Shown: positions 1 through 37,199 of the stretch, one piece after another
How the letters are laid out: every line of letters starts with the position of its first letter
Numbering within the stretch: position 1 is the stretch's first letter
Assembly (NCBI GenBank): GCA_018645005.1
Contig: JABGPJ010000094.1
Coordinates: 1 to 37,199 of the forward strand
Direction: 5' to 3'
Source of the DNA: Deltaproteobacteria bacterium
GTDB taxonomy: Bacteria > SAR324 > XYD2-FULL-50-16
Length of the DNA stretch: 37,199 bases
Notes under the pieces: generated by a model
What the model saw: the letters and a program-made list of their open reading frames with translations, nothing else
Databases searched by the model: none
What the model was told of the DNA's origin: nothing
Program-made: the position numbers and the translations under genes

Positions 1-52
1 CAGGTTTTATCGTTCAACTTTTGTTCTGCAAAAACCTAACCGGACATTGCTG
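1..52. repeat. Terminal part of a miniature inverted-repeat element (second copy of the element at 23988-24224), cut by the window edge
   Basis: TGCAAAAACCTAACCGGACATTGCTG plus adjacent GGTTTTATCGTTCA match the ends of the 23988-24224 element. Confidence 0.75.
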
Positions 53-267
53 AGTTTGATTAAATTTATTGAGTTCAATATTATCTGAGAATGGTAGAAC
101 TAACAATATGTTTTACTGAATAGTTTGAATGTAAGAAAACAGATGATTATGTAAATTAGACTGTTAGAGTTGGTTTTGACGCGAGAACAACGGTTGCTGA
201 TAAATCCGATAAAAAAGTTGTTCCCCATCCAAAAAGGACTCGTGACACAGCCGAGAAACGAATTTTG

Positions 268-1107
268 TCATTTAATGTTAAACGTTTTCATTATCAACGA
301 CTCAAATAAGGAAGCGGGAATTAACCGTTTGACGAAAACTGCAAATGTTTGCATAAACATGCCTACTGTGTACCTTAATTTTGGTTGAGGATTTTTGATA
401 ATTCTTTCGATCAGCAAAACCAGTTTTTCAGGTGAAGGTCCATTTCGTTCACCTGATTCCATCACAGCCAGGGCGTGTTTAAAGTTTTCTGAGTAGACCG
501 GGTTTTTCAAAACCTTTTCGGCTGTGATCCTGTTATCTGTAAAGCCTGTGTTAAAATCCCCGGGTTCGACCAATACAGCTTGAATACCAAATTGTTTGAT
601 CTCCATCCTTAAAGATTCTATCAAACCTTCCAAAGCAAATTTAGATGCACTGTAGGCTCCCTGGAATGGGACCGACATCAGCCCGGCTATGGAGCCGATG
701 GTGATGAGATGTCCAAAACCCTGTTTTCTCATTTGAGGGAGTACGGACTGGCAGATTCGAATGACGCCAAAAAAGTTTGTTTCAAATTGCTGTTTGAATT
801 CTTCAATTGAACAGTCTTCAATGGCCCCCACAATACCGAATCCGGCGTTATTAATGACCACATCAATATTCTTTTCCTGCTGTAGAATAAATTCAATACA
901 TTGATTCACGGATCCCTGATCACATACATCCATCGGTATCATTTTGAATCCCGGGGATGCGCTGTGTTCAGTAGTTTCAAAATCCGCCTTGCGGCTGGTA
1001 CCGTAAACTCGGTAATCTCTTTTACTTAAATAGTCGGCACATGCCTTTCCGAAACCGGAAGAAGCTCCGGTGATCAAAATCACACAATCTTTGGGTGGCT
1101 TTTTCAT
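268..1107 (-). CDS. Short-chain dehydrogenase/reductase (SDR) family oxidoreductase
   Basis: ITGASSGFGKACADYL Rossmann motif, NNAGFG, and YSASK catalytic motif (GAYSASKFALEG). Confidence 0.92.
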   Translation of the reverse strand: MKKPPKDCVILITGASSGFGKACADYLSKRDYRVYGTSRKADFETTEHSASPGFKMIPMDVCDQGSVNQCIEFILQQEKNIDVVINNAGFGIVGAIEDCSIEEFKQQFETNFFGVIRICQSVLPQMRKQGFGHLITIGSIAGLMSVPFQGAYSASKFALEGLIESLRMEIKQFGIQAVLVEPGDFNTGFTDNRITAEKVLKNPVYSENFKHALAVMESGERNGPSPEKLVLLIERIIKNPQPKLRYTVGMFMQTFAVFVKRLIPASLFESLIMKTFNIK

Positions 1108-2117
1108 AGCACTGTTTTTTTGTTAGATATCCAGATATTTTTTGGCAGGAATTTGATACTTGTGGCACCAATCGCAAAACGTCCAAGATTAGCAAGTATC
1201 ATGGCCAAAAGACTGAATGCCAGTAAAGCTGATTCATGGTTAACCTGGCTGCTGGTATTTTCAATGATTGGGGCAATCAGCCAGATCATGGCAGCCTGAC
1301 CTGTTCCCATGCCCATGACAGAAATAGGAATCGATTCAATCAGCCTCACAATTGGAAACAGAGCAATTAAATATAGAAAGGAGACGTTTAGACCGAAAAC
1401 GGCCAGCGCACCGTAAACTAAAACGATATCACAGATAAAAAAGCTTAAAATTTTCAACATCATGAACTTAAGGTACGTTAACGGTGCCGCATTTCTAAAT
1501 GTAAACAATATTTCATTTTTTTTAAGGCGTTTAAATCCTTTGGAACGAGGTAAGAGCAAATTAAAAAAACAAATCGTGAAGACAAAAAAAAGCCATGATA
1601 TAACTATCATTCGTACAAAATTGCCTTGTTCGGATATCTCGAAAAAACTCACCAGGTTGACGCCCGGCAGCCAGAAAGCCCCTACAAGGCAATAAAACAG
1701 AATCATGTAGTAATCCAGATAGAAACTGAAGATCACCACCGAACTCGCTCGAGAAATCGAGATTTTTTTCCAACGATTCATCAGAAAAGCCAAACTTCCC
1801 ATACCGGCGAAGTAGTTCATTATCCAGACAAGAATTGCCGATCCTCGAACTGGCAACAGCTCATGATACGTCACCTGGGTGCCAAAATCCTGAAACAGGA
1901 GAGTAAAAACGAAGGTGTCCCACAGAAAATAGATGGCAACAGCCATGATAATGATCGGCGTGAATTTCCAAAGATTGACATAGGTGATAGCCTGGAGGAC
2001 TTCATTAATCGGAATACGCTTAAACAGGAATATGAAAATTCCAATGGTGACAATCCAGGGCAGGCCTTTTTGAAGTATACCGGTCAACTTGATTTTGCTA
2101 CTCGATTTGTCCATCAA
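1104..2117 (-). CDS. Polytopic membrane protein, lysylphosphatidylglycerol synthase TM / flippase-like (YbhN/UPF0104 type)
   Basis: Multiple hydrophobic segments; C-terminal MGMGTGQAAMIWL... pattern; 4-bp overlap with the downstream SDR gene. Confidence 0.6.
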   Translation of the reverse strand: MMDKSSSKIKLTGILQKGLPWIVTIGIFIFLFKRIPINEVLQAITYVNLWKFTPIIIMAVAIYFLWDTFVFTLLFQDFGTQVTYHELLPVRGSAILVWIMNYFAGMGSLAFLMNRWKKISISRASSVVIFSFYLDYYMILFYCLVGAFWLPGVNLVSFFEISEQGNFVRMIVISWLFFVFTICFFNLLLPRSKGFKRLKKNEILFTFRNAAPLTYLKFMMLKILSFFICDIVLVYGALAVFGLNVSFLYLIALFPIVRLIESIPISVMGMGTGQAAMIWLIAPIIENTSSQVNHESALLAFSLLAMILANLGRFAIGATSIKFLPKNIWISNKKTVL

Positions 2118-2274
2118 TCTCCATATGAAACTTCAAATCTTCTCTCGCAGTTCAGGGCATAAATCAGATCTATTTTTATTTAAAAAGCTTTTTACTCGAT
2201 GGATCAAACCCAAATCCAGGATCATTTACACATTAATGAATAGACCCTGGCTTTTTGGAATTTTTCAACACTTA

Positions 2275-2468
2275 GGGATCGTTCAAAAATAACTTCACAT
2301 AATCTATTTGCAAAAGTCCTAAAAACACTGGACATTTTTCAAACAGAATGTGACAGCAACGTGTTTCTTTTTCAGGCAACGTGTTTCTTTAACGCCAATG
2401 AGAAACACTTGATTAATGAGAAATACTCGATTAATGAGAAACACTCAACTAATTTTTTAGCCGATCCC
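2275..2468 (-). mobile_element. Miniature palindromic element, long (type B) copy 1 with 2 left-arm and 3 right-arm repeat units
   Basis: GGGATCGTTCAAAAATAAC...TTAGCCGATCCC ends; internal GTGTTTC / GAAACAC repeats; six related copies in the window. Confidence 0.8.
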
Positions 2469-2637
2469 TAAGTGTTTTTTTTTAAAAAATTAGGGTATTT
2501 CACTGATTGTGAAATTTGTGTTGAACTGCGATAACGTATCAAGATGGAACTTTCTCTATAAACCAGCCCTGATTCAAATTCACTCTCTGAAATGACTGGA
2601 CATCAGTTCTTAATGGTAACACTGGCATCGAACGTAA

Positions 2638-2812
2638 GGGATCGTTCAAAAATAACTCTACATAATCTGTTTTCAAAAGTCCTAAAAACACTGGACATTT
2701 TGCAAACAGAATGTGACCGCAACGTGTTTCTTTTTCAGGCGACGTGTTTCTTTAACGCCAATGAGAAACACTTGACTAATGGGAAACACTTGACTAATTT
2801 TTGAGCCAACCC
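2638..2812 (-). mobile_element. Miniature palindromic element, type B copy 2 (2 left-arm and 2 right-arm units)
   Basis: GGGATCGTTCAAAAATAAC...TTTTTGAGCCAACCC, flanked by TAA on both sides. Confidence 0.8.
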
Positions 2813-2886
2813 TAAGTCCTTTATTACAATAATAGTCATACCAGATTATCATGATTCAATCCGATATTTGACATCAGCAAACGCCT

Positions 2887-3507
2887 ATGAAAGACATGAG
2901 ATCAAAATTGAAAATGCTATTGCTGGCAGTATTCTGGGTTATGTTCGGATTCCTTTCAACCGGCGTGGCAGATGAATTTACCCAACCAATTGCATTCAGC
3001 CATAAAACTCACGCCGGTACCAATGAAATTCCCTGTGAGTTTTGTCATACCTATGCCAGACGGTCGATAAATTCCGGGGCACCTTCGGTTGAAAGTTGTA
3101 TTGGATGTCATTCGGTTGTCGAGGGTGCCAAAGACGATCAGAAGGAAGAGATCAAAAAAGCGATTCAATATTGGGAAAAACGACAACCAATTCCGTGGAA
3201 AAAAATACACGATGTCCCGGACTTTGTTCACTTTTCTCATAAACGACACATAAAAGTTGGGTTTGACTGTACCGAGTGTCATGGCGATATCGCTCAAATT
3301 GATGTGATTTCAATGAAGATCATGTTTGCCGATTTGAGCATGGGGTGGTGTATGCAGTGCCACACCAAAAACCACCCTGTTGTAAAAGGACAAGTATCCG
3401 GACCGATAAGGCAGACCAGGGGCGGCGCAATTGTCCCTGGGAGTGTCAATCAAACACCAGATGGGTCACTGTTGGGATCCAAAGACTGCTATGTCTGTCA
3501 CAAATAG
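2887..3507 (+). CDS. actA: Pentaheme c-type cytochrome, ACIII subunit A-like
   Basis: Signal peptide; five CxxCH motifs (CEFCH, CIGCH, CTECH, CMQCH, CYVCH); first gene of an act-type operon. Confidence 0.85.
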   Translation: MKDMRSKLKMLLLAVFWVMFGFLSTGVADEFTQPIAFSHKTHAGTNEIPCEFCHTYARRSINSGAPSVESCIGCHSVVEGAKDDQKEEIKKAIQYWEKRQPIPWKKIHDVPDFVHFSHKRHIKVGFDCTECHGDIAQIDVISMKIMFADLSMGWCMQCHTKNHPVVKGQVSGPIRQTRGGAIVPGSVNQTPDGSLLGSKDCYVCHK

Positions 3508-3519
3508 CCAAAGGAAGGG

Positions 3520-6500
3520 ATGAAGAATAATATCAACCGCCGCAACTTCTTTAAATTATCAGCCATTGGCAGTGCGACTGTCGCTGCTACCGGCTGCAGC
3601 CCTGATCCCGTAGAAGAATTAATCCCGCTGCTGGTTCCTCCCTACGAATATGTTCCCGGCGAATCCATTCATTATGCGACCACTTGTCAGGAGTGCACTG
3701 CGGCCTGCGGTCTGGTCATCAGGACCCGCGAAGGGAGGGCGATCAAGGCTGAAGGGAATCCTGAAAATCCGTTAAATCGAGGACGGCTTTGTGCACAGGG
3801 ACAGGCGATCCTGCAGGGCTTATACAGTCCGTCACGAGCGAAAGCCCCTACGTCTGGAAAAGATGCCGCCAGGCGGGCTGTCATTTGGGCAGATGGTCAG
3901 AAAATCCTTGTTGATAAGCTTGTTGCGGCCAGGGACAAAGGCGGAAAAAATATTCTGTATATCGGACTGCCAAGAAGTGGCACTTTCCAAACCTTGTTGC
4001 AGCAATGGCTGCAGTTGTTTGGAGACGGAACAGCCATACAATATGATTTAAATCCGGTGAACAGCTTGAAAACAGCCAACCAGCTCAGTTTCGGTCGCAA
4101 AGAGATCCCTCATTTTGCCATGGATCAGGCGGAGGTACTGCTCAGTTTCGGTGCCGATTTCATGGAAAGCTGGTTAAACCCGATGCAGCTGACGCGGAGT
4201 TACACTCAGATGCATTCCGGGATGAAGAAATCCAAAGGGAAATTCATTTATGTTTCTCCTTACATGTCATTGACCGGCTCCAATGCGGATGAATGGGTAT
4301 CTTGTCCCTCCGGACAGGAATATGTCATTGCACTTGCTCTCAGTCGCATGCTTCTGGCTGAAGCGGCTCATCTGAATCCACAGGAAAAAACCCAACTCCA
4401 GATATATCTGGAAGGGTTCTCGATTGAAAAAACGGCTGAGATGACTGGCATTTCAGCCGTTCAACTGCAAGCTCTGGCGGAAGCCTTCAAGCGCGCGGGA
4501 AAAAGTCTGGCGATCGCAGGGGGCAACAGCAGTGCAGGTAAGGATGCAACCCGGTTGCAGATAGCGGTCAATATCCTCAACTATGTGGCCGGTAACATCG
4601 GGAAAACAGTCTTGTTTGGTGCGGACTATCAACTGGGCGGGGACAGTCTGGAGCAGATCGAATCTGCCGTTAAGGCAATGAATGAGGGTCGATACGAAGT
4701 TGTCATCATCGAAAATGTCAACCCGATTTTTACGCTTCCGGCTGAATCAGGGTTTAATCAGGCCCTGAGTAAAGTCCCCTGGGTTGTCTCCTTTTCGACT
4801 GAGAATGATGAAACTTCAGCTTTAGCCGATCAGCATCTGCCGGTGTCTCATTTTCTGGAGAGCTGGGGTGATGCTGCTCCCAGAAGTGGATTGGTATCTC
4901 TGCAACAGCCAACAATGTCAGTCGTTCCCGCTTTTGATACGCTTGAGATTGGCGATCTGCTGCTGCAAACTGCCCGGCTGACTGGTGAAACCCCTTTTGC
5001 CGCAGTTTCTTATCAGCAATACCTGCAGGAATCCTGGAGATCCAAGCATTCTCAAAGCGCCAGTCAACTGGATTTTAAACAGTTTTGGAAACAGTCATTA
5101 CAGCGTGGCGGCGTATACGGAGATTTTCAACCGGCCCAGGTAACTCTCCAGGGTGGGGTCTATTCAGTAAAGCCTGAAATAAGCAAACATGCAGACAACA
5201 GCCTCACCCTCCTGGCTGTTAATTCGAGTCTTCATAATGCTAATTCCAGAGGTGGTAATAAAACCTGGCTGCTGGAAATACCCCACCCCATCACCCAGGT
5301 TGTCTGGGACTCCTGGATCGAGATTCATCCTGAAACTGCCATCAAACTCGGAATTCGCCATGGAGAGCTGGTCAAGGTCAGTACCCAGAACGATAGTGTG
5401 GAACTGGCAGCCTGGCTTTTTTACGGTTTAGATCGGGATACAGTTGCCATCCCGGCCGGTCTCGGCAGAAAGGTGGCGTTTCCCGGATATCGAAGCAGTC
5501 GTGGTAGAGCAAAGTTCTTGCCGGTCCTGGAAAGCGCGGCTGATTTGAAAATTCAGTATAAAACAGTCGGCTATAATGTAATGAACCTGCTCTCCTGGGC
5601 GAGGGACCAGCAATCCGGGGACTTTGCCTTTGCAGGTGAAAAAGTCACGCTGCAGCGAACCGGCAGAAAATCGGATCTGGTCACGCTGGACGGACAGTAT
5701 CGGCAGGATATCAAAAGCCGGAAAACGGAGGATAAAAGCGGATTTGGTGACCGCAGCCAGAAAGAGCGGGGATTCGTCCAGATCGTATCTACAGATGGGG
5801 CTCCTTCCCCATTTGAAGCTGAGCATCATCAATTGAGAAAAAGGCATTATACACTCAATCGGAAAGATAAATCCAGTTTCTACGATCCGCTGGACGAAAA
5901 CGTTCGTCAGCATGTCCAAATGGCCGGCAAGGAGACACCTGGATATCATGATCCGTATAAATGGGAGATGATTATCGATCTGGATCGCTGCACCGGATGT
6001 TCAGCCTGTGTGGTTGCCTGCTACGCGGAAAACAATATTCCTCTGGTGGGAAAGAACGGTATTGCGGTGGGTAGAGAGATGTCGTGGCTTCGGATCGAGC
6101 GGTATATTGAGTATAATTCCCAGACTCAGAAACCGGAGATCTATTACACCCCTGAGATGTGCCAACAGTGTGATAACGCAGGTTGTGAACCTGTCTGTCC
6201 GGTTTATGCCACCTATCAGACACCGGATGGGCTGAACGCTATGATTTATAACCGCTGTGTCGGTACGCGTTACTGTTCCAACAACTGCGCCTATAAACAG
6301 CGACGTTTCAACTACCGAACCTATCAGTTTCCAAGCCCTCTGCACATGCAGCTGAATCCGGCTGTTTCTGTGCGGGATAAAGGGGTGATGGAAAAATGCA
6401 CTTTTTGCCAGCATCGAATTCGAGAGATGAAGGATATTGCCAAAGACCAGGGTAGGAACATCTACGATGGCGAAATCCAGACCGCTTGTCAGCAGTCGTG

Positions 6501-6663
6501 TCCTGCTGATGCCATCACTTTTGGAAACATTAAGGATAAGAACAGCCGGGTCAGGCAGCATAAATCCACCACGAAGCGTGGGTATACCCAATTGCCTGAA
6601 ATTAATTTTCAGCCGGCGATCACCTATTTGAAGAAAGTAAATCACAATAATCGCAAAGCATAG
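3520..6663 (+). CDS. actB: ACIII subunit B-like fusion: molybdopterin-oxidoreductase-like domain plus four-cluster ferredoxin domain, Tat signal
   Basis: NRRNFFKLSAIG twin-arginine signal; CQECTAACG...LCAQGQA; C-terminal ferredoxin Cys motifs (CTGCSACVVAC, CQQCDNAGCEPVC, CVGTRYCSNNC, CTFC...CQQSC). Confidence 0.9.
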   Translation: MKNNINRRNFFKLSAIGSATVAATGCSPDPVEELIPLLVPPYEYVPGESIHYATTCQECTAACGLVIRTREGRAIKAEGNPENPLNRGRLCAQGQAILQGLYSPSRAKAPTSGKDAARRAVIWADGQKILVDKLVAARDKGGKNILYIGLPRSGTFQTLLQQWLQLFGDGTAIQYDLNPVNSLKTANQLSFGRKEIPHFAMDQAEVLLSFGADFMESWLNPMQLTRSYTQMHSGMKKSKGKFIYVSPYMSLTGSNADEWVSCPSGQEYVIALALSRMLLAEAAHLNPQEKTQLQIYLEGFSIEKTAEMTGISAVQLQALAEAFKRAGKSLAIAGGNSSAGKDATRLQIAVNILNYVAGNIGKTVLFGADYQLGGDSLEQIESAVKAMNEGRYEVVIIENVNPIFTLPAESGFNQALSKVPWVVSFSTENDETSALADQHLPVSHFLESWGDAAPRSGLVSLQQPTMSVVPAFDTLEIGDLLLQTARLTGETPFAAVSYQQYLQESWRSKHSQSASQLDFKQFWKQSLQRGGVYGDFQPAQVTLQGGVYSVKPEISKHADNSLTLLAVNSSLHNANSRGGNKTWLLEIPHPITQVVWDSWIEIHPETAIKLGIRHGELVKVSTQNDSVELAAWLFYGLDRDTVAIPAGLGRKVAFPGYRSSRGRAKFLPVLESAADLKIQYKTVGYNVMNLLSWARDQQSGDFAFAGEKVTLQRTGRKSDLVTLDGQYRQDIKSRKTEDKSGFGDRSQKERGFVQIVSTDGAPSPFEAEHHQLRKRHYTLNRKDKSSFYDPLDENVRQHVQMAGKETPGYHDPYKWEMIIDLDRCTGCSACVVACYAENNIPLVGKNGIAVGREMSWLRIERYIEYNSQTQKPEIYYTPEMCQQCDNAGCEPVCPVYATYQTPDGLNAMIYNRCVGTRYCSNNCAYKQRRFNYRTYQFPSPLHMQLNPAVSVRDKGVMEKCTFCQHRIREMKDIAKDQGRNIYDGEIQTACQQSCPADAITFGNIKDKNSRVRQHKSTTKRGYTQLPEINFQPAITYLKKVNHNNRKA

Positions 6664-6671
6664 GAGGTTCC

Positions 6672-7991
6672 TTGAGTCAAATCTCGTATGGCACCATTAA
6701 CGACAGGGTGGTTCAATCCATGGAGCCTCCAGGAAGGCCATGGCTGGTGAGTATGGTGTTGGTGCTGAGTGCGCTGTCCATGGGTGTTTTTGCCTGGAGC
6801 TATCAACTCAGGCAGGGTTTGGAGTATAGCGGAATCAGCCATCCGATTGCCTGGGGCGTCTATATCACCAATTTTGTTTTCTGGATCGGAATCGGCCATG
6901 CGGGGACGCTGATCTCAGCGGTGCTCTATCTGGTACGCGCTCCCTTTCGGAACTCGATCTATCGGGCCTCTGAAGCCATGACGGTCTTTGCGGTGATGAC
7001 GGCTGGACTGTTTCCGGTGATTCATCTGGGTCGCGCCTGGTTTGCCTATTGGTTGCTTCCGTATCCCAACCAGCGTGAGCTGTGGGTGAATTTTAAGTCT
7101 CCTCTGTTGTGGGATGTTTTTGCTATCTCGACTTACATGTCGGTCTCCATCGCCTTTTTCATTCTGGGGTTGATTCCGGACCTGGCCGCCATCAGGGATG
7201 AATCCAAAGGTCCGAAACGGTTTTTTTACAAGATGGCCTCCCTGGGATTTCGTGGAACCAACCATCAATGGTTGCACTACATGAGAGGATATCTACTCTT
7301 TGCCGCCATCGCCACACCGCTGGTGTTTTCTGTCCATTCGATCGTGTCATGGGATTTTGCCATGGCCAGTGTTCCAGGTTGGCATTCAACCATTTTTGCC
7401 CCTTATTTTGTTGCAGGCGCTATCTTCTCGGGTTGCGCCATGGTCCTGACCATCATGATTCCCTTAAGAAAAGCCTTTCCGGGGTTTTCGGAGATCATAC
7501 AGGTGAAGCACCTGGAGAGCATGGGTAAAATGATTGTTTTTACCAGCTTGATCGTGACCTATTCATACGCCGTTGAGTTTTTTATCGCCTATTACAGCGG
7601 GGCAAGATATGAGAGAGCACTGTTCTGGTTTAGACCTTTTGGGGAGATGAGGGTATTTTTCTGGTTGATGATCTTTTGTAATTGCCTCGTCCCGCTGCCT
7701 TTATTCATTAAAAAATTCAGAACCAGTATCCCGGCGCTATTCATCATTTCGATACTGGTCAATGTCGGTATGTGGCTGGAACGGTTTAACATCGTCGGGA
7801 CTTCCCTGGCACATGAGTACGATCCCTTTGCCTGGGGCAGCTATCAATTTGAATGGGTTGAAATCTGGATAACGATTGGCAGTTTTGGTTGGTTTTTCAT
7901 GTGGTTTTTTATTTTTGTGAAGATCATGCCCTCGATTGCTGTGGCTGAAATGAAAGAAACGCTGCCACCTCCTTTCAGGAATAAGAGATGA
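6672..7991 (+). CDS. actC: NrfD/PsrC-like membrane subunit, ACIII subunit C-like
   Basis: TTG start with GGAGG RBS; polytopic NrfD-like sequence (NFVFWIGIGHAGTLISAVLYLVRAPFR); operon position. Confidence 0.88.
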   Translation: MSQISYGTINDRVVQSMEPPGRPWLVSMVLVLSALSMGVFAWSYQLRQGLEYSGISHPIAWGVYITNFVFWIGIGHAGTLISAVLYLVRAPFRNSIYRASEAMTVFAVMTAGLFPVIHLGRAWFAYWLLPYPNQRELWVNFKSPLLWDVFAISTYMSVSIAFFILGLIPDLAAIRDESKGPKRFFYKMASLGFRGTNHQWLHYMRGYLLFAAIATPLVFSVHSIVSWDFAMASVPGWHSTIFAPYFVAGAIFSGCAMVLTIMIPLRKAFPGFSEIIQVKHLESMGKMIVFTSLIVTYSYAVEFFIAYYSGARYERALFWFRPFGEMRVFFWLMIFCNCLVPLPLFIKKFRTSIPALFIISILVNVGMWLERFNIVGTSLAHEYDPFAWGSYQFEWVEIWITIGSFGWFFMWFFIFVKIMPSIAVAEMKETLPPPFRNKR

Positions 7992-8518
7992 AACAGAAAT
8001 TTTGCGGAGTCTGGGCAACTTACGAATTTTTAGACGATACCTGCGAGACCATCAAAGAGCTGAGGAATTCAGGTTTCAATAAAATCACGACCCATGCTCC
8101 CTGCCCGAGGCATGAAATTGATCATGCCCTGGGCGATCCCCAAAGCAGGGTTCCTTTTTTTACACTGGCCGGGGCATTTGTTGGTTTCGGACTGGCGATT
8201 CTGATTATCTATAAAATGACGTTAAGTTGGATCCTGCCGGTATCCGGAAAACCGGTCATTTCAATCCCGATTATGGGGCCGATTGCCTTCGAACTCTCTG
8301 TGCTGCTCTCCATATTTTTTACTGCCGGGGCTATTGTGCTGCTGATTTTAAAAGATACGTTGCGCCACCCGGGACCCATCAGTAAAAAATATAAGGATTA
8401 CAACCGGTTTATGAGAGACCGGTTTGGGGTTGTGGTTGCTTGTGAAGAAAATCAATTGTCAGCCATTGAAAGCATCATGAAAAAATATCAGGCGGAGGAG
8501 GTCAATAGTGAAACGTAA
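7988..8518 (+). CDS. actD: ACIII subunit D-like (DUF3341-type) two-TM protein
   Basis: ATGA overlap with actC; GVWATYEFLDDTCETIKELRNSGF; two TM helices; operon position. Confidence 0.85.
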   Translation: MKQKFCGVWATYEFLDDTCETIKELRNSGFNKITTHAPCPRHEIDHALGDPQSRVPFFTLAGAFVGFGLAILIIYKMTLSWILPVSGKPVISIPIMGPIAFELSVLLSIFFTAGAIVLLILKDTLRHPGPISKKYKDYNRFMRDRFGVVVACEENQLSAIESIMKKYQAEEVNSET

Positions 8519-9059
8519 ATTCCTGTTTCTCCTGGGTCTGTTTCTTTTGATGGTGACTTTAAACCTGACGGCCAGATCGACCCTGTTCACCCTGATTACT
8601 GACATGTTCAACCAGGTCAGTCTTAAACCTCAGGAGCGTGGGAGCATGGGCACTTTCCCGATAGGAACCGTTTCGGTCGATGGCAGGGTCAATGAAGATC
8701 CGGCGGATCGATTCAGCTGGATGGAACAGGAGATTATCGAGGAGACAGCAACCAAAAATCCAAATGCTCCTGTCCCGGAGTCACTGGCCAACGGAAAATT
8801 GAAGTTTGATACCTATTGCCTGGTTTGCCACGGCGATACCGATGCCATCAATAAGGCCGGTTTTGCAGCGACCAAGATCAACGATCTGGGAATGATTGCC
8901 CCGGCTGTAATTTCGCTGACGCCATTTTTTACCGATGGGTATATCTTTCATAAGGCGAAATATGGGGGGGCGGTCATGCCTGCCCTGGGGTATGCCACCA
9001 CAGCAACTGATCGGTGGGATATTGTCAACTATATTCGCACTTTGGAGAAGACGCCATGA
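8508..9059 (+). CDS. actE: Monoheme cytochrome c, ACIII subunit E-like
   Basis: GTG start after GGAGGAGG; CLVCH; GSMGTFPIGTVSVDGR; position between actD and actF. Confidence 0.85.
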   Translation: MKRKFLFLLGLFLLMVTLNLTARSTLFTLITDMFNQVSLKPQERGSMGTFPIGTVSVDGRVNEDPADRFSWMEQEIIEETATKNPNAPVPESLANGKLKFDTYCLVCHGDTDAINKAGFAATKINDLGMIAPAVISLTPFFTDGYIFHKAKYGGAVMPALGYATTATDRWDIVNYIRTLEKTP

Positions 9060-10360
9060 GTAGATACGATGAAATGAAGGCTCTGCTTGAAGCGGTCCAA
9101 TTCAACCTGAATCCGAAATCCAGGGGGAGCTTAAGAATATTGACTGCGCTGGGGGTCGTCGCTTTCGTTGTGGGATTGATTGGCGGATATCACCAGCAGG
9201 TCTGGCAGGCGCTGCTGGTGAACACGATGTTCTTTGGTGGGATTGCGCTCGGTGGTGTCATATTCTCTGTTATCTTTACGATTACCAGTGCACAGTGGGG
9301 CAGACCGATAAAAAGGCTGGCTGAGGCGATGGCCAGTTTCATTCCGGTCAGTGTAATGCTTTTGATGCTGCTGTTTTTTGGGATGGACTATTTCTTTGAA
9401 TGGGTAGATCCCCAGCGAGTGATACACGCGAAAGCAGGGTGGTTGAATGCCCCGTTTTTCATCATTCGCAATCTCTTCATGATGGGCCTGACTGTTATTA
9501 TCATCTGGATTTATCTCAAAGCGGTGCTCCGGCCGGATGTTGGTATGGCTAAGAAACTGACCGATTATAGTAACGCTTTTGCAGACAGACTCGTAAAAAA
9601 CTATACATCTCAAAAAACAGAAGAAGCCAGATCTGCCCAGACGGCGAAAAGACTGGCCCCTGTTCTGGGACTGGCGTTTGCTGCCCTGTGCACCCTGCAG
9701 GCCTTCGATTGGATGATGTCGATCGATCAGGAGTGGTTCAGCACGATGTTTGGTGTGCAGTACGCCATATCCAATCTGATCGGTGCCGCCGCTGCTTTGA
9801 TGATTATTTCGGGAATTGTGCGGGAAAAATTTGGACTTGAGGCGTATATCACCATCGATCGCTACCACGATCTATCCAAACTCACATTCGCCGCTTGTGC
9901 CATGTGGACCTATATGGTTTTTTCCCAGGTGCTCGTGATCTGGTACAGTAACCTGCCCGAAGAGACCCCGTATCTGATCTTGCGCATGCAGTCAGTGGAG
10001 TGGGGCTGGATGTTCTGGCTGATCCTGGTTGTTTTGTTCATTGTGCCCTTTTTTGGTCTGATGAGTCGAACCGCCTGTAACTCTATCTGGTTTTCCAGAT
10101 GGGTGGCTGTGGAGATCCTGGTGGGACTCTGGCTGGAAAAATATTTTCTGATCCTGCCCTCCATCCAGGAAAACAATATTGATAAAGGAATCCTTGCAGC
10201 AGGGAGAGGGCTCCCGGGTTTGAGCCTGAATATATTCGATCTCGCTATCACCCTGGGATTTCTGGGAACCTTTCTGCTCTGCTACATCTGGTTTCTGCAA
10301 AGGGTTCCCATGGTACCGATTTCAGATCAATTGTTTTTCAAAAAATCACTAGACCACTAG
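9056..10360 (+). CDS. actF: NrfD-like membrane subunit, ACIII subunit F-like
   Basis: ATGA overlap with actE at 9056 (the ORF-track start at 9014 is probably too early); polytopic NrfD-like protein. Confidence 0.87.
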   Translation: MSRYDEMKALLEAVQFNLNPKSRGSLRILTALGVVAFVVGLIGGYHQQVWQALLVNTMFFGGIALGGVIFSVIFTITSAQWGRPIKRLAEAMASFIPVSVMLLMLLFFGMDYFFEWVDPQRVIHAKAGWLNAPFFIIRNLFMMGLTVIIIWIYLKAVLRPDVGMAKKLTDYSNAFADRLVKNYTSQKTEEARSAQTAKRLAPVLGLAFAALCTLQAFDWMMSIDQEWFSTMFGVQYAISNLIGAAAALMIISGIVREKFGLEAYITIDRYHDLSKLTFAACAMWTYMVFSQVLVIWYSNLPEETPYLILRMQSVEWGWMFWLILVVLFIVPFFGLMSRTACNSIWFSRWVAVEILVGLWLEKYFLILPSIQENNIDKGILAAGRGLPGLSLNIFDLAITLGFLGTFLLCYIWFLQRVPMVPISDQLFFKKSLDH

Positions 10361-10371
10361 GAGCGTTTAAA

Positions 10372-10527
10372 ATGCTTGATTTTATTTTCCCCGTTCTGGC
10401 CTGGTTTGTTTGTATTGCTTTACTATCAGTGCCAGGATTGTGGGGCGGACTATTTACACTGACGTTGCTGGGACATCTGACCCAGTTTTTATTTAAGAAG
10501 AAATCGATTGCGGTTGATCGGAATTAA
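10372..10527 (+). CDS. 51-aa membrane microprotein at the end of the act operon (below the ORF-track length cutoff)
   Basis: ATG 11 nt after actF with AGGAG upstream; MLDFIFPVLAWFVCIALLSVPGLWGGLFTLTLLGHLTQFLFKKKSIAVDRN; one or two TM segments and a Lys-rich end. Confidence 0.65.
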   Translation: MLDFIFPVLAWFVCIALLSVPGLWGGLFTLTLLGHLTQFLFKKKSIAVDRN

Positions 10528-10626
10528 GGGTCGGCTCAAAAATTACTTGGCATTCTGTCGGCAAAATGTCCAGTCTTTTGGGGGCTTTTGCGGACAGATT
10601 ATGTAAAGTTATTTTTGTACGATCCC
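10528..10626 (+). mobile_element. Miniature palindromic element, 99-bp type A copy
   Basis: GGGTCGGCTCAAAAATTACTTGGCATTCTGTCGGCAAAATGTCC...TTATTTTTGTACGATCCC; flanked by TAA on both sides. Confidence 0.85.
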
Positions 10627-10754
10627 TAAAACCTTTTTTTCATTCCGCTGGAGTGATGAGCCAGTTTGGGATGATTTTTCGCCGGGTGTCACGGTGTGGC
10701 AAAAGTGAAGCCCCGGGTAATAAGATTTTGTTAAACCTTAAAAGGGAGGATCAA

Positions 10755-12692
10755 ATGTTTAACAAATTGAAAAGTACGGTTCAACTTGTTCTTTTCAGCA
10801 TGGTTTTTGTGGGACTCGCTTCTGTCGGGTTCGCACAATCTCTGCAGGAAGTGATGAAGGAGAGAGGCTTATCTCAACAGGATTTACTGGCTGCAGCGAA
10901 GACCTTTCATCCGTCAGGAAAAAAAGATGATTACGTCGTCTTTTCATCCGGCGGACAATCCGGGCAGGTGATTGTTTACGGCGTGCCTTCCATGCGGATT
11001 ATGAAATATATCGCCGTTTTCACACCAGAGCCCTGGCAGGGGTATGGATATGCTGATGTAGAGAGCACCCGGATCCTGGAAGAAGGATATATACGGGGCA
11101 AAAAAATCACCTGGGGGGATACCCATCATCCTGCCATTTCAGAGACAAATGGCGAATATGATGGGCAGTATCTGTTTATCAACGATAAAGCCAACCCGCG
11201 GATTGCTGTTATCGATCTGAAAACTTTCTCCACCACTCAGATTGTGGTGAATCCGATTATGAAGAGTGAACACGGTGGTGCTTTCGTGACGCCGAATACA
11301 GAATATATCCTGGAAGCGTCTCAATACGCGGCACCTTACGAGAATAAGTACGTCCCCCTGGAAGAATTCAATGACAAGTACCGCGGGGCGATGACTTTCT
11401 GGAAATTCAGCCGCAAGAAGGGCAAGATTCAAAAAAACAAATCTTTTTCTGTTGAATTGCCCCCTTACTGGCAGGATCTGTCCGATTCCGGCAAGCTTGA
11501 AAGTAAAGGCTGGGTTTTCACCAACTCGTTTAATTCCGAACGGTATATCGGTGGATTCGGTAAAAGCAATATCAAAAAGTGGAGTAACCGTCTGCCCCAT
11601 GAGGCAGGAGTCTCATCAAAAGATACGGACTACCTGCACATGATCCATCTGGAGACTGCCAAAAAGCTTTTTAAGCAGGGTAAATTCAAGAAGTTCAACG
11701 GGCATGCTGTGATCAGCATCAAAGAGATGGTAAAGAACAATGCGCTTTTCCTGATTCCCGAGCCTAAAAGTCCCCATGGCGTTATGATCGATCCGAGTGG
11801 TCGTTATATCACCGTTTCCGGAAAGCTGGATACCCATGTGTCTGTATATGACATCAGAAAAATGACAGCTTTGATCAAGAAAAAGGAATTTGCCAGCACA
11901 GATTCATATGGAATTCCAATTCTCAGTATGACCAAGTCGTTGCACGGACAGGTCGAACTGGGATTGGGACCTTTGCATACACAGTATGACAAGGCCAAAG
12001 GCATTGCGTATACCTCACTTTACGTTGACTCGGCGATTGCCAGATGGGATTTTCTGAAATTGAAGCTGATCGAAAAGATCCCCATCAATTACAATGTCGG
12101 TCACCTGGTTTCTGCAGAAGGTGATACCGTTTCTCCAGATGGTAAATATCTGATCGCGTTGAACAAGCTGGCCATCGATCGTTTTATCCAGGTGGGCCCG
12201 CTGCATCCCCAGAACCATCAGCTGATTGATATTACGCCGGGCAGAAAGATGCAGCTTTTGTATGACATGCCTTTGCCGTTGGGAGAGCCCCACTATGCCG
12301 TGATGATGAAAGCGGATAAATTGAAGACCATCAAGCGGTTCAAGAAAAAGTGGTTTAAACATAGAGTAAAACCAGGCAGAGAAAAGGTGACACGCAAAGG
12401 GAATCAGGTCACGGTCCACTCGACCCTGATTCGAAGTCATTTCAGCCCTGAAGTCATCGAAGTAAAACTCGGTGATGAGATCACCTGGCATGTAACAAAC
12501 CTGGAACGAGCGCAGGATGAAACCCACGGTTTCTCAATTGGCGTCTATAATGTCAATGGGAGTCTGGAACCGGGCGAAACCAATACCTTTAAATTCAAAG
12601 CCGATCGGGAAGGTGTATTTCCGTTTTACTGCACAGAATTCTGTTCAGCGCTGCATCTCGAAATGATGGGATATTTGCTTGTCAAACCATAA
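10755..12692 (+). CDS. nosZ: Nitrous-oxide reductase, clade II (Sec-exported) NosZ
   Basis: Sec-type signal peptide without RR motif; DTHHPAISETNGEYDGQYLFINDKANPRIAVID; CuA site FYCTEFCSALHLEMMGY; AAAGGGAGGA RBS upstream of ATG 10755. Confidence 0.96.
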   Translation: MFNKLKSTVQLVLFSMVFVGLASVGFAQSLQEVMKERGLSQQDLLAAAKTFHPSGKKDDYVVFSSGGQSGQVIVYGVPSMRIMKYIAVFTPEPWQGYGYADVESTRILEEGYIRGKKITWGDTHHPAISETNGEYDGQYLFINDKANPRIAVIDLKTFSTTQIVVNPIMKSEHGGAFVTPNTEYILEASQYAAPYENKYVPLEEFNDKYRGAMTFWKFSRKKGKIQKNKSFSVELPPYWQDLSDSGKLESKGWVFTNSFNSERYIGGFGKSNIKKWSNRLPHEAGVSSKDTDYLHMIHLETAKKLFKQGKFKKFNGHAVISIKEMVKNNALFLIPEPKSPHGVMIDPSGRYITVSGKLDTHVSVYDIRKMTALIKKKEFASTDSYGIPILSMTKSLHGQVELGLGPLHTQYDKAKGIAYTSLYVDSAIARWDFLKLKLIEKIPINYNVGHLVSAEGDTVSPDGKYLIALNKLAIDRFIQVGPLHPQNHQLIDITPGRKMQLLYDMPLPLGEPHYAVMMKADKLKTIKRFKKKWFKHRVKPGREKVTRKGNQVTVHSTLIRSHFSPEVIEVKLGDEITWHVTNLERAQDETHGFSIGVYNVNGSLEPGETNTFKFKADREGVFPFYCTEFCSALHLEMMGYLLVKP

Positions 12693-12712
12693 CGTTATCG
12701 AATCGAAAATAA

Positions 12713-12744
12713 CTCCGCTGGGGGGCAAAGGCCCCACAGCGGAG
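12713..12744 (+). promoter_or_regulatory. Strong stem-loop immediately downstream of nosZ
   Basis: CTCCGCTGgGGGGC-AAAG-GCCCCaCAGCGGAG; 8 bp + 1 mismatch + 5 bp; no T-tract follows. Confidence 0.7.
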
Positions 12745-12793
12745 AAGGTTGATAGATGATAACCATTTAACAATATGAAAAAGAGGAATTCAT

Positions 12794-13303
12794 ATGAAAA
12801 GGTTAAATAAGAAGCTGGTATCCTTATTTATTGCGCTGATGGTGACCCTCAGCATGGCAGGGGTTGGCGCTGCCGCGGGCTATAAGGATGACTATAACGC
12901 CAAAGTGAAACAGAATAATGCCACAATTGGTGTCATTGCGGGTGTCATAAACTATGTCTGTCCCAGATTGGTACCGGACAGTACCAATATCTGCAAGCCG
13001 AAAGACCCTGTAGGATCAGCAGTAGGGGTCCAGAAATATATGGAAAAAAATTGGGACAGAGAAGAAGATGATATTGAAGATGCTGAGATGCCTGCAGGAT
13101 TGAAGAATAAAACTGCCGCTTTGCAATTCTGGGACGCGGTGGAGCAGTTCAAGCTGCACTATGGGTACCGTGCTACAGCCAAAAAACTGGCTGGGCAGGG
13201 CAACTGGGAAGAAGCCTTTCTGAACGAAGAGATGGCATTCCAATATCTGGTGAAGTGCGCCAGCAGAGGTATATTTTCTAAAAAACTCGTAGATGGAGAA
13301 TAG
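12794..13303 (+). CDS. Exported protein of unknown function in the nos cluster
   Basis: RBS AAAGAGGAATT; clear signal peptide; three Cys in the mature part; no recognised domain. Confidence 0.7.
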   Translation: MKRLNKKLVSLFIALMVTLSMAGVGAAAGYKDDYNAKVKQNNATIGVIAGVINYVCPRLVPDSTNICKPKDPVGSAVGVQKYMEKNWDREEDDIEDAEMPAGLKNKTAALQFWDAVEQFKLHYGYRATAKKLAGQGNWEEAFLNEEMAFQYLVKCASRGIFSKKLVDGE

Positions 13304-13493
13304 AGCTTAATCTGTTTTGCCTGTCAGAGTGCTGTTTTTTTTACAGCTCTGGTGGGCAGGATTGAAAAGAAGCACATTGAAAGTTAGGACGCTGGCAAAA
13401 ACGAGTTTGTTTTGATATCATCAGCCGTATATTTGCGTGAATCGGTTCTTTCTGGCTGATTTTCGAAAATTTCGGATTGAGGCAGACAACTTA

Positions 13494-13592
13494 GGGTCGG
13501 CTCAAAAATTAATTGGCATTCTGTCAGCAAAATGTCCAGTCTTTATGGGACTTTTGCGGACAGCTTATGCCAGGTTATTTTTGTACGATCCC
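13494..13592 (+). mobile_element. Miniature palindromic element, 99-bp type A copy
   Basis: GGGTCGGCTCAAAAATTAATTGGCATTCTGTCAGCAAAATGTCC...TTATTTTTGTACGATCCC. Confidence 0.85.
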
Positions 13593-13627
13593 TAAGTCAC
13601 TAATACTGAAAATTATAAAGGATCTCA

Positions 13628-14209
13628 ATGGGTAATAAGGTCATGGTCTCATTGCTGGTGATGCCACTCTTCTTTTTAATCCAGTCAACCGGATTTGCGG
13701 TAGATGGAGAGGCACTGTTTGTCAAACTGACTTGTCCGACCTGCCATGGCCAGCAGGGGAAAGGTATGTTTCGAGATAAAACCAAGGCCCGCTACCGCCT
13801 CAAGAAGAGATACAGGAAAAAGTTGAAAGAAGTGGGAGTCCCAGCCAGTATTATCAAGAAGCTGAAACCTCTGTATAAAAAGAAATTTAAAAAAGAAGAA
13901 AAATTTATCACAGCCGTTACAGAGATATTAGGCCAGAAGATTACCAGGCAGTACCGCGAGAAACTGATCGCAGGTGCAGGGAAAGTGAGTTATCGCAAGG
14001 GTGACCCCATCAAGGGATTTGAAAATTACCCGAAGCTGGCCGGCAATAAAAAAATCTACCTCTACACCCAGATGAAAGATATCCTGGAAGGAAGACGGGT
14101 AAATGGCAATACCAAGGCTATGCTGGGTGTCAAGCCTTTCCTGGATGCCAATAAAGTTAAAGATAATGATTTTAAGGCAATCGCTGAGTATTTGTCCAAG
14201 GTGAAGTAA
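13628..14209 (+). CDS. Monoheme c-type cytochrome with Lys-rich insertion (NosC-like)
   Basis: Signal peptide; CPTCHGQQGKG; YPKLAGN and C-terminal AEYLSKVK typical of small cytochromes c; Lys-rich segment between. Confidence 0.8.
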   Translation: MGNKVMVSLLVMPLFFLIQSTGFAVDGEALFVKLTCPTCHGQQGKGMFRDKTKARYRLKKRYRKKLKEVGVPASIIKKLKPLYKKKFKKEEKFITAVTEILGQKITRQYREKLIAGAGKVSYRKGDPIKGFENYPKLAGNKKIYLYTQMKDILEGRRVNGNTKAMLGVKPFLDANKVKDNDFKAIAEYLSKVK

Positions 14210-14339
14210 ATGTGTCTTATACCAAATCGGGCTCTATAAAGGCATTCTTTTAATCCCTCCTGACTGGAAGAACGCATGCTGACCGGTTTTACGTTGTAGC
14301 AGGCACATGAAGCTAATAATCGTATAAAATGGAAAACAT

Positions 14340-15284
14340 ATGAAAATAACAAACGGTGGAGTGATAAATAGAGCGATTCTGGGACTGTTGGTTCTTTTTT
14401 TAACAGCCCTGATAATGCCCTCCTCGATTACAGCCGCTGGTGCCGCGAAGTGGGGCACAAGTGAGAGGGAAGCATTGGATGCGCTGACATTGGAAGGGGA
14501 TGTAGAAGAAGGCGAAGAGGTTTATGAAATTTGCTCAGCCTGCCATTTACCGACCGGATGGGGCGATCCTCCAGGTACATTTCCACAACTGGCGGGACAG
14601 CATGCGACCGTTCTGATAAAACAGATCGCAGATATCCGGGCCGGAAATCGCGACAATCCGACGATGTACCCCTTTGCTATCCAGATTGAAGGAGCACAGG
14701 AATTGGCTGATGCGTCGGCTTATATGCAGACATTGAAAATGAACCCCAATCCTTTGCGTGGACCTGCAGGACCGTCTTTTTTACTGAGTAATCTAAGGAA
14801 AGACCTTTCTGATCACTCCCTTGATGGCCTTGAGAAAATTGTGGGGGGTGCTGTGTTTAAAAAGCTGAAGAAGCTGGAAGAAAAAGAGTTCAAGTCAAAA
14901 AAGAGCTTTCAAAACGCCATTAAAAAATCCATCGGTGCAGCTGCATTCAAAAAGCATGGGGCCGTGATCACCAAATATGCAGATTGGACAACGGATCTCA
15001 AGCTTGGGAAAAAACTGTATGATGTAAACTGTGTACAGTGTCATGGAGACCATGGTCAGGGGAGTTATAAAGATTACTATCCCGTTATTGCCGGACAGAC
15101 GTATTTGTATCTTGTGCGTCAGTTCCATTGGATCAAAGTCGGAAAAAGAAGAAACGCCAACCCGGATATGGTAAAACAGATCAAGGGATTCAGCGATCTG
15201 GATATGAGAAGTGTCGTTGATTACGCATCGCGGTTTAAAATGCGGGCCGGTGACTGGAAAAAAATTGAAGTGGATGACGAATAG
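14340..15284 (+). CDS. Diheme c-type cytochrome with Lys-rich linker (NosC-like)
   Basis: CSACHLPTGWGDPPGTFPQLAGQ and CVQCHGDHGQGSYKDYYPVIAGQ. Confidence 0.82.
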   Translation: MKITNGGVINRAILGLLVLFLTALIMPSSITAAGAAKWGTSEREALDALTLEGDVEEGEEVYEICSACHLPTGWGDPPGTFPQLAGQHATVLIKQIADIRAGNRDNPTMYPFAIQIEGAQELADASAYMQTLKMNPNPLRGPAGPSFLLSNLRKDLSDHSLDGLEKIVGGAVFKKLKKLEEKEFKSKKSFQNAIKKSIGAAAFKKHGAVITKYADWTTDLKLGKKLYDVNCVQCHGDHGQGSYKDYYPVIAGQTYLYLVRQFHWIKVGKRRNANPDMVKQIKGFSDLDMRSVVDYASRFKMRAGDWKKIEVDDE

Positions 15285-15306
15285 GTGATTTAAAAAGGAT
15301 ATAATC

Positions 15307-16131
15307 ATGGATGAAAGTATTAAAAAACGGCTCAGATTAGCCAATATTCTGGGTCTGCTAGCCATCTTGCTCTTTGTGGGGACTTACACCCTGAAGACGG
15401 TGTTTATCTATCATGATCCGATCGCCATGGAAGATGAAGAGGATGAAGTGGAGGAAAATGAATCTTTTCAGCCCTTTTCTATTTTTATCCCGGCTGGCAC
15501 AGAGAGTTACGAGCCCCCTTTGGACTACTTGAAGGAGTTAATGGGAGATATAATATGGGATTATCGCCCAACCGGTTTATATGCATACCTGATTGGTTAT
15601 CAGACCATCCCCGTTTGGCGGGTTTCCCTGGAGGCGCCTCAGTACCCCAAAGCAGCATTTCCGGATGGTGTGCCGGTCTTTTTTCATCTGACTGATTTCA
15701 GCGGTAAAGTCAGTGAAATGAATACGATCAACCATTATATCGGCATGGATCCTATGGAAGTGGGAGCGATATTTGTGCGACAGATCGTACCCTTTGTCTA
15801 CCTGATATTCTTTCTGATGTTGGTGGGGTATCTGTTTTACCAGGGAAAGGGTTGGTGGATTCTGGGATTGGTTCCGGCTTTAATGCCTTGGTACTACCTG
15901 TTCTTCTACAGTAAATGGCTCTACTGGTTTGGGCACAATCTGCATGAATTTGGTCAGTTTACGATTAAACCGTTTATGCCGACTGTTCTTGGCGACGGTA
16001 AGGTGGCTCAATTCACCACTCACTCTTATCCTACCGTCGGATTTTTCTTCTTACTCGCTATCTTCGTTCTACTGATACTTTCGATTTTGATAAAACGAAA
16101 GGCATTTAGAGATGCGAAATCCGATGCATAA
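15307..16131 (+). CDS. Integral membrane protein of the nos cluster (possible NosB-like position), acidic periplasmic segment
   Basis: Several TM segments, MEDEEDEVEEN acidic stretch, located between cytochromes and nosD. Confidence 0.5.
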   Translation: MDESIKKRLRLANILGLLAILLFVGTYTLKTVFIYHDPIAMEDEEDEVEENESFQPFSIFIPAGTESYEPPLDYLKELMGDIIWDYRPTGLYAYLIGYQTIPVWRVSLEAPQYPKAAFPDGVPVFFHLTDFSGKVSEMNTINHYIGMDPMEVGAIFVRQIVPFVYLIFFLMLVGYLFYQGKGWWILGLVPALMPWYYLFFYSKWLYWFGHNLHEFGQFTIKPFMPTVLGDGKVAQFTTHSYPTVGFFFLLAIFVLLILSILIKRKAFRDAKSDA

Positions 16132-17584
16132 GCTGCGGATACGCTTTGACTGTTCTAAGAGGCTGAAACTTATCCAGGCCCTTTTCCGGTTGATGATGTG
16201 TTTGTTGGCAGCTCCGGGCCTGCTGGTTGCGGGCCCCAGCCTGCAGGAGCTGATCGACCGCGCAGAAGTAGGTGAATCGGTCAGGTTTGAAGCAGATAGA
16301 TACTTCGGTCCGATCATTATTTCAAAACCGGTGGTACTGGATGGTCAGGGCCGTGTTGTGATTGATGGACAGGGAAAGGGCTCTGTCATTCATATCAAAG
16401 CGGACGGGGTGGTGATCAAGAACTTGACGATTGAGAACTCTGGTGATAGTCATGATCAGGTTGATGCCGGAATCCTGATCCGATCTTCCCATAATCGTAT
16501 TCTGAACAACACAATCCGGAATACACTGTTCGGGATCGATTTGCAGGAATCCCACAACAACGAAATCGTCGGAAATGACATATCCTCCAAGAATGTATCC
16601 CTCGGCATACGTGGTGACGGCATCCGGGGGTGGGCCAGCCATCGGAACATCTTTCGTAAAAACCGTATCCATGATTCCAGAGACATGGTCATCTGGTATT
16701 CCAATGACAACCTGATCGAGGAGAACGAAGGCTGGAACAACCGTTATTCGCTGCATTTTATGTTTGCCGGTGGCAACACGGTCCGTAAAAACAGGTATCA
16801 TCATAACGCGGTGGGGATATTTCTGATGTACAGCCGCGATGCGACGGTTGAACACAATCTCATCCAATACTCAACAGGGGGCACCGGAGTAGGGATCGGC
16901 CTGAAAGAGTCCGACAATATGACCATTCAACACAATAAAATTATCTATTGTACCGCTGGGATGTATTTCGATCTCTCTCCGTTTCAGCCGGATCGTTATA
17001 ATTTCGTGAAAGCCAATCAAATTGCGTATAACGTGATTGCTGTCGATTTTAATTCTGCCTTGCCGCGCAATATTTTCAAAGGGAATGCCTTCATTGACAA
17101 TCTGGAGACGGTCAAGGTTCATGGCAATGGACTTGCGTCGGAGAGCCTCTGGGAGGGTAATTACTACAGTGACTATCAGGGTTTTGATCGGGATAATGAC
17201 GGCTATGGTGATGCGGTTCATCATCAGGATATCTACCTGGATACGCTGTGGATGGATGATGACTGGGTGCGTTTCTTTTACGGTTCGCCGGTGATCAGCG
17301 TGGTTAATCTACTGGCCAGGCTGGCGCCCATCTCTGAACCCCGACGCTTGATGTCTGATCCAAAACCGGTATTTAATGTTGATCCTGCAGTTTTGTATTC
17401 CAGGAGTAATCTTTATTTCGATCCGCCTGAAATTGAAATTGAAGAGGATGAGGACGGGGATAACGTTCCGGCTCGTTTTGCCGACATGGATGACGAAGAC
17501 GAGGATGAGGATGACCTGGACGATGAAGAACTGGATACAACCCAAAAAGCTGACAACTTCAACCGCTATTATCTCAAACAATGA
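16112..17584 (+). CDS. nosD: NosD-like parallel beta-helix periplasmic protein with acidic C-terminal tail
   Basis: Signal peptide; carbohydrate-binding/sugar-hydrolase-type repeats (GDGIRGWASHRNIFRKNRIHDSRDMVIWYSNDNLIEEN...YSLHFMFAGGNTVRKN); followed by nosF and nosY. Confidence 0.92.
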   Translation: MRNPMHKLRIRFDCSKRLKLIQALFRLMMCLLAAPGLLVAGPSLQELIDRAEVGESVRFEADRYFGPIIISKPVVLDGQGRVVIDGQGKGSVIHIKADGVVIKNLTIENSGDSHDQVDAGILIRSSHNRILNNTIRNTLFGIDLQESHNNEIVGNDISSKNVSLGIRGDGIRGWASHRNIFRKNRIHDSRDMVIWYSNDNLIEENEGWNNRYSLHFMFAGGNTVRKNRYHHNAVGIFLMYSRDATVEHNLIQYSTGGTGVGIGLKESDNMTIQHNKIIYCTAGMYFDLSPFQPDRYNFVKANQIAYNVIAVDFNSALPRNIFKGNAFIDNLETVKVHGNGLASESLWEGNYYSDYQGFDRDNDGYGDAVHHQDIYLDTLWMDDDWVRFFYGSPVISVVNLLARLAPISEPRRLMSDPKPVFNVDPAVLYSRSNLYFDPPEIEIEEDEDGDNVPARFADMDDEDEDEDDLDDEELDTTQKADNFNRYYLKQ

Positions 17585-18429
17585 TCGATATACAAAATCT
17601 GACAAAGCAGTTTGGAAAATATACAGTGCTGGATGGCATCAGTGTGAAGATCAACAAAGGTGATCGAATTGCCCTGATCGGGCAAAACGGTGCCGGGAAA
17701 ACGACCCTGATCAGAATTATCCTGGGTCAGTATCTCTCAGAGGGTTCGCTGACTGTTTTTGGGAAAAATCCGCGACACCATCGGGTTGAGGTTTTGGATC
17801 GGATTGGTTTTGTTCCCCAACTACCGCCGCCGATTCAGATGAGTGTTGGAGAATTGGTGAATTTCTCGGCCAGCATCTCCCAAAAGTCCAGTCTGGACGG
17901 CATTTATGCCAAGGCTTCTGATCTGGGGCTGGATATTGAGCACCATGTTAAGAAGCCGTTTCAGAAGCTGAGCGGCGGCATGAAACAGAAATTGCTGATC
18001 GCGTTGGCACTGGCCAGACAACCCGATATCCTGATTATGGATGAACCTGCTGCAAACCTGGATCCGTCCGGGCGGCAGGCATTTTTTCTGCAGCTCATCC
18101 GCTCGATGGAGGATACCACCATGCTTCTCAGCAGTCATCGTGTGGACGAGGTCATCAATCTGATCAATCGCATTATCGAAATCGATTATGGTAAAATAAC
18201 CCAGGATGAGCTGATCGATCAGGCCGAACTGGCGGATAAAGTGCTGGCTTGCCAGATAACGTTTACGGCGCCCAATGATGCGGCTACTCGAATGCTGAAA
18301 GACTGGAACTTCACTGCTGTCAATGGTGACCTGGAATATCAGGGTAATTTTATCGGTGCCGAACGGTTGCGCTTTCTGACCACCATTTCCCATTTCGCCA
18401 ACCATATACAGAAATTAAGCATAAATTGA
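17581..18429 (+). CDS. nosF: ABC transporter ATP-binding protein NosF
   Basis: Walker A GQNGAGKTT, LSGGMKQKL, LIMDEPAANLDP; ATGA overlap with nosD. Confidence 0.92.
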   Translation: MIDIQNLTKQFGKYTVLDGISVKINKGDRIALIGQNGAGKTTLIRIILGQYLSEGSLTVFGKNPRHHRVEVLDRIGFVPQLPPPIQMSVGELVNFSASISQKSSLDGIYAKASDLGLDIEHHVKKPFQKLSGGMKQKLLIALALARQPDILIMDEPAANLDPSGRQAFFLQLIRSMEDTTMLLSSHRVDEVINLINRIIEIDYGKITQDELIDQAELADKVLACQITFTAPNDAATRMLKDWNFTAVNGDLEYQGNFIGAERLRFLTTISHFANHIQKLSIN

Positions 18430-18448
18430 GCTATCCGACAAACAGGTT

Positions 18449-19276
18449 ATGAAAACACTATATCATGTCACTGTTTCTGATTTCAGGGAGTCCGTCAGAG
18501 CCAAGTGGTTTTTAATCTATAGTCTGGTATTTGGTGGCGCAATTGTGCTTTTGTTTGTGTTGGGCATCACTGAATCTAAAGTGATGGGATTTACAGGCTT
18601 AACCCGCTTGCTGATCACCTATATCCAATTGTGTGTGGCCATCCTGCCAATCCTGGTTTTGATATCGACCGTTCGCAGTGTGGTGGGTGATCGTGAGGCC
18701 AACATTTTAGAGTATTTCTTATCTATGCCGGTTTCCCTGGGGGCCTATTTCTGGGGGAAAATTATCTCCCGGTTTCTGCTGGTTTTTATCCCCATCGTTG
18801 TAGCCCTGCTGGGGGCCGTTTTATGGGGTCTGGTCAAAGGGCTGACAATTCCCTGGCACGCTGCCGGGTATTATGCCATTCTTCTGGGGACACTCTCCTG
18901 GTGCTTTTTAGGACTGGGAATGTTCATCTCCACTATGGTGAAAAAACAGGAGTGGGGTCTGGGGTTGTCCGTTCTTATCTGGCTCGTGCTGCTTTTGTTT
19001 ATCGATGTGATTTTGATAGGTCTGATGCTCCAGCACAAAATCATTGAGAGCGTCATTGTTGCCATTGCCATGTTTAATCCGATCATGGTGTTTCGCACGG
19101 CAGCCGTCCTCTTATTCGATCCGGAACTCACTGCTATTGGCCCGGCCTCATATGTCATCCTGGATAATATGGGATATGCGGGATTTCTTTCCTTTTCGAT
19201 ATTCTATCCGTTAGTGCTGGGTTGGGTATTCTCTCTGCTGGGATTCTTTCGTTTCCGCTCCGGGGATCTGTTATAG
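18449..19276 (+). CDS. nosY: ABC transporter permease NosY
   Basis: Polytopic ABC-2-type permease directly after nosF. Confidence 0.88.
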   Translation: MKTLYHVTVSDFRESVRAKWFLIYSLVFGGAIVLLFVLGITESKVMGFTGLTRLLITYIQLCVAILPILVLISTVRSVVGDREANILEYFLSMPVSLGAYFWGKIISRFLLVFIPIVVALLGAVLWGLVKGLTIPWHAAGYYAILLGTLSWCFLGLGMFISTMVKKQEWGLGLSVLIWLVLLLFIDVILIGLMLQHKIIESVIVAIAMFNPIMVFRTAAVLLFDPELTAIGPASYVILDNMGYAGFLSFSIFYPLVLGWVFSLLGFFRFRSGDLL

Positions 19277-19300
19277 TGGAAATGACTGGTAAACAGAAAG

Positions 19301-19879
19301 GTGGCCAACATGTTGCAACGCTTTTGCTTGATCATTGCTCATATCTCAATTATTCTGCTCATCAGTGTTCCATCGCTATTTGCAGCGGATAATAATCCGA
19401 TCGCTTTTGAAGAGGCGTTTGAGATAAACCCCCTGCGACAAATCGTCGCAGCCCCCAAATTTGAAGCCGTTGATCTCGATGGCAAGGCGCACCGGCTAAG
19501 TGATTTCAGAAATCGGACGGTGATTGTCAATTTCTGGGCTACCTGGTGCCTGCCCTGTATCAGAGAACTGCCCCGATTGGAAAAACTGCAGCAGATGATT
19601 CCGGCTGACAAATATGTGATTCTGGCGATTAATGTCCGGGATCGCCTGAGCCGAGTCAGGAAATTCCTGAAAGGGAAAAATTTTCAATTCAAGGTGTTAT
19701 TTGATACAGATGGGTTGATTTATAAGGCGTATGATGTGACTCGCTTTCCAACGACGGTCATTATCGGACCTGATGGAAAGCTGCTGGCTGAAGTTTTCGG
19801 GGAGAGAGACTGGTCTCTTCCTGGTTTTGTTACCTATCTTGACTATTTAAGTTCTGAAGGAAAAGGTGAAAAAGGATAG
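19301..19879 (+). CDS. TlpA/ResA-like thioredoxin-fold protein
   Basis: Signal sequence; VNFWATWCLPCIRELPRLEKL; cis-Pro region RFPTTVIIGPDGKLL. Confidence 0.9.
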   Translation: MANMLQRFCLIIAHISIILLISVPSLFAADNNPIAFEEAFEINPLRQIVAAPKFEAVDLDGKAHRLSDFRNRTVIVNFWATWCLPCIRELPRLEKLQQMIPADKYVILAINVRDRLSRVRKFLKGKNFQFKVLFDTDGLIYKAYDVTRFPTTVIIGPDGKLLAEVFGERDWSLPGFVTYLDYLSSEGKGEKG

Positions 19880-20432
19880 CTATTTAACAGACCGCAGGAT
19901 TTTTCTCTCGAGCCTTCTAGTATTGGGAATGGGTTTGTGCGAAGCAAACAGCCTTTTCGCTTTGTCACTCAAACGAAAAAGGGTACAAGCAAAAAACCTG
20001 TTAATGCCTGTTTCCGACAAAGAAAGATGTCCGGTATGTGGTATGTTTGTCAGACCCTATCCCAAGTGGATCACTCAGATCCAGTTCAGAGACGGTCATC
20101 ATCACAGTTTTGATGGCATGAAGTGTTTTTGTAGATTCTATTTTGACGCTCGGAAATTCGATGATCGTCATACAGCTGCCGACTTCACTAAACTGCTGGT
20201 CCGTGACTACTATACTTTGAAATTTATCGATCATGACAAAGCTTATTATGTGATCGGCAGCGACGTTTTAGGGCCGATGGGCCATGAACTGATTCCATTT
20301 GAGAGCAGAGAAAGAGCAAAGATTTTTCTCATCGATCATCGCGGGCTGAAGATTATCCGCTTCAATGAAGTAACCACCGAACTGTTGGACAGGCTGGATC
20401 ACGCCAGGAAAACACTCGTATTGGATGATTGA
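19866..20432 (+). CDS. nosL: NosL-like protein 1
   Basis: GTG start overlapping tlpA; CPVCGMFVRPYPKWITQIQFRDGHHHSFDGMKCFCRFY; YYVIGSDVLGPMGHELIPF. Confidence 0.85.
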   Translation: MKKDSYLTDRRIFLSSLLVLGMGLCEANSLFALSLKRKRVQAKNLLMPVSDKERCPVCGMFVRPYPKWITQIQFRDGHHHSFDGMKCFCRFYFDARKFDDRHTAADFTKLLVRDYYTLKFIDHDKAYYVIGSDVLGPMGHELIPFESRERAKIFLIDHRGLKIIRFNEVTTELLDRLDHARKTLVLDD

Positions 20433-20774
20433 ATGATGAGGTACTCATCGAAACTGGGAATTGCTTTGCTGATATTGATGCTGTTGGCTTTGGTTGCTGT
20501 TGTCGACTATCATCGTCAACGTGCGGAATATGCAGATATTATCTGGATGCGTCAGGCTTTACAAAAGGCGGTCGGCTTAACCGATCTCTCTATTACAACG
20601 GCGGCTCGATATCTACGACACTATTCGCTGGGAGACTTGACAACACCGTTTCAGGACTACCCGGCCAGCCTGGATCATTTTCCGGCCGGGTTTGTCTATA
20701 CGCCCCCGGATGTTTCGGATGTCCCCAAACCAATTAAATTCGGACCCCTGCCGACACCAAACGAGGGTAAATAA
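20433..20774 (+). CDS. Small single-TM anchored protein of unknown function
   Basis: Starts directly after the nosL-like stop; N-terminal TM then about 85-aa soluble part; stop overlaps next start. Confidence 0.6.
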   Translation: MMRYSSKLGIALLILMLLALVAVVDYHRQRAEYADIIWMRQALQKAVGLTDLSITTAARYLRHYSLGDLTTPFQDYPASLDHFPAGFVYTPPDVSDVPKPIKFGPLPTPNEGK

Positions 20775-22000
20775 TGGAAACGCCGACCCAATCCGGCAGT
20801 TGGCTGGAAAGGCAGAGAAGTATCATTGACTATAGTCTGCAAAGCATGTTTCGCAGGCGAACAAAAAACAGCCTGATCCTGGTCATGTATGTTCTGCTGA
20901 TTTTTGTCGTCTCCTCGGTATTTTTTATTACCGGTTCTCTGACGGTGGAGTTGTTCAGTACGGTGGATGAACTGCCGGATATAACGGTTCAGAAGCTGAT
21001 CGGAGGGCGGCAGGTCGTCATCCAGGAGAGCTATTTTCAAGCTATTCGTGAGATTCCGGGCGTCGAAGCAGTGGAGCCACGTATTTGGGGGTATTTTTAT
21101 CTGGAGGAGCTACAGGCCAATTTTACCATCTTCGGCATGGATCTGACCATGCTGGAGGAAGGGGAATATCAACGAATCGTAGACTGGGGACCGGCGCTGA
21201 AAAAAGGTGAGGAGCGCCCGGAATTCCGCATGATTATCGGAGAAGGGGTCTCCCGTTTGTTGAAAGCGATCCAGATGGAAGATTCATTTCTTTTCTTTCA
21301 ACCTAACTGGGACACAGCCATTCCCTTTGGCATTATCGGAACATTCAAATCGGAAACCCAGCTGCAGTCCAACGATTTGATGGTGATGCAGACGGAGGGT
21401 GCCCGACGTGTGCTGGAACTTAAGGAAGGTGAATATACCGACCTTGTTGTCCATGTCCCCAACCCGGAGGAAACGAAAATGATCGCCCTGAAGATCAGGC
21501 GATATTATCCCGAGTTGAGGACAGTCACCCGTGCTCAAATAGAATCGACATATACTTCGGCATTCAATTGGAAAGCCGGATTTGTCCTTTCCAGCATGCT
21601 GGTGGTGATTTTCGCCTTTTTGGTGTTGATCTGGGATAAAGCAAGCGGTCTGTCACCTGCGGAAAAAAAGGAGATCGGCATACTAAAAGCCATTGGTTGG
21701 GATACTGAGATGATTCTGTCAGTGAAATTCTGGGAGAGTTTTATTATCTCTCTTTTAGCCTCTATTTTCGGGGTTATCCTTTCCTATTTTTACATCTACT
21801 GGCTACATGCACCTGGCCTGAAGGAGATTTTTATTGGCTGGTCCACGATCTTTCCCTCTTTTGACCTGGTCCCGCATATTGATCTTAAATTCCTGCTCTT
21901 GATTGTGACTGTTACCGTTATACCTTACAGTACCATAGCTATTTTCCCGGCCTGGAAAGCAGCCATCACAGATACCGATTTTATACTGCGCAACAACTGA
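20774..22000 (+). CDS. FtsX/MacB-type ABC transporter permease
   Basis: N-terminal TM, large periplasmic domain, three C-terminal TMs with KKEIGILKAIGWDTEMIL motif typical of FtsX-like permeases. Confidence 0.87.
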   Translation: METPTQSGSWLERQRSIIDYSLQSMFRRRTKNSLILVMYVLLIFVVSSVFFITGSLTVELFSTVDELPDITVQKLIGGRQVVIQESYFQAIREIPGVEAVEPRIWGYFYLEELQANFTIFGMDLTMLEEGEYQRIVDWGPALKKGEERPEFRMIIGEGVSRLLKAIQMEDSFLFFQPNWDTAIPFGIIGTFKSETQLQSNDLMVMQTEGARRVLELKEGEYTDLVVHVPNPEETKMIALKIRRYYPELRTVTRAQIESTYTSAFNWKAGFVLSSMLVVIFAFLVLIWDKASGLSPAEKKEIGILKAIGWDTEMILSVKFWESFIISLLASIFGVILSYFYIYWLHAPGLKEIFIGWSTIFPSFDLVPHIDLKFLLLIVTVTVIPYSTIAIFPAWKAAITDTDFILRNN

Positions 22001-22012
22001 AGGCGTATCACA

Positions 22013-22696
22013 ATGGAAGACCCGATTCTAAAAACTGTCAACGTCACCAAGATTTACAATCAGGGTAAGCAAAACGAGGTGGTTCCCGTGAGAAATGCGT
22101 CGCTGACGGTGGAAGAGGGAACGGCGGTGGTCTTGCAGGGGCCCAGCGGTTCCGGGAAAACCACCCTGTTGTCCATGATCGGCTGCCAAATCAAACCCAC
22201 TTACGGGGAGATAGTCGTTAAGGGTAAGCAGGTATCCAAGCTGCCGGAAAAATTTGCCAACCTGCACAAACGGGAACATATCGGATTTGTCTTCCAGCAG
22301 TTCCACCTGATTTCGGATTTGAGTGTTCTGGATAATATCATACTGCCTCTTCTACCTTCCGGCATCCCGCCAGGTGAACGAAAATGTAGGGCCGAGGAGT
22401 TGCTGGAAGAGTTTGAACTAATGCCGAGGAAGCAGTTCAAGGTCAAGGATCTTTCCGGGGGGGAGCAGCAGCGCGTGGCCATCTGTCGATCTCTCATTAA
22501 TGGTTGTAGTCTACTGTTGGCAGATGAACCCACTGCGCATCTGGATGGTCAACTGACTATCGAATTTTTGAAATATATGACCCATCTGAAAGAAAAAGGA
22601 TACACCATTCTGATTGCCAGTCATGATCCGGCCGTTTTCAAAAATGGGATGGTTGACCGGATTATCGAGATGAATAGCGGGGAGATCGTCTCATGA
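22013..22696 (+). CDS. LolD/MacB-type ABC transporter ATPase
   Basis: GPSGSGKTTLLSMIG, FVFQQFHLISDLSVLDNI, LSGGEQQRVAICRSL, LLADEPTAHLD. Confidence 0.92.
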   Translation: MEDPILKTVNVTKIYNQGKQNEVVPVRNASLTVEEGTAVVLQGPSGSGKTTLLSMIGCQIKPTYGEIVVKGKQVSKLPEKFANLHKREHIGFVFQQFHLISDLSVLDNIILPLLPSGIPPGERKCRAEELLEEFELMPRKQFKVKDLSGGEQQRVAICRSLINGCSLLLADEPTAHLDGQLTIEFLKYMTHLKEKGYTILIASHDPAVFKNGMVDRIIEMNSGEIVS

Positions 22697-23712
22697 TTCT
22701 GAATCCTTGGATTTTGACCATGTTGACAGGGCATGCAGCTCTATTTTTCGTTTTTTCGCTGGCAACGATAAACGCATGGTGGATCTTCAGCGGATGGGAT
22801 TTCACCTCCAGCAGTGAGAAGCAGTATGGCCTGGAAAAGCGGACCTACCTCGTTTCCAGTGTCATGAATCTGACCCTGATAATTCAGATGTTGATGTTGT
22901 TTCTGTTGGTGATGGCAGCGGATGAACTGGCAAAAATTCTTCCCGGGGCCATGTGTGCGACCGGAAGTCTGTCTTCCAATAAGTACGGGTTTCCGTTGTT
23001 GATGATAAAGATCGGTTCATTCTTTATCTATTTTGTCTGGTGGGTGCTCAACTACCTGGACAATCAGCTTGAGGACTATCCGCTGGTGCGGAAGAAATAT
23101 CTGGCGCTGGTTTGCATCTTTCCCGTGATGATATCTGAAACGATATTGTTGCTGCTGTTTGCTGTGAACTTGAATCCGACCGTTATCGCCTCCTGCTGTG
23201 GATCGATTTATAATGAATCGTCCGCAGGGTTGGGAGGAACCATGGCAGGCTCATCACCGTTGATGACGCTGACGCTGTTTTTCGGTGTCGTATCAATTGT
23301 TTTGATTTGGCATATGATAGAAAATATCCGCGGGTACCGCCCGACAAAGAAAAAGGGTGGCCTGGAAGCACTGCTGTGGGTATTTTTGTTTGTAACGGCT
23401 CTACTGACAGTCATTTCATTTATCAGTACATATATTTACGAAATGTTGTCGCACAAATGCCCTTTCTGTTTACTCAAGGCCGAGTACAACTATATCGGAG
23501 TGCCACTCTACTTTTTTCTTTTCCTGGCAACCGCCACCGGACTGACAAAAGGTGTACTCCAGTGGATGGGAGCGGAGGGACCTCTTGGGGAAAAAGCGAT
23601 CTGGCTGAGAAGAAGGTTGGGGCAGATGTCGATCTTCAGCCTGCTGGTCTACATTGTCGTCGGGTATTCGCCATTTATAATTTATTACATCAGGACCGGC
23701 CGGACGATCTGA
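22693..23712 (+). CDS. Cys-containing polytopic membrane protein of unknown function
   Basis: ATGA overlap with the ATPase gene; about 8 TM segments; ASCCGSIYN and SHKCPFCLLKAEY motifs. Confidence 0.7.
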   Translation: MILNPWILTMLTGHAALFFVFSLATINAWWIFSGWDFTSSSEKQYGLEKRTYLVSSVMNLTLIIQMLMLFLLVMAADELAKILPGAMCATGSLSSNKYGFPLLMIKIGSFFIYFVWWVLNYLDNQLEDYPLVRKKYLALVCIFPVMISETILLLLFAVNLNPTVIASCCGSIYNESSAGLGGTMAGSSPLMTLTLFFGVVSIVLIWHMIENIRGYRPTKKKGGLEALLWVFLFVTALLTVISFISTYIYEMLSHKCPFCLLKAEYNYIGVPLYFFLFLATATGLTKGVLQWMGAEGPLGEKAIWLRRRLGQMSIFSLLVYIVVGYSPFIIYYIRTGRTI

Positions 23713-23823
23713 ACAACATAACGCCTAACCCGGATACTCTTGATTTTTTGCTATTCACTATCGCAATACGCCTGGCTTCCAGGATGTGCTGATTGGTTAC
23801 GATTTTTTTCAAAAAACTATTAT

Positions 23824-23960
23824 GGGATCGTACAAAAATAACTTTACCTAATCTGTCCGCAAAAGTCCCTAAAAGACCGGACATTTTGCAGACAGAATGT
23901 TAAGTCAACGTGTTTCCTTTACATCAATGGGAAACACTTGAGTAATTTTTGAGCCGACCC
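23824..23960 (-). mobile_element. Miniature palindromic element, type B copy 3 (1 left-arm and 1 right-arm unit)
   Basis: GGGATCGTACAAAAATAAC...TTTTTGAGCCGACCC flanked by TAT on both sides. Confidence 0.82.
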
Positions 23961-23987
23961 TATGGCCTCCAGATTACTACCAGGGAT

Positions 23988-24224
23988 TAGCAATGTCCGG
24001 TTAGGTTTTTGCAACATGAAAGCTGAACGATAAAACCAGTCTCTCAGCATAAGGATTCAAAGATGTTCTAAGTTTGCTTCACGAAAAACCGCCAAACTCG
24101 CTCGTACCTCGCTCAAACATGGCTCATTTTCGCTACGCTGAACTAAGAACATCTAAAAATCCTCATAAGTTCGATCCAGGCTTCATCATTCAACTTTGTG
24201 CAAAAACCTAACCGGACATTGCTG
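23988..24224. mobile_element. 237-bp miniature inverted-repeat element with 9-bp target duplication
   Basis: Ends TAGCAATGTCCGGTTAGGTTTTTGCA / TGCAAAAACCTAACCGGACATTGCTG; ACCAGGGAT at 23979-23987 and 24225-24233. Confidence 0.88.
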
Positions 24225-24256
24225 ACCAGGGATAAAAATTAAATGAGAGGACAAAA

Positions 24257-24808
24257 ATGAATTTAAAAATCAGTAACAAACTGTTTCGGGTTCGACTGTT
24301 CAGGCTGCTGGGGTTAATGGCGTTATGGTTGGTGCTGGCTGGTTGCAGCGGGGTTTCATCCAGTGGACCTCGATTGATTGAAACCCACAAGGAGTGTCCA
24401 TTGTGCGGCATGATTCCAGCAAAATACCCGCTTTTCAATTGTCAGATCGTATTTGAGGATGAAAGCTATGAAGCCTTCGACAGCGCGGCGGGGTTGTTGA
24501 TTTATCTTTATTTCCCTGATAAAACGGGTTTTCCGGTAAAAAAGGTTAGTCAGATCTTTTTTAAGGACTATCTATCCGAGAAATGGATTGATTCCAACAC
24601 CACCTGGTTTATCGTGGGATCTGAAATTCTGGGCCCTATGGGAATCGAATTTTTAGCGGTTAGCAGTGAAAAATCAGCACTGGAACTGAAAAAGCAGGAA
24701 AAAGGCGCGGCCATCGTCTCGTTTCAAAAAGTCGACCGATCTTTTATGGTTAAAGCTGGAGAAAACGGCTGGCTTCACTTTCTGGCCGGAAAACTGGTGC
24801 GTGAATGA
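24257..24808 (+). CDS. nosL: NosL-like lipoprotein 2
   Basis: Lipobox VLAGCSG; CPLCGMIPAKYPLFNCQIVFEDESYEAFDSAAGL; WFIVGSEILGPMG. Confidence 0.82.
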   Translation: MNLKISNKLFRVRLFRLLGLMALWLVLAGCSGVSSSGPRLIETHKECPLCGMIPAKYPLFNCQIVFEDESYEAFDSAAGLLIYLYFPDKTGFPVKKVSQIFFKDYLSEKWIDSNTTWFIVGSEILGPMGIEFLAVSSEKSALELKKQEKGAAIVSFQKVDRSFMVKAGENGWLHFLAGKLVRE

Positions 24809-24868
24809 AAAATATTTAGCTGATGGAGATCGTTATGATTCATCGTGCACCTTTTGAAACGGAACTTT

Positions 24869-25399
24869 ATGAATAAACTGCTGATATTGCTGTTTGCTGG
24901 TTTACTATTGCTGACGTCCTGCAAAAAAGGTAACAAGGAGCAGCTCCCCGTTGATTTTGTCTGGGATCGGGTTGTCTGCGAAGAGTGCAAAATGGCCCTG
25001 AGTGATCCGAACTATTCCGCCCAGGTCATCGATCCGGACGGTAAGCCCCACTATTTTGACGATATTGGCTGTGCGATTCTGTGGCTGAGAAGGCAGCCCT
25101 GGCGAAAAAAAAGCCGTACCTGGGTCAATGACGTCAATACCAAAAAGTGGATTGACGCAGAAAAAGCGAACTGGGTTTATGGTGATACCAAAACACCTAT
25201 GGGATATGGATTTGCAGCAACTCTTAAACCGGTGAAAAATCCGATGCCTTTTAAAATGGTTAAGAAATGGATGTATATCGGTAAAACCCTGGTTCGCGAA
25301 AATACGGCCAAACACCTGGGATTGAAGCATCAGTCTCCGGTCACTGTCGGGCCTGCTGTTGACAGGTCAAAACTTGGGAAAACATCAAAAAATAGATGA
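24869..25399 (+). CDS. nosL: NosL-like lipoprotein 3 (variant CEECKM motif)
   Basis: Lipobox LLTSCKK; CEECKMALSDPNYSAQVIDPDGKPHYFDDIGCAI; ANWVYGDTKTPMGYGFAA; start at 24869 preferred over 24845. Confidence 0.85.
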   Translation: MNKLLILLFAGLLLLTSCKKGNKEQLPVDFVWDRVVCEECKMALSDPNYSAQVIDPDGKPHYFDDIGCAILWLRRQPWRKKSRTWVNDVNTKKWIDAEKANWVYGDTKTPMGYGFAATLKPVKNPMPFKMVKKWMYIGKTLVRENTAKHLGLKHQSPVTVGPAVDRSKLGKTSKNR

Positions 25400-25587
25400 G
25401 ATTTCCGAGTTTGCGGATTTTCTTTCAAATTTATCATAAAAACCGGACCGGATTAATATTTTTGAACCCGTTTCTGATGTTGATAGATTAGTAAGGCTGT
25501 TGGGTTGGAGCTTCTCACTGTTCCTGGGCGGAATCGTGCAACAATCTGACGACAGTTTTGGCAATGAGAATAGTGAAAAAAGATCTT

Positions 25588-26361
25588 ATGAAAACAATTG
25601 TTTTTATTTTGAAAGGATTGCTCTGGGCCAGCTGGATGGTCTTGTTGGGTTTCCCGGCATCCGCAGAGTTACTTCCCAAAGGGGACTGTCTCTCTCCCCG
25701 TGCGTTAACCGATCTGCGCCACTGCAAGTTCTGGGGAAACGACTTTGTTGGAATCGACCTTCATGGTGTCAATCTGGATGGCGTTGATTTTAGGGGTGTC
25801 AACATGACTGGATGCAACCTTTCCGGGGCCAGTATTCGAAAAGCTGATTTGAGATGGACCAATTTGGGTGAGTGTGATTTGACCCTGGCCAATTTAAGTA
25901 ACAGCAACCTCTTTCATACGAATTTCAATGGGGCTGTCCTCAATCACACAATTCTGGTCAAATCTTTCCTGTTCGGTGCAACCTTGAACGAGGTAAAAGC
26001 GTCAAAGGCTGATTTTTCGATGGCTTTTATGAAAGATATAAATATGTCTGACAGTACGTTGCTGAACTGCATCTTCAGACAGAGTTTTTTGTTTCGCGGG
26101 GTGATGATCGGCACCGATTTTTCGGGCTCTACTTTATACAAGGCGAATTTAATTGGCAGTGCCCTTGAGAATGCTAATTTTTCGGAAACAAGCCTGAAAG
26201 AAACAATCTTGAAAGGTGCAACATTCAATGCAACCCTTTTTGCAGGTGCGGACTTAAAGAACGCTGATTTTGAAGATGCCGTGTTTGATAATATGAATAT
26301 CGCTCATTTTAAAAAAGTGAAAAACCCTCCTGAATTGATAAAAAAGCTAATCAGAAAATAA
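25588..26361 (+). CDS. Exported pentapeptide-repeat protein
   Basis: Signal peptide (MKTIVFILKGLLWASWMVLLGFPASA); A(D/N)LXX repeats (NLDGVDFRGVNMTGCNLSGASIRKADLRWTNLGECDLTLANLSNSNLF); start could be 25558. Confidence 0.85.
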   Translation: MKTIVFILKGLLWASWMVLLGFPASAELLPKGDCLSPRALTDLRHCKFWGNDFVGIDLHGVNLDGVDFRGVNMTGCNLSGASIRKADLRWTNLGECDLTLANLSNSNLFHTNFNGAVLNHTILVKSFLFGATLNEVKASKADFSMAFMKDINMSDSTLLNCIFRQSFLFRGVMIGTDFSGSTLYKANLIGSALENANFSETSLKETILKGATFNATLFAGADLKNADFEDAVFDNMNIAHFKKVKNPPELIKKLIRK

Positions 26362-26408
26362 TCGAGCAGGCCGAGGGATCTTTTAAAATAATTCTTTATT
26401 TTCAAGAT

Positions 26409-26577
26409 TATGGTGTCATGATTTTTCCGAGGACGGCAATTTTCGGACCGGATGGAGATTTGCTGGCCGAGGTTTCCGGGTGACAGAGACGGGGCCAAAC
26501 AGATTTTCGTTTACCATTTTAACTATTTAGGTGAAGACTGGCCTTCTTTTCTAGACAAAAAACGGGTTTCTAAATAA
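26409..26577 (+). pseudogene. Decayed C-terminal fragment of a TlpA-like gene
   Basis: YGVMIFPRTAIFGPDGDLLAEVSG, then +1 shift into GDRDGAKQIFVYHFNYLGED; compare intact YDVTRFPTTVIIGPDGKLLAEVFGERDWSLPGFVTYLDYLSSE at 19301-19879. Confidence 0.8.
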
Positions 26578-26620
26578 GATAAGAGACGGTTACACCGAAT
26601 GGACTATCAATAGCAGTTTA

Positions 26621-26693
26621 GGGTCGGCTCATAAATTTTTTATTAACGATCCCAATGCAGACAGATTATGTGACGTTATTTCTGAACGATCCC
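26621..26693 (+). mobile_element. Miniature palindromic element, shortened 73-bp copy
   Basis: GGGTCGGCTCATAAATT...CAGACAGATTATGTGACGTTATTTCTGAACGATCCC. Confidence 0.75.
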
Positions 26694-26696
26694 TAA

Positions 26697-26945
26697 GCCA
26701 ATTGGTTTATTGGTAATCTGAAGACACCCATGGATTATGGGTTAGCCGCAACCTTGAAGCAGATAAAAAAAGCCATGGATTATCAGACCGTGAAAAAATG
26801 GCTGTATAGCGAGAAAAAAAGGGTGCACGAGAACAGTGCAAAATACCTGGGGGTTGGACATGCATCCCCATTGAAATCATCGGCCCCAACGGACCACCCT
26901 GTATTAATTGAACCGAATACGGACAGGAATTATCAAGATGAGTGA
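26697..26945 (+). pseudogene. Truncated NosL-like C-terminal fragment (paralogue of NosL-like 3)
   Basis: ANWFIGNLKTPMDYGLAATLKQIKKAMDYQTVKKWLYSEKKRVHENSAKYLGVGHASP vs ANWVYGDTKTPMGYGFAATLKPVKNPMPFKMVKKWMYIGKTLVRENTAKHLGLKHQSP. Confidence 0.85.
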
Positions 26946-27858
26946 CGGACAGTCAAAAAAATGGTTTTCCCGCCGCAAATTCATAAAAACCTCGACCGTA
27001 GCTGTGATTGGAGGTGTGGCTACCGTTGGCATCATCAGTGTTCCGGTTTTACGAAGTGAGCGTTTACTGCTGCGCCCGCCCGGGGCTCTTGCTGAGGATA
27101 CGTTTCTGGCGTCATGTATCAAGTGTGGTCAATGTCTGCAGGTTTGTCCGCCCCAAGTCATCGAACTGGCCGGAATCAACCAGGGTTTCGGGATTGGGAC
27201 ACCCCATATTATTCCCAGGGTGGGGGCCTGTATTTTATGTAAGGGTCTGCCCTGTGTCTTGGCCTGTCCGACAGGTGCCCTGGATCATCAGATATCCGAA
27301 GGGAAAGAAGCGGAGATGGGTCTGGCCGTCATCAGTCGTCCGCAAACGTGTCTCTCGATTAAAGGGATTAATGATCTTGTGTTTAAGTTGGCGGATCTGG
27401 AAGAGATAAAGAGCCGTGAAGAGTTGTCTGTGGAACTGATGCATATTATCACAAAACTCCTGGATCGTCTGACAGCAAAAGAAAAGCATAGTCTGAAAGA
27501 GCAGTTTGATTTAATCGGGATGGAGGAGCTATCCGCATTTGATTTGCGAGACGAAGTGATGAAGGATAATCTGCAATGGTTTGTGGATTTTGTCAAAAAA
27601 TCGGAGCAGGCAAAGCGCGGCTGCCGTATCTGCCTGGAAGAGTGTCCGATAAAGGAGGAACAGACAATCCGCTTTCTGGGTCAGAAGAGTAACAGTAGCG
27701 CTAAAGAAGAGATTTGGCCAATAATTCAAAAAACCTGTGTTGGTTGCGGTGTATGCGAGGAAAAATGTCCGACGGCGGCTGCTTCCATCACCATCGTTCC
27801 AAGACTGAAATGGACAGGTGAGGCTGAGAGAAACAATCTTTTACCAATAAGCAGATGA
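26938..27858 (+). CDS. nosG: NosG/NapG/MauM-type ferredoxin with Tat signal
   Basis: SRRKFIKTSTVAVIGG; CIKCGQCLQVCPPQV, CILCKGLPCVLACP, CRICLEECP, CVGCGVCEEKCP; start 26938 preferred over 26908. Confidence 0.87.
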   Translation: MSDGQSKKWFSRRKFIKTSTVAVIGGVATVGIISVPVLRSERLLLRPPGALAEDTFLASCIKCGQCLQVCPPQVIELAGINQGFGIGTPHIIPRVGACILCKGLPCVLACPTGALDHQISEGKEAEMGLAVISRPQTCLSIKGINDLVFKLADLEEIKSREELSVELMHIITKLLDRLTAKEKHSLKEQFDLIGMEELSAFDLRDEVMKDNLQWFVDFVKKSEQAKRGCRICLEECPIKEEQTIRFLGQKSNSSAKEEIWPIIQKTCVGCGVCEEKCPTAAASITIVPRLKWTGEAERNNLLPISR

Positions 27859-28742
27859 AAATCGATTTTAATGAACCTAAGGTAAAAACCTTCAGTGGAC
27901 CGGGAAAGCGGGAAGAAAATACGCCTCAACCAGGCCACTCGGGTCATAAATGGCGCAATATTCGGTGGGGAGTGCTACTCTTTTTTAATCTCCTGTTTTT
28001 TGTTTCGTTTTTTATGGACATTCAGATACTGGAAGGCAGTTTAAGCGGTTCCCGACTGCTCGGATTTCATCTGATCGATCCGTTGGCAGCAGTTCAGGTC
28101 ATTCTGGCCAGTCGGATACTGGTGATTAATCTCGTGATCGGTGTCACGACAATTATTCTGATCTACGTTTTATTTGGGGGCAGAACTTTTTGTGCCTGGA
28201 TATGTCCTTACCACTGGCTGGCAGAGCTGGGTGAGAAAATCCATCTGCTCCTGAAAAAGAAAAAAATAATCAAAAATCACTCCTTCGATAAAAATATCAG
28301 GATATACTTTTTTGTTCTTTTCATCGTACTGTCTCTGATCACAGGATTTACAGTCTTTGAAACCATCAATCCGGTGGGGATCCTGAGTCGATTTATTGTA
28401 TATGGACCCTCTTTGATGCTGTCCTGGGTGCTGGCACTTCTTCTTTTCGAGGTTTTTTACAGCCGGCGGGCCTGGTGTCGTTATTTTTGCCCGGTGAGTG
28501 TTTCCTACCACATCATTGGCCTGGCAACCCCGTTGAGGATAAAATGGGACCGGGAGAAGTGTTCGAATTGTAAACGCTGTCAGCAGGTTTGTCTGGTGCC
28601 CCATGTGTTGACAAATTCGGTCAATAAAGGAGTCGCTCTGTATGTTGATTCCGGGGCATGTACCCGCTGTGGATTGTGCATCGATATCTGCGATGATGAG
28701 GCTTTGGGTTACGGCTTAAAATATCTTGATAATATAATTTGA
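27855..28742 (+). CDS. nosH: NosH/NapH-type membrane ferredoxin
   Basis: TM segments; FCAWICPYHWLAE, CRYFCPVS, CSNCKRCQQVC, CTRCGLCIDIC; ATGA overlap with nosG. Confidence 0.88.
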   Translation: MKIDFNEPKVKTFSGPGKREENTPQPGHSGHKWRNIRWGVLLFFNLLFFVSFFMDIQILEGSLSGSRLLGFHLIDPLAAVQVILASRILVINLVIGVTTIILIYVLFGGRTFCAWICPYHWLAELGEKIHLLLKKKKIIKNHSFDKNIRIYFFVLFIVLSLITGFTVFETINPVGILSRFIVYGPSLMLSWVLALLLFEVFYSRRAWCRYFCPVSVSYHIIGLATPLRIKWDREKCSNCKRCQQVCLVPHVLTNSVNKGVALYVDSGACTRCGLCIDICDDEALGYGLKYLDNII

Positions 28743-28801
28743 CAAATTCTACATTTCTCGAGTGCTGTGAATTTTGGTCAATTTGCTTAATGGAGATTGA
28801 A

Positions 28802-29125
28802 ATGATTAAATATGTGAAGGTTCTGATGATGGCAAGCGCTCTTTTCCTGCTACTCCTGCAACCTGCCTGGGCGCTTGATGGAAAGAAGCTTTATACCACG
28901 AAATTCTGTATCACCTGCCATGGTAAACTTGGGATCGCGGTAGCTCCCAACTATCCAAACCTGGCTGGACAGAATCCAGAATATATCAAAAACCAGGTCA
29001 AGGATATTCTGACTGAAAAAAGAAAAACCAAATTAAGCCGATTGATGACTGCAAATCCAGTGGTGATGAAGATAACAGATGAGGAGATCGCAGCCATCGC
29101 GGATTATATCTCAAAAATTAAATGA
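28802..29125 (+). CDS. Small monoheme cytochrome c (c553-like, NosC-like)
   Basis: Signal peptide; CITCHGKLGIAVAPNYPNLAGQ; VVMKITDEEIAAIADYISKIK; start 28802 preferred over 28739. Confidence 0.85.
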   Translation: MIKYVKVLMMASALFLLLLQPAWALDGKKLYTTKFCITCHGKLGIAVAPNYPNLAGQNPEYIKNQVKDILTEKRKTKLSRLMTANPVVMKITDEEIAAIADYISKIK

Positions 29126-29160
29126 GGTTCGGCAAGCAGTTCTGTTCTCCCCGATCCTCA
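29123..29160. terminator. Stem-loop between convergent genes, possible terminator
   Basis: TGAGGTTCGG...CCGATCCTCA arms (one mismatch) between the + strand cytochrome and - strand binding protein; no clear T-tract. Confidence 0.35.
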
Positions 29161-29179
29161 ATCTCATTCAAGGGCCTTC

Positions 29180-30391
29180 CTATTTGTAGGAGACCGGTCC
29201 TTCAACCAACATCCAGCGTCCTTTCTGGACCTCTAAAATAAAGGCCTGATCGACACCTTTATGATCCGTCTTGGAGAATGAAATAGGAACCGCCGTGAAG
29301 GTGTCATCTTCATAACTGAAGGATTCCAGTGTATCAACGAACTTCTCTCTTGATAGATCCTTTCCGGTTCTCCTCAGGGCTTCAATAAAGATACTGGTGT
29401 TCAGGTATCCATACACAGCAAATATATCTGGTGCTTTACCGAACATCTCTTGGAAGTCCTTATAAAATGCCCGTGATTTTGGATTCGGGTCATCCGGATA
29501 AACAAATGGTAATGGTCCAGTAGCAAATAACCCATCAGCAGAAATTCCAATTTTGCTTGCCAGGTATGGAATATAAGCGCTGTAGGCAGGTGACATACCG
29601 CCCATTTTAATATCCCATTGTAGCTTTTTCGCTTCCGCCAGGGTCCCGACTGTTTCACGAACGACGGTTGCCAGCACCAGGAAATCAATATCGGCCTTCT
29701 TCAATTTCATCACCTGGGTACTGAAAACGGTAGCTCCCCGTTTATAAGACTCTTTGGCAATCAATTTCAGGCCATGCTTGGTGAGTTCATCATTGATTCC
29801 CTTCAGCATGATGGCGCCCATTTCATCATCCTGATAGAGAACGCCAAATCTCTTGTGTCCCTTCTTGACAAAGTAGTTTACAAGCACTCTTGCCTGGTCA
29901 TAGTATGGGGCACTGCCTAAAAAACTGTAACGGTCCACCGGATCGAAGAAGGCAGAGGCGGAAGACAGAGGCATCAACTGCGGGATCTTCTTTCCGGAAA
30001 TGATCGGTTTTGTAGCCAAACCGGTAGGCGTTCCCAGGTTTGCAACAAATGCAAATACCTTATCCTGGTTTATCATTTTATTGGTCACCGTGATCGCTTG
30101 TGCCGGATTGTATCCGCTGTCCTCAACCACCAATCGAATCTTTCGACCATGAACTCCGCCCGCTTCGTTGATCTGCTTGACTTTTAGCTCCATGCCACTT
30201 TTTTGCGGAACACCTATTGAAGCTGCAGGCCCACTCAAATCCGTATGGGAACCGATGACAACCTCGGTGTCAGTAAAACCAACATTCTTATCTTTCTCCC
30301 ATGGCCACTTAAAGGCATAGGCTGTCAGACTGAAGGTAGTGATTAAAACAAAAATCAATGCCAGACTTCTATACGTTGATCTAAATTTCAT
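29180..30391 (-). CDS. Periplasmic branched-chain-amino-acid-type ABC substrate-binding protein (LivJ-like)
   Basis: Signal peptide; VVIGSHTDLSGPAASIGVPQKSGMELKVKQINEAGGVHGRKIRLVVEDSGYNPAQA. Confidence 0.9.
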   Translation of the reverse strand: MKFRSTYRSLALIFVLITTFSLTAYAFKWPWEKDKNVGFTDTEVVIGSHTDLSGPAASIGVPQKSGMELKVKQINEAGGVHGRKIRLVVEDSGYNPAQAITVTNKMINQDKVFAFVANLGTPTGLATKPIISGKKIPQLMPLSSASAFFDPVDRYSFLGSAPYYDQARVLVNYFVKKGHKRFGVLYQDDEMGAIMLKGINDELTKHGLKLIAKESYKRGATVFSTQVMKLKKADIDFLVLATVVRETVGTLAEAKKLQWDIKMGGMSPAYSAYIPYLASKIGISADGLFATGPLPFVYPDDPNPKSRAFYKDFQEMFGKAPDIFAVYGYLNTSIFIEALRRTGKDLSREKFVDTLESFSYEDDTFTAVPISFSKTDHKGVDQAFILEVQKGRWMLVEGPVSYK

Positions 30392-30531
30392 AAGCAATCT
30401 CTTTTAAATTGTCCTGCGAGACTCTCCACATGCAATGAATGCAGCCGATTCTCCGGTTCTGATTCTGTGAAGAATGAATTCTGATTCCCCTTCTGGTAAA
30501 GGAAAAGAATGACCCAACATTGGGCGAACTA

Positions 30532-30560
30532 ATGGTAGAGTTTCGCTTTTTTGATGTCAA
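30532..30560 (-). promoter_or_regulatory. Sigma70-type promoter: TTGACA - 17 bp - TACCAT
   Basis: Reverse strand TTGACATCAAAAAAGCGAAACTCTACCAT upstream of the LivJ-like gene; spacer motif shared with 35751-35779. Confidence 0.65.
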
Positions 30561-30643
30561 GTGCTGTTATCGATTTTTTTCCAGATTCAAATTTGAAATC
30601 CAGAGTTTCGTTGGATTCTACGTGGAAGGCTTGGTGGGAATGG

Positions 30644-33586
30644 TTAACGTGACGACTCAGCCAAAGATTTGCTGGCTTCATTCACCAGATTCAAAATAGA
30701 GCGATAAGGGATACCACCGTGCAAAGCCAGGCCGATTTCGCAGGTAATACTGGTGGAATAGCCCACGTCGCACGTGTCGACCTGTTGTTTTAATTGACCT
30801 AACGCGCTTGCATTTAATTCAGGAAAGTTGAATCCTCTGTCACCGGCAAATCCACAGCAATACAGGTCATCAGGCACCACGACCTCTTTTGCACAGAGTC
30901 GGGCGAGTTCCACGATTTGGCTATCCAATCCCATTTTCCTGGAAGAACAGGTCAGGTGCAGTGCAATTTTCCTGTCCAATGGTTCAAATCGCAGACGCTT
31001 TGTTAAAAACGTCAGCACAAATTCAAGCGGCTCAAACAACTGCAAGCGATTGTCAGGTTCCTGCTTCATCCTGTACAAACAGGGACTGGTGTCACACATG
31101 ACGGGAATCTGTCCCTCATCAGAGGTAATCCATAATTGCTTGAACAGTTCAGAGCGTTTTTGATCTGCCAAATCCATAAATCCCTTGGATTCATACACCT
31201 GACCACAGCATAGATGTTCTAATTCTTTTGGAAAGATGACTTCGTAGCCGGCTTTGTTTAACAATTTAATCGTCGTTTGCGGTAACGCATCGGTTTCAAC
31301 AGATCCTTTGGGAGGGCCGCTCATTGACCTGCTGGCACAACTGGGGAAATAAACCACTTTTAAAGGATTGTCTGGATTGATCAACTCCTGGCGGATTCTG
31401 GGGACTCCTGATGGCATCTCCTCATTCCAGCTGGGAATGCGTTGGCCCGAGATGGATCTGGCGATTTTTGCAGCACTCTTCATTAATGGTGTGCCGGCTA
31501 TCTTGTGAAGCCTGTTGACCATAGACACAAAGACATTGGCTGCTTTTGAAACCGTACTAAAATGAGAACCCGTCCACCCGGCAATTTTATTGGCAAAATC
31601 ACTTTTGGCTTCCTGTCTCAGATGCTTGACCAGTTTACCCGTATCAATTTCAACAGGACAGCGGGTGCCGCACAAACCATCGGTTGCGCAGGTATCGCTT
31701 CCAGGATACGTGTAGGATTTTATTAATTGCGCAATGTGATTGGAGTCTTTTTTGAGACGCATCAGTCGGCTGATCTCCCGTCGTCCGACAATCCGCTGTC
31801 GAGGGGTGAAGGTCAGATCTTTTGAAGGGCAGATCGGTTCGCAAAACCCGCATTCTGTGCACCTGTCCACGATTTCATGGGTGGAAGGCATCGGTTTCAG
31901 ATTTTTGAGATGGATTTGTTTATCATCGTTCAGGATCACGCCCGGGTTTAGCAGATTAGCTGGGTCAAAGATCGATTTTATCGCTTTCATCAACTTAAAT
32001 GCCGTTGACCCCCACTCTTTTTCAACAAAGGGAGCCATATTGCGACCGGTTCCATGTTCTGCTTTCAAGGACCCGTCATAGCGGGCTACAACCAGGTCGA
32101 CGACATCCTCCATCAAATTGCGATAACGGGTCACTTCCGCTTTGCTCGAAAAATCCTGGGTAAAAACAAAATGAAGATTTCCTTCCAGGGCATGTCCAAA
32201 AATAATGGCCTCGTTGTAGTCATATTTGGAGAACAGATCTTGTAAATCCAGGGCGGCAGAGGCGAGATGCGCTATTGGAAAAGCCACATCCTCTATAATG
32301 ACGGTAGTCCCTATTTCACGCATAGCTCCCACGGCTGGAAACAGTCCTTTACGAATATTCCAGAGAACTGCATATTCGTCTGCTACATCGGTAAATTGAA
32401 TCGGGCGCAGGGACTCTAAAACGTTTAAGGTCGACGTGATGCGACGGGTCTGTTCGTCCAGTTCAGTTTGACTACTGGCTTGCGTTTCCACTAACAGCGC
32501 TGTGACGGTGGGCCCAAGCGTCTTTAAATAATCCGGCAACCCTTCTTTGTGTTCGACAGATTTCAGGCTGGCCCGATCCATCAATTCCGCAGCAGCGACC
32601 GGTTCCGGCTTCAACAGAGGAATAGCCTGGCAGGCTGTTTTCATGTCGGGGAAAAGAATCAAGGTGCTGGCTTTAAACGAGTGTTCCGTGACGGTTTTAT
32701 AGATGACTTCGGAAATGAATCCCAGGGTCCCTTCGGAGCCGATCAGCAGGTGTTGCATGATTTCAAAGGGATCTGCATAGTCCACCAGGGCGTTCAGGCT
32801 GTAGCCTGAGGTGTTTTTGATCTTAAATTTGTGACGGATTCGTGCTGCCAGTTCTATATCAGTCAAAACCTGGTTTCTAAGGTCTGAGAGACCGGTCAGA
32901 ATATCGCCGTGAATCTGCTGGAAGGATTGACGGCTTTGCGGGTCAGCGGTATCAACTACGCTCCCATCAATCAAGATGATCCGCATGCTGTCTATGGTCT
33001 GGTAACTGTTCTGTGCAACACCGCAGCACATACCACTGGCATTATTAGCCAGTATTCCGCCAATTTTAGCCGTATCAATCGAAGCGGGATCCGGACCGAT
33101 TTTTTTCCCGTAAACTGCCAGCCAGCGATTCGCCTGACCACCGATGATTCCGGATTCAAGCTTAATTTTATTAGCGTTTTCAAGAATTTGATAGTTTCGC
33201 CAACCCAATCCTAATCGCACCAGGATACTGTCGGTAATGGACTGGCCGGACAGGCTGGTGCCAGCAGCTCGAAAAGTGACGGCGAGTCTCAGACGATTGG
33301 CACATTTAAGCAATTCCACCACCTGATCTTCGTTTTCAATGTTGACAACGATTTTAGGTATCAGTCGATAGAAACTGGCATCGGTACCATAGGCGAGGGT
33401 CCAAAGTGGGGAGGTGATGATATTTGTTTTTGGGATAAATTGCTCAATTTCCTTTTGAAATCGTTCATAGGGATCGTACAAAAATAACTTGGCATAAGCT
33501 GTCCGCAAAAGTCCCTTAAAGACCGGACATTTTGCTGACAGAATGCCAAGTAATTTTTGAGCCGACCCATAGGCTGCAGGCAGCAT
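30644..33586 (-). CDS. FAD-linked oxidase with C-terminal Fe-S / CCG domains (D-lactate/glycolate dehydrogenase-like)
   Basis: FRAAGTSLSGQS and GSEGTLGFISEV FAD-binding motifs; CTECGFCEPICPSKDL, CATDGLCGTRCP; CCG-type cysteine motifs (LCCGQVYESKG, YCCGFAGDRG). Confidence 0.9.
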   Translation of the reverse strand: MLPAAYGSAQKLLGILSAKCPVFKGLLRTAYAKLFLYDPYERFQKEIEQFIPKTNIITSPLWTLAYGTDASFYRLIPKIVVNIENEDQVVELLKCANRLRLAVTFRAAGTSLSGQSITDSILVRLGLGWRNYQILENANKIKLESGIIGGQANRWLAVYGKKIGPDPASIDTAKIGGILANNASGMCCGVAQNSYQTIDSMRIILIDGSVVDTADPQSRQSFQQIHGDILTGLSDLRNQVLTDIELAARIRHKFKIKNTSGYSLNALVDYADPFEIMQHLLIGSEGTLGFISEVIYKTVTEHSFKASTLILFPDMKTACQAIPLLKPEPVAAAELMDRASLKSVEHKEGLPDYLKTLGPTVTALLVETQASSQTELDEQTRRITSTLNVLESLRPIQFTDVADEYAVLWNIRKGLFPAVGAMREIGTTVIIEDVAFPIAHLASAALDLQDLFSKYDYNEAIIFGHALEGNLHFVFTQDFSSKAEVTRYRNLMEDVVDLVVARYDGSLKAEHGTGRNMAPFVEKEWGSTAFKLMKAIKSIFDPANLLNPGVILNDDKQIHLKNLKPMPSTHEIVDRCTECGFCEPICPSKDLTFTPRQRIVGRREISRLMRLKKDSNHIAQLIKSYTYPGSDTCATDGLCGTRCPVEIDTGKLVKHLRQEAKSDFANKIAGWTGSHFSTVSKAANVFVSMVNRLHKIAGTPLMKSAAKIARSISGQRIPSWNEEMPSGVPRIRQELINPDNPLKVVYFPSCASRSMSGPPKGSVETDALPQTTIKLLNKAGYEVIFPKELEHLCCGQVYESKGFMDLADQKRSELFKQLWITSDEGQIPVMCDTSPCLYRMKQEPDNRLQLFEPLEFVLTFLTKRLRFEPLDRKIALHLTCSSRKMGLDSQIVELARLCAKEVVVPDDLYCCGFAGDRGFNFPELNASALGQLKQQVDTCDVGYSTSITCEIGLALHGGIPYRSILNLVNEASKSLAESSR
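33470..33568 (-). mobile_element. Miniature palindromic element, 99-bp type A copy inserted in frame in the FAD-linked oxidase gene
   Basis: Same 99-bp element as at 10528 and 13494; flanked by ATA on both sides (TAT in the coding sense). Confidence 0.85.
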
Positions 33587-33641
33587 AAAAGCCTCTTCAA
33601 TAATAATCGATCAATCATTTGGTTTCATTTTGTCCAATAAT

Positions 33642-33857
33642 TCATTTTAACCGACGGTATGCCTTGGCGTATAGAGTTTTCTTCTGAATCACTCTGACGT
33701 GATCGATATTTTCTGGATTGGACGGATCCATGATAACAGTTCCAGTCGCCTGAAATAATTTTGGGGATGTGGTCAAAACGACTTCAACCTCCTGCCCATG
33801 CTGACCCCGGGCTTCGATGTCGTTCAGGGTAAAAACAACAGGCCTGGTTTCGCCTTT
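33642..33857 (-). pseudogene. Start-less open reading fragment, possible 5'-truncated gene remnant
   Basis: Reverse strand frame reads KGETRPVVFTLNDIEARGQHGQEVEVVLTTSPKLFQATGTVIMDPSNPENIDHVRVIQKKTLYAKAYRRLK-stop; no suitable start near the open 5' end. Confidence 0.4.
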
Positions 33858-33988
33858 TTATGAGTGCCCTTTATTTCAAAAAGGAAACAGTATCGGTGTC
33901 AGAAATATAGTGATGATGCCGACTATAATAGTTAATATTTTTGTTGAACCGTGCGGGCATAAGAATAACGGGAAACAGGTTTTCACAA

Positions 33989-34744
33989 TCAGAAAAGAAA
34001 ACCGATTTGCAAGATGCCCTCTCCAAACGCATTGGATCTTAAGTTACGGTTTCCAGTAGCTCCCTGGACACGTTGGCATACAGTCTGACCCAAGGCGGCC
34101 TCGTTGCAGTTTATGATCTGAAGTGTGGGTGCTTCAAATGCTCGAAGCAGAAACCCGAAATGGAGGCTATCAAGGTTGAACTCAAATCCGGCCTGTCCAT
34201 AAAGTTGTGTCTTTGTTACATATTTTGCCGTAGCGATTTCAATATTGGATGCATATAGTGTAACTCCTCCCGTCGACGACTGAAAAATTCTTCCACCACC
34301 AAAACGAAAATGGTTCAAAACAAAGTTAAAGCCAATAAACGGATTTTGAAATTCTATATCAAAATCGTACACCACATTGGTACTCTGTGACAGCACATCA
34401 AATCCGCTACCTATCTGAGGTTCAAAGGTTACTTCCACGCCGTCTTCTACTGAACCTGTGTATTTTGTTCGACTGTACCCCAGATCTAATTCAAGTTTTA
34501 GTTTTTTCCCTTCTTTGATGACCCAGCTAAGACCCAATCCGTTTCCGTCCGTATCTTTGATAGTCTCATTACTACCTAAAGCAAAATCGGAAAGTTGAAT
34601 CTGGTTAAAGACTTCATAAAAGTAGTAGATGCGGACACTATAATCTTCCGCCTGTGCTTTTGCCTGCCCTGCAAATCCCAACAGGCCCAGCAATAGAATG
34701 AACGTTGTCATCAACACGTTTGACGTTTTTATCAAAAATACCAT
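33989..34744 (-). CDS. Exported protein of unknown function, likely outer-membrane beta-barrel, paralogue 1
   Basis: Signal peptide; alternating beta-strand pattern; ends in aromatic F (IGFLF); aligned to the next gene. Confidence 0.65.
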   Translation of the reverse strand: MVFLIKTSNVLMTTFILLLGLLGFAGQAKAQAEDYSVRIYYFYEVFNQIQLSDFALGSNETIKDTDGNGLGLSWVIKEGKKLKLELDLGYSRTKYTGSVEDGVEVTFEPQIGSGFDVLSQSTNVVYDFDIEFQNPFIGFNFVLNHFRFGGGRIFQSSTGGVTLYASNIEIATAKYVTKTQLYGQAGFEFNLDSLHFGFLLRAFEAPTLQIINCNEAALGQTVCQRVQGATGNRNLRSNAFGEGILQIGFLF

Positions 34745-34782
34745 ACAACCTCGCTTGATCTGGTTATGTACCTCATCAGATT

Positions 34783-35565
34783 TTAAAACAGTATGCCCAC
34801 TGCCAGCACACCGCCAGTAAAAATCGATGTGGCCGCATTTCTGTTTCCGGTTCCTGCCAATATTCGATCACAAGCCAGCTCTCCGATAGCATCACTGTTA
34901 CAGTTTTTGACATTCAGGACTGGAGACTCAACATGTCTAAAAATCAGTGAGACATACATAAACTCAAAATTAAAATCCCAGCCCAACAGAGCAAATCGTC
35001 GCAATCCGGAATCGTAATCTGCTTGCGCAATCTGTGTTTGATCGATTCCCCTGATAACAATTTCACCAGCAACACTTTGAATAATGACCCCAAATCCATA
35101 AGTTGACGGCCAGGGAATATGGCTAGCATGTACGCCGAAGGAAACTATATCCCAGTTGGTGTAGCTGAAACTGATGAATGGGTTTTCAAATCGCAGGTCT
35201 ATTTCGTATATGATATTCTTGCTCTCTGACAAGGCCCCAAACCCTGTGCCTGCTCTAGGTTGAAAACTGACATCAACCCCATCCTCTACATTGCCAATGT
35301 AAGCTGTCTCAGAATACCCGATATTGAACAGAAAGAACTCTTTGCCTGTATTTTTGATAAACCAGCCAATGGAGAGACCGTGCCCTTCCTGATCTGCAAT
35401 TACTTCATCACTTCCCAACTGAAAATCTGAAAGGTAGAGAAGATTCCCAACTTCCCTGATATAAGAAAGCTGAATATCCCCCCATTCCTGTCCAAAGACG
35501 GAGCTCTGGGGCATGACAATACAAAAGAGGATCCCAATAATTTGCTTTACAAGTCGTAAACACAT
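34783..35565 (-). CDS. Exported protein of unknown function, likely outer-membrane beta-barrel, paralogue 2
   Basis: Signal peptide; shares LSDFxLGSxE, GYSxTxYxGxVEDGVxVxFxPxxGxGF, FExPxLxxxNCNxxAxGxxxCxRxxxGTGNRN with paralogue 1. Confidence 0.65.
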   Translation of the reverse strand: MCLRLVKQIIGILFCIVMPQSSVFGQEWGDIQLSYIREVGNLLYLSDFQLGSDEVIADQEGHGLSIGWFIKNTGKEFFLFNIGYSETAYIGNVEDGVDVSFQPRAGTGFGALSESKNIIYEIDLRFENPFISFSYTNWDIVSFGVHASHIPWPSTYGFGVIIQSVAGEIVIRGIDQTQIAQADYDSGLRRFALLGWDFNFEFMYVSLIFRHVESPVLNVKNCNSDAIGELACDRILAGTGNRNAATSIFTGGVLAVGILF

Positions 35566-35750
35566 TTAATAAATTATTTTGCCTGTTGTTGCATGTCTTT
35601 CAGAATCTTACGCTTTCAGGGCATTGAAAAGGACTTTCTCTTCTGCCTCCACAGGGTCGATCCCGTCTGATTCGAACCCAGTGAATGGTCGGACATCTAG
35701 CGAACATTTATACTGGTTCTAATTCAAATCCCTGCTCTCAATATGGATAG

Positions 35751-35779
35751 ATGATAGGAATTTCGCTTTTTAATGTCAA
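35751..35779 (-). promoter_or_regulatory. Sigma70-type promoter: TTGACA - 17 bp - TATCAT
   Basis: Reverse strand TTGACATTAAAAAGCGAAATTCCTATCAT upstream of 34783-35565. Confidence 0.68.
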
Positions 35780-36004
35780 GCATATCTGAATTGAAAAATC
35801 AAATTCAGTCTGAAAAGCGACGCAATTTGGAGAAGAATCAGTGGCCTTGGAGAAGAATTTCGAGGCCAGACCAGATTTAAATCTTCATTCCAGCCTGTTT
35901 TTTCGATTCTAAATTGAGAAATTGAGTCTTCGCGACCACGTCCAGGCTTGAAAGGCGGGTTGAAATACGAATGCAAATTAGCTGCTTGATCGAAGCAGGC
36001 AAGA

Positions 36005-36895
36005 TTATCCCATTGCCACTAGATAGAAACCAAATATCATAAATAGTGAAATTAAAAGCCTTAATCTAAAATAGGGTTCCTGAAAATAGAACCAACCGAT
36101 AATGACCGCAAAAAGAATGCTTGATTGTCTGAGCGTCACAATATAACTCAGCTTTTCTGTTTTCATCACATGAAGAATCAAAGCGTATGATACCATGGTG
36201 CCAAAAGCTGCTATCACGATCCTCAACCATTCATGTTTCCAAACAGACCATTGGATCACCTTAGGGTTTCTTAACATATAAATCCAGTATATCACATAGC
36301 AGATAGTGGTTTCCAAAAAGAAGTAGAGGACGCCATGAATACGAGCAGGTAACGCTTCGACCTGATGAAAAGCCAACATACCTGCTTTATCCACAATGCT
36401 GTATATAACTACCGTTCCTAATGTAACAAAAGCCCAGGAGTTTTCTTTCCGGAAAAATACCTTGATGATTGAAGTGTCTTTCTGCAATTTTCCCTGGAGT
36501 AGCAAGGCGAAAATACAACATACCACGATTGAAATGCCCAGCCCGCCATAGAGAGACACTTTTTCTCCTAACAGGATAAAAGCAGCTATCGGAACAAAAG
36601 CGGGTGCTGACCGAACAATAGGATACACATAAGAAATTTCACCCTTTTCGTAGGCCGAGCTTAAAGCCAGGATATAAATCGAATGAATAATTCCTGAAAA
36701 CAGTATCAGCGCCCATATGTTGCCTGGAATCACAGATAATTCAAAATTCATTGCCAATACGAAGGCAACTCCCATCAAGACGGTTCCCTTGAAAAGAGAA
36801 AAAACTCTAGGATTGGAACTGGATTTAGTTAATGAATTCCATCCGATATGAACTCCGGCTGAAATCAAAACTAATATAACAGAGAGTAAAGACAT
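36005..36895 (-). CDS. EamA/DMT-family transporter
   Basis: About 10 TM segments with internal duplication pattern; SLYGGLGISIVVCCIFALLLQGK. Confidence 0.82.
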   Translation of the reverse strand: MSLLSVILVLISAGVHIGWNSLTKSSSNPRVFSLFKGTVLMGVAFVLAMNFELSVIPGNIWALILFSGIIHSIYILALSSAYEKGEISYVYPIVRSAPAFVPIAAFILLGEKVSLYGGLGISIVVCCIFALLLQGKLQKDTSIIKVFFRKENSWAFVTLGTVVIYSIVDKAGMLAFHQVEALPARIHGVLYFFLETTICYVIYWIYMLRNPKVIQWSVWKHEWLRIVIAAFGTMVSYALILHVMKTEKLSYIVTLRQSSILFAVIIGWFYFQEPYFRLRLLISLFMIFGFYLVAMG

Positions 36896-37199
36896 AAAAA
36901 TTCAAGTGTATTCAAAGACAAAAAATGGAGAGGAAACGAAGTAGTTCTTTTATTCCATTCAAATCAGACAGTAAAAAAATATGTTTCTGCCAATCTATAT
37001 AACCTTTTGCTGTAGGGGAAGTAAGAAATGGCCCACAGGTTGTTGCCAGCCGGAATTGACTTTGATATTGATCGAGATGCTTGGCAGAAGTACGTAGAAG
37101 TCCGACCGGCCCTATGTCTTGGTACTAACGGCATAGTCGGGTAGGTGAACTAAGCAGATCTTCCAACGAATAGGGGAAAAATAGCCGCGTCCTCCACCA

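Follow-up and report, generated by a model that had tools for sequence, protein, structure and literature searches.

In-frame fusions of MITE-like repeats to bacterial genes are already established for Rickettsia palindromic elements (RPEs), enterobacterial RU repeats and the QMITEs of Coxiella. About half of all RPE copies lie in open reading frames (ORFs), where the peptide that they specify is conserved (PMC10969869; Ogata et al. 2000 as reviewed there). Enterobacterial RU/ERIC-type repeats are MITE-like and mostly intergenic, with an incidental ORF and occasional in-frame fusions; RU-3 measures 103 bp and has a 34-residue ORF and a hairpin of -44.2 kcal/mol (PMC2759123). The QMITE1 and QMITE2 families of Coxiella burnetii, with some 50 copies, occasionally extend a gene in frame, as for the 33 C-terminal residues of EnhC in one strain (PMC5896051).

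Here, we describe a 99-bp palindromic element that lies in frame in a dehydrogenase gene, in a stretch of 37,199 nucleotides (the window). It is highly likely to be a MITE, a non-autonomous DNA transposon with many copies in one lineage, probably moved in trans by an IS5-like transposase, whose insertion appears to have been tolerated and whose peptide is probably functionless. Like the RPEs, it is a short palindromic, non-autonomous repeat with many copies in one lineage, stop-free in the frame of the fused protein. The two differ in several respects: the MITE is 99 bp long with clear 3-bp target-site duplications (TSDs), whereas RPEs are about 150 bp; its host belongs to a different phylum; about 1% of the examined copies are in genes, compared with nearly half for RPEs; and it shows no sign of a conserved peptide. 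RU/ERIC-type repeats differ in sequence and host, and for the dehydrogenase fusion both empty site and TSD are demonstrated. The QMITEs are likewise MITEs with occasional in-frame gene extension, though of another family, and the dehydrogenase insert is N-terminal with the frame running through it rather than terminal. The family described here works like ordinary MITEs. The fusion provides a clean case (empty site, TSD, family census) of a conserved metabolic enzyme extended by a peptide from a bacterial MITE. It is also a counter-example to regarding all fusions of this sort as RPE-like, the control being some 200 sister copies. The family further attests a recent MITE burst, confined to one lineage, in a bacterium with SAR324 as its nearest named relatives.

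Host gene and insertion point

The features of the locus are as follows.

33590-33597, minus strand: Shine-Dalgarno-like GAAGAGG, about 5 nt upstream of the ATG (sequence; start region not occluded by the hairpin)
30644-33586, minus strand: FAD/4Fe-4S/CCG dehydrogenase gene with the element in frame within it (ORF and Pfam; NCBIfam)
33569-33586, minus strand: six native start codons, MLPAAY, codon 6 being the first TSD copy (identical in L034 and L036)
33569-33571, minus strand: upstream TSD copy, TAT in sense (sequence and orthologue comparison)
33470-33568, minus strand: 99-bp palindromic MITE, GGGTCGGCTC...GTACGATCCC, with the gene-frame peptide GSAQKLLGILSAKCPVFKGLLRTAYAKLFLYDP (sequence, fold)
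33467-33469, minus strand: downstream TSD copy, TAT in sense (sequence and orthologue comparison)

The dehydrogenase ORF (33586-30644) encodes 980 residues and is open throughout, free of stops and frameshifts. Pfam identifies FAD_binding_4, FAD-oxidase_C, Fer4 (4Fe-4S) and CCG domains, all intact despite the element, and the protein is a GlcD + GlpC-like fusion, an FAD-linked oxidase/Fe-S dehydrogenase. It scores under all NCBIfam equivalog cut-offs and therefore carries no precise enzyme name; among solved structures, subunits of glycolate oxidase and of LctD-type lactate dehydrogenase are its best relatives. The nearest named relatives of the gene come from a MAG of an unclassified bacterium (81%) and from one of the SAR324 cluster (69%), which suggests that the host belongs to SAR324.

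The borders of the element read CCTAT/GGG...CCC/TATGAA, with TAT as a direct repeat on both sides. Element and duplication together add 99 + 3 = 102 bp, or 34 codons, behind codon 6, and these precede the FAD domain. The interval 33470-33586, marked out in the sequence-only reading, comprises the element, the TSD and the six native codons; the gain of exactly 34 codons proposed there is confirmed, as are the open frame, the start codon and the RBS-like GAAGAGG.

That reading also held that removing the element and one TAT restores the native N-terminus, and such an empty site exists in the DNA of a same-genus orthologue. In L034 (81% identity) the site is uninterrupted, ATGCTGCCTGCAGCCTATCAACGATTTC, and the protein reads MLPAAY/QRFQKDIEQF. 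Set side by side, L034 is ATGCTGCCTGCAGCCTAT/CAACGATTTCAAAA and the gene studied here is ATGCTGCCTGCAGCCTAT/99 bp/TAT/GAACGATTTCAAAA. An N-terminal alignment with orthologues had been proposed as a check, and all 76 orthologues that carry the DASFY motif have the short N-terminus: the start codon lies 31-39 residues ahead of DASFY in 76 of 76 and exactly 34 residues ahead, with ATG, in 57. The same distance in the window gene is 68, or 34 + 34, an excess that equals the inserted codons. An element-free orthologue with the same N-terminal peptide, which would have spoken against an insertion, was sought among them with a negative result.

Translation start and fate of the gene

The sequence of events can be outlined as follows. 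A transposase acting in trans would have inserted the MITE at a C-TAT-G target behind codon 6. Given the 102-bp gain and a stop-free copy in the phase of the gene, the dehydrogenase frame stayed open with 34 codons added. Survival of the insertion is probably owed to its short length, its in-frame phase and a dispensable N-terminal position, and the enzyme presumably retains its activity. The AlphaFold model of the 980-residue protein is poor (pTM 0.41, 18 sequences); pLDDT values below 50 for residues 1-34 would be compatible with an unstructured add-on but prove nothing.

The gene could instead be on its way to being lost, an incipient pseudogene that has lost expression or activity through the hairpin or the added N-terminal residues, its frame still open only because the insertion is recent. 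The hairpin does begin only 19 nt inside the coding sequence, and the element is recent, its nearest copies being 96/99 identical. Against this, all 980 codons are free of stops and frameshifts, every domain is intact, and the initiation region is not occluded: opening the start region costs 10.4 kcal/mol with the element and 11.5 kcal/mol without it, so that both forms are equally accessible. A terminator search of the element region gave no call. We consider loss of the gene unlikely. With an intact RBS and ATG and an accessible start region, ribosomes most likely start at the native ATG and read through the element.

A displaced start is an alternative to such read-through. Codons 20 and 29 of the element (positions 27 and 36 of the protein) are in-frame TTGs, the first of them with AAGGGA just upstream, so the protein might begin inside or after the element. 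A start at the TTG 35 codons in, for example, would give MYDPYERFQK and leave 33 residues before DASFY, near the native 34. TTG is a weak start codon, however, and the hairpin, which is very stable, has both TTGs in its 3' half, neither with a well-spaced Shine-Dalgarno sequence, while the native ATG with its good Shine-Dalgarno sequence is intact and conserved (MLPAAY is identical in L034 and L036). A shift of the start is thus distinctly unlikely.

Structure and census of the family

The window contains six further copies.

2275-2475, minus strand: longer degenerate copy with internal repeats of about 18 bp, outer limit approximate (sequence)
2638-2820, minus strand: longer degenerate copy with internal repeats of about 18 bp, outer limit approximate (sequence)
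10528-10626, plus strand: 99-bp MITE copy, TSD TAA/TAA (sequence)
13494-13592, plus strand: 99-bp MITE copy, flanks TTA/TAA (sequence)
23824-23960, minus strand: copy of the 137-bp subtype, of frame-breaking length (sequence)
26621-26697, plus strand: short degenerate copy with both ends and a shortened middle, limits approximate (sequence)

All three type A copies are 99 bp long and open in the same frame, as first read; in the two at 10528-10626 and 13494-13592, stops occur only within the flanking TSDs. The palindrome is near full-length, with arms of about 45 bp each. As RNA it folds at -48.6 kcal/mol (z = -9.4), and none of 200 shuffles does as well. Its longest frame is 33 residues, and it contains no transposase gene. 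Across 75 distinct copies, base pairing is kept in 95% of cells. The arms covary by subtype through compensatory changes, with TTGGCA/ATGCCA in one and TTCACA/ATGTGA in another.

In the genome assembly (3.28 Mb, 189 contigs, 68% complete) the right end is matched 219 times and the left end 212 times, or about 215 copies, whereas reversed control patterns are matched nowhere. Within the genome stretches taken around copies, 201 separate places fit a profile of the 99-bp form. Intact sizes are mostly 99 bp (78 copies) and 137 bp (19 copies), the latter being the commonest length among the longer variants. No copy was found in 51 other genomes of the phylum, the same genus included, and none in viral contigs or plasmids. 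The elements are short, without a transposase gene, bounded by terminal inverted repeats and TSDs, multi-copy and dispersed, as is expected of bacterial MITEs. The family is new, and it has undergone a recent, lineage-restricted burst.

The long variants in the window (2272-2475, 2635-2820 and 23824-23960) differ in how often they repeat an 18-bp unit, AGTCAAGTGTTTCTCATT, and have another segment in place of the left arm. Tandem pairs spaced exactly 102 bp apart, with one TSD in common, are seen at C37:1134-1332 (L244 513-711), C11:42950-43150, C140:18484-18616 and C183:5491-5623. Because the two copies on contig C37 belong to different subtypes, these pairs suggest repeated insertion at a duplicated target rather than local duplication.

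Target sites and proposed mobilising enzyme

Identical 3-bp flanks are present in 61 of the 99-bp copies: TAA in 37, TTA in 16, TAT in 6 and AAA in 2. TAA or TTA thus accounts for 53/61 identical TSD pairs, and the consensus of empty sites is C-TWA-G. IS1031-group IS5 elements make a 3-bp TSD with a preference for TNA (PMC12016507), from which, in its strict form, the TAT and AAA duplications depart. The target preference suggests that the MITE is probably moved in trans by a transposase of the IS5 family (IS1031-like), though no such IS was found in the 68%-complete genome. Pairing left with right ends at an IS-like distance gave no parent in this assembly, and the MITE ends GGGTCGGCTCAAAAATTA / GGGATCGTACAAAAATAA matched no IS found there. 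A PF01609 profile search produced a single match, on C37, to a different IS with CCGGTTAA-type ends. PF13586 and PF13737 matched nothing in the assembly; for PF13737 the control gave no match either.

Copies occur at the TAA stop of an adjoining ORF more frequently than expected, in 9/61 clean copies compared with about 1.2 under a target-site model (P ~0.004 among non-genic sites, with crude gene models). Examples are C151:14902, C132:14769 and C98:12144, and the stop codon is regenerated by the TSD.

Genomic positions of the copies

Location was assessed with crude gene models for the 96 near-complete copies that have 900 bp or more on each side. Between genes lie 71 copies, at a stop codon 13 and inside ORFs 12, whereas random AT-rich target triplets nearby would place about 68 of the 96 inside ORFs. 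Inspection of the 12 copies within ORFs leaves two as real: the dehydrogenase copy and C60:10017. The remaining ones precede plausible native starts or sit in ORFs open by chance. The choice of stretches was not random, as many were picked for an element open in the dehydrogenase frame, which should favour in-frame fusions. Even so, the dehydrogenase copy is the sole read-through of a real gene among the 96, one further copy ends within the last codons of a gene, and some 94 fall outside genes or at a stop codon. The fusion looks like one in-frame insertion that the gene tolerated, a rare case to have survived selection against insertions into genes.

At C60:10017-10115 a copy lies close to where a sensor-like gene (by eye, 7TM/LytTR-like) has its 3' end; the frame of this gene runs five codons into the element before a stop, with the last residues replaced. 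Long frames around copies on C92 (563 residues), C131 (633 residues), C62 (about 480 residues) and C100 (279 residues) were rejected by eye as gene insertions. The element either precedes a plausible native start (of PriA-like, acyl-CoA carboxylase-like or histidine kinase proteins) or falls in an antisense frame that is open by chance; four of these judgements on native starts come from recognition of the protein rather than from alignment.

Coding capacity of the element

The frame used by the dehydrogenase gene is open in about 59-60 of the 77 intact copies and closed by stops in 18; frame +3 is open in 50. Minor-base frequencies at codon positions 1, 2 and 3 over the 77 copies are equal (0.093, 0.112 and 0.103). 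Distinct substitutions comprise 86 non-synonymous, 35 synonymous and 6 stop changes, compared with 85.4, 34.0 and 7.6 expected by redistribution. When substitutions are counted per copy, stops number 20 versus 47 expected, but shared ancestry and composition inflate these counts, and the deficit is absent from the distinct-substitution count. The copies preserve the palindrome, and their covariation tracks the hairpin and not the codons. With no codon-position signal and with covarying arms, the open frame looks like an incidental by-product of a short palindrome, and the 33-codon peptide itself is probably functionless.

These data bear on two readings in which the element is suited to proteins. 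In the first, the 102-bp (34-codon) unit, with its open frames and its preference for TAA, where stops are regenerated, would spread among and into genes with little damage, feeding new N-termini to proteins outside Rickettsia; we regard this as improbable. The second takes the element for an RPE-like protein-coding palindrome, adapted to genes, its length and frame kept for tolerance by host proteins and its peptide under selection. It can draw on the divisibility of 99 + 3 by three, on the 59/77 intact copies open in the dehydrogenase frame and on one clear in-frame gene fusion. In opposition stand the single copy in 96 that reads through a recognisable gene, the neutrality of substitutions towards the frame, the openness of frame +3, the arm covariation that tracks the hairpin, and the common 137-bp subtype, which with its TSD amounts to 140 bp and would shift the frame. 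The RPE-like reading is highly improbable. The family lacks two defining features of RPEs, frequent residence in ORFs and a conserved peptide; the resemblance noted in the sequence-only reading holds for form, a short palindrome in frame in a gene, and fails for behaviour (1/96 copies passing through a gene, no conserved peptide).

Finally, an assembly chimera of two loci joined at a repeat is exceedingly unlikely: 99-bp repeats at about 200 copies are a classical source of metagenome misjoins, but here the flanks are adjoining halves of one orthologue gene and the TSD is intact, which a misjoin would not give. The preferred reading remains insertion of a MITE that the gene has tolerated.

A second repeat family

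Another MITE-like family is about 235 bp long, has perfect inverted ends of 25 bp, AGCAATGTCCGGTTAGGTTTTTGCA, and occupies window positions 23989-24223 and also 3-51 (partial, inverted). It has about 40 or more copies in the genome, and its flanks share ACCAGGGAT, suggesting a duplication of 9-10 bp. Its ends resemble the CCGGTTAA ends of the lone DDE_Tnp_1 IS on C37, which is a possible parent.
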